A stretch of 64,000 bases of DNA, from NCBI GenBank assembly GCA_016342345.1, contig JAEINO010000004.1, positions 79,122-143,121 of the forward strand, read 5' to 3'. The position numbers were made by a program, and so were the translations under genes. The DNA is from Pseudodesulfovibrio sp. GTDB lineage: Bacteria > Desulfobacterota > Desulfovibrionia > Desulfovibrionales > Desulfovibrionaceae. Below are positions 1-64,000 of the stretch, one piece after another (within the stretch, counting starts at the first letter, position 1; each line of letters begins with the position of its first letter). The notes under the pieces are model-generated. The model searched no databases, was not told the origin of the DNA, and saw only the letters and a list, made by a program, of their open reading frames with translations.

Positions 1-197
1 GTCAGGTTCAGGACATGGAGACTTTTTTCCATCTACAAGGAGTGCAGACCCTTCGAGCCAGCCATGATAATCTGATGGCAACCGTGACCTATTTGCCAGA
101 AGCGGCTGATATAATGGTGAAAAGCAGTGATAAATTCGCGGCGTTAATTGAAAGGATCGGCTTGAGATCATACAGAATCAAGGAGTGGACCGGATGA
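1..197 (+). CDS. Partial hypothetical protein (C-terminal end; start lies outside window)
   Basis: Open frame from window start to TGA at 195-197; ATGA overlap with the larB start at 194. Confidence 0.5.
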   Translation, partial: QVQDMETFFHLQGVQTLRASHDNLMATVTYLPEAADIMVKSSDKFAALIERIGLRSYRIKEWTG

Positions 198-943
198 GCC
201 TCGACACATTGCTGGACGAGTACGAGGCCGGGCGCATTACAAGAACGGATTTGAAGCGCAAATTGGTACATTCCAGTTTTGCGGATGCTGGTTGCGCCAA
301 GATAGATCACCATCGCGAGCTTCGTGCAGGTGGCCCGGAGGTCGTCTATTGCGAGGGCAAAACGCCAGAGCAGGTTGCTGCCATATTTACGGAAATAGTA
401 AGACACTCGGGGTACGCCCTTGGAACGCGGGCCAGCCAGGAGCATCATGACGCTGTTGGAAAATTTTTTGATGCCCGTTACGATTGTGTTTCCAGACTCC
501 TCTGCGTAGGAACTCCGCCTGTTGATCTTACGGGCAAGATCGTGGTTGTTTCGGCGGGAACTTCGGATTTGCCGGTGGCCGAGGAGGCTGCCGGAACAGC
601 CGAGTTTTTGGGCAATCGTGTGGATCGGCACTATGATTGCGGCGTGGCTGGCATCCATCGCCTGTTCTTCATCATGGACGATCTGGCGGATGCATCGGTG
701 ATTATAGCGGTTGCCGGTATGGAGGGAGCGCTTCCTTCGGTGATAGGCGGCATGGTTTCTCCTCCGGTCATCGCGGTTCCGACCAGTGTCGGGTACGGTG
801 CAAATTTCCAGGGTCTTGCCACATTGTTGGCCATGATGAATTCCTGTGCGCCTGGTATAGCCGTTGTGAATATCGACAATGGATTCGGAGCGGGATTCAT
901 GGCGCATAAAATCAACAAGAGAGCTGTAACGGGCGCGGTGTAG
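194..943 (+). CDS. larB: LarB-like nickel pincer cofactor biosynthesis protein (AIR carboxylase-like)
   Basis: Translation contains the PurE/LarB-like core (VVVSAGTSDLPVAEEA...GVAGIHRL...VAGMEGALPSVIGG...PTSVGYGANFQGLATLLAMMNSCAPGIAVVNIDNGFGAG). ATG at 194 preceded by AGGAG. Confidence 0.9.
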   Translation: MSLDTLLDEYEAGRITRTDLKRKLVHSSFADAGCAKIDHHRELRAGGPEVVYCEGKTPEQVAAIFTEIVRHSGYALGTRASQEHHDAVGKFFDARYDCVSRLLCVGTPPVDLTGKIVVVSAGTSDLPVAEEAAGTAEFLGNRVDRHYDCGVAGIHRLFFIMDDLADASVIIAVAGMEGALPSVIGGMVSPPVIAVPTSVGYGANFQGLATLLAMMNSCAPGIAVVNIDNGFGAGFMAHKINKRAVTGAV

Positions 944-1061
944 GGTTCCTTGAGACTCTGATTGTTCGGAATGCCTGAGCATTTTGTTGCACGAGGTTGC
1001 CGGGCTGAAAATTACCGGTTAGGTTCTGTCAGCAAATTTTCATTTTCAGAAGGAGTCGGAA

Positions 1062-1838
1062 TTGCGTTCAATCCATCTCGATTGTTCCTCCGGGGTGAGC
1101 GGCGACATGTTGCTGGCATCGTTAAGTCATGCGCTGGAAGAACTCCGTGGGCCAGGAAGCGGGTATGCCTTTTTGGAACAGGAGGTGGCACGTCTTGGCC
1201 TGGATGGTTTCGGTCTTGAGTGGTCGGAAAAAATAGTCGGTGGCATCAGGACCTTTCACGTGGAAGTTTTGCAGAAGCGGGAACAACCTCTCAGAACGTT
1301 GAGCGATCTCCTTGAAATCATAGAGAAGAGCGGAATGACAGGTCGGGCATCGGAGCGGGCCGGTCATGCCCTGCGTCTGTTGGGGGAAGCCGAAGCAAAG
1401 GTTCATGGCATGCCTTTGAATGCGGTACATTTTCATGAGATAGGGGCTGTGGATACTATTGCGGACATCGTTGGAGTCATGGTCCTTCTTGATGCTTTGG
1501 AGGCACACTCCGTGACCTGTTCACCTGTGGATCTCGGGTCGGGTTTCGTGGACTGTTCTCACGGTAGATTACCAGTTCCTGCACCGGCTTGTGCCGAATT
1601 ATCCCGAGGCCTCATCACCTTTGGTTCCGAGTGTGGAATGGAGCGGGCGACACCCACTGGGTTGGCTATCTTGCGGACTATTGTGGAAGCATGCGGGCCA
1701 CAACCCTTGGGTGAGGTTAAAAGTGTCGGTTATGGTTCTGGTTCCAGATCGTCAGACGAGCAGCCGACGTTTGTTCGGGCCTTTGTTCTGGAGACAGTTG
1801 AGGTTCCTTTGTCCAATTGTGAAGGTGCTTATGCCTGA
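1062..1838 (+). CDS. larC: LarC N-terminal domain protein (LarC1-like, DUF111); no C-terminal domain
   Basis: MRSIHLDCSSGVSGDMLLASL...VHFHEIGAVDTIADIVGV...ATPTGLAILRTI; ends right after the GYGSGSR segment where full-length LarC normally continues. Confidence 0.8.
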   Translation: MRSIHLDCSSGVSGDMLLASLSHALEELRGPGSGYAFLEQEVARLGLDGFGLEWSEKIVGGIRTFHVEVLQKREQPLRTLSDLLEIIEKSGMTGRASERAGHALRLLGEAEAKVHGMPLNAVHFHEIGAVDTIADIVGVMVLLDALEAHSVTCSPVDLGSGFVDCSHGRLPVPAPACAELSRGLITFGSECGMERATPTGLAILRTIVEACGPQPLGEVKSVGYGSGSRSSDEQPTFVRAFVLETVEVPLSNCEGAYA

Positions 1839-2499
1839 CACTGTTATGATGATCATAGCCAGATACCGCGAGAATGTGTCCTGGGTACATCAGATTGGAT
1901 ATGATTACATTGTGTACGACAAGGGTGGCAATGCGTCTCCAAAGTCAATTGTCCTGCCGAATGTTGGTCGTGAGGCGCATACCTATTTTACACATATTGT
2001 CCGGGAATATGAGACGTTGGCCGGAATGAATGTTTTCTTGCAGGGTGATCCGTTTGATCACATTGATGATCGAGGTCGGGCCTCTGTGGACACGTTGCGG
2101 ACTCAGCTTGCGGAGATTGTGGAAAGAGATGTGCCGTTCAAGGGATTGGCCTGGTTCAAGCTGAAATGCGATACACTTGGGCGCCCTCATGATCTGCACA
2201 AGCCGGAAAACAAGGGACGGTGGGCTGGTTGGGGCCGGGATATCCCTGTTGGCGATGTTTTTGAGCTGCTTTTTGATGCCGAGGCCCCTGCCCGGATAGT
2301 TGCTCGTGCTCCCACTGGAAATTTCTGTGTCACGGGCGAACGAATCAGGACTCGTCCCAAAGAGTTTTACGAGTATGCCCTGAAGCTGGTTGAAAGTGAT
2401 CCTTTGGATGAAAAGAATACCGGACATGCCATCGAGCGATTGTGGCAGCACATTTTCAATGGCAACACTGCGTGGAACAAGGATAAATATGGGGCGTAA
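1831..2499 (+). CDS. DUF3431 domain protein
   Basis: IIARYRENVSWV...IYDKGG...LPNVGREAHTYFTHIV..YETL...VFLQGDPFDH. ATG at 1831 overlaps the larC stop by 8 nt; the longer ORF call from 1591 runs over larC out of frame. Confidence 0.75.
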   Translation: MPDTVMMIIARYRENVSWVHQIGYDYIVYDKGGNASPKSIVLPNVGREAHTYFTHIVREYETLAGMNVFLQGDPFDHIDDRGRASVDTLRTQLAEIVERDVPFKGLAWFKLKCDTLGRPHDLHKPENKGRWAGWGRDIPVGDVFELLFDAEAPARIVARAPTGNFCVTGERIRTRPKEFYEYALKLVESDPLDEKNTGHAIERLWQHIFNGNTAWNKDKYGA

Positions 2500-2523
2500 G
2501 GATTTCGTGCCGTTGTTGGCACT

Positions 2524-3777
2524 ATGCATAGCTTTATTCGGGGGCTTTTGAGCATGACCTTGCCATTGAATTTCAGGATCGCCATGTCATCCCTTTCGGC
2601 TCACAAGGTGCGGGCTATTCTTGCCATGTTGGGGGTTTTTCTTGGCGCGCTCGCCTTTACAGGTGTGCAGCACGTTTCAAAGATAATGGTCAGACAGGCT
2701 GAAATGGAGACGGAAAAACTTGGTCCCAATTTGTATTCGGTCATGGCCGGGCAGATTCGTTTTCGCAGGAGCGGTGGCGTCCGTGTGTCTGGCAGTGTCA
2801 TGAATTTTACCCTTGCCGATGCGAAAGCCGTGATTGAAGGGGTTCCGTCGGTCTTGGAGGGTGCTCCGTTCGTGTTGCGGACCATGCAGGTTCGTGGAAA
2901 CGGCAATGCCGTGAATGCCAAGGTCATGGCAACGTGGCCGAACTATCAGGGGATACGGAATTTTCATCCGGCATCAGGTCGGTTTTTTAATTGGAGCGAA
3001 GTAGACAATCGGGCCATGGTCTGCGTCCTTGGCCAAAAGATAGCTGAACGCCTTTTCGGCAGTTCCGAAAAGGCTGTTGGTCAGAGGGTCTACCTGTACA
3101 GGGCCAATTTTCGAGTCCTGGGAGTCATGGAGACCAAGGGTCGGGATGTTTCTGGCGATGATCAGGATGAATTCATGTTTCTTCCGGTAACCACTTTTAT
3201 GCGTCGCGCCAGTAATCAGCGGTGGATAAGTGGGGTGTTTTTACGGTTGTCCAAGGATGCCGGTCTTGAAGCCGTCGGTGAATCGGCGCGGTCCATACTG
3301 CGTCAGAGGCACAAGATCGAGGACGGACAGGCAGAAGATTTTAGCACGTTTTCCCCAAAGGATGCCATCAAGCTGCAACGTCAGGCCCTGGCTCTCATGA
3401 CCACCCTCGGTGCCATTACTTCATCCATATCGTTTGCCGTTGGCGGCTTGGGAATTCTTTCCATCATGATTCTGGTGGTTCGGGCTCGGCGGGTCGAGAT
3501 AGGCATACGACGGGCCGTGGGAGGGCGGAGGCGCGATATTGTCCGGCAGTTCTTGTTTGAATCAGGACTCATGGCCGGAATTGGTGGCGCGTGCGGTGTT
3601 GCGATGACTGTCATTGTCGTGACCATAGGCTGTTCGGTGGCTGGCCTGCCCGTGATCATCGAGCCTGGCAGTCTCGTGTTGACCCTCATTGGAACAGGCG
3701 TTCTCGGCATTGCTGCGGGGGCGTATCCAGCCTGGCAAGCAGCAAATATCGAAATTCTCGACGTTCTCAAATCCTGA
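2524..3777 (+). CDS. ABC transporter permease, MacB/FtsX type
   Basis: N-terminal TM plus MacB-like periplasmic domain, C-terminal FtsX segment (RRVEIGIRRAVGGRRRDIVRQFLFES...AYPAWQAANIEILDVLKS). Confidence 0.85.
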   Translation: MHSFIRGLLSMTLPLNFRIAMSSLSAHKVRAILAMLGVFLGALAFTGVQHVSKIMVRQAEMETEKLGPNLYSVMAGQIRFRRSGGVRVSGSVMNFTLADAKAVIEGVPSVLEGAPFVLRTMQVRGNGNAVNAKVMATWPNYQGIRNFHPASGRFFNWSEVDNRAMVCVLGQKIAERLFGSSEKAVGQRVYLYRANFRVLGVMETKGRDVSGDDQDEFMFLPVTTFMRRASNQRWISGVFLRLSKDAGLEAVGESARSILRQRHKIEDGQAEDFSTFSPKDAIKLQRQALALMTTLGAITSSISFAVGGLGILSIMILVVRARRVEIGIRRAVGGRRRDIVRQFLFESGLMAGIGGACGVAMTVIVVTIGCSVAGLPVIIEPGSLVLTLIGTGVLGIAAGAYPAWQAANIEILDVLKS

Positions 3778-4189
3778 CAGAAGAATATTTGATTGTGTAA
3801 TTAAGATAGTAGTTTGAAGTTTTGTATAGCCTACTATGTTTGAATGTCGCAATGGTGTTTGGGCGGTACGTGCCATGTTTTCTTGATATCTTGCGGGTTT
3901 TGATAAGTCGTTGGCTAGAACAAAAAAAGAGGGGGGATGATTTATCTGACTCAAGCTTTTTTTTGAAAAGTACAGGGACGTGGGGAAAAAAACAGCGACT
4001 GATCTTTATACACTGCCTTGCTAGTTTTCATAGAACGGACGAACAAAGACAGCTTTCGTCCTCGTTGGAATTCCTATGATGGTATTTAACGTGTGGGATG
4101 ATGGCTATGGCTTTGTCCGTAGACTCTGAATTTCTTGATGAAATGGTATACGGATTATATCAAGAGTACACCATTTGGGATTGCGCAAA

Positions 4190-4219
4190 AAAAGGGTGAC
4201 ACAACAGAATCACCCTTTT
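4190..4219 (-). terminator. Rho-independent terminator for the minus-strand lipoprotein gene
   Basis: 10-bp inverted repeat AAAAGGGTGA/TCACCCTTTT with 10-nt loop; on the minus strand the stem is followed by a T run. Confidence 0.75.
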
Positions 4220-4235
4220 CACTTCTGCTTGCAAG

Positions 4236-4715
4236 CTACTGTTTTAGTCCGTCGGGTATCCTGATTCCTGCTTCAACATACTCTGTTCGCATCTGCTCTG
4301 GAGATAACTGTTTGTACACTCCTTCAAGACGGGAATAGAGTCCACAGTAGCCCCACGTTTCAGCAGTAATAACTGTTAGCTGCTTTTCTTCAAACTCAAT
4401 ACGAACATGTTTCGCTTTGGGATAGTCCTCACTTGGCGTATCAACAAATTGAGCTACAACCCCCTTGCCTACAAGCTTTCCCTTTGCGATGACTTCACAA
4501 TCCGTTGAAGCCATTTCGATGGGACCGTCAGCGACATGACCACCGTTAAGGGTAATATTCACCACCTGACCATCAATCGACACGTAAGCACGAGTAAATA
4601 TCCCTCTGTGCTTATTAAGGTACCAGCCAGAAATCGTCTCTGAATTGTTTGCACACCCCGACAAGGACAGCAAGGCCAAGACAATAGTGATGAATAATAG
4701 TAGCCTGTTTATCAT
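4236..4715 (-). CDS. Small lipoprotein, candidate immunity/lysozyme-inhibitor-like partner of the upstream gene
   Basis: Signal peptide with lipobox LSLSGC; ATGA overlap (4712-4715) with the 503-aa gene. Confidence 0.6.
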   Translation of the reverse strand: MINRLLLFITIVLALLSLSGCANNSETISGWYLNKHRGIFTRAYVSIDGQVVNITLNGGHVADGPIEMASTDCEVIAKGKLVGKGVVAQFVDTPSEDYPKAKHVRIEFEEKQLTVITAETWGYCGLYSRLEGVYKQLSPEQMRTEYVEAGIRIPDGLKQ

Positions 4716-6223
4716 TTCTTTCTCTGGCTCCTCTCCTTTTTAAGGAGTTCCAGAGCCTCTTTTCGTTCTTGGACTATTCGTTTTCGGAACCCTTGCTTCA
4801 CATTTGGAGAGCAGTCTCCGCAACGGGTAGCCCGTTCATCGTATATGGCTTCAATCAACTTTTTCTCGTAGTCTGGATGCGACTTATCAAGCCTCTTCGA
4901 TGTCTTCTCAAAACGCTCAAAAGCCTTGTTTATAAGTTTCGGTTTATGTTGTACACCCGTGGACCAAACAACATCTTTCAATGTGCTTGATTGCTGAGAC
5001 ATATCCACGCCCAACTTATTTTCAAGTTTCGCAGCAGCAGGCTTGTAGTGCGTTTCGTATATGTAAGCATGTTGGTTTTTCCTGAACTCTTCAGGATGCT
5101 TTTCTGATATTTCCTTCCATTTTGCAGAAAACTCATTTGAGCCAGGCTTCAGCCCTTCGAATTCCTTCTTCCAAGGAAAACTGTTCGAGTTGACGTACTG
5201 TTCTACAGTCCCACCTACTTTCTTGGTATCAGGAGTGACGCTCGTCATCTGATACAGACCATACGATACCCCACCGGGATCGCCTTTTCCAGAGGAAACT
5301 GTACTTACTCCTCGTCCACCAGTTTCGTATTTCTCAGACAGTTTGCCTAATTTTTGAATATCCTCAGTGGTCGGCTCAGTCTTTTTAGGTTTCACTTTCC
5401 CACGATACTGGTTGCCTTTATATATCTCATCCTGACCTTCCGGGATTTGAAGTTCAGCATTTTTCTTTTCACCAGTATCATTTATGACACCAGTGTTCTT
5501 CTCGGTATACATCTCAGTACCTTTCATCTTGAAGCCTGGCTTGGCACCCGGGATATTTTTATTCTCAGATGCTCGTGCTTTCTCAATGTCAACACCAGTA
5601 TAACTCAAATACTTGTCATACATGGCATCCGCGTTCTTCTCGTCAAACTTGGCTTCTGACATGACGTACTTGTTGATGAGATCGAAAGCAGCAGCGTCAT
5701 GGGCCTGTATGCCATTCTCGTCATTGGCACCAAGTGCACCTTTGGCGAGACGCTGCAAGCCTTTGTCGAGGACAGTGCGGGAACGCTCGTTGAGCTTGTT
5801 CAAAGCGAACTGATGCCCTTGTTGCAGGAAGTCTTTCTTGATGTCTGGCAGGGACTTCGAGAGGGCTTCGTGCCGCTTGCCACCTTTGGTGACAGTGGAG
5901 AGCACGGAGTGTTCGTAGTCGTCGTATTGCTTCTTGAGGTTGGAGGCATCTTTGGACGGCTGCTTGCCAGTGACGTTTTTCTGCCAATCGGCCAAGCCCT
6001 TGCCAAAGAAATCATGCGCTTCGTTTTCTTTTTCGACGATGGTGTTGAGCCGATCCAGGTCATGATACGCATCACGCTTCTGCTGTCGTTGTTGCTGGTT
6101 CTGATTCCTGAAGCCGATTCCCATTTCAAGAGCAGTCTTTCGCTGGCCGGAAGTGGCGTTGTCGAGCAGCTTCTTCTGCTCGTCAGGGTCAATGTTGATG
6201 AGCGATTTTCCAAAGTCAAACAT
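4712..6223 (-). CDS. Large protein with C-terminal VgrG3-C-like peptidoglycan hydrolase domain
   Basis: KYETGGRGVSTVSSGKGDPGGVSYGLYQMTS...GTVEQYVNSN...EFSAKWKEI...FRKNQHAYIYETHYKPA resembles the VgrG3-type lysozyme-like domain; charged N-terminus without signal peptide. Confidence 0.7.
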   Translation of the reverse strand: MFDFGKSLINIDPDEQKKLLDNATSGQRKTALEMGIGFRNQNQQQRQQKRDAYHDLDRLNTIVEKENEAHDFFGKGLADWQKNVTGKQPSKDASNLKKQYDDYEHSVLSTVTKGGKRHEALSKSLPDIKKDFLQQGHQFALNKLNERSRTVLDKGLQRLAKGALGANDENGIQAHDAAAFDLINKYVMSEAKFDEKNADAMYDKYLSYTGVDIEKARASENKNIPGAKPGFKMKGTEMYTEKNTGVINDTGEKKNAELQIPEGQDEIYKGNQYRGKVKPKKTEPTTEDIQKLGKLSEKYETGGRGVSTVSSGKGDPGGVSYGLYQMTSVTPDTKKVGGTVEQYVNSNSFPWKKEFEGLKPGSNEFSAKWKEISEKHPEEFRKNQHAYIYETHYKPAAAKLENKLGVDMSQQSSTLKDVVWSTGVQHKPKLINKAFERFEKTSKRLDKSHPDYEKKLIEAIYDERATRCGDCSPNVKQGFRKRIVQERKEALELLKKERSQRKK

Positions 6224-6506
6224 AGCCGAATTCCTCCTGGTAGGATTTTGATTGTTTATAGATCAAAAAGCCTAACACGGGTTTTCGGCTCAGGACGAAA
6301 GCGGGCATAAATGGGTACTAAAAGGACACAAAAAGCATAACTTGGCAACTTGACAGACTTTTGGAGACCGATTCTAAAATATGATCACTCAAGTTGTTAT
6401 TGGAATATTTCGAAAAGTGCATTTTAACCGGGTGAGCAATAATAATAGATAAAAAAGGTTTCAAATGAGAGTAGCAAGGTAGAGTCGAAAAAATATTGGA
6501 GGCGGT

Positions 6507-7079
6507 ATGCCGGTCGGACGTGAGGAATTCCTGGATGGAGCGCGTGAACGGTTTCGCGAGAGCGGCATGGCCGGAGTCAGTGAGATGGATATCGCGTCTG
6601 AAATCGGGATGGACAGCGAAACCGTGCAATCCCATTTTCCCGATAGAACGAGCCTCGTCGTTGCCGTTTTGCTGGAAGAGCTGGGTTCGGTTTCCAAGGC
6701 CGCCATGAAAGCACTTCCTCAGTCCCAACTTGACCTTCAGTTGAAACATCTCCTCAAAGCCCGTTTTGGGTTCTATGTCCAACACAAGCAGAGTTCCGCT
6801 TTGATACTGCGCGAGGTGATATTCAGTCGGGCTGGATGGCGGGAAACCTATGAAAACATGCTGTGGCGTTTTTCCGTGGAGATTGTTTCTCTGTTTCATG
6901 CTGCCAAGCGCAGGGGGGAAATTCGCCAGGATGTGGATGAAGCCCTCGCGGCCCGGGCGTTGGTTTCATACTATGTAACGGGCGTGCTCATGGGTGTGCG
7001 CGGTGATGCTTTTGATGATGAAGGTGTTTGCGTCTTTGTTTTTCCGCTGGTGGATTGCCTGGTGGCTTCTCTCAAATAA
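6507..7079 (+). CDS. TetR/AcrR family regulator
   Basis: N-terminal TetR HTH pattern (FLDGARERFRESGMAGVSEMDIASEIGMDSETVQSHFPDRTSL). Confidence 0.75.
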   Translation: MPVGREEFLDGARERFRESGMAGVSEMDIASEIGMDSETVQSHFPDRTSLVVAVLLEELGSVSKAAMKALPQSQLDLQLKHLLKARFGFYVQHKQSSALILREVIFSRAGWRETYENMLWRFSVEIVSLFHAAKRRGEIRQDVDEALAARALVSYYVTGVLMGVRGDAFDDEGVCVFVFPLVDCLVASLK

Positions 7080-7157
7080 CAGAAAATTCGAGCTTGTTTC
7101 GGAACACTCTTGATCAAACTGGCGCAGGGTGTTGACAATTTTATCAGGGCTGTTTAA

Positions 7158-7186
7158 TGAACATGTTCAGTTAATGAACGTGTTCA
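7158..7186. promoter_or_regulatory. Tandem palindromic putative TetR operator
   Basis: TGAACATGTTCA (7158-7169) and TGAACGTGTTCA (7175-7186) just upstream of the tetR start at 7199. Confidence 0.55.
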
Positions 7187-7198
7187 TGTGGAGTGTAA

Positions 7199-7816
7199 AT
7201 GAAAGAAAGTGACAGCGAGACCCTGCGGGGCCGACAAAAATCCGAGACCCGAAAGCAGATTCAGAGTGCAGCAAAGGCACTGATTATCGAACTCGGGTAC
7301 GAAAAAACAACCATGCGTGCTTTGGCAAAGTCTGCGGGCGTGGGGCTTGGTACGATTTCCTTGCATTTCAAGGACAAGAAGTCCCTTTTGCTGGCGAGTT
7401 TCTTCGAAGAGATCGGAAGTGTGGCACAGAAGGCCTTGAATTCCGTGCCTCGGGATGAGCACGTTCGTGAACAGCTTCTCTACATTTTGCGCGAAGTCTA
7501 CGGGTATTATGCCATGCACACAGATTTCTTGAGGACCGTGATCAAGGAGGCCCTGTTCATCCGTGGAGAATGGGGGGCGGTCTTTGACAGACAGATAGGC
7601 GGATACATCTGCCTTATGGGTGAGATGATCGAGGCAGGCAAGGAACGGGGTGAGGTCAAGCCGGATATTAACGGCGAGCACGTGGCAGCCATCTGTTGGG
7701 GGCTGTATCTTAATGGACTTCTTGAGGGTTTCAAGCAGGATCGGTTTGACCCCGATGCCCAGGTCGCACGAATCGAGCCCCTGTGGGAGATTGTTTTGGG
7801 CGGAGTTCTGGTTTGA
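7199..7816 (+). CDS. TetR/AcrR family regulator
   Basis: AAKALIIELGYEKTTMRALAKSAGVGLGTISLHFKDKKSLL; located before RND efflux genes. Confidence 0.85.
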   Translation: MKESDSETLRGRQKSETRKQIQSAAKALIIELGYEKTTMRALAKSAGVGLGTISLHFKDKKSLLLASFFEEIGSVAQKALNSVPRDEHVREQLLYILREVYGYYAMHTDFLRTVIKEALFIRGEWGAVFDRQIGGYICLMGEMIEAGKERGEVKPDINGEHVAAICWGLYLNGLLEGFKQDRFDPDAQVARIEPLWEIVLGGVLV

Positions 7817-8083
7817 TTTTCAGGGCATATGGATATCAGTGGATTCTCATGGGTGCTGAAATTGGGTAGTTTTTTTGTATTTCAATCTGATATGTCCATG
7901 TAACGTATATTTTGTCTTTGTTGCGGGGGCCGCAATGCATTCCAATGGTTCAATAAATGGCAGAAAAGGTCAGGCCGGTGCAGTGCGAAGTCTGTATTGA
8001 TGCGGATGGTGTCCACAGATGACCTGCATCGAGCGGGCTTGTGGACCAAATTTTGTGGTAATCCTTGAAAAAGGAGTGATTGA

Positions 8084-9220
8084 ATGAGTTTTATATATAA
8101 ATTACCAATAAATTCAGGCTTTTTTGTGGTAAAAAACATAGCCTTAATATTTGTTGTAGTTCTTGTGGCCGGTCTGGCCGGCTGTGGCAATGATCGCCTG
8201 GGAGGTGATACCCAGGCCGATTCCGGGGATGATCCGGTTTCAGAAAGTTCTTCGGCTGAGGGTGTTCAACCCGAAGCCAGTCCCGTGCTACCGGTCAAGT
8301 CTTCGGAGACGTTTGTTGTCCAGTCCGCGGACCGCTGGTCCACCCTGACCGGCTTTACCCGTGCCAGAAACGCCATGACGCTGGTGACCGAAGAGTCTGG
8401 CCGAGTACACAAGGTTGTTGCCGATGTGGGTGATACCCTTGGAGAACATGGGTTGTTTGCCGAGTTGGACACGACATTTATTGAACTTGATCTGGCCGGA
8501 AATCGGGCTGATCAGCAGCGTCTCAAAAGCGATTTGAACTACAACAAGAAGGAAATGGAGCGGTATGAGGCCCTGGTCAGGGATCAGAATGCTGCCCAGT
8601 CCACCTTGGACAACAATATTCGTGCGCATCAGGCAGCCCTGCAACAACTCAGGGCCAAACAAATAGAAGAGCGCGTGCTTATGGAGCGGATGAAACGATT
8701 CTCATTGCTTGGCCCTGCGGGGTGGAAGATTGTTACTCGTTACATCGAGCCGGGCGAATGGGTCACCAAGGGCGAAAAAGTGGCTGAGCTTGGCAGGTAT
8801 GACGTGTTGCTGGTGCCATATGCTCTGACAAGTGCCGAATATCGTGCTCTCAAGGATCAGGGTGAAACCGTGGACCTCAAGCTGACCGATCTGAACAGGA
8901 TTATCAAGGCAAGGGTCATTCATGTGTCTCCCGGATTTGATCCTCAGACCCGCAAGATCAATGTTGATCTCGAAATAGCAGAAGGGGATTTTGAATTTCG
9001 TGGTGGCATTCGCACGGAGCTTAAGCTCGGTCTGCCCGATCCCGGCGGTGCTGTTATTGTGCCCGAGTCGGCCTTGGTAAAGGCATACGAAGAGTATTTT
9101 TTGATGACCCCGGATGACAATCGGGTTCGCGTGGTGCTGATGGGTGGAGCGGATGGCAACATGCGTCGGGTTTCCAGCTCGAACGTGCGTCCGGGAGACC
9201 GCTTTCTGCTTTATCCGTAG
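8084..9220 (+). CDS. RND efflux periplasmic adaptor (membrane fusion lipoprotein)
   Basis: Lipobox LAGLAGC, hairpin and barrel-like segments, adjacent to RND permease. Confidence 0.85.
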   Translation: MSFIYKLPINSGFFVVKNIALIFVVVLVAGLAGCGNDRLGGDTQADSGDDPVSESSSAEGVQPEASPVLPVKSSETFVVQSADRWSTLTGFTRARNAMTLVTEESGRVHKVVADVGDTLGEHGLFAELDTTFIELDLAGNRADQQRLKSDLNYNKKEMERYEALVRDQNAAQSTLDNNIRAHQAALQQLRAKQIEERVLMERMKRFSLLGPAGWKIVTRYIEPGEWVTKGEKVAELGRYDVLLVPYALTSAEYRALKDQGETVDLKLTDLNRIIKARVIHVSPGFDPQTRKINVDLEIAEGDFEFRGGIRTELKLGLPDPGGAVIVPESALVKAYEEYFLMTPDDNRVRVVLMGGADGNMRRVSSSNVRPGDRFLLYP

Positions 9221-9265
9221 CAGGAAGGCTCACCATGCATTTTCCCATTCCAAGGAGTTGATATA

Positions 9266-12200
9266 ATGTCCATTGTCAAAAAGGACACTCCCGTACAGAG
9301 TCTTGTTCGGATGACACTGAGGCAGAAGGTCTTTGTCAATCTGATCTTCGTGCTACTTATGGTCGTGGGCGTGTTCTGCGTCTTTGATTTGCCGGTCGAG
9401 CGATATCCCGATATTCATCTGGGCAAGGTCATCATCAGTGGTTTCCTGCCCGGAGCCAGCCCGGACGAGGTTGAAACGCTGGTGACGCGCAAGATCGAAG
9501 ATTCATTGGAAGATCTGGACAATGTGGAATTCATTCGTTCCCGTTCGTTCCGGCAGCGCGCATCAATCACGGTTAAATTCCTGGACGATACGGACTATGA
9601 CACTTTGTATGACGAACTCAGGTTCAAAGTGTTGTCTATTCAAAATGATCTGCCGGAGGAGATGGACCCGCCCACGTTTGCCTTTATCAGGGTCAGTGAA
9701 TGGCTACCGGTGATTTCGGTCAATCTGGTTGGTGACAGGTCCAATCGTGCGCTGACGTTAATGGCCGAGGAAATGAAAATACCTCTTCAGCGGATACCCG
9801 GAGTCAAGGACGTCAAGATCAATGGAGAGTTCACGCGGGAGTTTCATGTGGCTCTGGCCCCGCAGAAGCTCATGCGTCTCGGCGTCACGTTCGATGAAGT
9901 GGGTAAGGCTCTGGAAGGGGCCAACATATCGGTTCCGGCAGGGGATTTTGTCAGTGATTCCGGCGAATACATTATTGTTGCCGATGAGAAGTTTCGGTCC
10001 CGAGACGAAATTGCGTCAACCGTTGTCCGGCGGGATGGGGATGGCTCTTTTGTGACCGTGGGCGATGTCATGAGTAGTGCCGGGATGAATTATCGCGATC
10101 CGTTTGTCGTGTCATCGGTTAATGGCAAGGACTCTGTCGCAATAAAAATAGTCAAGACGCCGGATGGCAACGCGCTGGATATCGGGGCTGAAGTGGAAAA
10201 GGTGGTGGAAGGCTTCCGATTCATGCTCGACAAGGAAGGTGTCGAGGCGATCATGACCCAGGATCAGCGCGTTTACATTAACGAGAATATCAACACGCTG
10301 GGTTCCAATCTGTTAGTCGGCATTTTTCTTGTCTGTGGTTGCATCTGGATTGTCATGGGGTTCAGGAATGCCATGCTGACGACTGTTGGTGTGCCGTTCG
10401 CGTTTTTGGTGACCATGATTATCATGTGGATCACCGGTAATTCACTCAATGAAATCACGCTGTTTTCCTTTGTGCTGGTGAGCGGAATCATAGTTGACGA
10501 TGCCATTGTGGTGGTGGAGAACATCTATCGCCATGTGCAGGAAGGCAGGGCGATTCGGGACGCGGTCATAGACGGGACCAGCGAGGTTTTTCTGCCGGTG
10601 CTGGCTGCCACTTCTACCACGGTTGCGGCCTTTTTACCCATGCTCATCATGTCCGGCTCCTCTGGCGAGTTTTTTGCGCTGGTGCCCAAGGCGGTCAGTT
10701 TTGCCATACTTGCATCCATCATCGAATGTCTGTTCATCCTGCCTTTGCATTTCATGGATTGGCCTGGTGCTCGGACTCTTGAAAAGGAGGCCCGGACCCA
10801 CTCGCGGCGTGCCTCTGATCCGAAGTCGTTGATCTGGTTGAAAAAAGTTACAGACTCTGTATTGCAGCTTTCCATGCGTCACAAGTGGAAGAGTCTGTTT
10901 CTGGTTTTTGGAGCTTTTGTCATGGCAGTCATTATCCTTGGCGTATCGGTTTCGGGGGTCATGCCTCTTTTGCGCATCAAGTTTTTCCCTGACGAATACA
11001 ATCTTTATTACGTGTCCATGGAAGGCCCGGTGGGGACAGGTGTCTATGTATCATCCCAAAAGGCCAAGGAGATTTCGAGTTTTGTAAAGAGTTTCGGTCC
11101 AGGTTCCACCAAATCCTGTTCTGCCCTTGGCGGCATGGATGTCAACGATGACTACGAGACCGTGTATGGTTCTAATCGAGCTATTGTCACGGTGGAGCTT
11201 CCGGCCAAGGATGAACAGGAATTTATCGAGAATCCTGACAACGATCCGGTGCTTTTGCTCGAGATTGTGCGCGAAAAGCTCAACCCCTTTGCCAAGGATG
11301 GCTGGAGCTTCCGGGTCTGGCCTGAAAAGAGCGGACCGCCGGCAGGCAAGGACGTGAATATTCGTGTTCTCGGTTCTGATCAGGAATCCGTGCAGGGCCT
11401 TACGGAGAATGTCTTTGGCTGGGTCAAGAACAACAAGGATATAGAGCCATATCTGATTGATTTCGGGCGTGATACCGGTACGGATAATCGTGTTTTCCGG
11501 TTCAGGCCGGTTCCGAGCCTTGTCTCAGAATACGGATTGACCCCGGCTCAGGTTGTTTCGCTGGCCGGGGGCATTCTGGATGGTCGGTTTGTTGGCAAGT
11601 TCCGTGTGGCTGACGAGGATATTGATCTGCGAATGAAGATCGACAAGCAGTATTTGAAGCAGCCTGAGGATGCCTTGGATATACCCATTCTGGAGGATGA
11701 TGAAGGGCCGGTGCGCGTGGGGGATCTCGTGGAGGTGGAAACCTACCGCGAATCAGGACAACTCAACCGCTTTCAGGGGCAGCGGGCTGTAACCCTGACG
11801 GCCAATATCCAGGCTGGTGCGCCGATCAACGCGGCGAGCATCGTGCATGATGTGCGGGCCTTTTATGGGACCATTCAGGACAAGTACCCCGGTGCGACCC
11901 TGGGCTTTGCCGGAGAATACGAGTCCACAGGGCGTTCCTTTACTTCACTCATGTATGCGTTTTGTATAGCAATAATGATAATTTACATCATTCTTGCCTG
12001 TCAATTCCAGTCGTATACTCAACCTGTTGTCATTTTATCGGCCGTGGCATTTGCCTTGACCGGGGTGGTTTTTGGCACTTTGTTTACCCGCTCCCTGTTC
12101 ACGATCAACAGCTTTATTGCCACAGTGGGTGTCACCGGGGTTGTGGTCAATGACTCCTTGGTACTGCTTGATTTCATCAATCGTCTCTATAAGGCAGGAT

Positions 12201-12505
12201 ACAGTCGCGCAGAAGCTATCCGCGAAGGAGTTAGCATCCGTTTGCGGCCGATTCTGTTGACCACGTTGACCACCACACTGGGCTTGTTGCCCATGGCCTT
12301 GGGCATTCCCTATTATTCAGTTGTGTGGGGTACCATGGCCACCACGTTTGTCACGGGCCTGTGCGTTGCCACTACATTGACTCTGTTTATCATGCCCATT
12401 GAATGGGATCTCTTGATGCGCAGGCAGGAGCGCAAAGCCGCAAAGCGATTTGCAAAGCTCGAAAAGCAGGAAGACGATACCGGAAAAACGCTGCTTCAGA
12501 GTTAA
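9266..12505 (+). CDS. RND family efflux permease (AcrB/HAE-type)
   Basis: 1079 aa; VERYPDIHLGKVIISGFLPGASPDEVETLVTRKIED, GIIVDDAIVVVENIYR, and multiple TM segments typical of the family. Confidence 0.95.
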   Translation: MSIVKKDTPVQSLVRMTLRQKVFVNLIFVLLMVVGVFCVFDLPVERYPDIHLGKVIISGFLPGASPDEVETLVTRKIEDSLEDLDNVEFIRSRSFRQRASITVKFLDDTDYDTLYDELRFKVLSIQNDLPEEMDPPTFAFIRVSEWLPVISVNLVGDRSNRALTLMAEEMKIPLQRIPGVKDVKINGEFTREFHVALAPQKLMRLGVTFDEVGKALEGANISVPAGDFVSDSGEYIIVADEKFRSRDEIASTVVRRDGDGSFVTVGDVMSSAGMNYRDPFVVSSVNGKDSVAIKIVKTPDGNALDIGAEVEKVVEGFRFMLDKEGVEAIMTQDQRVYINENINTLGSNLLVGIFLVCGCIWIVMGFRNAMLTTVGVPFAFLVTMIIMWITGNSLNEITLFSFVLVSGIIVDDAIVVVENIYRHVQEGRAIRDAVIDGTSEVFLPVLAATSTTVAAFLPMLIMSGSSGEFFALVPKAVSFAILASIIECLFILPLHFMDWPGARTLEKEARTHSRRASDPKSLIWLKKVTDSVLQLSMRHKWKSLFLVFGAFVMAVIILGVSVSGVMPLLRIKFFPDEYNLYYVSMEGPVGTGVYVSSQKAKEISSFVKSFGPGSTKSCSALGGMDVNDDYETVYGSNRAIVTVELPAKDEQEFIENPDNDPVLLLEIVREKLNPFAKDGWSFRVWPEKSGPPAGKDVNIRVLGSDQESVQGLTENVFGWVKNNKDIEPYLIDFGRDTGTDNRVFRFRPVPSLVSEYGLTPAQVVSLAGGILDGRFVGKFRVADEDIDLRMKIDKQYLKQPEDALDIPILEDDEGPVRVGDLVEVETYRESGQLNRFQGQRAVTLTANIQAGAPINAASIVHDVRAFYGTIQDKYPGATLGFAGEYESTGRSFTSLMYAFCIAIMIIYIILACQFQSYTQPVVILSAVAFALTGVVFGTLFTRSLFTINSFIATVGVTGVVVNDSLVLLDFINRLYKAGYSRAEAIREGVSIRLRPILLTTLTTTLGLLPMALGIPYYSVVWGTMATTFVTGLCVATTLTLFIMPIEWDLLMRRQERKAAKRFAKLEKQEDDTGKTLLQS

Positions 12506-12575
12506 TAGAAAGGCGTCGATATCGGGCTAGACAAAGTCTAGTAAAACTTTAGACAACTGCCGAATGCCATGATTT

Positions 12576-12594
12576 TATAATGATAATTATTATT
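12576..12594. promoter_or_regulatory. Fur-box-like sequence
   Basis: TATAATGATAATTATTATT matches GATAATGATAATCATTATC at 16 of 19 positions. Confidence 0.45.
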
Positions 12595-12806
12595 TATTTA
12601 GGCGAACGAAGGGTTGTGTCTTGGCGTGGTGTTTTTTGGGGGGGCGAGTGGTTCTTTTTTTGCCAATTCTTACTTCTTGCGTTTGGAAACGGGTTGAGTG
12701 ATGTGGAAAACAGCCTGTTCTTTTCTGATGGTTTTGGGACGTGTTGCGTCCTTTGTCCATGCAAGCTATTATCCATACTCGAAATCGGAAAATTCAAGGA
12801 GTCTGA

Positions 12807-13598
12807 ATGGCCGCTTATCCGCCTGTTACGCTGCTGGTCCGTGACATTGACAAGTCCGCTGCCTTTTATGAGAAATCCCTCGGTTTTGTGCTTGCCTGGG
12901 ATGCCTTGCTGATCGGTCCTCACGGTCAGTCTTTGCGTCTTGTGGAAACCGAAGGCACCATGCCGGGCGGATGTGTGGTCGTGACTCTGGAGGTACCGGA
13001 CGTGAGTCGGGCTGCCGATGGAATCATGAACAATGGCGGTGGCAGAGCCGAGAAATTGCTGGGTGATGAACCGCTGTATCTCGGTTTGGATGGCGAGATG
13101 ATAGCCCTGAAGGAACGCGGGTTGCCCGGTGTGGAAGCCGTGAAGCTTGTCGTATATGATTTTGACGGTGTCATGACTGATAATTCCGTGGTCGTGGATC
13201 AGGACGGACACGAGTTCGTGAGTGCCAATAGGAGCGATGGGTTGGGTGTGGGCATGATTCGCAAGCTTGGTCTGGAGCAGCTCATTTTGAGCACCGAGAC
13301 CAATCCTGTGGTCAAGGCACGTGCAGACAAGCTTGGCCTGGATGCCATCCACGGCGTTGGTGACAAGGCGTCCACTCTTCTGGCCTTGTCCTCCAACAAG
13401 GGCGTATCCCTTGTCGAAATTCTGTATGTGGGCAATGATATCAACGATTCAGATGCCATGGCCCTGGCTGGTTTCAAAGTTGCTCCGGCAGACGCTCACC
13501 CGTCCATTCTTGCTCTTGCCGATTATGTCACCAATGCCCGAGGTGGACGTGGTGTCGTCCGAGAGTTGGCTGATGTGCTTGTTTCAGTGATGGGTTGA
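12807..13598 (+). CDS. VOC (glyoxalase-like) domain fused to KdsC-like HAD phosphatase domain
   Basis: N-term PPVTLLVRDIDKSAAFYEKSLGFVL...; C-term VVYDFDGVMTDNSVVVDQDGHEFVSANRSDGLGVGMIRKLGL...VGNDINDSDAMALAGFKVAPADAHP. Confidence 0.8.
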   Translation: MAAYPPVTLLVRDIDKSAAFYEKSLGFVLAWDALLIGPHGQSLRLVETEGTMPGGCVVVTLEVPDVSRAADGIMNNGGGRAEKLLGDEPLYLGLDGEMIALKERGLPGVEAVKLVVYDFDGVMTDNSVVVDQDGHEFVSANRSDGLGVGMIRKLGLEQLILSTETNPVVKARADKLGLDAIHGVGDKASTLLALSSNKGVSLVEILYVGNDINDSDAMALAGFKVAPADAHPSILALADYVTNARGGRGVVRELADVLVSVMG

Positions 13599-13870
13599 TG
13601 ACAGCAGGCGGGGGTGATTCTTTCCTGGTTTTTCTTTTTCCTTATATGTTCCGGCTGGGTAGAGATCGTTTACGGGTCTGTCTGAAAGCGTAATTCAAAT
13701 TTTTTCGGGTTTCGTGAGATTTGAGTAAAAAAAGTGGCATGAATCTCTCTTTCGTGGTTCTGAAGTTTAATTCGAGTAAAGTGGACCATTTCTGGACATT
13801 ATTCCCGGTTTCAGCCTAAATCAGAGGAACGTGTTCCGTTTGGGGTACGCGGACAGCAATTGGAGAGGGT

Positions 13871-15295
13871 ATGGCTGAAACTTCCTTTGAGAATATTTGC
13901 ATATTCCACATTCTGGACGGGCTGAGGGATGGCCTGTCACATTATTCGCAACCCAGTCGGGCCGCATTGATTTACGCCGAGCACCCAGATTCACCGCCTC
14001 GCATCTGTGACCCGCAGGATCTTTTGAGAGGCCATGAGCCCAAGCTTCAGGACCTCTTTCTGTATTCCAACAAGTGGCGTGACGGCGATGTTTTCAACGA
14101 TGAGGTTCGAGTTCTGGACGGTAATGGAACCGAACTGGATCTTTCAGGTATCATTTCGCTGTCAGCGCGCTCAAAGTCAATGTGCTATCAGGCCTGGTTC
14201 ACGGATCAGCATCCGGATATGTGCAGCCTCGGGCCAACCAAGCGATGGCTTGAAGTTGCGGCAGGATTGCTTTCCCAAAATTTTACGGCTCGAAACGTCA
14301 TGAATCTCGATACTGCCGGCTTTGTGCTTCAGCATTGCGCCAATCACGCCGTGCGTGACCATATTGTTGATGAGCGAATCCGGCAGGGATGGCTTGATAC
14401 CCGGATACGGGTGTATCCTTTCCTTGATGCTGTGCTTGGTGTGTCCGGGACCCAGGAAGAGGGAGCCTGGCCCCGAGGACGTCTGGTCGTGGTGGAGCCA
14501 AGCCAACTGGATCAGGTCCGTTTTATCTGTCGTTTTCCGGAAATGGAACAGCCCATGCTGGCGGATTCGAAACATGTACGGAAGCTTTTGCAGGCCGTTG
14601 AAGAGTCGGGCCGTGTTCTGGTCTCTGATGGAAAAACTGTGCTCGGCATTGCCATAGGCTCCATGCCCGGTGCATATCTGGCGGCCCAGTTCAGCGGAAC
14701 GCACGGTTTTCTGTGGATCAAGAGCGACCCGGTATGCTGTTTCTTTGAAGGACGGTTTCATTCTTCCAACCTGCGGGCCAACCTTGTCCAACTTGAAGAA
14801 CAGATGCTCGAAACCGACATGGAAATGGGACTTCAGCATACCCTGCTCCAGATAGTCTCGTTGATGGTCAATCGGGTTCGTGATCGCAAGCATGGCTGTA
14901 CCCTTGTTATTGATGTTTGCAAGGATCGTCTGGCCATGTCAGGCCAGCATTTCATGGAACCGCTTGATCTCCAAGACAGCGGCCAGCTCAAACTTGCCTG
15001 CTCTCTGGCCAAGCTGGACGGGGCATTGCATATCGGGCGGGATTTGAAGCTTCATGGTTTTGCCTGCCTCATGGACGGACGGTGTGTTCCCGGTGAGAAC
15101 AGGGCGCGTGGTGCTCGTTTCAATTCAGCTCTCAGATTTACGGCCGAGCACGAAGATATCGTGGTGGTGGTCGTCTCCGCTGATCGGCCTGTCTCGATCA
15201 TCAAGAATGGGCAGGAACTGACGGCCCAGTGTCATTTTGACCAGATTCGTGGTTTGTCCCGACCTCCGCTTCTGGCCGAATGGATTATGAGTTGA
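13871..15295 (+). CDS. Protein with C-terminal DAC/DisA_N-like domain (degenerate catalytic motif)
   Basis: LAKLDGALHIGRDLKLHGFACLMDG...RGARFNSALRFTAEHEDIVVVVVSADRPVSII resembles DGA and RHR regions of DAC domains. Confidence 0.6.
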   Translation: MAETSFENICIFHILDGLRDGLSHYSQPSRAALIYAEHPDSPPRICDPQDLLRGHEPKLQDLFLYSNKWRDGDVFNDEVRVLDGNGTELDLSGIISLSARSKSMCYQAWFTDQHPDMCSLGPTKRWLEVAAGLLSQNFTARNVMNLDTAGFVLQHCANHAVRDHIVDERIRQGWLDTRIRVYPFLDAVLGVSGTQEEGAWPRGRLVVVEPSQLDQVRFICRFPEMEQPMLADSKHVRKLLQAVEESGRVLVSDGKTVLGIAIGSMPGAYLAAQFSGTHGFLWIKSDPVCCFFEGRFHSSNLRANLVQLEEQMLETDMEMGLQHTLLQIVSLMVNRVRDRKHGCTLVIDVCKDRLAMSGQHFMEPLDLQDSGQLKLACSLAKLDGALHIGRDLKLHGFACLMDGRCVPGENRARGARFNSALRFTAEHEDIVVVVVSADRPVSIIKNGQELTAQCHFDQIRGLSRPPLLAEWIMS

Positions 15296-15298
15296 TTT

Positions 15299-15550
15299 GT
15301 GGTTTATTGCGGACGGAGCGTTGAAGTTCATGTCTGGTACCTGGCTGACATCTTCGGTTTTCTGGATTATTTCCCTGCCTGCCCTGGCTCTGTCAGGTTT
15401 GCTTTTTCAAATGATTTTAAGTCTGTTCAGCTGCTGCGGCACATTCAAGTTGCGCGGCAGGGTCGTTGTGCTCAAGTGGTGGATGATTCCGGTCACCAGT
15501 GGTTTGTGTTGCCTTTTGTGGATGGTTGCAGTCGCGTATGTTGTGTTTGA
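15299..15550 (+). CDS. Small hypothetical protein
   Basis: 83-aa ORF directly after the DAC-like gene (GTG start); an alternative overlapping frame (15297-15560) also exists. Confidence 0.3.
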   Translation: MVYCGRSVEVHVWYLADIFGFLDYFPACPGSVRFAFSNDFKSVQLLRHIQVARQGRCAQVVDDSGHQWFVLPFVDGCSRVCCV

Positions 15551-15706
15551 GATGAACTGACAGCTTGTGGTGTCATTCTTTCGACTGTTTTTTCTGGAAA
15601 AAGGGCAGCCCCTTATGAAGAGAGCCTTACGGGGTCGACTTCACCTGCTTTGCAGGGTAAGGGGATAAAACTTTGTGGCTGGTATCGATAGACGGGAAAA
15701 AGCTGT

Positions 15707-16729
15707 ATGGCGATCAAGGAAAATGTTCTGGGGGTCAAGGAGATTGACTGCTCGGACGGATTGAATACCGAAGATTACAATCAGATAGACCCTGGTATCC
15801 TGGATTGTTTTCCGCGGGCCGAATATCCGGTGAATCTCTTCCATTGGAAGGAGAATATCCGCGTTCTTTCACCGGTTTATCGGACCGGACGTGAAGTTGA
15901 TCGTCATTTGAGGGCCAAGGTCCGCGACCTGAGCGAAAAAGGTCTTCTGTTCTTCTCCCGCAATCAAATTCAGGATTATGCTGCCTGCGTGGCCTGCAAT
16001 CTCGACACTGCCCTGGACGATCCGAATCTGACCTGGGACGAGAAAGCCGGGGTTTTTATTGGCGAACTCGGGCGCAGGCAGGAGGCGGTTTTCCTGAATC
16101 CCATGGCCCGCGAACTGGACGACCTGCAAAAGGCCATTGAGTCCCTGAGTGTCTATCTGGTGGAGGATTCCACCCGCATGTCCAAGGTGGTTCACGATGT
16201 CCATTCCAATATTTTCCCTCAGCGCAGGCGGATAAATGCTTCGCTTCTTGCCTTGGCCGTGTATCTGGAGATGAACAAGGGAGAGATCTTTCTCGAAACC
16301 CTGGAAATAGTGGCTCTGGGCTTCTTTCTCTATGATATAGGCATGTCAAAGGTATCACCCATGATGCTTTCCAAGGCCCAGCAACTGACTCCGCCCGAGA
16401 AGCGGACCGTTCGCGAACATCCCAAGGTGGGGCTTGAAATTCTTGGCAAGCTCAATCTGACCCGTCTCGAAATCACCGAGCCGGTTATTCAGCATCATGA
16501 GCGTATTAACGGAACAGGCTATCCCAACAAGCTCAAGGATGACCGCATCGGGCAATTGGGACGCATCGCCGGAGTGGCTGACTCTTATTGTGCCATGATC
16601 ACTGGTTCTCCTCATCGCAAGGGCATCCCGCCCATCAATGCTGCCGCCGAACTTGTCACCAACGAACGTCAGTATGATCAGGTTGTTTGTCGTACCCTGG
16701 TCCGATTTCTTCAGACAGTCACAAAATAG
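15707..16729 (+). CDS. HD-GYP-like domain protein with altered HD motif
   Basis: FFLYDIGMSKVSPMMLSKAQQLTPPEKRTVREHPKVGLEIL...VIQHHERINGTGYPNKLKDDRIGQLGRIAGVADSY. Confidence 0.8.
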   Translation: MAIKENVLGVKEIDCSDGLNTEDYNQIDPGILDCFPRAEYPVNLFHWKENIRVLSPVYRTGREVDRHLRAKVRDLSEKGLLFFSRNQIQDYAACVACNLDTALDDPNLTWDEKAGVFIGELGRRQEAVFLNPMARELDDLQKAIESLSVYLVEDSTRMSKVVHDVHSNIFPQRRRINASLLALAVYLEMNKGEIFLETLEIVALGFFLYDIGMSKVSPMMLSKAQQLTPPEKRTVREHPKVGLEILGKLNLTRLEITEPVIQHHERINGTGYPNKLKDDRIGQLGRIAGVADSYCAMITGSPHRKGIPPINAAAELVTNERQYDQVVCRTLVRFLQTVTK

Positions 16730-16770
16730 AACTTTCTTGCCGGTTTCAGGCTGTTGACAAAGGCTTGATT

Positions 16771-16850
16771 GCGGCGTTGCTGCAAAAAATGCAAATCCTA
16801 ACGTACAGATAGTACGCGTCGGACGTGCTTTTTTTTTGTGTCTTGCACTC
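16771..16850. repeat. Intergenic hairpin repeat, copy A
   Basis: CGTTGCTGCAAAAAATGCAAATCCTAACGTACAGATAGTACGCGTCGG...TTTTTTTTTGTGTCTTGCA, similar to the copy at 47641. Confidence 0.5.
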
Positions 16851-17107
16851 GAACCACTCTCCGCAGTTTGCCGGGTGAAAAGGTGAAGTGGGTAGAGTGG
16901 TTCATTCTGTGATTTTGTGGTGTTTGCTTTCGGGGGAATGATAAACAGGATGCACTGTCACGCAAAAAACATGAGATTGTTACCCTACTGTAATCTTTTC
17001 GTAACAAATTCGAGCACTTAAATAATTATTGAGGCTACGCTTCCTTCCGGCCTTGAATCCTTGATGGGTCGAACGTGGAATCCCTGCAGGGGAGAGGAGG
17101 CAGTGCA

Positions 17108-19693
17108 ATGAAGCTCGGTGTGAAAATGACCATGTTTTGCTTGTTGGTAGGTGTCCTGCCTTTGGCGGGCATGGCCGGGTATAGCCTGCATGCTGCATCC
17201 GGGAGCATGAAATTCCAGGCATATGACAAGCTTGCCTCCCTCAAGGAGGCCAAACTTCATGATCTTAACGAACTCACCAAAACCTGGAATAAGGATATAA
17301 CCATGTATTCCGAGGCTCGCTATGTGTACAGCGCACTGGTCAGGCTTCGGGATATTGTTTTTTATGCGGCTGAACCGGGCAAGAGCATGGACGTGAACAA
17401 TGAGGAATACGTCCATGCCATGAAGCGGGTGGAAGCCGAATTCCGTCCGTGGATCGCGGTGCGAGGATATGCGGACGCCCTGATCCTGGATGATACGGGA
17501 CGAATCGTCTTTTCGGTAAAAAAAGGCAGGGAGCTTGGCGAGGATCTGGTCCGGGGGCCTCTGGCAAAAAGCAGGCTGGCCAAGGCGTGGAAGCACGCTC
17601 TCAAAGGTGATGTTGTTTTTGTGGATTTTCATCCATATGAACCGCTTGACGGTGAGCCCTGTGCCTTTGTCGCTACTCCCATTCGTCGTAATGGTCAGGA
17701 GATCGAAGGCGTGGCAATGCTTCGTATCCCGCTGGCGAGCGTGAATGGTGTCATGTCAACACGTGCTGGCATGGGTGATACGGGAGAAGCCTATCTGGTC
17801 GGTCCTGACATGCTCATGCGGTCCGATCTCTTTTCCGACCCGAAGCAGCATAGTCTGCGGGCCTCCTTTGCCGCGCCGGACATGGGCAGCATGACAACCA
17901 TTCCCGTGGTGCAGGCTCTGGCCGGTAAGACCGGGAGCATGGAAACCCTGGACTATCGGGGACGAGCTGTTCTGGCAGCTTTTGCTCCGGTGGCCGTGGG
18001 CGCGGATATCTGGGCTTTGGTGGCCAAGGTCGATGCGGTTGAGGCCTTTGCTCCGGTCAGGCGTTTGGAAAATGCTGCCATGATCGTGGGTGCGACTTCC
18101 GTGGCAGTCATCATTCTGGTCACGCTTGTTTTTCTTCGCTTTGCTCTGCTTAGCCCTTTGGACAGACTGCGAATCTATGCGGGCAGAGTTTCTGGTGGCG
18201 ACCTTGATGCACGCCCGGAGGGATTGTTCAGGGGCGAGTTGAAACAGGTTCGGGATGCAATTGAGCGCATGGTCCGCAATCTGGCGGACAAGATGCAGGA
18301 GGCGGAAGGTGCATCGCAACTGGCCCTGACGCGGGCGACCGAAGCCGAGGCTGCCCTGATCCGGGCTCGCAGGGAGCGGCAGCAACGCATGGATGATGCC
18401 CGTGCGCAGCGGGAGGGAATGCTTAAGGCCGCAGGCATGCTGGAAGGCGTGGTGGTTCGGATGACAGAGGCTTCAGCCACGGTAAACGACGAATCCGACA
18501 GGATCATGCGGGGGGCCACAAGCCTGAACAAGCGGGTGGAGCTTACTGCTACGTCCATGGAGCAGTTGGCAGGGTCCATTCGGGAGGTCGCAGACAATGC
18601 CGAGACTGCTTCGTCTGAGGCTGTCATGGCCCGCCAGCGCGCCAGGGAAGGCTCTGAAGTGGTCCGGAGGGCCATGGACTCCATCGGCGAGGTTCATGCC
18701 ATTACAGCGCAGCTCAGAGGCAAAATGTCGGAACTGGGTTCCAAGGCCGATTCCATAGATAAGGTCATGAATGTCATTTCGGATATTGCTGACCAGACCA
18801 ATCTGTTGGCTCTCAACGCCGCCATCGAGGCTGCCCGGGCCGGAAAATCCGGGCGCGGGTTTGCCGTTGTTGCTGATGAGGTTCGCAAACTGGCCGTAAA
18901 GACCATGGACGCCACGCGTGAAGTGGGTGGGTCCATCTCTGCCATCCAGTCCGGTGTACGGGAGAACATGCAGGGCATGGAGCAGGCTGCGTACAAGGTT
19001 GATACCGCTAACGAACTTGCCGGAGAATCCGGGAAGGCATTGGGCGAGATCATGGAGTTTTTTGATTCCACTTTGGCGCAAATTCAGGCCATTGCAACGG
19101 CCAGTTGTCAGCAGTCCTCTGCGGGCGATGAAATAAACAAGGCCGTTGCCGAGGTGGACACAGTGTCCAGCAAGACCGTTGAAGCTGTTGGTCAGACCGG
19201 TGTTGCCATCGATGATCTGACTGGTCAGATAGAGAATTTATCCAAATTGTACGGGTTGTTCATGGTTTTGGGAGAAGGGCAGGTTCAGGAAGATGTGGTC
19301 AGGCTGGCATCCCTGCCGGGGATCGTGTCCATGGATTCGTTCAAACAGCGGGAAATACTGGAAAGGGCTGTGCGCGAGAATCCGTGTCTGGAGCTGGCCC
19401 GGATCATGGATGCCACGGGCAGGCAGGTGACTGATTCTGTTTATGCCTCGGATTCGGGCACGGGTCGTTCTTTGGGCCGACCTGGAGTTGACTGGTCACA
19501 TCACGACTGGTTTTCTGAACCGATGCGGACCGGAGAGACGTACCTTTCCGGTATTTATCATTCCGGTACTGTTGGTGATTATTGCCTGACCGTTTCGACC
19601 CCCATCAGGACTCGTGGTGGTACTCTGTTGGGCATTCTGGCTGTGGATGTGCGTCATGCCAGTCTTCGAAGTGCCCTGGAGCGGGCGGCCTGA
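17108..19693 (+). CDS. Methyl-accepting chemotaxis protein with N-terminal sensor and additional C-terminal PDC/Cache-like domain
   Basis: MCP hairpin core [38 protein letters not shown] at 17108 preceded by GGAGAGGAGG. Confidence 0.9.
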
Positions 19694-19800
19694 CAGCACC
19701 AATGACATCGTGTCAAGATATGATGCAATCGACGCCTGAGGGTCATGGAGTTGTTACTTCTGTTGGGTATCTTGTCCCAAAACAACAGGAGGATACAGTC

Positions 19801-19965
19801 ATGATATGGTTTCCCAATGAGAAGTATACATCCGAGTACATTGCTGCCGAACTTTTCGAGATGGGTGCGAGGGTTCATCAAGGAACCCTGTGCATGGTGA
19901 TTGTGGCAGCGGGTGCTGTCGGCGTCATGGCCGTTGCTCAGGCTACGTGCATTTACGGCATGTAA
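19801..19965 (+). CDS. Small (54 aa) putative membrane protein
   Basis: ATG preceded by AGGAGG; hydrophobic segment TLCMVIVAAGAVGVMAVAQATCIYGM. Confidence 0.45.
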   Translation: MIWFPNEKYTSEYIAAELFEMGARVHQGTLCMVIVAAGAVGVMAVAQATCIYGM

Positions 19966-21097
19966 GTCGTCGCAACAGAAAGAGAAGTGCGGCAAGGGTG
20001 ACAAGCCCGAGAGCCGCGCTCAGTATGCCTGATGAGGTGATCGTGTCCGTTTCGGCGGGTCGCACGGGTTTGTTGACGAGTTGTGCGGTTTGAAGCAGTG
20101 GAATGTTCTGGGTCTGTATGCCGAAACGGGCAAGGACCGTGGCGTCGACTACAAGTTGCGGTTGGGGTGGTTGGGGCAGCATTTCCCCGGCTGGTTCGCC
20201 TGCAAGAATGCGTTTGATCAGTTTGGCCGCACTGCTGCCCTGGTTTTTCCCTGTAGCCACAAAGCCGCCGAGAACTCCTTGGCCTATCCACGTGTCGAGC
20301 AGGACAAACACCGGCCCCGCGCTCTGCTCCGACAGCATCTTGACAGCCTTGACGTCATCAACGGTCTTTCCGGTCCGGTCTTCCTGAAATCCGAGAAACA
20401 GCACCGCACCTGATGTTGGAATGCTGGATGCCACGGCATCAAGGGTTTCCATGTCGAGGCCCTTGTTGTCGCCTGGTTCATGGCCGGGGAAGATGAGTTG
20501 GGCATGATCCAGATATGGGGTCATGGCCTGCTCCATTGATTTTCTGAGGGACAGGCTGATTGGCGTTGCATCCATGATGCCTACCACCAGACGGGTGTCC
20601 GGTCGTGTGGCGAAAATCAAATCCACGGTGTCGCTGACATCCATATCCAGGGGAACGCCTGTGCAATCGCCACATTGACGGAGCAATTCCGGTCCGGGCC
20701 TGGGCATGGAACAGAAGACAACCGGAGCATCGGAGAATAAGGTCTCGCGGTACTTGCGCATGAAGGCAAAGGCTATTTTGCCGCTGGCGACCACGGCTTC
20801 GGGTCTGGTGTTTGCGTGCACGCGGGAAAGTCGTTCGTATTCCGAGTCAAAGTGTTCCTCCTTCATGTCCTCGCCACCAAGATGTTCCTGTCGTATTTCA
20901 GTCCCTTTACCCAGTTCGGATGCCAGGCCTGCAATGATTCCCTGCGTCCACGGCGTGGGGCCGTCTTCGGAGTGGAGCACGACAATTCCTTTTGCCAGGG
21001 CCAGATGCGTGGGGCATGAAAGTATCACCAGAATAAAGAGCACGATGGTAAATCGTAACCGTTCAAATATGTTGTTGTAACTGGCAGGAAAATTCAT
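19943..21097 (-). CDS. ABC-type substrate-binding-like periplasmic protein with C-terminal TM anchor
   Basis: Signal sequence, GIVVLHSEDGPTPWTQGIIAGLASEL..., C-terminal TM ALGLVTLAALLFLLRRL; resembles the sensor region of the kinase at 32302-35847. Confidence 0.7.
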   Translation of the reverse strand: MNFPASYNNIFERLRFTIVLFILVILSCPTHLALAKGIVVLHSEDGPTPWTQGIIAGLASELGKGTEIRQEHLGGEDMKEEHFDSEYERLSRVHANTRPEAVVASGKIAFAFMRKYRETLFSDAPVVFCSMPRPGPELLRQCGDCTGVPLDMDVSDTVDLIFATRPDTRLVVGIMDATPISLSLRKSMEQAMTPYLDHAQLIFPGHEPGDNKGLDMETLDAVASSIPTSGAVLFLGFQEDRTGKTVDDVKAVKMLSEQSAGPVFVLLDTWIGQGVLGGFVATGKNQGSSAAKLIKRILAGEPAGEMLPQPPQPQLVVDATVLARFGIQTQNIPLLQTAQLVNKPVRPAETDTITSSGILSAALGLVTLAALLFLLRRLTCRKCT

Positions 21098-21137
21098 CGG
21101 AAGTTATCGGTAGTTTGTCATTTTAAGCTGAAGCAAA

Positions 21138-22271
21138 TCAGTCTGTGAAGGTGCAGACCTGATTGCGACCCGAGTCCTTTGCTTCATACAGGGCCGTGTC
21201 TGCGGCATTGACAAGCTTTCCCGAATTCCAGTCCGTGCGCCACTGGGCCACGCCAATGGAAACGGTGAACTGGATTGGTTTGTTTGCCAGTTGTCCGTCA
21301 GTGCGGATGCGGAAATCATAGCTTTCCACGTCGGCCCGGATGGCCTCGGCCTTGAGAATGGCTTTGTCCAGAGTCATGCCCTTCATGACGATGACCAGTT
21401 CTTCTCCCCCATACCGGGCCGTGAAACTTTGATACTGGATGGCGTGGGCGCAGATGATTCGGGCCAGGGCGTGCAGGAAATCGTCGCCTGCCTGGTGTCC
21501 GTAAGTGTCGTTGACTTTCTTGAAGTGGTCCACATCGATCATCATCAGGGACAGGGGTGCGTCCTTTTTTCGTTGACCCAGGACCGCGTCATTGATGAAG
21601 GCATCCAGCGCGCGCCGGTTGTGCAACTCGGTGAGCATTGGGTCGAAGTTGGCTGTGTGTTCCAGCATTCGGGCCTTGGCTTGCAGTTCTCTGGCTTCTT
21701 CCTTGAATTCCACGATCAGATCCTGAAACATGTCCCGGACCTTGGACACGATAAGCGACTGGTCCTTGCCTGATTTGATGACACCCACTGTCTGTTCTTT
21801 GAAAGCGTCCAGTTTACGGTTCTGGCGTTCGCAGTTGCCCTGCATGGAGTTGATGATTCCATGCATCTCGTTGAGGAGTTGGGTGGCTGAGCGTTTTTCC
21901 TGAGCCAGGGACTCCTCAAGTTCAAGTGCGCCAATGGTTTGCATGATATACATGTCGAGCATGGCTATGATGGTCTCAAACTGTTTGTCCGAGAAGTCTT
22001 TTTTGGCGAGCTCCCTGAATATTTCCTGCTGGATTTCTATTTTCTTTTTGTCGGAATAGATGGACAGCTTGGTGAGCAGATTGCGTACGAAAAGTACAAT
22101 AGCCAACCAGTCCTGATCGTTGTCTATTCCAAAATTCTTGAGGATTGCGGACAATTCGCCCATGCTTTTGCGTGCGTTTTTTTGCGTCATATCGGTGTCC
22201 TGTTCAAGGCGTGTTCCGGTTTTGGAGGCAGAGCTTGTCAACCCAACTTCATCATAGGGAAAAATGTTCAA
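21138..22271 (-). CDS. Diguanylate cyclase (GGDEF domain)
   Basis: NRRALDAFINDAV...DVDHFKKVNDTYGHQAGDDFLHALARI...ARYGGEELVIVM. Confidence 0.9.
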   Translation of the reverse strand: MNIFPYDEVGLTSSASKTGTRLEQDTDMTQKNARKSMGELSAILKNFGIDNDQDWLAIVLFVRNLLTKLSIYSDKKKIEIQQEIFRELAKKDFSDKQFETIIAMLDMYIMQTIGALELEESLAQEKRSATQLLNEMHGIINSMQGNCERQNRKLDAFKEQTVGVIKSGKDQSLIVSKVRDMFQDLIVEFKEEARELQAKARMLEHTANFDPMLTELHNRRALDAFINDAVLGQRKKDAPLSLMMIDVDHFKKVNDTYGHQAGDDFLHALARIICAHAIQYQSFTARYGGEELVIVMKGMTLDKAILKAEAIRADVESYDFRIRTDGQLANKPIQFTVSIGVAQWRTDWNSGKLVNAADTALYEAKDSGRNQVCTFTD

Positions 22272-22339
22272 ACCGGTAAAGGGAATAATTGCAATTGTGG
22301 CAGGAGGCGGGCGCGGGAAGCACGTGTGTTGGTGATTCG

Positions 22340-23347
22340 TTAAAGCATGTCCGCGCCGCTCAGGACTGCTACGAATCGTTTGAAGACATTCATGTCCACA
22401 CCATCGCGCATGTCGTGACGGATGAGGGTCAGAGCCTCGTAGGGTTGCATGGCTTCGGCATATGGGCGCTCTGTTGTCAGGGCGTCATATATGTCCGACA
22501 TGGAAATGATGCGGACAGGCATGGGGATGTTGTCGCCTTTGAGACCTGCCGGATAGCCTGTACCGTCCAGTTTTTCGTGGTGGAAGAGTATGCAGTTGAT
22601 GGTGTTTTGCGTCATGGGCAGGTGGGCGCACATGGAGACTCCGTGTATGGGGTGCTCCTTGATTATTTCACGTTCGGCCCGGGTCAGGGAACCTCGTTTG
22701 TTGAGGATGCGCCGGGGAATCTTGGCCTTGCCCACATCGTGCAGCAGTGCGCCCAGACCGCATTCATAGATTTCGTTGTCGTCCATGTCGTATGTCTGGA
22801 ATACGGCCACGGAGTAGATGAAGACGTGCATGCAATGAGTGTAGGTCTTGTAATCATGGGAAATGAACGGGGCAACGGCTGAAAGAGATGAGTCTGTTGC
22901 CAGAAATTTGATGGAATTCTTGACGATTTCCGAAATGCGGTCAAAGTGTCTGGCCCGGAGCGCGCTGGGCAACTTGCGCTCGAAGACATCCTGCATGACA
23001 ACTGTGGAGGCTTCATAGAAGACCTCGGAGCGGACCTCGATGGGCAGGTTCTCATCCAGAAGAATACTGCCTAGATTGAGCTCGATGTATTTTTCGTATT
23101 GTGGCCGTTCGGAACCCTGGATGTAGACTTCCTTGATTCCGTTCTTGTGCAGAACCTGGCGATGCTTGAGGGTGAACTTGTGGCCCGATTTTGTGTACAG
23201 CACAAAGTCCCCTCCCTGCCAGAGGAAGACGGAAAAATCCCCCAAGGCTTCCGGGAAGAGCATAACCGGAGAGACGGGGAAGTAGGATACCGGTCGAGCG
23301 GCGCGAAGGTTTGTATCCATCTCTGCTGAAGTATAATAATAGTTCAA
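22340..23347 (-). CDS. HD-GYP domain phosphodiesterase
   Basis: LLHDVGKAKIPRRILNKRGSLTRAEREIIKEHPIHG...HHEKLDGTGYPAGLKGDNIP. Confidence 0.9.
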   Translation of the reverse strand: MNYYYTSAEMDTNLRAARPVSYFPVSPVMLFPEALGDFSVFLWQGGDFVLYTKSGHKFTLKHRQVLHKNGIKEVYIQGSERPQYEKYIELNLGSILLDENLPIEVRSEVFYEASTVVMQDVFERKLPSALRARHFDRISEIVKNSIKFLATDSSLSAVAPFISHDYKTYTHCMHVFIYSVAVFQTYDMDDNEIYECGLGALLHDVGKAKIPRRILNKRGSLTRAEREIIKEHPIHGVSMCAHLPMTQNTINCILFHHEKLDGTGYPAGLKGDNIPMPVRIISMSDIYDALTTERPYAEAMQPYEALTLIRHDMRDGVDMNVFKRFVAVLSGADML

Positions 23348-23489
23348 CGAAGGCTAGTTAAAATCATGAGAAAGCCTAGAGGGATGAAATTATCCGGGCA
23401 TTGTCAGTGGTTGCCGTCAAGCAGAAATTGTGTTGGCGAAGAGCCCCTTTCAATTTTTGCGGATGGACGATCTGGTTGCGGGAAAGAGT

Positions 23490-24161
23490 TTACGCAGATT
23501 TGGTTGTTGGAGCGGGCGGGCGCGATTTCAGCCTGTCCAGAATAATGCCCATGTCCGGGGGGATGATGTCCATGAAGATATGTTTTTCCTCTTCATAAAC
23601 CGAGAAAGGAAGGCGAGGGTATCCCTTTTTCCACATGGGTTCGAATCGAACACTCGGATCATTCACCCAGAAGACGCCGAGTCCGAAATCGCTGTCAACG
23701 ACGAACGAGTGTATGTCTGCATAGTTGTGATGAAGATCGTGCATGATTTTCCAGACATCGCCATTCCATGCGCCGGTTTTTATTTTTCGGGCACCTTCAG
23801 CCTCGGACGAAGGCAATAGATCGTGTGCCACGACATACCCACCCGGACGCAGACAATTCAGCGCATTGAGAACATCCTTGATGGACTGTTCGTAGAGGTG
23901 CAAGCCGTCCACAAAGATCACATCAAACTGTTCCTGGTTCTGCCTGAAAAAGGGATCGCTTTCGCAGGGATAGACTCGCACGCCCACAAGTCCGTTGCTC
24001 AGCGGCGGCTTCAGGCGATCAAGCAGGGGGGGCGGGTCGACTCCGGTTCGGCCAGGCACTTGAACCTGGCTGAGAACTTCACCTTCCCGAATTCCTATTT
24101 CAAGGTAGTCCGTTGCCCTGATGTGTGCGCAGATTGCGTTGATCAATTCGATTCTAGTCAT
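23490..24161 (-). CDS. Class I SAM-dependent methyltransferase
   Basis: YLEIGIREGEVLSQV...FDVIFVDGLHLYEQSIKDVLNALNCLRPGGYVVAHDLLP. Confidence 0.8.
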   Translation of the reverse strand: MTRIELINAICAHIRATDYLEIGIREGEVLSQVQVPGRTGVDPPPLLDRLKPPLSNGLVGVRVYPCESDPFFRQNQEQFDVIFVDGLHLYEQSIKDVLNALNCLRPGGYVVAHDLLPSSEAEGARKIKTGAWNGDVWKIMHDLHHNYADIHSFVVDSDFGLGVFWVNDPSVRFEPMWKKGYPRLPFSVYEEEKHIFMDIIPPDMGIILDRLKSRPPAPTTKSA

Positions 24162-24267
24162 GTCATTGTCATGCTACGTGTCAGAAAAGCAGAGTGCAAT
24201 ATTTTTATGGTAATGCAGCAGATGGCAAAAGGTGAAGGGGAATCGGGAAGACTGGTTATTGTCTGGT

Positions 24268-27200
24268 TTAGTCCTGATCCTTTGTCATGGGGAACAGGTG
24301 CGCCAGGACTCTTTCGATTTCTTCCATTTCAACGGGCTTGGCAATGTAGTCTGTCATGCCGCTTTTGATGAAGCCTTCACGGTCGCCAAGCATGGCGTGT
24401 GCGGTCATGGCGATGATCGGCGTGTGTGGGTCCATGGTGGAGCCTGCAGGGGCATTTCGTATCATGCGGGTTGCTTCGATGCCGTCCATGCCGGGCATTT
24501 GAATGTCCATGAATACGGCATCAAAGGAGTGTTTTTCAAGAAGCCTGAGGGCCTCTTCGCCTTCACAGGCCGTTTCTGCAAGGTGTCCGAGTTTGCCGAG
24601 CATCCGGGCGGCCATGAGCCTGTTGACGCGGTTGTCTTCGACAACGAGGAGTTTGAGTCCTGTTCTGGAGGCCATGTGCTGATCGTTGTCTTTCTGAGTA
24701 TCTTCGATGTTTATTGGGTCGAATTGGAGATTCAGGGCGAGATGGACGATGGTGCCCATTCCCTTGTTGCTTTCGATGGACAGGGACCCACCCATGATAC
24801 CTGCCAGTCTTTTCACGATGCCCAACCCCAGTCCCGTTCCTTGGTGTCGGCGTATGTAGGAACCATCGACCTGGGTAAAAGGTTCGAAAATGTGGTCGAT
24901 CATTTCGTCCGGGATACCAATCCCCGAGTCTTCAACGCTGAACAGGATTCTGACTGTGCCGGTTTGCATGTCCTTGTTGATCAGGTGGACGGAAACAGAG
25001 ATCCTGCCACTGTCGGTGAACTTGATGGCGTTGCCTACAAGGTTGAAGAGAATCTGTTTGAGTCGACTTTTGCCGCCCACGAGTTTGCAGGGAACCTCGG
25101 AGCCGATGTCGCTGACAAGAGTCAATCCCTTGTCCTGAGCCTGTCCCCTGAAAGAGGCCAGGACATCCTGCATGAATGTCGTGAGGGAAAACGGCTCGGT
25201 GACGATTTCCATTTTGCCCGCTTCGATCTTGGAGAAGTCCAGGATGTCGTTGATGATGGAGAGCAGGCTGCGGCCCGAGAAAAGAGCGGTGCTCACATAG
25301 TCGGCCTGTTCTTCAGTCAGGTCGGTTGTCTGGGCGAGTTGCAGCATCCCGAGTACGCCATTGAGTGGTGTTCTGATTTCGTGGCTCATGTTGGCCAGGA
25401 ACTCGCTCTTGGATTGGTTGGCTGCTTCGGCCAGTTCCTTGGCCTTGAGTAAATCCTGTTCATTGGTCTTTCGCTCGATGGCCAGGGCTATCTGTTCGGA
25501 CACGGAGACAAGAAGCCCCACATCCTTTGCCGAATATTGGTTGGAGTTCGTATAGGACTGTACAGCCATGACTCCCACGACCTCATTTCGTATCTTGAGT
25601 GGAACGCCCAGCCAGACTTCGGAACGTGTTCCGAGCATGGCCTCTTCACGGGTGTGCCTTTGTTTAAGGAAGGTCTTTCGGGTCAGATGCTCAGTGTTGT
25701 GGAGTCTGAGGTCGTTCAAGGTTGGAGAGTCGGGATCAGGAAGAGCCTTTTTGTTGACGAGCAGAGGTCTGCCGGATCGGATGACTTCGACGGCAAAGCT
25801 GGTGGTGGCTTGTTCGTCGATGTCGAGTATTGCGCCCTTCAAGTCGTCCATTTCATCTTCGAAATAGGAGAATTCAAGGTGTCTTCTGCTCTTGTCCAGA
25901 AGCGCGATGAAGAAGTTGGCGGCTTCGATATTGTCGTTGAGGGCCGTGTGTATGCGTCCGTATAGGTCGTCGAGATCCGAAGTTGTGCTGACGGCATTTG
26001 AGATTCGATAGAGCAGGCTGGCCACGGTTTCGTTATAATTGCGTTGGGTGACATCGACTATGGTCCAGATGATGCCTTGGTCGAGGTCGTTTTTATCCAC
26101 TGCCTTGGCAAAGAGGTTGGCCCATATAAGGCCTCCGTCCGGGCGACGGAATTGATGCTCGGCATGGAATTCTCCTTCAATGGACAGTCCGTGCAGACAG
26201 CGTCGGCGAAAGCTTCGGTAGGCTTTGTCGGACTGAAAGAATTGTGATCCGTTGCTGCCAACCATTTTATTCTGGTCGTGGCCGAAGATTTCCGCACCTC
26301 GTTTGTTGATGCGCAGGATGGTGCCGCTCTTGAAAAGCCCGATGCCGATGAACGTGTTGCGCTGGATGGCTTCCGTCTCATCCAGAGCTTCCCGGAGTCT
26401 GTCTTCGGTCTGTTTCCGCGCGGTGAAGTCCATGAGCGACGCTATGGACTGGTTGCTGCCTGGCAACATATCCACCTTGAGGTGGATGTGGCGAATTTTT
26501 CCTGAACGGGTGATGAACTGGAATTCATAGGAAGTGGGTGCATTACTTTTTTTATTGAATCGTTCGCAATGGTATTGGTACATATGTGGAAGAGTGCTTT
26601 CGTCCACGAAATCGGTCCAGGACATGATCCCTTCAATTTCTTTCCGGCTGTATTCGGAGAGTTCGGCAAAGCGTTTGTTGGCTTTGGAGATGGTGGAATC
26701 GCTTTCAATTATGACTGAGGCTGTGCCGGTGGTCTCGAATATGGTGCGATAGAGTTGTTCGGTCTTTTTTCGTGCTTTTTCGGCATTTTTTCGTTTGGAG
26801 ATGTCGCGCATGATGGCAACGTATCCATCGGATTGGCCCTCAAGCATGGGGTGGATGATGGAAATGGAGGTTTCTGTGGGAATGGGGGTGCCATTGCTTG
26901 CGGCGAACGTCCATTCGCCAATCCAGGCACCTGTCCCGGAAAGCGTTGGTCCTATCAATTGATTGAATTTTTCAAAATCCTCTGGAGATTGCTGTAGAAT
27001 TTTAGTGTTTTGTCCGATTAGTGTCCCTTTGTTGAAGCCCAGTCTGGTAATGGCAGATGTGTTCATGTCCGTAATAATCAGATTGGCATCAAAGAGCAGA
27101 ATGGGGTCAATGGAACTCTCGAAGATGGCCCGGAAATATTCGCGGCTTTCCAGCATTCGAGTCTGGGCCAGTGCCGATTCGGTAATGTCCTTGGACACAG

Positions 27201-28704
27201 TGGTGACGTGCGTTACCAGTCCTTCCGTGTCCATGTATGGATACATGAGAACTTCGTAGTATCGGTTATCCCTGTTGGGAAAGGAGAACCATGCCTTGTA
27301 TCTGAGGGCTTTTCCGGTGAAGCATTCTTCAAGATGGGGGAGGATGTATCTTTCGAAAATCTCCTTGCTCCAGAGTTCCTCCACACTGTGTCCGACAATG
27401 GCCTCTTTTGATTTGTCATGGATGTCGAGGTAGGCGCGGTTGACGGCTTCGTAGATATATTCGCGGTTGATCAGGGTCATCAAATCCAGGGAGGCATTGG
27501 CGATGAATTCGAATTTGCGCAATGCTTCCTCAATGTCTTTCCTTGCCGTAATGTCCGAAAAAGAGATGAAGGCGACCTTGCGACCCTCGAGTTCCATGAG
27601 TACGGCGGACGCCTGGGTCCAGAAATGGGTTCCGTCGTGGCGAACCATTTCTATTTCCACGTTGTCCAGATGGCCGTTCTTCAGAACCTGATCGAGGAGG
27701 AGTTCGCGATCCTTTTGGTCAGCGTAGAATTCTTTTGTGGATAGACCCACGGTTTCAGCGGGATCAACGGCAAACTGGGCTGCACTGCTGAGGTTGGCAA
27801 AGATGGTTTTCCCGCTGTCAAGGTCCACGAGGAGTGTCGGCAGCGGTGAACTTTCAAGCAGGGTGCGGAATCGATCCTCGCTTTGCCTCAGCTTATACTC
27901 GGCGGCCTTTTGGCTGGTGATATCGGTAAGAATTCCCACGATTCCGGAAGGTTTGTTGTCCAGATCGGTGAATATGGCTTTTCGGACCAGAATGGTGCGT
28001 TCTTTGCCATCGAAAAGCGTGGTGCGTTCGTATTCCTGCAAGCCCCCCCGGTACAGAAGTTCGCGGTCTTTGTCACGGTAGAATGTTTCTTCGTCCTTGG
28101 GTGCGAAGTCCTCGATTTTCTGGCCTATGAATTTTTCTTTCGGGATGCCGGAAAAATCGACGAAGGCTTTGTTTGCACCAATATATACTCCGTCGAGGTC
28201 CTTGAAGAAGATTTGGTTGGGAACCGCATCTATGACGGTCTGGATGAAGGAAAGCTGGTTGTTAAGTGCCATTTCGGCGCGTTCGCGTTCGCGGGTCTCC
28301 ATGTCGAGTCTCTGGCGTTGGGCCTTGAGGAAAGACGCGCGTTCAAGTGCCTTGGATATGGCCTTGTCCATTTCGGGCAGGACCGAGTCGTTCTTGATTA
28401 CGAAATCCCAGGCACCTTTGCGAACAGTTTTGATGGCGTCTTCTATTTCACTGACTCCGGAAATGACGATGAATGGAATTTCCAGGGAACAATCCGTCAA
28501 TTCGGCAAGCACATAATGGCCGTCCATTTCTGGCATGTACAGATCAAGAAGAACGGCATCCGGCTTTTCTTTCAAAAAAAGGTCGATGCCGGACCTGCCG
28601 TTTTCGGCCTCCAGCATTGTATATCCCTGTTTTTCAAGATGGTGCACCACCAACGTCCTGAATGTAGGATTGTCATCTATGATCAATACGCGGGGTTGAC
28701 TCAA
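24268..28704 (-). CDS. Hybrid sensor histidine kinase, REC-PAS(x6)-GAF-HisKA-HATPase-REC
   Basis: 1478 aa; N-terminal receiver, six PAS-like repeats, GAF-like, [33 protein letters not shown]-terminal [14 protein letters not shown]...[10 protein letters not shown]. Confidence 0.92.
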
Positions 28705-28870
28705 AGCTCATCCTCTTTTGTGATTGTGCCAGCTACGTACGATGTTTTCGATTTAAAATGAAGAGGGGTATAAATATAATCATAGGACGTCGGTAAAAGG
28801 GGTTGGTTGCTTGTATCCCACTCGTGAACCGGGTATACGTTCAGAATAATGCTTTTTTATCAGGAGAGAA

Positions 28871-29641
28871 TTGATGAAATTTATTAGCCTCGTCGTGGCC
28901 ATTGTCTTGATTTCTTTTGTCGGTTCGGTTGAAGCCCGTCAGAATCTGTTGTTTGTGGCAGATGTTGATTTTGCTCCGTATTCCATGATTACCGAAGGTA
29001 AACCAGCTGGTATTGATGTAGAAGTACTGTCCGAAGCGGCCAGGCGGGCAGGTTTGACCGTGGATATTGAGTTCAAATCATGGGATGAACTTGTGGAAAT
29101 GATCAGGAAAGGGGACTGTGACGGTGCCGTTGGCCTGTTCAAGAATCCGGAACGGGAAAAGTATGCCATGTTCATGGATGCAACTCCTATTCACTTTAGC
29201 GATTACGTTCTCTTCACCAAGGTAGGGTCCAATTTTTCCTTTCGCACCTATGCGGACCTTCAGGGCAAGACCATTGGCAGGGTATCGGGGATCACTCTGG
29301 GAAGCGAGTTTGAAAATGCTCTTGCCAAAGGTACAATGCAAGTCAGGGAATATGCTGATCTTGCTTCGGCCATCAAGGGATTGTTGGTTAACGAAATCGA
29401 CGCCTATGCAGGCAACATAGATGTGACGTATTATCGTTTGAAAAGTATGGGAATGACCAGCTCCATTATCTATTTGCCCAAGAAGATCGTGACAGATCTG
29501 CCAGCCTATCTCGTCATGTCCCGTGCTTCCAAGACCGAGGACAGGGATCGTGTCATGCAGGGACTGGAACGTGCCCTTGATCAGATGCGCAAGGATGGCA
29601 CCTACAACAAGATTGCACGACGATATCTGTTCAGGTTTTAA
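28871..29641 (+). CDS. Extracellular solute-binding protein family 3
   Basis: Signal peptide; FAPYSMITEGKPAGIDVEVLSEAARRAGLTVDIEFKSWDELVEMIRKGDCDGAVGLF. Confidence 0.88.
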   Translation: MMKFISLVVAIVLISFVGSVEARQNLLFVADVDFAPYSMITEGKPAGIDVEVLSEAARRAGLTVDIEFKSWDELVEMIRKGDCDGAVGLFKNPEREKYAMFMDATPIHFSDYVLFTKVGSNFSFRTYADLQGKTIGRVSGITLGSEFENALAKGTMQVREYADLASAIKGLLVNEIDAYAGNIDVTYYRLKSMGMTSSIIYLPKKIVTDLPAYLVMSRASKTEDRDRVMQGLERALDQMRKDGTYNKIARRYLFRF

Positions 29642-29727
29642 CGGCCTGGTGTGAGTCGACAGAATTGTCGACTGTCCTTTTTTGTGGATTGTGAACGGCC
29701 TGACAGAGTGCTTTTGTGAGTACTTGG

Positions 29728-29756
29728 AAACCCCGACTCTTGTCGGGGTTTTTATT
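29728..29756. terminator. Terminator between convergent genes
   Basis: AAACCCCGAC-TCTT-GTCGGGGTTT followed by T run. Confidence 0.75.
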
Positions 29757-31041
29757 TGGAGGACGGCAGGACTGGCAGGGTGAAAACGAATTTGCTGCCT
29801 CGATCTTGTGTGCTTTCCAGCCAGATGTGTCCGCCGTGACCATTGACGATGCTGCGGCAGATGGGGAGTCCCAGGCCGGTCCCCTTGGGGCGGTCGGCCA
29901 GGCTTTTATGTCCTTGGGTGAATTTTTCAAAGATGATGGCTTGCACTTCCTCGGGAATGCCGATTCCGGTGTCGGAAACGCTGATCCGCACATGGTTGTC
30001 CACCTGTCGAGCCCTGCACAAGATATTGCCTTCGTCAGTGAATTTTACGGCATTGGAGAAGAGGTTGATCATCACCTGGATCAACCGATCGAAATCGCCC
30101 AATACTTTAGGCAAATGTGGTTCTATATCCGCTTGCAGGACAAGGTTGGAATTTTCGAACAAGGCGGCTGTTGCTTCAATGGACCGGGTGATGAAGTCGT
30201 TGGGGCTGGTTGGTTTCATCTTGTATTCGACCTTGTCTGCTTCAAGCTTGGCGAGGTCGAGTACATCGTTGATGAGTTCGGTGAGGCGATCGCCTTCCGA
30301 AATGATGATGTCGATATTCTTTTTGATTCGGTTCATTTCCTTTTGCAGTTTTTTGTTTTCGGTGAGGTCCACTACCGGGAAGATCTTGGTGGTAAGTTTC
30401 TTGAGATTGATCTTGGCGAAACCTATGATCGAAGTGAGCGGGGTTCGCAATTCGTGGGATACGATGGATAGAAATTCCGACTTGGCCTGATTGGCCCGAT
30501 CCAATTCCCTGGTGCGTTCACGGACCCTGATTTCCAGTTGGTCATGGCTTTTTATGAGTGCCTCTTCATTGCGTTTGCGTTCGGAGATGTCGCGAGCCAC
30601 GATAACGGCCTGGCGTTTGCCCTGGTCTGTAACGATCCGGAGGGTCATTTCTACAGGCACAGAGTCACTTTTCGAGTCGTTGGGACAGCAGAATTCCGTT
30701 TCGAGACTCAGTGTGGCATTTTTTGGGCAGAACAGGTTCTCGGTGTAGCGGCTGACGTGTTCCGGCAGTATTTCCTTGAAATGCAAACCAATAATGTCCT
30801 TGGCCGGGCAGCCGATCATGACTTGTGTGGAGCCAGAGGCATCGATAATTATCCCGGTGTCAGCGTCCACGATCAGGATGGCATCGGACACGCGATCAAG
30901 CAGAGTTCGGAAGTGTTCCAGCTCATCAAGCCTGGCCTTCAGTTCCGGGTAATAGCTTTTGCTGATGGACCGTTTGCCCAGGCCGATGAGTTTTTCGCGT
31001 TCGTCGGTAGGATTGTTTATTGGGTCAGCACGCTTTTTCAT
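29752..31041 (-). CDS. PAS domain sensor histidine kinase
   Basis: PAS region, IVSHELRTPLTSIIGFAKINL, HATPase DTGIGIPEEVQAIIFEKFTQ, GTGLGLPICRSIVNGHGG. Confidence 0.9.
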   Translation of the reverse strand: MKKRADPINNPTDEREKLIGLGKRSISKSYYPELKARLDELEHFRTLLDRVSDAILIVDADTGIIIDASGSTQVMIGCPAKDIIGLHFKEILPEHVSRYTENLFCPKNATLSLETEFCCPNDSKSDSVPVEMTLRIVTDQGKRQAVIVARDISERKRNEEALIKSHDQLEIRVRERTRELDRANQAKSEFLSIVSHELRTPLTSIIGFAKINLKKLTTKIFPVVDLTENKKLQKEMNRIKKNIDIIISEGDRLTELINDVLDLAKLEADKVEYKMKPTSPNDFITRSIEATAALFENSNLVLQADIEPHLPKVLGDFDRLIQVMINLFSNAVKFTDEGNILCRARQVDNHVRISVSDTGIGIPEEVQAIIFEKFTQGHKSLADRPKGTGLGLPICRSIVNGHGGHIWLESTQDRGSKFVFTLPVLPSSK

Positions 31042-32194
31042 AGATGGACAGGACCTCGCTTGCAGAGGGAAATTTGGGGTTTGTGAGCATGCAGGGATCG
31101 GCCAGCGCGTTCTTTACCAGTAACGGAAGGTCATCCATGGACATGCCCATTTTGCAGAGGTTATCCGTAACGCCTGCGGCCTGTTTCAGATTGCGGAAGG
31201 CCTCCAGGATGCCATCCTTGACTTCGTCAAGAGGTGCGTTTTTGGGAATGGATGCACCGAGTTCGTTGCCGAGTTGGCGATACTTGTCTGGCGTGGCGTC
31301 AAAATTGTAGTCTATTACATGATCAAGCAGTATAGCGTTGCATAATCCGTGCGGCAGGTCGAGCAGACCGCCCAGGCTGTGGGCCATGGCATGGACTGCT
31401 CCCAGAATGGCGTTTGAAAAAGCCAGGCCCGCATAGGTGGATGCGAGCATCATGCCTGTGCGAGCGGCTATGTCGTCGGGATGGTCCAGAGTCTGGAGGA
31501 AGTTTTTCTTGATCAGGCGCACGGCTTCGAGTGCATGCAGGTCAGTGATTGCCGAGGAAGCGTTGGAGACAAATGCTTCCGTGGCGTGGGTTAATGCATC
31601 AAGGCCGGTATGGGCGGTCAGTTCCTTGTTCATGGTTAAGGTCAACAGCGGATCGATGAGTGCCACATCCGGGATCATGGTTTTGGACACTATGGCGATT
31701 TTTACCTTTCGACCGGTGTCGTTGATGATGCAGAATTGGGATATGTCCGCAGCTGAGCCTGCGGTTGTCGGTATGCAAATGAGCGGTGGCCCGGGGTGTT
31801 CGATCCGGTCCACGCCTTCGAATTCCAGCACATGACGGTTGTTCGTGCAGACTACGCCGATGGCTTTTGCGCAGTCCATGGGGCTGCCTCCGCCGATGGC
31901 AACGATGGCATCGCATCCTTCCTTTCGGTATGTTTCGGCACCAGCCATGACTTCATGATCGCGTGGATTTGCCGTCACACCTGTATACAGGACACTGTCA
32001 ACGCCCTCGGCTTTCAGGCTGTCGATGATTGTGGCCGGATAGCCGAGTTTGTCCAACGTCGGACCGGATACAACAAGTGTTTTTTTGATGGACAGATTGG
32101 CGGCATACTGGCCCGTCAACTTGGAGGCACCAGCACCAAAAACGAATTCAGGTGCAACAAATTTTCGCAGTTCTTCAATGTCGTATTTTGCCAT
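31025..32194 (-). CDS. Iron-containing alcohol dehydrogenase
   Basis: VSGPTLDKLGYPATIIDSLK...VAIGGGSPMDCAKAIGV...PTTAGSAADIS...HAMAHSLGGLLDLPHGLCNAI; start taken at MAKYDIEELRKF. Confidence 0.93.
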   Translation of the reverse strand: MAKYDIEELRKFVAPEFVFGAGASKLTGQYAANLSIKKTLVVSGPTLDKLGYPATIIDSLKAEGVDSVLYTGVTANPRDHEVMAGAETYRKEGCDAIVAIGGGSPMDCAKAIGVVCTNNRHVLEFEGVDRIEHPGPPLICIPTTAGSAADISQFCIINDTGRKVKIAIVSKTMIPDVALIDPLLTLTMNKELTAHTGLDALTHATEAFVSNASSAITDLHALEAVRLIKKNFLQTLDHPDDIAARTGMMLASTYAGLAFSNAILGAVHAMAHSLGGLLDLPHGLCNAILLDHVIDYNFDATPDKYRQLGNELGASIPKNAPLDEVKDGILEAFRNLKQAAGVTDNLCKMGMSMDDLPLLVKNALADPCMLTNPKFPSASEVLSIYEKAC

Positions 32195-32301
32195 GAAAAA
32201 TTCCACACTAGGGTTTGAAGCGGGCGTGCACTTGTCATTGTGTTCTCAATACCCAAAGAAGAGAGGCAAGTAAAACCTCTTATAAATAATTATTGAGATC
32301 T

Positions 32302-35300
32302 TCAGAAATTCTTGTGTTCTTTCATGAGGGCCAGAAGAAGGTTGATTTCAGCCATGAGATATTCAAAGGAGCTTGTCGTGTCCTTCTTTTCGCGGCAGTC
32401 GGCTTCAAGTTTTGATGAGGCCAGTGCTGCAGAGTTGGCACCTATGGATGTGCAGATCGATTTGATGGTATGGGAAAGCGTGAGACCCGTTTCCTGGTCT
32501 TCGGAACCGATGGCCTGTTTGAGTTCCTCGGTCATGAGGATCATTTCATTGCGGGCAGTTGTCAGATATCCCGTGAAGACGGTTTTATCCACGCCGAGGT
32601 CCTTCATGGCCTGGCTTGGTGTCCAGATCGGGATTCCTGAATTTTTTTTCGATGATTTGTCTAACTCGGGAACCTTGGCTTCAGGCGTGTTGTCAATGGA
32701 CGGCAGATCCTTTGCGGGCAAGGGGTTTGAGCCGACCAGTCTGTTGATGATGCTTGCCAGTTCATAGAAGTCAACGGGTTTGGATACGTAGTCGTTCATG
32801 CCTGCAACCAGGCTCTTGTCCCTGAACTCCTTGAGGGCGTGTGCCGTGACGCCGATAATGGGGATGGATGGATTGGGAATAGGCCCGCCCGGAGTGGCGG
32901 AGCGGATGGCCTTGGTTGTCGATATGCCGTCCAGTACGGGCATTTCGATGTCCATGAGAATGAGGTCGAAGTGTTCGCGTTTGAGGAGGTCCAATACCTC
33001 CAGCCCTGTCCCGGCAACGGTATAGGTATAGCCCATTTCATCAAGTCTGAGAGTCGTTACCATGACATTGACATAGTTGTCCTCGGCAATGAGCAGCCGA
33101 ATTGGTCCGGCCGGAGCCTTGGGCAGGTCCGGGTTGCGTTCGGCCGGAATCGGGCAGAATACTCCTGGCTCGTACCATGCAGTGAAGGAGAAGATGCTGC
33201 CCTTGCCTACTTTGCTTTCCACGCAAATGTCTCCGCCCATGAGCGAGATGAGTTGTTTACAGATGGCAAGGCCCAGGCCTGTGCCGCCAAAGGCCCTGGT
33301 GGTTTGGGAAAAGCTTTGGAAGATGGCTTCCATGAATTCTTCGGGGATACCTATCCCGGTATCCTGTACTTCGAAGGAGACACCAAGGCTTCGCGGATCA
33401 TCGGTGCGACTCTCGTCAGTCTTGGCCAGGGTGATTCGGATGGCTATCGATCCTCGGTGGGTGAACTTGATGGCATTGCCCACCAGGTTCATGAGCACTT
33501 GCCTTAGTGATAGCGGGTCTCCCTTGACGCATCCCGGGACATCGTCGGCAATGGAAAGGGTCACGTCCAGCCCTTTCTGGCGGGCCTGCATCTCAAGTCC
33601 CTTGATGGTGGTATGCACATGAAAAGGCAGATCAAAGTCAGTCCTGTCGAGTTCCAGCTTGCGAGCTTCTATCTTGGACAGGTCGAGAATGTCATTGATG
33701 ATGTTCAGAAGGTGCTGGGCCGAATCCATGACGGTTTTCAGATAGTCACGCTGTGTGTCATTCAGATTGGTCTGCAAGGTGATGTCGGTCATGCCGACAA
33801 TGGCGTTCATGGGTGTCCTGATTTCATGACTCATGGCTGCCAGAAATTCGCTTTTGGCACGGTTGGCAGCTTCGGCGTCCTCCCGGGCGCGCATCAGGTC
33901 TTCCTGGGCGCGTCGATATTCCGTAATGTCATCCCAGGCCCAGATGATGCCCTTGTTCAGGGTGTTCTGGTCCACGGCCTTGGCATACATTCGGCACCAG
34001 ATTTCGGAGCCGTCATTGCCCCTGAAGGCTTGTTCGGTGTTGAACTCGCCATTGAGGGACAAGGCCTTGCGCGAAACCTGGATAAAATCCTCGACCGTGT
34101 CGTTGGAGTCGAGGAGGACGGAAATTTCGCTTCCTATGAGTTCTCCGGGGGAATATCCGAATATTTCGGCTCCCCGGCGGTTGATGGTCGCGAACACCCG
34201 GCCTTTGGACATGGCAATACCCATGAGGGAATTTTCCAGAATGGCTTCGAATTTTGAGAGAGACTGTCGGATTCGGTTTTCCGATTCCTTGCGTACAGTT
34301 ATGTCGCGAACGTTGGCAAGGATGGCTTTTTGGCCGTGGAAGGTGATGCGGTTGAGGTAGACTTCGACATCAAATTCGCTGCCATCGTGAGGTCGTTTGG
34401 CTCGCCATTCGAAATACTGGGGTTCACCGTTGTTGGCAGCGCGCCACATGGCGGAGAGCCGGTAGAGGGAGTTGTCGCGGCTGGAAATGTCCCGAGCAAT
34501 GGAAAGGCCGTCGATATCGCTTTTGACAAGGCCGTACATCTTGAGCATGCGTTCATTCACTTCCAGAAGTCGTCCACTTACGTTGTGGATGATAATGGCA
34601 TCGTGGGAAGAGTCGAACACGGTTCGCAAGGCTTCTTCAGATTCCTTCATTTCACTGGTGCGTTCACGTACACGGGCTTCCAGGGACTGGTGGGCGCGCC
34701 TCAGTTCCTTTTCTGTCTGCTTTCGGCGTGTGGTGTTTGCTATCAGGAACAGGATGATGATCATCTGGATAGAGGTGAAGCCGGTGCCAAGCCAGATAAG
34801 TCCCATGTGTTCGGTGTAGAAGGATTGTGGACGGTTGATGATCGTACTGTTTTCGGGCAGATCTTCCAGGCTGACGTTGTATTTCTTGATCTGCTTGTAA
34901 TCGAACATGGGTCTGGAGGTGGAATCTCGGAGGACCGGAATGTCTCTGGGGTGGCGTCCGGCCAGCACGTGCAGGGCTATCTGGGCCATTGCCTGGCCCT
35001 GGCTGTAGCCGCTTGAGAGCATCCCGCCCATGATGCCGTGGCCGAGGTCGAAGTCAAGGAGTCCGTACACGGGTACTTTGGCGTGGGAAGCGATGGTTTC
35101 CAACGCTTCGGTTGTGTCATGAAATCGGCCGTGTCTGTCGCGGTAGTAAATGCCGTAAAGGATCAGGGCATTGTGGGGCAGTGCCTCCACCTCGGCAAGA
35201 AGTCCTGTCATGTCCATGTTGCCGGAGAAACGGACGTGTACGCCTTGCGCAAAATTATTAAGCTCCTGCCTGATGGTGTTGGCAATGGCCTGGCCGGAAG

Positions 35301-35847
35301 GAGTGTGGTCGTTGATGATATAGATGGTCGTGGTTTTGGGATGCAGTTTGAGAGCCCACCAGAGGGTTCCTTTGGCATCCATGTTTTCGGTTATACCGGT
35401 GAACAGCGGGTGGTCGGTGATCAGTTCGTCCCGGTAGAAGTTGATGCCGCAGAAGACCACCGGCACATTGGGAAAGAGCTCGGAGTGGTAGCGGCGCATG
35501 AACTCCAGGGCGTTGTTGTCCGTGACCATTATCAGGTCGAGCTGAATGTTTTTGTATTTGTGTTCGAACACGTTTCGAAGTTGCTGCACATAGTGTTCGT
35601 TGAATTCCACACGCTTGGTGTCCATGTTTTCCACGTGCAGGAGGATGCCTGTCTCCCTGGGGCGTAGCACTTCATTCAAGCCGCGGAATATTTCTTCGTT
35701 CCAGTTGAGATTCTGATGATAGGAGTTGAGAAGCAGAATTTGTTTTTTTTGGACAAGCTGGGCCTCTGAAGGCGCACTCAGCCCGACCAGCAGAAAAGCT
35801 GAGATCAGGCAAAGGAAGAACATCTGGCGGCTCAAATAGTTTTTCAT
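32302..35847 (-). CDS. Hybrid histidine kinase with periplasmic substrate-binding-like sensor, PAS, HisKA, HATPase, REC, HPt
   Basis: 1181 aa; QILLLNSYHQNLNWNEEIFRGL..., [45 protein letters not shown]...MDIEMPVLDG, C-terminal SHTIKSICTSIGA. Confidence 0.92.
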   Translation of the reverse strand: MKNYLSRQMFFLCLISAFLLVGLSAPSEAQLVQKKQILLLNSYHQNLNWNEEIFRGLNEVLRPRETGILLHVENMDTKRVEFNEHYVQQLRNVFEHKYKNIQLDLIMVTDNNALEFMRRYHSELFPNVPVVFCGINFYRDELITDHPLFTGITENMDAKGTLWWALKLHPKTTTIYIINDHTPSGQAIANTIRQELNNFAQGVHVRFSGNMDMTGLLAEVEALPHNALILYGIYYRDRHGRFHDTTEALETIASHAKVPVYGLLDFDLGHGIMGGMLSSGYSQGQAMAQIALHVLAGRHPRDIPVLRDSTSRPMFDYKQIKKYNVSLEDLPENSTIINRPQSFYTEHMGLIWLGTGFTSIQMIIILFLIANTTRRKQTEKELRRAHQSLEARVRERTSEMKESEEALRTVFDSSHDAIIIHNVSGRLLEVNERMLKMYGLVKSDIDGLSIARDISSRDNSLYRLSAMWRAANNGEPQYFEWRAKRPHDGSEFDVEVYLNRITFHGQKAILANVRDITVRKESENRIRQSLSKFEAILENSLMGIAMSKGRVFATINRRGAEIFGYSPGELIGSEISVLLDSNDTVEDFIQVSRKALSLNGEFNTEQAFRGNDGSEIWCRMYAKAVDQNTLNKGIIWAWDDITEYRRAQEDLMRAREDAEAANRAKSEFLAAMSHEIRTPMNAIVGMTDITLQTNLNDTQRDYLKTVMDSAQHLLNIINDILDLSKIEARKLELDRTDFDLPFHVHTTIKGLEMQARQKGLDVTLSIADDVPGCVKGDPLSLRQVLMNLVGNAIKFTHRGSIAIRITLAKTDESRTDDPRSLGVSFEVQDTGIGIPEEFMEAIFQSFSQTTRAFGGTGLGLAICKQLISLMGGDICVESKVGKGSIFSFTAWYEPGVFCPIPAERNPDLPKAPAGPIRLLIAEDNYVNVMVTTLRLDEMGYTYTVAGTGLEVLDLLKREHFDLILMDIEMPVLDGISTTKAIRSATPGGPIPNPSIPIIGVTAHALKEFRDKSLVAGMNDYVSKPVDFYELASIINRLVGSNPLPAKDLPSIDNTPEAKVPELDKSSKKNSGIPIWTPSQAMKDLGVDKTVFTGYLTTARNEMILMTEELKQAIGSEDQETGLTLSHTIKSICTSIGANSAALASSKLEADCREKKDTTSSFEYLMAEINLLLALMKEHKNF

Positions 35848-36103
35848 GACAGCACCGGGTTGAATAGAGATTCACCATCCCTATCAAAACACAGGGTATT
35901 AATAAAGGAAGCTTTCAAGCTCATGGCTTGGGCTGCGAAATGCGTAAAACGGGTTGAGATTCAAGTCCCTTGGTCAATTCCTTGGTGGGCAGGTGTGGGT
36001 GGAACGGGACAGACAAGTAATAACGACAACTAAATTCATTATAATACTCCGTAATGTGCGCCGCAGATAAAGTTTGTCAAAATTATGCATGTTTCTTCGC
36101 TTT

Positions 36104-36117
36104 TTGACTCAAGTCAT
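36104..36117. promoter_or_regulatory. Crp/Fnr-family (HcpR-like) half-palindromic site upstream of hcp
   Basis: TTGACTCAAGTCAT, near-match to TTGAC-N4-GTCAA, 76 nt upstream of the hcp ATG. Confidence 0.45.
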
Positions 36118-36192
36118 ACTGCTTTGGCGCGGATTCCCATAGATGTTGTTTCACCAAATGGAAAAATCACCAAAATATCAAGGAGTGAATCT

Positions 36193-37800
36193 ATGTTTTG
36201 TTATCAGTGTGAACAAGCTGCCAAGGGCGGCTGCACAAAAATCGGCGTCTGTGGAAAGAGTGACAACACCGCGACTCTTCAGGATCTTCTTCTTTATCTT
36301 ACCAAGGGACTTTCACAGGTCGCCATTGGTGCTCGTGCGGCTGGCATTGAAGATGCTGATGTGAACCTCTTTGTGGTTAAGGCTGTTTTCTCCACCTTGA
36401 CCAATGTCAATTTCGACGATGCCCGTTTTGTCGAGCTTATTAATCAGTGTGTTGCCCTGCGTGAAGCTCTTAAGGCCAGAATCAGCGATGTTTCTTTTGA
36501 TGGCCCGGCAGTGCTCGAAGCCGCGTCCGGTCTTGAAAGTCTGGTCGCCCAAGGTAAACAGTACGGCGTTGAGAACGACCCGGAAACCAACGAGGATCTC
36601 AAGTCTCTCAAGCAGACAGTGATTTATGGTCTCAAGGGGGTTGCCGCCTATGCCGATCACGCTGCAATTCTCGGCCACGAAGACAATGCTTTGTATGCCG
36701 GAATCCAGGATCTGCTCGTGGCCACACTATCCACTGACCTGACTCTCGAACAATGCGTCGAAGCTGCCTTGGAGTGCGGACGAGTCAATATTCGCGCCAT
36801 GGAATTGCTGGATGCAGCCAATACCTCCACTTATGGTCACCCCGAACCGACCGAAGTCAAACTCGGTGCCACGGCAGGCAAGGCCATTCTTGTCTCCGGT
36901 CACGATTTGAAAGACCTGCACACCCTGCTCAAGCAGACCGAAGGCAAGGGAATCAATATCTACACTCACGGTGAAATGCTGCCTTGTCTTGCATACCCCG
37001 AACTGAAGAAATACCCGCATCTGGTAGGTCACTATGGTACTGCCTGGCAGAATCAGCAGAAGGAATTCGCAGAGTTTCCAGGTTCGATCCTGATGACCAC
37101 CAACTGTATCCAGAAGCCCAAGGGCTACATGGATGCCATCTTCACCACCGGCCTGGTTGGTTGGCCTGGAGCGGTCCACGTTGGCAATGAAGACTTTACC
37201 CCGGTCATCGAGAAAGCCTTGTCCATGGATGGTTTTGCTGCAGACACTGACAAGGGTACTGTCATGACCGGTTTTGCCCGCAACGCGGTCATGTCAGTTG
37301 CCGGTACGGTCATTGACGCGGTCAAGTCCGGTGCTATCAGGCACTTCTTCCTCGTCGGCGGTTGCGATGGTGCAAAGCCTGGTCGCAATTATTACACCGA
37401 ATTTGTCGAAAAGACTCCCAAAGATACCATTATTCTGACTCTGGCCTGCGGCAAGTTCCGCTTCTTTGACAAGAAGCTCGGCGATATCGGTGGCATACCG
37501 CGTCTGCTTGATGTTGGTCAGTGCAATGATGCCTATTCTGCGGTCAAGATTGCCATGGCATTGGCCGAGGCCTTTGATTGTACTGTCAACGAGCTTCCTC
37601 TGTCCCTGGTTTTGTCCTGGTATGAACAGAAGGCCGTTGCCATCCTGCTTTCCTTGTTGGCCCTCGGCATCAAGAACATCAAGCTCGGACCGACACTTCC
37701 GGCGTTCATCACGCCCAATGTGTTGAACTACCTTGTTGAGAACTACAATATTGCACCTATTACCACTCCAGATGCCGACCTCAAGGAAATTCTTGGTTAA
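36193..37800 (+). CDS. hcp: Hybrid cluster protein / hydroxylamine reductase
   Basis: MFCYQCEQAAKGGCTKIGVCGKSD...; HGEMLPCLAYPELKKYPHLVGHYGTAWQNQ...TTNCIQKP; ATG at 36193 after AGGAGTG. Confidence 0.96.
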   Translation: MFCYQCEQAAKGGCTKIGVCGKSDNTATLQDLLLYLTKGLSQVAIGARAAGIEDADVNLFVVKAVFSTLTNVNFDDARFVELINQCVALREALKARISDVSFDGPAVLEAASGLESLVAQGKQYGVENDPETNEDLKSLKQTVIYGLKGVAAYADHAAILGHEDNALYAGIQDLLVATLSTDLTLEQCVEAALECGRVNIRAMELLDAANTSTYGHPEPTEVKLGATAGKAILVSGHDLKDLHTLLKQTEGKGINIYTHGEMLPCLAYPELKKYPHLVGHYGTAWQNQQKEFAEFPGSILMTTNCIQKPKGYMDAIFTTGLVGWPGAVHVGNEDFTPVIEKALSMDGFAADTDKGTVMTGFARNAVMSVAGTVIDAVKSGAIRHFFLVGGCDGAKPGRNYYTEFVEKTPKDTIILTLACGKFRFFDKKLGDIGGIPRLLDVGQCNDAYSAVKIAMALAEAFDCTVNELPLSLVLSWYEQKAVAILLSLLALGIKNIKLGPTLPAFITPNVLNYLVENYNIAPITTPDADLKEILG

Positions 37801-37831
37801 CGGCCCCGTTGATTTTGTCAGTACTTTGCGC

Positions 37832-37863
37832 CCGGTTCGGCATTTGCCGGACCGGTTTTTTTT
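37832..37863 (+). terminator. Rho-independent terminator of hcp
   Basis: CCGGTTCGGCA-TT-TGCCGGACCGG followed by T run. Confidence 0.8.
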
Positions 37864-38094
37864 TGCCAGTGGATTATTTTTCTGATTTTACAGGTTATCA
37901 AGACGGGCACGATTCTTGGATTTGAAGCATACATCAGGCTGTGCAGGATTCTGCGTGCAGGCAAGGGGTGTGCCGTCGTTCGGATGGTGTTATTGAATAT
38001 GGACAGCCATATTTTTTTGGTCTGAGTGCCAGGGTATATTGATTTTTCAATGATAGTGGGCCATACCCAAAAGATAATATCAGAGGGAGCTATC

Positions 38095-39330
38095 ATGGGT
38101 GACGAGCAATTTTTGAGTCAGGACAGTGCGGTGCTGACTATTCTCAAGACCAGCGAAGAGGTGAATCAACTCAAGGATGTGGACACCATCCTTGACAAGA
38201 TTCTCTATGAATCCCGCAAATTTGCCAATGCTGACGCCGGTTCCATATTTCTGGTTGAAAAGGATCGTCTGATTTTCAGCTACGTCCAGAACGATACGTT
38301 GTTCAAGAAGGAAACCGCCAACGCGGCCCTGTATCAGAATTTCGGGATTCCCATCAACGAGCAATCCATTGTGGGATATGTTGCCAAGACCCGCCAAAGT
38401 CTGGTTATTGATGATGCCTATGAATTGGACCCGATCCTGCCATTTTCCTTTAATAAGTCCTTTGATGAGAAATCCGGCTTTCGCACTACGAGCATGCTGA
38501 CGATCCCGCTCATAGCCCAGGAGAGTCGGCTGGTGGGAGTCATGCAACTCATCAATGCCAAGAATGATATGGGAAAGGTGGGGCCTTTTTCCAGTGAAGC
38601 CAAGATATACATTCCGCTTTTCTGTAATAATGCTTCAGTGGCCATCGAGCGCGGCATCATGAACCGCGAGCTTATCTTGCGCATGATGCAGATGGCCGAA
38701 TTGCGTGATCCCACGGAAACCGGGGCGCACGTTCAGCGTGTTGGGGCCTATTGTGCCGAAATCTATGGGACATGGGCATCTCGTCGTGGACATTCAGCCA
38801 AGGAGATCAAGCGGGCAAGGGACAATCTGCGACTGGCGGCCATGATGCATGATGTGGGAAAGGTCGGTATTTCCGACTCCATTCTCAAGAAACCTGCCAA
38901 ACTCACGGATGAAGAATTCGATGCCATGAAATGGCATACGGTCTACGGTGCCAGACTTTTCAAGAATGAGACCTCGGAATTGGATCGCATGAGCAGGGAG
39001 ATAGCTTTGTGTCATCACGAGAAATGGCAAGGGCGGGGGTATCCGGGTGTTGTCACACCGGATGTCTGGTCTGACGATGCCAAATTGGGTGAGCCCATAA
39101 ATGGTGAGGATATCCCGTTGGCGGCCAGGATTTGTGCGGTGGCCGATGTCTATGATGCATTGGCTTCACCCCGGTCCTACAAGGACCCGTTCCCGGACGA
39201 AAAGTGTCTCGGGATTCTCGAAAGTGATGCCGGAACGCATTTTGACCCGGAAATAGTGGAAGTTTTTGTTGAGATATTTGATGTCATCAAGGCTATTCGG
39301 GACAAGTATGTAGAAGCGACAAAAAAATAG
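38095..39330 (+). CDS. GAF-HD-GYP domain protein
   Basis: GAF-like N-terminus; RDPTETGAHVQRVGAYCAEIY...AAMMHDVGKVGISDSILKKPAKLTDEEF...HHEKWQGRGYP. Start placed at MGDEQFL after GAGGGAG. Confidence 0.9.
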   Translation: MGDEQFLSQDSAVLTILKTSEEVNQLKDVDTILDKILYESRKFANADAGSIFLVEKDRLIFSYVQNDTLFKKETANAALYQNFGIPINEQSIVGYVAKTRQSLVIDDAYELDPILPFSFNKSFDEKSGFRTTSMLTIPLIAQESRLVGVMQLINAKNDMGKVGPFSSEAKIYIPLFCNNASVAIERGIMNRELILRMMQMAELRDPTETGAHVQRVGAYCAEIYGTWASRRGHSAKEIKRARDNLRLAAMMHDVGKVGISDSILKKPAKLTDEEFDAMKWHTVYGARLFKNETSELDRMSREIALCHHEKWQGRGYPGVVTPDVWSDDAKLGEPINGEDIPLAARICAVADVYDALASPRSYKDPFPDEKCLGILESDAGTHFDPEIVEVFVEIFDVIKAIRDKYVEATKK

Positions 39331-39343
39331 CCGGAGTGACTTC

Positions 39344-40252
39344 ATGAAAGCCGAAAAATTATACGACTTTGTTGATCCCGCTGATGCCGAGTGCGTGCGC
39401 CGTGAAGTTGAGATTTCCATGAAGGATTATTTCCCCGAGTATGATGGAGAAATTTTCAATCATGCCTTTGAAGATGTGGAAAAACTGTTTTTCGGTTTCT
39501 ATTCGGGATATCAGGCCAGCAATACCAAATATCACGATTTTGAGCACACGTGTTCAGTCGTTCTTGCCATGGTGAGGCTTATATACGGGGCTATGGCGGA
39601 GGGCGTTGTTTTTACTGAGGAAGAGTGCCGGAAGGGGCTTTTGGCCTCACTGTTTCACGACGTGGGATTGATTCAGACGACTGATGACACCCAGGGCACA
39701 GGAGCCAAATACACGGTCGGGCATGAAGAGCGGTCCATTCAGTTCATGCGTTGCAATCTTGATGGGATCTTGTGCGAGGATGACATAGAGGACATAGCTG
39801 ACTGTATTCGATGCACGATTCTTGCCATGTCCCCGCGCAAGGTGGTGTTTTGTACCGAGAACATGCAGGCAATGGGAAATTTTCTTGGCAGCGCGGACCT
39901 GTTGGCCCAGATTGCTGATCGTTATTATCTTGAAAAATTGCTCCTGCTTTTTGAGGAATTCGAGGAGGCCAAGCTGCCGGGGAATGGCACGGCTCTGGAT
40001 CTGTTGATGAAGACACGGTCCTTTTACAAGGATGTGGCCCGCAAGCGCATGGACAATGACCTGGGCAAGGCGGATCGCTATATGGAGCCTTACTTTAAGG
40101 CTCGTTGGAGTGTGGGTCGGGACTTGTATGCCGAGGCCATAGAGCGCAACCTTAATTATCTGGATGAAATTCTGGCAGGGTGCAAAGGCGACCTGGATTG
40201 TTTTCTTTTGGGGCTCAGAAGGGGTGACTTGTCCGTGGATATTCTCAGTTAG
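39344..40252 (+). CDS. HD domain protein (PDEase-like HD)
   Basis: TKYHDFEHTCSVVLAMVRLIYG...LLASLFHDVGLIQTTDD...EERSIQFMR. Confidence 0.8.
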   Translation: MKAEKLYDFVDPADAECVRREVEISMKDYFPEYDGEIFNHAFEDVEKLFFGFYSGYQASNTKYHDFEHTCSVVLAMVRLIYGAMAEGVVFTEEECRKGLLASLFHDVGLIQTTDDTQGTGAKYTVGHEERSIQFMRCNLDGILCEDDIEDIADCIRCTILAMSPRKVVFCTENMQAMGNFLGSADLLAQIADRYYLEKLLLLFEEFEEAKLPGNGTALDLLMKTRSFYKDVARKRMDNDLGKADRYMEPYFKARWSVGRDLYAEAIERNLNYLDEILAGCKGDLDCFLLGLRRGDLSVDILS

Positions 40253-40370
40253 ATTCGAACTGTTTTAATCGGTACTTTCTTTATTCTCTTAATCCCTTAT
40301 AAATTTCGAGTGTAGGCGTAAATTGTTGGAACCTGCTTGTTTCCATCTTGGAATAGCGTATGGTTGTATC

Positions 40371-41630
40371 ATGTTAGAAAATGCATCACTCTATGAAGCC
40401 ATATTTGTTGCGCGCCAACCAGTATTTCATGCTGACGAGACAGTCTGGGGATACGAGTTGCTTTTCCGTTCTGGTGAAGAAAACGTGGCGAATATCATTG
40501 ATGATGTTCAGGCCACGTCCTCTGTCATTGTCGATGGTTTGACCATGGCTCTGGTGGGAATGAGTGACAAGGCCAAAGTGTTGATCAATTTTCCGGAGAA
40601 GATGCTTGTTGAGGATGCCGGGTTCGCCTTGCCCAAGGAGACCTGCATTATTGAAGTTTTGGAAAATGTCAGCCCCAGCAAGAAGGTTTTGTCTGCAATC
40701 AGAAGACTTAAGGATGCAGGGTATGCCATTGCGGTGGACGATTATTTTGGTCAGCCTCAACTCAAGCCTTTTCTTGATTTGGCTGACATTATAAAGATTG
40801 ATATATTGGAACTTGGTTCGGATCCCGAACGTATAGCTGGAGCGGTCAAGTCCATCCCGGACAATGGTTCCAAGCTGCTGGGCGAAAAAGTCGAGGACAA
40901 TCGCACTTTTGGCATTCTGAAGGACATGGGCTTTTCTCTGTTTCAGGGATTTTTTTTTAGTAAACCTGAAATCATACCCGGCAAAAAACTGACAACAAAC
41001 GAGATGACCAAGCTTCAACTCCTTTCCGAGTTGGCTAAATTGGATTTCGAACCCAAGCGATTGGCTGAAATTCTTCAATCTGATCCCAATCTGGCCTATA
41101 GACTGTTCCGGTACATCAATTCCGTTGGTTTCGGATTGCAGGAAAAGGTGACGTCACTGAAGCGTGCCATTGACATGATGGGCATGGTTCAGGCCAAGCA
41201 ATGGCTGCGCACTGTGATCATGGCTGATCTCAACCCGGCTCCCAAGGCTGGCGAGTTGGCTTACATGTCCGTGCATCGGGCCAAGTTTCTCGAGTCGATT
41301 TGCATGCAGTCGAACTTGAAGCAGTGCGCGCCGGAAACATTGTTTATCACAGGCCTGTTCTCGCTCCTTGATGCGATGCTTGGTGTTGATATGGATACGA
41401 TTCTCTGCACACTTCCTCTTGATGATTCCGTTATTCAGGCCCTGACTGGTGAGGGACGGGTACATGATCTGCTTGCGCTCGCCAACAGCTATGAGCACGG
41501 GTATTGGGCGGATACTACGCGTCGTCTGAAATCCCTGGATTTGGATACAGTCAAGGCTGACCTTCTTTATGCCCAATCCCGTAACTGGGCTCAGAAGATG
41601 CTTGGTTTTTCCAAGACTGAAGGGCCGTAG
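40371..41630 (+). CDS. EAL-HDOD signalling protein (YuxH-like, degenerate EAL)
   Basis: IFVARQPVFHADETVWGYELLFRSG...IAVDDYFGQPQLKPFLDLADIIKIDILEL...; C-terminal HDOD. Confidence 0.85.
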   Translation: MLENASLYEAIFVARQPVFHADETVWGYELLFRSGEENVANIIDDVQATSSVIVDGLTMALVGMSDKAKVLINFPEKMLVEDAGFALPKETCIIEVLENVSPSKKVLSAIRRLKDAGYAIAVDDYFGQPQLKPFLDLADIIKIDILELGSDPERIAGAVKSIPDNGSKLLGEKVEDNRTFGILKDMGFSLFQGFFFSKPEIIPGKKLTTNEMTKLQLLSELAKLDFEPKRLAEILQSDPNLAYRLFRYINSVGFGLQEKVTSLKRAIDMMGMVQAKQWLRTVIMADLNPAPKAGELAYMSVHRAKFLESICMQSNLKQCAPETLFITGLFSLLDAMLGVDMDTILCTLPLDDSVIQALTGEGRVHDLLALANSYEHGYWADTTRRLKSLDLDTVKADLLYAQSRNWAQKMLGFSKTEGP

Positions 41631-41821
41631 TGGGCGTGGGAAGGTAGCGGTTTGCCGAGATCGGGAGAGTTTTCTTGCGAGTCTGTTGCTTATTTTTTTT
41701 GTTCTCTCATCGAATATCTCCAGACATTTTGCTGAAGGTCTGGATTTTTTCTTGGTTTTTTCTTGAGAATATGTTGGTTTCGGGCTGTGAAAAAGGCTAG
41801 CTATAGCACAAGGAGCTGGAA

Positions 41822-42664
41822 ATGATGGATAAGGCGGCAGGTTTGCCCATTGGCATGTTCGACTCTGGCGTGGGTGGATTGACGGTTCTCAAGGCTGTGC
41901 GTGAGCAGATGCCTTGTGAAGATGTTGTCTATCTTGGAGATACTGCACGGTTGCCGTATGGTACCAAATCACCGCAGACCGTTTCCCGATATGCCGTTCA
42001 ATGCGCCGCAGAGTTGGTTGGTCGCAACATAAAGTTGCTCGTGGTGGCCTGTAACACCGCTTCTGCCATGGCACTTGATGCCTTGCGTGAAATATATTCC
42101 GATATTCCGGTTGTCGGCGTGGTCGAACCCGGTGCACAGGCAGCCTGTGTAGCCACGCGCAATCGTTCCATTGCGGTCATTGGCACGGAATCAACCATTG
42201 CTGGCGGGGCTTATCAGCGCGCCATTCACTCCATTGACCCCGGCACCCGCATAGTGGGCCATTCCTGTCCGCTCTTTGTGGCCCTGGCCGAAGAAGGGTG
42301 GACTGACGGGCCTATTCCCGAAGCTGTTGCCAAACGATATCTCGATCCGGTTTTTAGTCCGTTTTCCCTGGCTGAACAGTCTGTTATCCCAGATACTCTG
42401 GTCCTCGGATGTACACATTTCCCCTTGCTTGCCTCGGCTATTCAAAAGGCTGTTGATCCTGCCACTGTCATTGTGGATTCGGCTGCCACGACAGCCGCGA
42501 TAGTGCATGGGGAACTCGTCCGGTTGGGCCTTGGAAGGACTGGAGGAGGTTGCGGGAAAACCCTTTATCTCACCACGGATGATGTGGCTCGCTTTGCACG
42601 CACTGGAACGAGATTCCTAGGTAACCCCATATCCGAACGGGAAGTGGAGCTGGTTGATCTGTAA
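41822..42664 (+). CDS. murI: Glutamate racemase
   Basis: IGMFDSGVGGLTVLKAV...YLGDTARLPYGTKSPQTV...VACNTASAMALDALRE...VLGCTHFPLL. Confidence 0.95.
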   Translation: MMDKAAGLPIGMFDSGVGGLTVLKAVREQMPCEDVVYLGDTARLPYGTKSPQTVSRYAVQCAAELVGRNIKLLVVACNTASAMALDALREIYSDIPVVGVVEPGAQAACVATRNRSIAVIGTESTIAGGAYQRAIHSIDPGTRIVGHSCPLFVALAEEGWTDGPIPEAVAKRYLDPVFSPFSLAEQSVIPDTLVLGCTHFPLLASAIQKAVDPATVIVDSAATTAAIVHGELVRLGLGRTGGGCGKTLYLTTDDVARFARTGTRFLGNPISEREVELVDL

Positions 42665-42793
42665 TTACGGTTTTTTATTTCCTTCCGTTCCCTTTTCAAG
42701 CCTCCTTCCTTCCCTTTCCTCAGCTCATGAGCTATTCCTACTCGCAGTAGAGTTCCATCTCGTTAATCAATGAACCGCAACAAGGAGTTTCCC

Positions 42794-43273
42794 TTGAAAC
42801 GCACCTTATCAGCCCTTGCCAGGAACGAGCCTGGCGTTTTGGCGAAAATGGCTTCCGAGTTTGGTAAATGCAAGGCGAACATTCTGTCTCTGGCAGCAGG
42901 GGAAACGGAAAATCCGGAAGTATCTCGTATAGTGCTTTGCCTCGAAGGAGATGGAAAGGCCATGGATGAGGCTGAGAAATATTTGAAAAACCTCAGTGGT
43001 ATCATTCAGATAGATGACCTTTCGCGCAAGGATTTCGTGGACCGGGAGCTTGTCATGATCAAGGTTGCCATGAATCGAGAGCAAACAGGGCAGTTGATGC
43101 AGATATTTGAAGTTTTTCGAGCCAATGTCGTGGGTATGGGCCAGGAAACCATCACGATTGAACTGGCTGGTGATCAGGAAAGGCTGGACGGGCTGATTCA
43201 GATGCTGATTCCCTATGGCATAAAGTCCATGTGTCGCTCTGGCATGATCGCGCTTAAGCGCGGGGATGAATAA
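42794..43273 (+). CDS. Acetolactate synthase small-subunit-like ACT domain protein
   Basis: KRTLSALARNEPGVLAKMASEFGKCKANILSLAAGETENPEVSRIVLCLEGD...RELVMIKV; TTG at 42794 after AAGGAG (ORF also open from ATG 42770). Confidence 0.75.
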   Translation: MKRTLSALARNEPGVLAKMASEFGKCKANILSLAAGETENPEVSRIVLCLEGDGKAMDEAEKYLKNLSGIIQIDDLSRKDFVDRELVMIKVAMNREQTGQLMQIFEVFRANVVGMGQETITIELAGDQERLDGLIQMLIPYGIKSMCRSGMIALKRGDE

Positions 43274-44222
43274 GTCCGTGGTGCAAGATGCACCCCTAAT
43301 CAGCCTGGATGGGTTGGTGCAGGCTGCCCTGTCCCATAATGAGGGCGGTGTCATGCCCAAGGTGGCCATTGCCCGGTCTGCCGAGGGTTTTGTGCTCAGG
43401 GCGGGAGTCGAGGCGTATGAGCGTGGCGTGGCCGAACCTGTGCTCATTGGTGATATCGGAGAGACGCAACGCATAGCGGATGAACTGGGGCTGGATATTT
43501 CTCCATTCCGGCAGGTGAATATGCCTGGCGACGAATTGGCCGTGTTCGAGGCTGTGCGCCTGTTTCGGGAAGGCGAAGCTCAATTGATCATGAAGGGGCT
43601 GGTGTCTACAGCGGCCCTTCTCAAGGCCGTGTTGAACAAGGAAACCGGTGTTCCCCACCCTTCGCGAATATTGAGCCATGTGTCTGTTTTCGAATCTCCG
43701 ATTGACGGGCGGCTGATGATCATGACCGATCCTGGTGTGAATATTATGCCGTCTCTGCAACGTAAGGTGGACATTCTCAAGAATGCCCTTGAAGTCGCCA
43801 GAATGATTGGGATGGTGCAACCCAAGGTCGCTGTTCTTGCGGCCACGGAGAAGATTAATTATCCCGCAATGCCAGCAACCTTGGACGGAGATATACTGAC
43901 CAAGATGGCCGGGCAGGGCGAATTCGGTGATGCCTTGGTACTTGGACCTCTTTCTCTTGATCTTGCCGTTTCGAGAGATGCTGCCGCGTGCAAGCAATTT
44001 GATAATCCGGTTGCCGGGTGTGCCGATATTCTGCTCACTCCCAACATTGAGGCAGGCAATATCCTGTACAAGGCCTTGTCAACGTTTTCTGGTTGCATCA
44101 TGGCGGCTGTGGTCGTGGGCAGCCGCGTACCCGTGGTGGTTCCGTCTCGTGGAGATTCGGATGCGAGCAAGTTCTACTCCATTGCTTTGGCCAGCCTGTT
44201 GGCCCAAAGGAGCCTGTCTTGA
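43266..44222 (+). CDS. ptb: Phosphate butyryltransferase (phosphate acetyl/butyryl transferase family)
   Basis: GDIGETQRIADELGLDIS...LIMKGLVSTAALLKAVLNKETGV...LSHVSVFESP; adjacent to butyrate kinase. Confidence 0.88.
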   Translation: MNKSVVQDAPLISLDGLVQAALSHNEGGVMPKVAIARSAEGFVLRAGVEAYERGVAEPVLIGDIGETQRIADELGLDISPFRQVNMPGDELAVFEAVRLFREGEAQLIMKGLVSTAALLKAVLNKETGVPHPSRILSHVSVFESPIDGRLMIMTDPGVNIMPSLQRKVDILKNALEVARMIGMVQPKVAVLAATEKINYPAMPATLDGDILTKMAGQGEFGDALVLGPLSLDLAVSRDAAACKQFDNPVAGCADILLTPNIEAGNILYKALSTFSGCIMAAVVVGSRVPVVVPSRGDSDASKFYSIALASLLAQRSLS

Positions 44223-45316
44223 ATATTTTTGTCATCAATACCGGTTCCACTTCCACCAAGTTGGCCTATTTTCAGGATGGAAAGGTTGTGGCCTTGCGGG
44301 AACACCAACATCCCAGAGAAGAACTGGCCCGTCTGGGGCGGGTGATTAACCAAATTGATTTTCGCATGGCAGTCATTCGAGATGCCATCGGAAAATCCGG
44401 CATTGATGTGAGTTCCATGGATGCCGTGGCCGGGCGCGGTGGTTTGTTGCATCCGTTGGACGGCGGTGTTTACGAAGTGTCTTACGATATGCTTAACGAT
44501 CTGCATACAGCAAGATATGGCGAGCATGCATGTAACCTTGGAGCGGTACTGGCCCACGAATTGGCTCAGGAATGGTCGGTACCGGCTTTTATTGTTGACC
44601 CGGTTGTCACGGACGAGTTGGAGGATGTGGCTAGGCTTACAGGGGTGCCCGGTATAGAGCGGCGCAGCCTTTTTCATGCCCTGAATCAACGGGGGGCGGC
44701 GAGGACAGTGGCGGCCCGTTTGGGCGTGGAGTATGAGGAGAGCAATTTTATTGTCTGTCATATGGGCGGCGGCATTTCCATTGGAGCACACAGGTTGGGT
44801 CGGGTGGTGGATGTGACCAACGCTCTGGACGGAGAGGGTCCGTTCTCACCTGAGCGCACAGGAGGTTTGCCCGTTATTCCGGTGTTGGAGATGATCAGTC
44901 GCGGTGAAACCACCCCGGAGCAATTGAAAAACGTCATTCTTCGCGGAGGGGGATTGTTTGCCCACATGGGGTCCAACGATTTGCGCGAGACTGTGGCACG
45001 GATGGAGTCTGGGCAGGACAGGGCCAGACTTGTATTTGAAGCATTGGCATACAACATAGCCAAGCATATTGCGTCCATGGTCCCTGCCCTGGTTGATGAG
45101 AACGGTGTGTTTGCCGTTGCTGCGGTGGTGTTGACGGGTGGCATGGCTCAAAGTCCTGTTTTGATTGACGAGATTACGCGCTTGATTCGATACGTAGGGC
45201 CAGTGGAAGTGGTTGTCGGTGAAGAGGAAATGATTGCCTTGGCGCATGGGGCCGAGCGCGTCCTGAATGGCGTTGAAAGTGCTCACCACTATCATGCCAT
45301 TCGTAAGAGCCCTTGA
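44219..45316 (+). CDS. buk: Butyrate kinase
   Basis: NIFVINTGSTSTKLAYFQDGK...CHMGGGISIGAHRLGRVVDVTNALDGEGPFSPERTGGLP; TTG start overlapping the ptb stop. Confidence 0.92.
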   Translation: MNIFVINTGSTSTKLAYFQDGKVVALREHQHPREELARLGRVINQIDFRMAVIRDAIGKSGIDVSSMDAVAGRGGLLHPLDGGVYEVSYDMLNDLHTARYGEHACNLGAVLAHELAQEWSVPAFIVDPVVTDELEDVARLTGVPGIERRSLFHALNQRGAARTVAARLGVEYEESNFIVCHMGGGISIGAHRLGRVVDVTNALDGEGPFSPERTGGLPVIPVLEMISRGETTPEQLKNVILRGGGLFAHMGSNDLRETVARMESGQDRARLVFEALAYNIAKHIASMVPALVDENGVFAVAAVVLTGGMAQSPVLIDEITRLIRYVGPVEVVVGEEEMIALAHGAERVLNGVESAHHYHAIRKSP

Positions 45317-45430
45317 TGATCAAGTGGTTTCGGAGCTTTGTGTCGGAACAAATGGACCGGTGGTAGTGGTTGGAATATATTAGTATTGAGATTTCAATGA
45401 ATAGCAGATATGTCTATAAAATAGAAGAAA

Positions 45431-46360
45431 GTGGACTATTACGTGGTTGCTGGCGGAAAGCCTAGCCAAAGGAAATCTTGGATGGGATCATTGTTTTCTA
45501 GTTCAATATCTCTCAGAAAAAGTGTCAGGATCTCGGATGACGAGTTTCTGCTCCTGCGCGATTTCATTTATGAGAAAAGTGGTATTTTTGTTGATGTTAA
45601 ACGAAAATATCTTTTTGAGAGCCGTTTTTCCAAACATCTTGGGGAATTGGGGCTTTCCAGTTTTTCTGATTATATCAAGTATTTGAAGTTCGACGTGAAA
45701 AAAGCTGAAGAGTTGCCACGGCTTTTTGAGTTGGTGACCACCAATGAGACCAGTTTTTGCCGGGACTTGAGACAGCTTGATGTTTTCAAAGTCAACGTGC
45801 TCGATGAAATACTTAATGAGCAGCGCAAGGCAGGCAAACTGGAACTCAATATCTGGTCCGCAGGTTGCTCTTCCGGGGAAGAACCGTACACGCTTGCCAT
45901 CTTGCTTCACGAATCGCTCAAGCGGGAACTTCCCCTTTGGAAGATCAAGATCACTGCCGTGGATTTATCCAGGACCATGATCGAGCAGGCACAAAAAGGT
46001 GTTTACGGAGAATACGCCTTTAAGACGACCTCTGACGACATCAGAAAGAAGTATTTCACCAAGGAGTCTGAGGGCTGGAAGGTCAAACCGGAGGTCCAGA
46101 AGCTTGTTCATTTTCAGCAAATGAATCTGAATGATTCCCAGTCCTTGAAGAAGGTGGCTCGTTCACATATTGTTTTTTGCCGGAACGTGGTCATCTATTT
46201 TGACGAGGCCATGAAAAAGAAGGTTGTCGGCTCCTTTTACGACAATTTGTTGCCCGGTGGGTATTTGATGCTTGGACATTCGGAGACGCTGCACAAGATA
46301 TCTCAAGCGTTCAAGCCTCTCTATCATCCCGGGTCGATCGCGTACAAGAAGCAAGGCTAG
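45431..46360 (+). CDS. cheR: CheR-type protein-glutamate methyltransferase
   Basis: ETSFCRDLRQLDVF...IWSAGCSSGEEPYTLAILL...VFCRNVVIYFDEAMKKKVV. Confidence 0.92.
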   Translation: MDYYVVAGGKPSQRKSWMGSLFSSSISLRKSVRISDDEFLLLRDFIYEKSGIFVDVKRKYLFESRFSKHLGELGLSSFSDYIKYLKFDVKKAEELPRLFELVTTNETSFCRDLRQLDVFKVNVLDEILNEQRKAGKLELNIWSAGCSSGEEPYTLAILLHESLKRELPLWKIKITAVDLSRTMIEQAQKGVYGEYAFKTTSDDIRKKYFTKESEGWKVKPEVQKLVHFQQMNLNDSQSLKKVARSHIVFCRNVVIYFDEAMKKKVVGSFYDNLLPGGYLMLGHSETLHKISQAFKPLYHPGSIAYKKQG

Positions 46361-46395
46361 AGCTAGGTCCCTAACCCCCACTGGAGGGAAGCGTT

Positions 46396-47616
46396 TTGGG
46401 TATCAAGTGTTTTGAAGAACTGACGGCGGGCATGATTCTGGCTTCTGATTTGAAAGCCAGCGATGGCAGGCTGCTTTTCAAGGCGGGCACGGAAATAGAG
46501 GCGCGGCATATCGAGCTTCTCAAGCGTGTTGGCGTTGCAGAGGTAGATGTCGAGGCTGGCGCATGCGAATTGAGCGATGGCATGCTTCTGGAGATTGAAG
46601 ACTATGTTCGTGATTTTTTCCTGTATGTAAACCCGGACTCTGAGCCGGTTGTCGAGATGTTCCGTATTTCCCTTGCCCTTACCGGTGATGCCGTGGCTCG
46701 GGGATGGTGCTTGCCCGACATAATCCAACGTCGTGCTTCCAACGTCGAGCACATGGAAGATCTATTTCTCAAGGGTATGGGATCGCCGGAAACTATCGTT
46801 ATGCATGAAGCCGAGCTGGCCAGTTTCCCGGATATTTATTTCCGTATCAAGGAAGTGCTTGAGGACGACAGTGCATCTGCCACACGTATAGCCAAAGTCG
46901 TCAGCACGGACATGAGCCTGGCCGCCAAGCTCATCAAACTGGTCAACAGTCCTCTGTATGGTTTTCCGCAAACCATCGATTCCATCAGTCGAGCCGTGGC
47001 CCTGATCGGAGCCAAGGAATTGTCAACGTTGGCACTTGGTATTTCGGCCATAAATTATTTCAAGGATATTCCACCGGAACTTGTGGACATGAAGAAGTTC
47101 TGGCGACACTCCATCACCTGTGGGCTTCTTGCAAAGATTCTGGCAACCACCCAGACAGGTCTGTCTCCCGAGCGTTTTTTCATTGCGGGACTCCTGCACG
47201 ATGTCGGCCGACTGATAATGTTCAAGAAGCTTCCGTATGCCTCCACTGAGGCCATGCTCTTTGCCAGGGAAAACTCAATCCCATTGGTCGAGGCCGAACG
47301 GTCCACCATGGATTTTTGCCATACAGATATCAGCAGGCCGCTTCTTGAGGCGTGGAAATTCCCGGAAGGGCTGTCCAACATGATTAATTTTCATCATAAT
47401 CCCATGGAGTTTCCCAATCCTCTTGAGCCAGCCATTATCCATTTGGCCGATAACCTGACCAATGCGATGGAGATAGCTCAGGGTGGCATGTATGTTCTTC
47501 CCGGCGTGGATGAACAGGCTTGGGAAATTCTGGGAATCCAGGCTGATCCTGTCCTGCGCGATGCTGTAGAGCAATGTCAGGAACAGATTGATACCATTCT
47601 GGGTGCTTTCTTCTAG
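46396..47616 (+). CDS. HDOD domain protein
   Basis: SATRIAKVVSTDMSLAAKLIKLVNSPLYGFPQTIDSISRAVALIGAKELSTLALG...AGLLHDVGRLIMF. Confidence 0.9.
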   Translation: MGIKCFEELTAGMILASDLKASDGRLLFKAGTEIEARHIELLKRVGVAEVDVEAGACELSDGMLLEIEDYVRDFFLYVNPDSEPVVEMFRISLALTGDAVARGWCLPDIIQRRASNVEHMEDLFLKGMGSPETIVMHEAELASFPDIYFRIKEVLEDDSASATRIAKVVSTDMSLAAKLIKLVNSPLYGFPQTIDSISRAVALIGAKELSTLALGISAINYFKDIPPELVDMKKFWRHSITCGLLAKILATTQTGLSPERFFIAGLLHDVGRLIMFKKLPYASTEAMLFARENSIPLVEAERSTMDFCHTDISRPLLEAWKFPEGLSNMINFHHNPMEFPNPLEPAIIHLADNLTNAMEIAQGGMYVLPGVDEQAWEILGIQADPVLRDAVEQCQEQIDTILGAFF

Positions 47617-47640
47617 GGAAGCACTGCATAATTGCCTTCT

Positions 47641-47730
47641 GGCTTCGTTGCTGCAAAAAAATCAAACCCTAGCGTGCAGGAAGCACTCGTCAGCCTTGAC
47701 TTTTTTGCGTGCCTTGCCAGCGAACAATTC
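47641..47730. repeat. Intergenic hairpin repeat, copy B
   Basis: CGTTGCTGCAAAAAAATCAAACCCTAGCGTGCAGGAAGCACTCGTC...TTTTTTGCGTGCCTTGCC. Confidence 0.5.
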
Positions 47731-47853
47731 TACAGCACTTCCTGAAGATTGAATTAATCAGTACTTCCCTAGCAGACTGTTGCAAAAGGCCCTATTGCAC
47801 TTTTGAGCTTTCGGTTTTTTTGAAAAGGCTGCCAGATTGACTTTGTCAAAATT

Positions 47854-47890
47854 CCAAGGCCGATGCGTACAGGGTACGCATCGGCCTTGG
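47854..47890. repeat. Perfect 17-bp inverted repeat / hairpin
   Basis: CCAAGGCCGATGCGTAC-AGG-GTACGCATCGGCCTTGG. Confidence 0.85.
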
Positions 47891-47925
47891 CTTGTCAGAA
47901 CAGTAAGTTGGTTGTCGGGGGTGGG

Positions 47926-48570
47926 CTAGCGAGCTTGTCCCTCGACTATGAGGTTGGGAAGTTCGTCGGTGTCGTCGTGCTTTACAGGGAAATGCTCGAC
48001 AATCAGCTCTCCGCAGCGTTTGACGCCCTGGCAGAGAGCTTCTCCTGCGCGACCTGCGCGGATGCCTTCAGTGATCATATCCACCACTTCGTTCCAGACT
48101 TCAGGATCGACCTTGTCGTTGATGCCCTTGTCAGCCAGTACCTGAACGCTTCGTTCGAAAACCGAGACATAGATGATGACGCCGGTCAGGTCACGGGTGC
48201 GGTGCAGTCCGTTGAGATAAAACGCCGTAAAGGCTGCTTCCTCGACTTCCTCTTTCATTTCCCGTTTGCTGATAAATGGTTTTTTCAGGGCAGGGATGGC
48301 AGTCAGGAGACGGGAGAAGACAACATACGTGACCAGAAATAGCCCCAGAAAGACCCACATGTCTTCTTGGCCCAGCAGCATGGCTATTCCCGTGGAGAGC
48401 AGGATACCGAGAGTTAATCCGCCGAGATGGGCGGCTTGTGGGTAGTCGTAGCTTATGGATGCGAGAACAGGTACTATTTCGCCGGAGGTGCTTTTTTCCA
48501 CGTCCTTGACGCACTGGATGAGTGTGTCTTGTTCTTCCTGAGAGAGGAAGTTCTGTGCGAGATTATTCAT
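47926..48570 (-). CDS. TPM domain membrane protein
   Basis: FLSQEEQDTLIQCVKDVEKSTSGEIVPVLA... followed by TM segments; paired with LemA/TPM genes. Confidence 0.8.
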   Translation of the reverse strand: MNNLAQNFLSQEEQDTLIQCVKDVEKSTSGEIVPVLASISYDYPQAAHLGGLTLGILLSTGIAMLLGQEDMWVFLGLFLVTYVVFSRLLTAIPALKKPFISKREMKEEVEEAAFTAFYLNGLHRTRDLTGVIIYVSVFERSVQVLADKGINDKVDPEVWNEVVDMITEGIRAGRAGEALCQGVKRCGELIVEHFPVKHDDTDELPNLIVEGQAR

Positions 48571-48585
48571 GATGAGTCCTTGTTG

Positions 48586-49383
48586 TTACCAGCCGCCGGA
48601 GGCTCCGCCGCCGCCGAAACCACCACCGCCGAAGCCGCCGAAACCACCTCCGCCACCGCCACCAAAACCGCCTCCGCCGCCACGGCTGCCGCCGAGCATG
48701 CTGAGCAGGAGCAGGGTGCTGGCTGTGGAGCCAACGCCTGAACGAGTGGTCGTGGTGCCATCCTCTGCGAGTTGTCCGGACCGTCTGCGTTTGCCAAACA
48801 TTTCAGTGAAGAACATGAACAGAGCCATGGGGATGATGATCAGGGAAAGCACCCCGCGTTTGCTTCTTCGCTGTTTTGACGGAGCTGCCACGTATTCTCC
48901 CCGGACCGCTCCGGTGATAGCTGTCACACCATCGCTGAAGCCTCCGTCGAAGTCGCCCGCCTTGAAGCGCGGGCCGATGACATTGGTGATGATCTGGCCC
49001 GACAGCACATCGGTGAGTACGCCTTCCAGGCCATAGCCGACTTCAATGCGGAGTATGCGGTCTTCTTTGCTTGCCAGCAGGATGACGCCGTTGTCAGTGC
49101 CTTTCTGTCCAGCTTTCCACGCTTCGGCCACCCGGATTGAGAAGTCCTCAAGAGAGTCGCCCTCAAGAGAGGGTATGGTCAGTATCGCCACTTGGGTGGA
49201 ATCCGTGCGTTCCAGTTCTGCCAGTTGGGATTCCAGTGCCTGACGGGTGGCCGGGGACATCATGTTTCCCAGATCGTTGACCCGTCCCTTGTAGGGCGGG
49301 ACGTCCAGGGCAAGTGCTCCGGCTGCAAGGATTAAGACAAGGGCCGCACACATGGCGGCAATGAGAAGTTTACGCACTGTCAT
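48586..49383 (-). CDS. TPM domain (YgcG-family) protein with Gly-rich C-terminus
   Basis: YKGRVNDLGNMMSPATRQALESQLAELERTDSTQVAILTIPSLEGDSLEDFSIRVAEAWKAGQKGTDNGVILL; C-terminal GGGGGFGGGG tail. Confidence 0.9.
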   Translation of the reverse strand: MTVRKLLIAAMCAALVLILAAGALALDVPPYKGRVNDLGNMMSPATRQALESQLAELERTDSTQVAILTIPSLEGDSLEDFSIRVAEAWKAGQKGTDNGVILLASKEDRILRIEVGYGLEGVLTDVLSGQIITNVIGPRFKAGDFDGGFSDGVTAITGAVRGEYVAAPSKQRRSKRGVLSLIIIPMALFMFFTEMFGKRRRSGQLAEDGTTTTRSGVGSTASTLLLLSMLGGSRGGGGGFGGGGGGGFGGFGGGGFGGGGASGGW

Positions 49384-49389
49384 ATCCTG

Positions 49390-49989
49390 TTAGGACTTGG
49401 TTTCGAAGTTGACTTTGGGGACTTCTTTCGCGCCGGGATCGGCTTGGAAGAATTCCTTGCGTTCCAAATGCAGTGCAACTGAGTTCGTCAGTGAATTCGG
49501 GAATTTGCGGATGGAGAAATTAAAGGTCTTTACTGCGGCGTTGTACCGTTGACGCGCCACGTTGATGCGGTTTTCCGTGCCTTCAAGTTGATGCTGGAGT
49601 CCAAGGAAGTTCTGACTTGCCTTGAGGTCTGGATAGCGTTCGACAACGACCATTAAGCGGGACAGGGCTGAGGAAAGTTTTCCTTGGGCAGCCTGAAACT
49701 TGGCCAGGGCAACCTTGTCGGTGAGCATTTCAGGGGACAGCTTGACCTGAGTCGCTTGTGAGCGGGCTTCGATAACGGCCTGGAGAGTGTCCTTTTCGTG
49801 GGCTGCAGAGGCCTTGACGGTTGCTACCAGATTGGGGATGAGGTCGGCCCTGCGTTGCAGGGATGCGTCCAGGTTGCCCCAGGCAGCAAAGACTTCTTCT
49901 TCCTGCTGCTGCATGGAGTTGTAGCCGCAACCGGCAAGTGACATGACTGCCACCAGCGCGGCAAAAGACAAGAGTATGCGTTTGATCAT
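49390..49989 (-). CDS. lemA: LemA family protein
   Basis: Lipobox [28 protein letters not shown]..., [39 protein letters not shown]. Confidence 0.95.
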
Positions 49990-50084
49990 TGTTTAATTCC
50001 GTGGTTTGGGGTTTGGATTGCTATACAAAGATGCGGCCCATCCTGAAAAAGTCAAGACGGGCCGTACCTATTTGATTTCTGTTG

Positions 50085-50531
50085 TTACTTTTTTTTCTTG
50101 GTCGTACGTTTGAGTCGTTTTCCTGCGCCCAGAAGCTTTCGCAGTTCGGCAGCGGCAGTCACCACATTACTTTCATGAAGTAGGATTCGTTCCTTGGAGG
50201 TCTGGAAGTGCCAGCCAATCGGCCTGTTCAGGAGTTTTGCCCCGCGTGAATTCAGGTATTCCTCTGCTTCGGTTTCCGCGGCCACGCATTCCAATTCTGC
50301 GAGTATTTCCTCTCGTTTTTGCATCTCGCGCATCTTGTAGGTGATCTCGTAGGCGGATCTGAGAATGTCGTCAGGCTGAACGTCCGTGGTTTTCTTGCGA
50401 CCTGACAGATGTCGTTGCAGTTCGTTGAGGTCGGCTTTGAGTTCCTTGATCTCAAACAAGGCCGTTTCTCTGGAAACTTCTATTTTTTCAGTAAGTTGTT
50501 TGTATATGGCACGCAGTTTTTGCTTGGACAT
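50085..50531 (-). CDS. Hypothetical protein, lysine-rich C-terminus
   Basis: 148-aa ORF with coding-like composition; no recognised family. Confidence 0.6.
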   Translation of the reverse strand: MSKQKLRAIYKQLTEKIEVSRETALFEIKELKADLNELQRHLSGRKKTTDVQPDDILRSAYEITYKMREMQKREEILAELECVAAETEAEEYLNSRGAKLLNRPIGWHFQTSKERILLHESNVVTAAAELRKLLGAGKRLKRTTKKKK

Positions 50532-50626
50532 GATACCTACTTTCAGACGTTGCAGTTGACCCGGAATTGTATGAACCAGCTGTAAGTTAGCGCATTATTG
50601 CAGGCATATGCAACCGCCTGATCGAA

Positions 50627-51238
50627 TCAAATTCTGGCAAGCACTCCTTTTCCGTCTGTAATATCAGCAATTCGAGTGGAAAAAGCTGGCAGATGCTCAA
50701 CGGGCAGACGCAGCATGAAGACCGCATCCATACCGAAATTTTCATCCAGAATCTCGGCCTCGAAACCCGGAAGCATGCGCTTGAGCAGAGTGACAGCCGG
50801 ATAGGGAATGGTGGCGGATACGGTCAGGGTGTCGATCTTTTCCCGGGTGGCCAGGGTGTCGAGATTCAGTTGGACCATGCTGGAATAGGCCCGGACCAAA
50901 CCTCCTGTGCCGAGCTTTGTGCCGCCAAAATATCGAGTGACCACCACCACTATTTCACCGACATTTCCATGAAGCAGGACATTGAGCATGGGCTTGCCGG
51001 CCGTGCCATGCGGTTCACCGTCATCACTCATGCCTATCTGTGCCGTGTCTCCGGGAGGGCCGGTCGTGTATGCCCAGCAATTGTGGGTTGCGTCAGGAAA
51101 TTCGGTCTTGATATCGGCAATGAATGTTCTGGCTGTTTCAATGTCTGGCGCGTGACCTGCGGAAGCGATGAAGCGGCTGCGTTTGATGGAATTTTCCACT
51201 CGGTGGAAGTCTGAGGGGATATCGTAACGCTTGCTCAT
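50627..51238 (-). CDS. YigZ/IMPACT family protein
   Basis: IKRSRFIASAGHAPDIETARTFIADIKTEFPDATHNCWAYTTG...SDDGEPHGTAGKPMLNVLL...VVVVTRYFGGTKLGTGGLVRAYS. Confidence 0.93.
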   Translation of the reverse strand: MSKRYDIPSDFHRVENSIKRSRFIASAGHAPDIETARTFIADIKTEFPDATHNCWAYTTGPPGDTAQIGMSDDGEPHGTAGKPMLNVLLHGNVGEIVVVVTRYFGGTKLGTGGLVRAYSSMVQLNLDTLATREKIDTLTVSATIPYPAVTLLKRMLPGFEAEILDENFGMDAVFMLRLPVEHLPAFSTRIADITDGKGVLARI

Positions 51239-51419
51239 GAGGAGAGCGTACCCCGGTCATTGACGGAGGGTCAACCTGTCGTTGGAAGATCTGTTTTTTT
51301 GGGGTTCTGGCAGCCGGATTGCGAGGGAATTGTGCTTGTGATGGCTTGGTGCTCGTCAGAGAGTGTCCTTCAGGGTTGAATGAGATTAAAAAAATTAAAT
51401 ACATGAGGTTAGGTCTATA

Positions 51420-51466
51420 TTATAGCGTGCTATAAACAGAAGAAAACAATATTAATAGCATGCTAT
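51420..51466. promoter_or_regulatory. Pair of related palindromes (putative operator)
   Basis: TTATAGCGTGCTATAA (51420-51435) and ATAGCATGCTAT (51455-51466), centres 33 bp apart. Confidence 0.5.
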
Positions 51467-52077
51467 GCAAGCAGCTCGGAACGGATAAGTGCGGTTGCCA
51501 TGGTCCACATGGTCAGGCAGACCAGTCCGTCAAGAATTCTCCATGTGATGTCTTTTTTGAACACGGGGGCGAGCATCTGTCCGCCCAGGCTCAATACCAT
51601 GAACCAGACGGTCGAGGCCGTAAACGCACCGACTCCGAAGGAGTAGCGTTCCGGTGTGGGAAACTGACCGCTGACAGAACCCATGAGCACGATGGTGTCG
51701 AGGTAAACGTGGGGGTTGAGAAGGGTCACGGCCAAGGTGAGCAACAGTGTGTGGCGCAAGGTCGTTACGGCTTCTTCGCCTGCCTTGAGAGAGCCTCCCT
51801 TCATGGCAGAGCGCAGGGAATTGAATCCGTACCAGGAAAGAAAGGCGGCTCCGCCCCAGGTGGCGAATGTGCCCAGGGTCGGGTTGGATGCGACCAGGGT
51901 TCCGATGCCCGAGACGCCCAGGGCAAGGAGAAGCCCGTCGCACAGGATGCACAAAGCAGCCACGGCCAGATGATGGTTTTTCCGCACTCCTTGAGTGAGT
52001 ACGAATGCGTTTTGTGCGCCGATGGCAACGATCAACCCGCCGCCCATGCCAAATCCCTGAATAAATGGTGTCATCAT
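51463..52077 (-). CDS. LysE/ArgO family amino-acid exporter
   Basis: GFGMGGGLIVAIGAQNAFVLTQGVRKNH..., divergent from an ArgP-like LysR regulator. Confidence 0.9.
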   Translation of the reverse strand: MMTPFIQGFGMGGGLIVAIGAQNAFVLTQGVRKNHHLAVAALCILCDGLLLALGVSGIGTLVASNPTLGTFATWGGAAFLSWYGFNSLRSAMKGGSLKAGEEAVTTLRHTLLLTLAVTLLNPHVYLDTIVLMGSVSGQFPTPERYSFGVGAFTASTVWFMVLSLGGQMLAPVFKKDITWRILDGLVCLTMWTMATALIRSELLA

Positions 52078-52263
52078 TGTTCCCAGTTCCCCAGTCCGTC
52101 TTGTTTCCCCATTTCACGGGTGAAAAAGGCGGGGCCGTATATTGTCTGTTTCTTGTTGAAAAAAAACGTGAATGTTTGCGTGTCTGCCGATTCTCTAGTC
52201 TCGCTTTTCTTGGCTGTAAAACTAATTGTTTTCATGATGCATAAGAATTGCTAATATCGCATC

Positions 52264-53157
52264 ATGCTCGATTACAAATTGGTGGAAGCATTTGCAGTGG
52301 TCGTCAAAGAGGGCGGATTTGAAAAGGCTGCCAGGGTACTGCACCTCACGCAATCTGCCGTGTCGCAACGGTTGAAATTGTTGGAGGAACAGGTCGGATG
52401 TATTTTGCTGGTCCGGTCAATACCACCCAGGCCAACAGCCTCGGGGCGGCAAATGTTGAAGCATTACCGGCAGGTCAAACGGCTTGAGGAAGATTTTGGT
52501 CATGGTCCGGGGAGTGAATCCGGAGATTTTACCTCCTTGTCCGTGGGTATCAATGCGGACAGCCTGGCCACTTGGTTTTTCCCGGCTATCAATGATTTTC
52601 TTGATGCGGAACCGGTTCTGCTGGATTTGAGCGTGGATGATCAGGCTCAGACGCATCGGCTTTTGCGTGATGGCAAGGTTCTTGGCTGCGTGGGCGAGCG
52701 GAGCCAGCCCATTCAGGGATGCCGCGTGGAGTATCTCGGCAACATGGTTTACAGACTGTATGCTACTTCGCAATACAGGGATAAGTGGTTTCCCTTAGGG
52801 ATAACCCTGGAGGGCATGAAGCAGGCTCCGATTCTCATATTCAATCGAAAGGACGCGATGCACCGTGTTTTGATATCCGACAAACTGGGGCAGCAACCGG
52901 ATCATCTCAATGGCTTTTATCTTCCATCGTCCGAGAAGTTTGCACCGACAATTGCTTCGGGACGCGTGTGCGGCATGTTGCCGGATCAGCAGGCAGGGGA
53001 ATATCTGGAGCGTGGTGAGATCGTGGATATCATACCCGGGTTCACGTTCACGGTTGCGTTGCATTGGCATTGCTGGAATCTTGAATCCGACCAGCTCGGC
53101 CGGTTTACCGAGGCTCTGGTGAAAGGCGCACGGCGTGAGTTGAAAATCGTGGAGTGA
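52264..53157 (+). CDS. LysR family regulator, ArgP/LysG-like
   Basis: MLDYKLVEAFAVVVKEGGFEKAARVLHLTQSAVSQRLKLLEEQVGCILLVRS; divergent from ArgO-like exporter. Confidence 0.9.
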   Translation: MLDYKLVEAFAVVVKEGGFEKAARVLHLTQSAVSQRLKLLEEQVGCILLVRSIPPRPTASGRQMLKHYRQVKRLEEDFGHGPGSESGDFTSLSVGINADSLATWFFPAINDFLDAEPVLLDLSVDDQAQTHRLLRDGKVLGCVGERSQPIQGCRVEYLGNMVYRLYATSQYRDKWFPLGITLEGMKQAPILIFNRKDAMHRVLISDKLGQQPDHLNGFYLPSSEKFAPTIASGRVCGMLPDQQAGEYLERGEIVDIIPGFTFTVALHWHCWNLESDQLGRFTEALVKGARRELKIVE

Positions 53158-53227
53158 GCATTTGCCCGCAGCTCGGCTTTATTGTATTTGCCTTGAACAT
53201 AATGAATTTTTCTTGGAGGAGTTGCCC

Positions 53228-53869
53228 ATGAAACGTCTTGCCCTGATCTTTTTTTTGCTGAGTCTTGTAAGTCTTGTAGGCTGCTCCGGTGCCTATTATT
53301 CCGCCATGGAGAAGGTGGGATACGACAAGCGTGAAATTCTGACCGATCGTGTGCAAAATGCCCGTGAATCCCAGGAAGAGGCCAAGGAGCAGTTTGCTTC
53401 GGCCCTGGAACGCTTCAAGTCCGTGGTTGCCTTTGATGGTGGATCATTGCAGTCCAAGTATGACGAACTGAATGACGAATATGAATTGAGCGAGACGCGT
53501 GCCGAAGCGGTCAAGGATCGTATAGATGCGGTGGAGGACGTGGCCGAGGCCCTGTTCGAGGAATGGGCCATGGAGATCAAGCAGTATTCCAGTGCCAAGT
53601 TGCGCTCGTCCAGCCAGAGCAAGCTGACTGCCACCAAACGCAAGTACAGCACCCTGATCCGGGCCATGCGCAAGGCCGAAGCCAAGATGTATCCGGTTCT
53701 GTCGGCCTTCAAGGATCAGGTCCTTTATCTCAAGCACAATCTCAATGCCAAGGCCATTGCTTCTCTGGAAGGCGAACTTGGAACAATCCGTGCCGATGTG
53801 GATGTGTTGATCAGGGAGATGGACAAGTCCATTGCAGAGGCAGATGCGTTTATCAAGACGCTTGAATAG
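53228..53869 (+). CDS. DUF2959-like lipoprotein
   Basis: Lipobox SLVGC; SAMEKVGYDKREILTDRVQNARESQEEAKEQFASALERFKSVV... Confidence 0.8.
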   Translation: MKRLALIFFLLSLVSLVGCSGAYYSAMEKVGYDKREILTDRVQNARESQEEAKEQFASALERFKSVVAFDGGSLQSKYDELNDEYELSETRAEAVKDRIDAVEDVAEALFEEWAMEIKQYSSAKLRSSSQSKLTATKRKYSTLIRAMRKAEAKMYPVLSAFKDQVLYLKHNLNAKAIASLEGELGTIRADVDVLIREMDKSIAEADAFIKTLE

Positions 53870-53894
53870 CACGATAGTCACAGGAAAACGAAAA

Positions 53895-53926
53895 GGGCTT
53901 GCAGTACACGCTGCAAGCCCTTTTTT
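53895..53926. terminator. Bidirectional terminator between convergent genes
   Basis: AAAAGGGCTTGCAG-TACACG-CTGCAAGCCCTTTTTT. Confidence 0.9.
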
Positions 53927-55289
53927 ATGGGTTTTGAGAGAGAATGGAATGGATGATGGTCAGTCCTTTTTTGAAATCATCCGGGTCATCTGTTCCGGTA
54001 AGGGAAATGCGGGCCGCGGTAGGGGCTGTGGTCTCGCCCACGGTGAATTTTTCCGCGCCAAAGACGTTGACCCCGGCTTGGTGTGCGTGTTTTTCGAACT
54101 GCTGGCCTGTCCATGGCTTGGGCAGGGTCAGCCAGATGAAGAATCCGCTCGGCTTGCCCCTGAAAATGAGTCCTTCCAGCTTGTCGCAGGCAATCATGTA
54201 ACGGCGTGCAGCCTCGGTGCGTTTGAGTTTCACGACTTTGTCCGCAGTGCCATCATTGATCCACATGGCGGCCAGTTCGCTGCTGAGAGGTGGAGCCATC
54301 CATATGGTGTTCAGGACGGACTGGGCCAGGGGCTTGAGAAACGTTTTGGGTGCGACGAGAAAGGCTATCCTCAGCCCTGCGGCCAGGGATTTGGATATAC
54401 CGGCAACATAGACGCTGCGATGGCGAACGCGGCTTCCGACTGGTGACAGGATGCCCGGATGGGTGAGGTCGTAGGCGTCGTCCTCGATGATGATCAGATC
54501 GTGCTTTTCCGCCATATCGGCCATGTGGTCCCGACGTTCTTCGGACATGGTGGCCGTGGTTGGATTGTGTACTCCGGGCATGAGGTAAACGCCCTTGATT
54601 CTGTCCCTGCGGCAGGCGGTGTCCAGGCCTTCCGGGGTCATGCCTTGTTCATCCATGGGAATGGGTACCAGTCGGATATCGAGCATGGCTGCCAGGGTCT
54701 TCATACCAGGATAGGTGAGCGCGTCCGTGGCGATGCGGTCTCCAGGCCGGAACAGGCCGCTGAGACAGCAGGTCAGGCCGTGCTGTGCTCCGGCGCACAC
54801 GATGACATTGTCGGCTTCGGTTTCCAGCCCATATCGCCTTGCCCAGTCAGCACCCGCCTGACGATGTTCCGGCAGGCCACGTGGGTCGGTATAGCGCATG
54901 AATGAGCTGGGGTCCTTGCGTCGGGTTATGCGTCTGAATCCCTTGGAAATGTCGGGGTCCAGGTGATAGAGAGGCGCGATGAGGCCCATCTCCAACATGC
55001 CGGGAATGCTTGGTTCGAATGAGACCATGGTCGTGGATGTCGTGGCGTCAGAGCTCACGAAAGTGCCTCGTCCCACGGTTCCCGATACAAGTCCTCGCTT
55101 TTCGGCCTCGCGGTATCCCCGTGTTACGGTGGAAACGTTTATGCCCAGCGCATCAGCCAGATCCCGGTGGGGAGGCATCCGTTCTCCCGGCCTGAGGAGG
55201 GTGCTTTCTATGTCCCGTTCAATGGCATCGGCCAGCTCCTTGTAGAGCACCCTTCCCTGTCTTGCTATGTGCGGTGTCCATATTGTCAT
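53925..55289 (-). CDS. MocR-type GntR/aminotransferase fusion regulator
   Basis: GntR HTH (YKELADAIERDIESTLLRPGERMPPHRDLADALGINVSTVTRGYREAEKRGLV) plus PLP aminotransferase domain; start taken at MTIWTPH (55289). Confidence 0.9.
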   Translation of the reverse strand: MTIWTPHIARQGRVLYKELADAIERDIESTLLRPGERMPPHRDLADALGINVSTVTRGYREAEKRGLVSGTVGRGTFVSSDATTSTTMVSFEPSIPGMLEMGLIAPLYHLDPDISKGFRRITRRKDPSSFMRYTDPRGLPEHRQAGADWARRYGLETEADNVIVCAGAQHGLTCCLSGLFRPGDRIATDALTYPGMKTLAAMLDIRLVPIPMDEQGMTPEGLDTACRRDRIKGVYLMPGVHNPTTATMSEERRDHMADMAEKHDLIIIEDDAYDLTHPGILSPVGSRVRHRSVYVAGISKSLAAGLRIAFLVAPKTFLKPLAQSVLNTIWMAPPLSSELAAMWINDGTADKVVKLKRTEAARRYMIACDKLEGLIFRGKPSGFFIWLTLPKPWTGQQFEKHAHQAGVNVFGAEKFTVGETTAPTAARISLTGTDDPDDFKKGLTIIHSILSQNP

Positions 55290-55410
55290 GCAGACAATGT
55301 TTCCATTGACGTCACACAATGTCAACCATACAAGGCAAGCATCAGGAATTTCCCGAGAGCAAACAGGCTGGTGTGCGCAGGGATTGCGGGCTGGCTGACG
55401 GAGAAAGACG

Positions 55411-56004
55411 ATGACCATTGAGACATACACGGCGTTTGTGTTGTTTGCCATAGTGATGACCGGGACACCCGGCATCGGCAACCTGACCATGATGGGCATA
55501 GGGCAGACCACCGGATTCCGGTCCGCACTCCCGTTTCTTTGCGGTGCCACGGTGGGCATGATCAGTCTCAATGTTCTGGTCAGTCTGGGGCTTGGGGGGC
55601 TGTTTATGGCTTCGCCCTCGGCGGCCTGGGCTTTGAAAATTGTCGGTATGGGATATATTTTCTATCTGGCATGGAAGCTGTTGCACATGCAGTTGTCAGA
55701 AGCCCGGACAGGCAGGCGTTTTACTTTTTTGGAAGGGGTGTTTGTGCATCCGCTCAACCCTAAAAGCTGGGCCATGTCCGTGGTCGGTTTCAGCCAGCTC
55801 GCCGAGCCCTCCGTCCCTCTGGGTCGGCAAATGATGGTTTTTGTCGTCACGTTCATGGTGTTTCAGGTGTCATTTCACAGCCTGTGGGGGTGGGCCGGGT
55901 CCGTGATTTTGCGGACGCTCAAGTCGAAGAGTATACTGACCTGTGTTAATATCTCGTTGGTTTCGGTTATGGTCGGGGCAACCTTGTACGCGCTTTTCGT
56001 ATAG
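55411..56004 (+). CDS. LysE/RhtB family translocator
   Basis: TPGIGNLTMMGIGQTTGFRSALPFLCGATVGM...HPLNPKSWAM; divergent from the MocR gene. Confidence 0.88.
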   Translation: MTIETYTAFVLFAIVMTGTPGIGNLTMMGIGQTTGFRSALPFLCGATVGMISLNVLVSLGLGGLFMASPSAAWALKIVGMGYIFYLAWKLLHMQLSEARTGRRFTFLEGVFVHPLNPKSWAMSVVGFSQLAEPSVPLGRQMMVFVVTFMVFQVSFHSLWGWAGSVILRTLKSKSILTCVNISLVSVMVGATLYALFV

Positions 56005-56027
56005 CCGGGCAACGAGTCCGCTTCAGG

Positions 56028-57422
56028 TTAATCGTGTGTGGTGAGCATGTTCTCGGGAAGCACGATTCGGTCAAACTCTTCTGCGCTGATTATCTTTGAT
56101 TCCAGGGCCGATTCCCTTAGGGTGAGCCCCTTTTCATGGGCGTTGAGTGCTATTGCTGCGGTCTTTTCATACCCGAGTACCGGGTTCAGGGCCGTGGCCA
56201 GCATCAGGGATTGCGCAACATGGCCTGTTATGCGCTTTTGATCCGGTTTCATTCCTTTGACAAGATTGATGCGGAAGGAGTGCATCCCCTGCGCCATGGT
56301 GCGGATGGAATTCATCACATTGAAGATGATCAAGGGCTTGCAAACGTTCATTTCCAGACTGCCACCTGCTCCGCCCAGAGAGACGGCCATGTCGTTGGCC
56401 ATTGCCTGTATGGCAATCATGATCAGGGATTCGCATTGGGTCGGATTTGTCTTGCCGGGCATGATTGATGAGCCGGGTTCATTGGCCGGAAGGATCAATT
56501 CTCCGATGCCTGCACGAGGGCCGCATGCCAGCAGGCGGATATCACTTGCAATTTTATGTAATGACACGGCCAGCGTCTTCAGTGTGCCGGAAAGGTGTAC
56601 CAGCCCGTCATGGCTGCCCTGAGCCGCGAATTTGTTTGGGGCGGGGGTAAAGGGCAGGCCTGTGATTTCGGCAATGTGACCGATTGCGCGAGCGTCGAAG
56701 CCCGGATAGGCGTTGATGCCCGTGCCAACGGCAGTGCCGCCCAGAGGGAGTTTGAATATGTCGTCAAGGGAGGCCTTGAGTCGGGCTGTATTATCGATGA
56801 GGAGTTCGGCGTATCCCGAGAATTCCTGCCCCAGGGTGAGCGGCGTGGCATCCTGCATGTGCGTTCGTCCAATCTTGATGATGTCAGCCCATGCCTCGGC
56901 TTTGGCAGCAAGTTCATTGTGCAGGGATTCGGTCGCCGGGATCAGGTCGTGAACCATGGCAGTGGCCGCAGCCATGCACATGGCAGACGGGAAGGTGTCG
57001 TTGGTGGATTGGGCCAAGTTGACGTGATCGTTGGGGTGGACCGGTGTCTTGCTGCCCAGAGGATGGCCCGCAAGTTGGGAGCACCGGTTGGCGATAACTT
57101 CATTGACGTTCATGTTGAACTGTGTGCCGCTGCCGGAAATCCAGACGGGCAGGGGAAACATGGAGTCATGTTCACCGGTCATGATCTCTTCGCAGGCTCG
57201 GATTATCAGGTCCTTCCTTTCCGTGGACAGTTTTTCTGTTTCGTGGTTGGTCAGGGCGCAACTCTTCTTGAGTATGGCGTATGCGCTGATCATTTCGTGA
57301 GGCATGGGATCATTTCCCATGGCGAAAAGGTCAAGAGCGCGTTGCGTCTGCGCTCCCCACAGTGCGTTTGCAGGGACATTCACAATGCCGAGGCTGTCTG
57401 TTTCCGCTCTGACGTTGCTCAT
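56028..57422 (-). CDS. fumC: Class II fumarate hydratase
   Basis: [15 protein letters not shown]...[22 protein letters not shown] (GSSxMPGKxNPxQ signature). Confidence 0.96.
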
Positions 57423-57619
57423 GGGATTCTCCGGACAGGTTATGGTTGTTCATCCTTGTAGTGGACCCGGTCGGGGAGAGATGTCAAATGAGGGAAAGGG
57501 AAAAGGGCCTCGAACATTCGTCCGAAGCCCCTTGATAAGCCGGTTTGCTGCCATGAAGCGTTCCTTGCCAGCCTTATTTGGTGACAAGGGCAAGCCATGG
57601 CTGGCTCATGTAAGGCTGG

Positions 57620-58048
57620 CTACCATCCCTTGCTGGCGAGGATATCCTTGACCTTGCTTTCGGATTTCTTTTCCACAAGCAGCATTTTCTTGGCCTGGGC
57701 CTTCTTGATCTTTTCGGTTAGGGAATCGATGTCAGCCGGCTTTTCCATGAAATCCATGGCGCCGAGTTTCATGGCTTCTATGCCCGCTTCCAGAGTGGCC
57801 TGGCCGGTCAGGAGGATGACCTGCAGATCAGGACGACGTGCCTTGATGGCCTTGAGCATTTCAATGCCATTCATGCCCGGCATTTGCAGGTCGAGCACGA
57901 TGGCGTCGTATTCTTCTTCTTCCACTGCGCTGACCGCATTTTCGGATGTCTGGGCCGTGTTGACCTCCATGCCTCTGACGCGCATTCTTTCAGACAGGTT
58001 CTCCAGGAATTCCGCTTCGTCGTCGATGAGCAATACTTTTTCAGTCAT
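57620..58048 (-). CDS. Stand-alone response regulator receiver
   Basis: KVLLIDDEAEFLENLSERM...IVLDLQMPGMNGIEML...LLTGQA...EKPADIDSL; no output domain. Confidence 0.92.
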   Translation of the reverse strand: MTEKVLLIDDEAEFLENLSERMRVRGMEVNTAQTSENAVSAVEEEEYDAIVLDLQMPGMNGIEMLKAIKARRPDLQVILLTGQATLEAGIEAMKLGAMDFMEKPADIDSLTEKIKKAQAKKMLLVEKKSESKVKDILASKGW

Positions 58049-58093
58049 TGTATATCTCCTTAAAAAGTAAAAGAGTGTATGTTTATGAGGTTC

Positions 58094-58735
58094 CTACGCC
58101 GTTTTTTTGAGAAACAGCTCAAGAACCCCGTCCTTTTCATTGTTCGTTATTGTGGCGTTCATCTGCTTTGCCAGTTCAGCAAACGCAGTGTCGTTTTCCA
58201 ATGTTATTACCTGCCCGGAGGAGGATATTGTGAATGTCGCACCGTCTGTCGAAGGTCTGGCTGCCACGGTCAAGACACTGCCTTGAGTCATGGTATCCAG
58301 TGCTGCGGCGATCACGCCGTGCAGCAGTCGCATCAGGTCAAATGGGCATACCAGAGCCGTTGCCGGTTCGCATTTGCCCTGTTCAAGTCCTATCTGTTTC
58401 ATGTCGGCCATGCGTGTGGACAGGGCCACGGTCAGGCCGAGGGTTTCCTCCAGGTTCACTTCCTTGGCACCCTCGTCCATTGAATGGGCAAAGGCGTTCA
58501 TGTTCTTGATGATATCATCGCCGCGTCGGATTTGTCCCTGAATGGATTTGGCAACCCGTTTCAATCGTTCCGGCTCGATGGGCATGCCCTTTTCCGACAT
58601 GAGCGTGAGGTCTTCGACCAACCCGGCGGCTTCGTTGATCACGGCAAAGACGTTCTTGATTTCATGGGACGCCGAAGCATTGATCTTTCCGAAGAATTGC
58701 AGATCATCGCGGCTGTTGGATGTGGTTGGTGTCAT
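58094..58735 (-). CDS. Histidine-kinase-like protein: DHp-like segment with degenerate ATPase domain
   Basis: ASHEIKNVFAVINEAAGLVEDL H-box-like; expected Asn in N-box and DxGxG box not evident. Confidence 0.7.
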   Translation of the reverse strand: MTPTTSNSRDDLQFFGKINASASHEIKNVFAVINEAAGLVEDLTLMSEKGMPIEPERLKRVAKSIQGQIRRGDDIIKNMNAFAHSMDEGAKEVNLEETLGLTVALSTRMADMKQIGLEQGKCEPATALVCPFDLMRLLHGVIAAALDTMTQGSVLTVAARPSTDGATFTISSSGQVITLENDTAFAELAKQMNATITNNEKDGVLELFLKKTA

Positions 58736-58757
58736 TGGTTGCTCCTTGTCCCGGCCC

Positions 58758-59108
58758 TTATCGGGTCGCCTCTTCGATCTTGGAGATAAGGTCTTCTATT
58801 CGAATGGGCTTGATCAGATACGATTCGGCTTCTGCCGATCCTGCCTCGAAATCCGACACTGACCCGTGACCGGAAAGAAAGATGAATTTCATGGGCGGAC
58901 ATATGACCGAAAGCTGGCGTCGCAGTTCCAGACCGTTCAGCTTGGGCATTTTCATGTCGAGCACGGCAATGTCGTATTCGCATTGACGTGCCATGCCGAG
59001 GGCCTTTTCTCCGCTGTCGGTCCAGTCTGCATCAATTCCGCGCAGGGAAAGCCTTTCTGCCATGGCAGAGACAAGCTCCACCTCATCGTCAACCAGTAGT
59101 ATTTTCAT
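58758..59108 (-). CDS. Stand-alone response regulator receiver
   Basis: MKILLVDDEVELVSAMAERL...AVLDMKMPKLNGLEL...LSGHGS...IKPIRIEDL; start taken at 59108. Confidence 0.9.
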   Translation of the reverse strand: MKILLVDDEVELVSAMAERLSLRGIDADWTDSGEKALGMARQCEYDIAVLDMKMPKLNGLELRRQLSVICPPMKFIFLSGHGSVSDFEAGSAEAESYLIKPIRIEDLISKIEEATR

Positions 59109-60858
59109 TATCGTTAGCCTCTCTTGGCGTGGCATTCAGGGGCATGGTTATGGTAAAGGTCGTGCCTTTACCCACCTGACTATCGACGGTCATGGTTCCA
59201 CCCAGTTCCTGGATCAAACCGTATGTTATCGAGAGTCCGAGTCCTGTGCCACCAGTTTTTTTCTTTGTGGAGAAAAACGGATCAAAAATGCGTTTCTTGT
59301 CAGCTTCCGGGATGCCGCAGCCATCATCTTCCACAGCAAAGACAAGGGTTTTATCAGTTTTTTTGTGGGCGGAAATGGAAAGCTTGCCCCCGTCGTTCAT
59401 GGCCTGGAATGCATTGTTGACCAGATTGAGGAAAATCTGCTGCAATTTGCCACGATCGGATACGAATTTCGGAAGGTCTTCCGGAATATCCATCTTGATG
59501 ACAATGCTACGGTACTCGGCTTCTTTTTGCAGGAATCCGATGACTTCCTCAGCCAGATTCTTGAAGCGGATGCTCTCTTCGCGAACGTCAATATGGCGCG
59601 CAAAGCTCAGGAGTCGCTTGGTGATTTTTCCGCATCTTTCCACTGAAGCGATGATCGAATTGATGTTTGCCTGCAACCGTCGATCATGGGCATATTCTTT
59701 CTTGTAGTAGAAGAGGTCGTTTATGAGTCCGGCTTTTTCGTTGATGATGGCCAGTGGGTTGTTGATTTCATGTGCCACGCCAGCTGCCAGCCGTCCGATG
59801 GAGGCCATGCGGTTGGTGTGTTCCATCTGATGCAGGGTTCGCGCCCTGATCTGGTCTGCGATGTAGATCTTGTCAACCATGTAGGTTGCCACGCCTACAA
59901 TGACCACGAGGATGAGGGCGATGCTAATGGCCAGCATCCAGAAAAGCTCGATCCTGATGGTTTCCCACGGCTTCATGAGTACCCTGTTCTTCTTGATCAC
60001 CAGAACGATGAACGGGGAATCGTGGATGTAGGCATAGCCCACGGTGTAATCAACGTTGTTCTTGCCGGTTAACTGTTGAACGCTCGTCTTTTCCGAATAT
60101 CCCGGTATGGGCAGATCGACTTCGGACAGGAGTTTGCCATGCCATTTGGAAGGCGTCTGAAGGATGCCCTTGCGATCCACGACAAATGCTTCACCTTCGT
60201 TTGGCAGATCAAGGGAAGACAGGATTGTGTTGAACTGTCCGGTGTCCAGGGTGGCCCGAAGCACGTAGTTCATGCCGGTCTTCTTGTCTGTTACTCTCTG
60301 GGCAATGATCAGGTGCGGTTCTCCGCGAAATCCGAGAAATACGCCACTGGTGTATGATCCCAGTTCCAGGGTTTTCCTGAACCATTCCTGTTCGCTGTAG
60401 TTGCGTCCGAGCAATTCGTATGGGCCAATGTAGGCAACCTGTTGCCCCTGCCCGTCGATGAGCCCTATATCCACGAAGCCGCCAAAGCTATTCTTCATGG
60501 AATCCAGGATGGAGGTGAGGTTTTTCGGGTTGCTCAGGCTTTTGACACCCAAATAATTAACCAGGAAGTTTAAGGCATTGTCGCGTTCGTTCAGGAAGGA
60601 GGCGATGGTCCTGCGGGTATTGGATGTGGTTCTCGCCGTGCGCAGGAGACTATCCGATTCAATGGAATTCCGGGTGACGTTGTAGTCGATGAAAGTCATG
60701 ATCAACAGTGGGACAAGGGCGACCACAGCCAGTAGCATTATGGCCAATCGCCAGGTACGCCTGTAGTTGAACAGGCTCTTTGGACCTGTGCTGGTGTCTG
60801 TGTCCCAGAACTGTGGTTTGACTTTGTTTAATATCGACATGACGTCACCCGGTTTCAT
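59089..60858 (-). CDS. Sensor histidine kinase with periplasmic Cache-like sensor
   Basis: TM-periplasmic-TM N-terminus, HEINNPLAIINEKAGLI, LNLVNNAFQAM, EDDGCGIPEADKKRIFDPFFSTKKKTGGTGLGLSI. Confidence 0.92.
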   Translation of the reverse strand: MKPGDVMSILNKVKPQFWDTDTSTGPKSLFNYRRTWRLAIMLLAVVALVPLLIMTFIDYNVTRNSIESDSLLRTARTTSNTRRTIASFLNERDNALNFLVNYLGVKSLSNPKNLTSILDSMKNSFGGFVDIGLIDGQGQQVAYIGPYELLGRNYSEQEWFRKTLELGSYTSGVFLGFRGEPHLIIAQRVTDKKTGMNYVLRATLDTGQFNTILSSLDLPNEGEAFVVDRKGILQTPSKWHGKLLSEVDLPIPGYSEKTSVQQLTGKNNVDYTVGYAYIHDSPFIVLVIKKNRVLMKPWETIRIELFWMLAISIALILVVIVGVATYMVDKIYIADQIRARTLHQMEHTNRMASIGRLAAGVAHEINNPLAIINEKAGLINDLFYYKKEYAHDRRLQANINSIIASVERCGKITKRLLSFARHIDVREESIRFKNLAEEVIGFLQKEAEYRSIVIKMDIPEDLPKFVSDRGKLQQIFLNLVNNAFQAMNDGGKLSISAHKKTDKTLVFAVEDDGCGIPEADKKRIFDPFFSTKKKTGGTGLGLSITYGLIQELGGTMTVDSQVGKGTTFTITMPLNATPREANDNENTTG

Positions 60859-60861
60859 GAT

Positions 60862-62079
60862 TTATTTGGCGGCCTGGATTTTATCGTTTGCAGCCTTGAG
60901 CGTCTTGCTCAGGACGTCTATGTCCACTGGCTTGTGCAAGTAGGCAAAGGCTCCGAGTCCCATGCAGACCTCGCGGTCTTTTTCCGAGCCGTGTCCGGTA
61001 AGGATGATGACTTCGATGTTCGGGTGTTCGCTCTTGACGCGGCGCAGAACTTCGATGCCGTCAATGCCGGGCATCTTGAGGTCGAGGATCATGACTTCAG
61101 GCTCGTCTTCTTCCACCAGTCCCAGTGCGGATTCCCCATCGTAGACCACGGCGGAACCCATGTCGCGCATCATCAACCGTTCGGACAGGGTCTGGACAAA
61201 CTCGCGTTCGTCATCGACCAGTAACACCTTGGATGGGATTTCAAAGTCCACCCTGCGGTAGATGTCCGTCTGATGGTATCCCTTGCCCACGCCTGTGCTG
61301 ACGGTATTTACGCCGTCTATCCCGGAAACGATGTCGGTCAGATCCCGTTCCAGCTTTTCCAGCATGAGTACGTGTTTGTTGATGGTCAGAGTGACCGCAC
61401 CATTCTTGGCCGAGACCACGACGTTGTGACCTTCGGTAGCCAGGACGGTTTCGACCTTGGCAGCCAGCAGGAAGTCTTCGACTGCGGCGCGGGAAGCGTC
61501 GGAGTTCTGGATGGCGACATTGGCGAGTTGTTCCACTATGAGATCGGCACTTTTTTCAACGCCGGTGGAACCCACGGGTACGATGATGTCGTAGAGTCTC
61601 TTTGCCCAGGGGTCATCGGAACTCTTGAGGGTCTTTACCCAGGCAATTCTGTCCTCGTCATCCTTGTGGATGAGTTTGAGGGCATGTTTTTCCGCATATC
61701 CTTCTTCGCGTTCGGCAACGCCAAGACGTTCTTTCATTTCCGAGATGAGGCAGACTTTGAGTATGTGTGCGATTTCCGGTGCGGGAAGCTGGGAAACGAA
61801 GCCGGAGAAGAGCAGATTGTCTCCGTCCTTGAGCTTGTTGGCCATGGCCAGACGCATCCAGGCGATGGCTTGTTCCTTTTCCCGGCTGAAGGTGTTGAAT
61901 ACGGATGCCTTGGCCTGGAAAGCTCGTGCAATCTTGCCCTCGGCCATGCCGGAGAGCTTTGCTGCATCGGCGACGATTTCCTGGTCCGAGACCAGACGAT
62001 ATCCGGCGGAGTCGAGGACTCTTTTTACCACGACTCCGGCTTCACAAAATAAACCGTTGAATACTGTTATGACGGACAT
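60862..62079 (-). CDS. Cytidylate-kinase-like / BON-like / receiver fusion protein
   Basis: N-term resembles cytidylate kinase-like family (GYRLVSDQEIV...RLYDIIVPVGSTGVEKSADLIVEQL), middle BON-like segment, C-term REC (KVLLVDDEREFVQTLSERL...ILDLKMPGIDGIEVL). Confidence 0.75.
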   Translation of the reverse strand: MSVITVFNGLFCEAGVVVKRVLDSAGYRLVSDQEIVADAAKLSGMAEGKIARAFQAKASVFNTFSREKEQAIAWMRLAMANKLKDGDNLLFSGFVSQLPAPEIAHILKVCLISEMKERLGVAEREEGYAEKHALKLIHKDDEDRIAWVKTLKSSDDPWAKRLYDIIVPVGSTGVEKSADLIVEQLANVAIQNSDASRAAVEDFLLAAKVETVLATEGHNVVVSAKNGAVTLTINKHVLMLEKLERDLTDIVSGIDGVNTVSTGVGKGYHQTDIYRRVDFEIPSKVLLVDDEREFVQTLSERLMMRDMGSAVVYDGESALGLVEEDEPEVMILDLKMPGIDGIEVLRRVKSEHPNIEVIILTGHGSEKDREVCMGLGAFAYLHKPVDIDVLSKTLKAANDKIQAAK

Positions 62080-62104
62080 TATGTACTCCCTTTTCCTTGT
62101 TTCC

Positions 62105-64000
62105 TTAGGCGAGATGGCAGGCTGTGGTCAGCGGACAGGTCTCTTCGTCGCCTTCCGTGTGTGCGCGAGCGTGAACATCGCAGATGGCGGCTTCCATGGT
62201 CGAATAGAGATGGTCTTCGCCGATCTTTTCCAGCAGATGCGTACGTTTGAATACAGCCATGACTGATTCGTTCACACCTGACAGCGATATGTCAAGTCCT
62301 GCGCTCCGAATACGGTCCACGAGCAGGGACAGCGCTTCCTCGCCCGAGGCATCCATGTCGTTAATGCCGTTGGCAACCAGGAGGATGTGCCTGAGCTTTT
62401 TGTTGCCTGCCATTTTGTCGGAGATCTTGTCTTCCAGGAAGCTGGCATTGGCGAAGAACAGAGGGCCGTCGAAGCGGACCACGGCAATGTGGCTGCACTC
62501 GGCAAGGCCGAATTCTTCGGAACAACGAAGGGATTCGTCTGAATGACGGGACAGGGTTGCCACGCGTGGACGCATGCTCTTGTACAGGAATACTGCCAGA
62601 GACAGGGTCACGCCAACCATGATGCCCTTGTCCAGATGCGGGGCAAAAGCCAGAGTGCAGAGAAACGAGATGATGGAGATGGCTCCGTCATACCACTGGG
62701 CTTTCCAGGCGTGCATGAAACCGGAAGCGTTGATCAGACCGATGACTGCCATCATGATGACTGCTGCCAGAACAGCCTGGGGCAGGTTGTAGAGCAACGG
62801 GGTGAAGAACAGAAGCACGATAACGACCATGAGCGAAGTTATCACGCTTGAGAAACCTGAGACTGCACCCGCCTGGAGGTTGACCGCCGATCGGGAGAAC
62901 GAGCCGGATGCCGGGTAGCTCTTTCCGCATGCGCCGAGAATGTTTGCGAGACCCTGTCCGATGAGTTCCTGGTTGGGGTCCAGTCTCTGGCCGGTTTTGG
63001 CTGCCATGGCCTTGGCAATGGAGATGGCCTCCATGAAGCCCAAAAGCGAGATGATGGCTGCGAACGGAAGCAGGTGCAGCATGGTCTTGATGTCGAGTGT
63101 CGGAATGGAGATGGTCGGGATGCCTGAGGGGACCGAGCCAACGACTGCGCCGCCGCCCATCATTTTCAGGCTGGTGGTGTTCAGGGTATTGTTACCCACC
63201 TTGATCCGCCATGTGCGGCCATCGGTTTCCATTCCTGCCGGGACTGTGTCCTGACGATAGAAAGTAATGTTGCCATCAGAGGCTTCGACACCGCTGAACA
63301 GGACATTGCGTATGCCTGCGCGCAGGAGATGCGCCTCATGCTTGAGGCGGGATATGCGGGTGTTGATGACGTTCAGATCATGCTCGATGTCAAACATGGT
63401 TATGACGTCGTGAGCTGTTTTGGCCTTGTCCATATCCGTGCCGTAAGCAGTGCGCTCCTGGCCCAGTTTTTCGATTTCGGTCAGAACAGTATTGAATTTG
63501 GCAACAGATTCAACGATTTCGGGAGCCTGGATGGCATCAACAGGAGCGTTGGTGTCATGGTTGAAGCCGAGGCCCCAGGACAGGGCTGTGGTGACTGCGA
63601 CCGCCACCAGAACGTTGGGGATTTTCGGGTTGATGCGTTTGAGAATGATCATGATGGCAAAGGCCAGCACCCCCATGGCCAATGAAGGCAGGTGGGTGTA
63701 GTGGAGGGCACTTTCAACCACACGGATGATGGTTTCGTAGTGGTGTTCCGCCTTGTCCACGTATACCCCGAACATCTTGGAGAGCTGGGACGAGGCAATG
63801 ATGATGGCTGCTGCGTTGGTGAATCCGTTGACCACCGGGTGGGACAGGAAGTTCACCACCAGGCCGAGTCGGAGCACGCCGAGCAGGAACTGGAACATAC
63901 CGACCATCAGGGCCAGAAGAATAGCGTATGCAATGTATCCCTCGCTGCCAGCCGTTGCCAGCGGTTCAAGGGATGCCGCAGTCATGAGCGAGACAACGGC
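62105..64000 (-). CDS. SulP family anion permease with C-terminal STAS domain (5' end outside or at window edge)
   Basis: NFLSHPVVNGFTNAAAIIIASSQLSKMFG...PASGSFSRSAVNLQAGAVSG..., STAS HIAVVRFDGPLFFANASFLEDKI...NDMDASGEEAL. Confidence 0.93.
   Translation of the reverse strand, partial: AVVSLMTAASLEPLATAGSEGYIAYAILLALMVGMFQFLLGVLRLGLVVNFLSHPVVNGFTNAAAIIIASSQLSKMFGVYVDKAEHHYETIIRVVESALHYTHLPSLAMGVLAFAIMIILKRINPKIPNVLVAVAVTTALSWGLGFNHDTNAPVDAIQAPEIVESVAKFNTVLTEIEKLGQERTAYGTDMDKAKTAHDVITMFDIEHDLNVINTRISRLKHEAHLLRAGIRNVLFSGVEASDGNITFYRQDTVPAGMETDGRTWRIKVGNNTLNTTSLKMMGGGAVVGSVPSGIPTISIPTLDIKTMLHLLPFAAIISLLGFMEAISIAKAMAAKTGQRLDPNQELIGQGLANILGACGKSYPASGSFSRSAVNLQAGAVSGFSSVITSLMVVIVLLFFTPLLYNLPQAVLAAVIMMAVIGLINASGFMHAWKAQWYDGAISIISFLCTLAFAPHLDKGIMVGVTLSLAVFLYKSMRPRVATLSRHSDESLRCSEEFGLAECSHIAVVRFDGPLFFANASFLEDKISDKMAGNKKLRHILLVANGINDMDASGEEALSLLVDRIRSAGLDISLSGVNESVMAVFKRTHLLEKIGEDHLYSTMEAAICDVHARAHTEGDEETCPLTTACHLA

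Follow-up and report, generated by a model that had tools for sequence, protein, structure and literature searches.

What might a protein do that joins a domain of the cytidylate kinase-like (CK2) family to a response-regulator receiver (REC) and is encoded directly beside a SulP anion transporter? The question is raised by a 405-aa protein encoded near one end of the window, the 64,000-nucleotide stretch of Pseudodesulfovibrio DNA analysed here. A sequence-only reading had proposed for it a cytidylate kinase-like N-terminus without P-loop, a BON-like middle segment and a canonical receiver, and had regarded the whole as an unusual architecture in which a kinase fold was turned into a phospho-regulated sensor or adaptor. 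The features of the protein are as follows:

60862..62079, minus strand: CK2 (pseudokinase)-BON-REC protein, 405 aa (open reading frame, Pfam, AlphaFold, Foldseek)
61510..62079, minus strand: nucleoside-monophosphate (NMP)-kinase-like (Cytidylate_kin2) domain, residues 1-190 (Pfam, AlphaFold, Foldseek)
62032..62061, minus strand: position of the lost P-loop, residues 7-16, FNGLFCEAGV (aligned columns)
61288..61500, minus strand: BON-like domain, residues 194-264, alpha-beta-beta-alpha-beta (AlphaFold, weak profile matches)
60880..61230, minus strand: receiver domain, residues 284-400 (Pfam, alignment)
61081-61083, minus strand: receiver phospho-acceptor D333 (alignment)

The first ~190 residues are indeed cytidylate kinase-like. 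Pfam placed Cytidylate_kin2 (PF13189) at residues 3-167 (E 4e-13, 50.3 bits versus a cut-off of 28) and matched the same family in 35 of 35 relatives of one alignment. The AlphaFold model of residues 1-282, computed from an alignment of 81 natural relatives (pLDDT 89, pTM 0.85), showed a kinase-like alpha/beta domain up to residue ~190 and then, at 194-264, the helix-strand-strand-helix-strand order of BON domains; the structural check proposed earlier did not, therefore, return an unrelated fold for the N-terminus. The top PDB match of this model in Foldseek was the CK2 structure 3hdt (E 8e-8, TM by target 0.79), followed by 3fdi (also CK2) and then by CMP kinases and other nucleoside-monophosphate-kinase-like folds. 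A PDB sequence search with the single 405-aa sequence gave matches confined to the receiver.

Residues 194-264 are likely, but not proven, to form a BON domain, since the assignment is based on the order of the predicted elements, weak Pfam matches and a marginal profile match to Escherichia coli DolP/YraP (E 0.77). The 405-aa protein alone had no Pfam match to PF04972 (BON); the family was matched weakly in 11 of 35 relatives (best E 0.007) and in a double-BON paralogue (E 0.0004), in all cases below its cut-off. The proposal of a BON-like segment thus agrees with the predicted structure and with these relatives, but not with the Pfam threshold. The receiver is as canonical as had been described: Response_reg covers residues 285-394 (E 2e-27), the acidic pocket, phospho-acceptor D, T/S and K are all present, and the phospho-acceptor aspartate occurs in 153 of the 153 rows reaching its position (154 were aligned), the lysine in 151.

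It is clear from aligned columns that the CK2 domain has lost its P-loop. At this position the protein reads FNGLFCEAGVV, and a GxxxxG[KR] pattern was found in 0 of 113 REC-fused rows (this set and the 153-row set come from two collections and possibly contain a few loci twice) versus 25 of 26 REC-less relatives, a count that includes locus L057 (SRGTYSKGK) in the second REC-less group and becomes 26 of 27 if L057 is placed in the first, as in the tree. REC-less relatives from the same phylum carry SRGSYS[KR]GK at the loop, whereas REC-fused members mostly carry F[SN]Gx[FY]C and, after it, acidic residues. R8 is retained by none of the latter and G14 by 4%, and the basic residue at position 15 is gone; 73 of 113 rows have E or D in its place. 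In its changed form the loop has been conserved (F7 in 102 and C12 in 100 of 113 rows), which indicates that the loss is not random decay; a sequencing error or recent decay was likewise rejected, as the changed loop is common to the clade and the frames are open. The loss claimed by the sequence-only reading therefore stands, although not on the grounds given for it, namely the absence of GxxxxGK[ST]. That absence alone is not diagnostic because 3hdt reads REYGSGGR and REC-less relatives SRGSYSKGKE, and we rejected it as proof of inactivity since CK2 relatives also lack the exact pattern.

Part of the old site nevertheless remains, as shown by the conservation of columns shared with REC-less relatives (R118 99%, D141 94%, W147 97%, Y163 94%, D164 100%). 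Together with the conserved F7 and C12, these residues would suit a domain that is still an enzyme, with a non-standard phosphate-binding loop, a nucleotide-like substrate and the receiver as its switch. We consider this improbable, given the loss of R8, G14 and the basic residue 15 and the fate of the DDERRKW stretch, whose second arginine is kept in 3% of REC-fused members and the first in only about half. The genome also has a normal CMP kinase elsewhere, for which reason we rejected the 405-aa protein as the CMP kinase of the cell. The best inference is that CK2-BON-REC is a phospho-regulated sensor or adaptor and not an enzyme. In the family tree, one branch with support 100/100 splits all REC-fused from all REC-less members; subject to the rooting, the tree is consistent with a single origin of the receiver fusion together with P-loop loss. 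REC-fused CK2 relatives are spread across Desulfobacterota, and a scan of viral contigs revealed no relative.

The protein is not an isolated oddity, as had been supposed, but belongs to a conserved family encoded within a six-gene transporter and phosphorelay block, with other copies near anion transporters. In the window, the block runs in the order SulP-STAS, CK2-BON-REC, dCache histidine kinase, REC, DHp protein and REC, all on the same strand, neighbours overlapping or standing apart by no more than 47 bases, and the pseudokinase gene being the second. The other five members are:

62105..64000, minus strand: SulP/STAS anion transporter, truncated at its 5' end by the window and contig end, with ~130-150 aa inserted between membrane segments
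59089..60858, minus strand: dCache sensor histidine kinase, H-box and ATPase intact (Pfam, motif counts)
58758..59135, minus strand: first stand-alone receiver (open reading frame, Pfam)
58094..58735, minus strand: DHp (HisKA) protein, 213 aa, H-box kept, ATPase-like domain degenerate (Pfam, model, motif counts)
57620..58048, minus strand: second stand-alone receiver, closing the conserved block (open reading frame, Pfam, neighbourhood)

The model of the DHp protein resembles the DHp-CA pairs of histidine kinases. Its homologues keep the H-box in 46 of 46 sequences and the ATP-binding boxes G1 and G2 in 2 of 46 each, versus 72 of 73 (G1) and 73 of 73 (G2) in the dCache kinases. A DHp domain with the conserved histidine and without ATP-binding boxes is the make-up of Spo0B/ChpT-type phosphotransferases, which makes the 58094-58735 product a candidate Spo0B/ChpT-like phosphotransferase and lets the block be read as a putative phosphorelay. 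None of the six block genes encodes a DNA-binding domain that Pfam recognises. The SulP proteins of these operons carry Sulfate_transp and STAS domains and measure ~710 aa (708-764 aa in the frames of L089-L168) with the conserved ~130-150 aa insert, which is absent from 560-aa SulP paralogues; of 19 examined, 6 have the exact PXYGLY motif. In Salidesulfovibrio brasiliensis, two overlapping frames make up SulP, owing to a frameshift or to an error in the assembly (L034:6710-8844 and L112:2200-4300, both on one contig).

This arrangement is widely conserved. A scan of 85,462 species genomes yielded 208 relatives, of which we kept 80, belonging to Desulfobacterota as far as their titles tell. 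SulP lies directly upstream of the pseudokinase in 78 of the 80 loci, the other two being truncated; the dCache kinase lies directly downstream in 67 of 69 loci with enough sequence, and kinase, REC, DHp protein and REC follow in exact order in 50 of 59. Within the genus, 32 of 36 genomes contain both SulP and pseudokinase and the other 4 neither. Among 198 genomes of the phylum, the pseudokinase was found in 22 of 22 with the block-type SulP versus 2 of 176 without it (Fisher p 3e-27, a value that overstates the association because the genomes are related), and the co-occurrence involves more than 10 families. Three genomes from one genus of the order (G047, G051 and G059) encode a SulP 62% identical to that of the window and no pseudokinase, so that this transporter can work without the pseudokinase. 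In the same 198 genomes, dsrA scored above the cut-off in 21 of 24 with the pseudokinase versus 79 of 174 without (p 1e-4); the three pseudokinase genomes without it are assemblies of hundreds of contigs, two of them <70% complete.

Our main reading, to which we give a probability of roughly one half, is that the pseudokinase is the output of a phosphorelay that adjusts SulP uptake, most likely of sulfate, in sulfate reducers at the protein level. The dCache histidine kinase would sense a signal outside the cell and phosphorylate a receiver, the DHp protein without working ATPase would hand the phosphate onward, and the receiver of the pseudokinase would be one end point of this flow, whose direction we infer. 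Its phosphorylation would alter the binding of CK2-BON to a partner, most likely the cytoplasmic STAS domain of the adjacent SulP, so that uptake rises or falls. STAS has been proposed as a place where other proteins exert control (PMC5840216). The CK2 part, its site for ATP phosphates lost, would act as a binding or sensing domain; that its remaining site senses a nucleotide is a speculation prompted by the fold. As DolP binds anionic phospholipids through a BON domain (PMC7806268), the BON-like part may aid docking to the membrane, or else to the transporter. Sulfate is the presumed substrate from the family, the length class and the hosts of this SulP. Genes that lie together point to a common process, not to contact between their products, and the transporter itself is suggested as the probable target by two other kinds of loci, SulP-REC fusions and paralogues paired with only SulP.

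In four genomes, a SulP has its own C-terminal receiver, 58-63% identical to that of the pseudokinase (with a Pfam match in two), and adjoins or lies near the pseudokinase. These SulP-STAS-REC fusions, of 853-871 aa where complete, are:

L190, 4168-6771
L191, 4043-6655
L192, 7755-10313
L199, 2405-4840

Furthermore, Pseudodesulfovibrio has ~500-aa paralogues with a CK-BON-BON-REC architecture (L043, L045-L051), which at six loci stand beside a different, shorter SulP without relay genes; the remaining ones adjoin TPR, AzlC or chemoreceptor genes. Other REC-fused relatives adjoin CitMHS/TrkA_C transporters (L038/L039, L041, L042, L044) or, in one genome, Na_sulph_symp transporters (L193, L194). 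At L170, L173, L174, L181 and L188, tandem REC-less CK2 proteins are accompanied by REC, kinase and CitMHS/TrkA_C transporters. Viewed as a whole, these loci link the CK2-BON module to anion transporters and two-component proteins. In the REC-less tandem pairs (those five loci and L184), one copy reads SRGSYSKGK and the loop of the other is degraded; REC and a histidine kinase come next. Some CK2 proteins, REC-fused or REC-less, adjoin not a transporter but a PPDK_N/PEP-utilizer protein of ~880 aa:

L038, 3202-5865
L040, 6564-9194
L178, 3976-6633

These loci bear on two other explanations of the linkage. Receivers without output domains often serve as phosphate sinks, and the receiver of the 405-aa protein might mainly be a sink or relay step, with CK2-BON as a mere anchor and the stand-alone receivers as the real outputs; two further receivers do end or interrupt the block. 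We find this unlikely, as CK2-BON is itself conserved (16 invariant columns across 81 relatives) and occurs, in the paralogues above, beside SulP where relay genes are absent. Alternatively, the relay might be tied to sulfate uptake while the target of the pseudokinase lies elsewhere, for instance a transcription factor or an enzyme that activates sulfate or serves energy metabolism, the SulP linkage then reflecting a shared pathway. TetR genes adjoin SulP in some loci, sigma-54 activators lie near some divergent copies, some relatives sit beside the PPDK-like genes, and a 2025 paper (PMC11887813) proposes transcriptional control of sulP. The SulP-REC fusions and SulP-only paralogue pairs point instead to the transporter, and proteomics cited in that paper describes SulP as constitutively formed, so that we regard a target elsewhere as doubtful, though worth keeping in mind. 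We thus retain control of SulP by the pseudokinase as the preferred explanation.

Sulfate respiration begins with sulfate uptake, and it is known from physiology that sulfate reducers regulate this uptake in both its high- and low-affinity forms (summary in PMC5840216); we found no description of its molecular switch in the literature. The block offers a putative sensor, relay and effector, in several Desulfobacterota orders and almost one-to-one with one SulP type. The existence of SulP-REC fusions suggests that phosphorylation may control a transporter itself. The gene cluster is partly known already. The main text of PMC11887813 describes Desulfobacteraceae clusters in which SulP is accompanied by two-component genes, cache kinases and TetR; it speaks of WalR-type regulators and proposes that external sulfate is sensed and transcription adjusted. 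SulP, a cache-type kinase, response regulators and a nearby TetR are common to those clusters and ours, which are probably the same; that main text is silent on cytidylate kinase, BON, receiver and phosphorelay. PMC5840216 (Marietou et al.) analysed the distance of SulP to sulfate-reduction genes and described, within a putative sulfate-transporter clade, a group Ci of ~710-aa SulP with an insertion, in which we would place the operon SulP by length and insert only. The searchable literature, outside which most subscription journals lie, yielded no cytidylate kinase linked to a response regulator, receiver domain or sulfate permease, and the pseudokinase, the relay and their tight linkage to SulP appear undescribed there.

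As for the parts of the protein, it shares with the cytidylate kinase-like family (PF13189; 3hdt, 3fdi) the fold, Pfam membership and best Foldseek matches, but differs in the lost P-loop columns and in its fusion to BON-like and receiver domains. E. coli DolP/YraP (PMC7806268) has the same alpha-beta-beta-alpha-beta order and a weak profile similarity, which lies below the Pfam cut-off, whereas the pseudokinase is predicted to be a cytoplasmic fusion (no signal sequence was seen). GlnK-AmtB offers a parallel in the way of working only, a small soluble regulator (PII) encoded beside a transporter; the pseudokinase fold is unrelated. Much as PII proteins gate ammonium channels, the pseudokinase could represent a new class of regulators that bind SulP (or, for relatives, DASS/CitMHS transporters) directly and gate respiratory sulfate uptake by combining the phosphorelay with sensing of a nucleotide such as AMP or adenosine phosphosulfate, an extension that we hold to be rather unlikely as a whole. 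The closest likeness of the block is to the Spo0 and CckA-ChpT phosphorelays, with their kinase, receiver, DHp phosphotransferase with degenerate ATPase and final receiver. In contrast to those systems, the receiver effector of this putative relay bears a pseudokinase instead of a DNA-binding domain; a nucleotide-kinase fold without P-loop would add an output type to those of response regulators.
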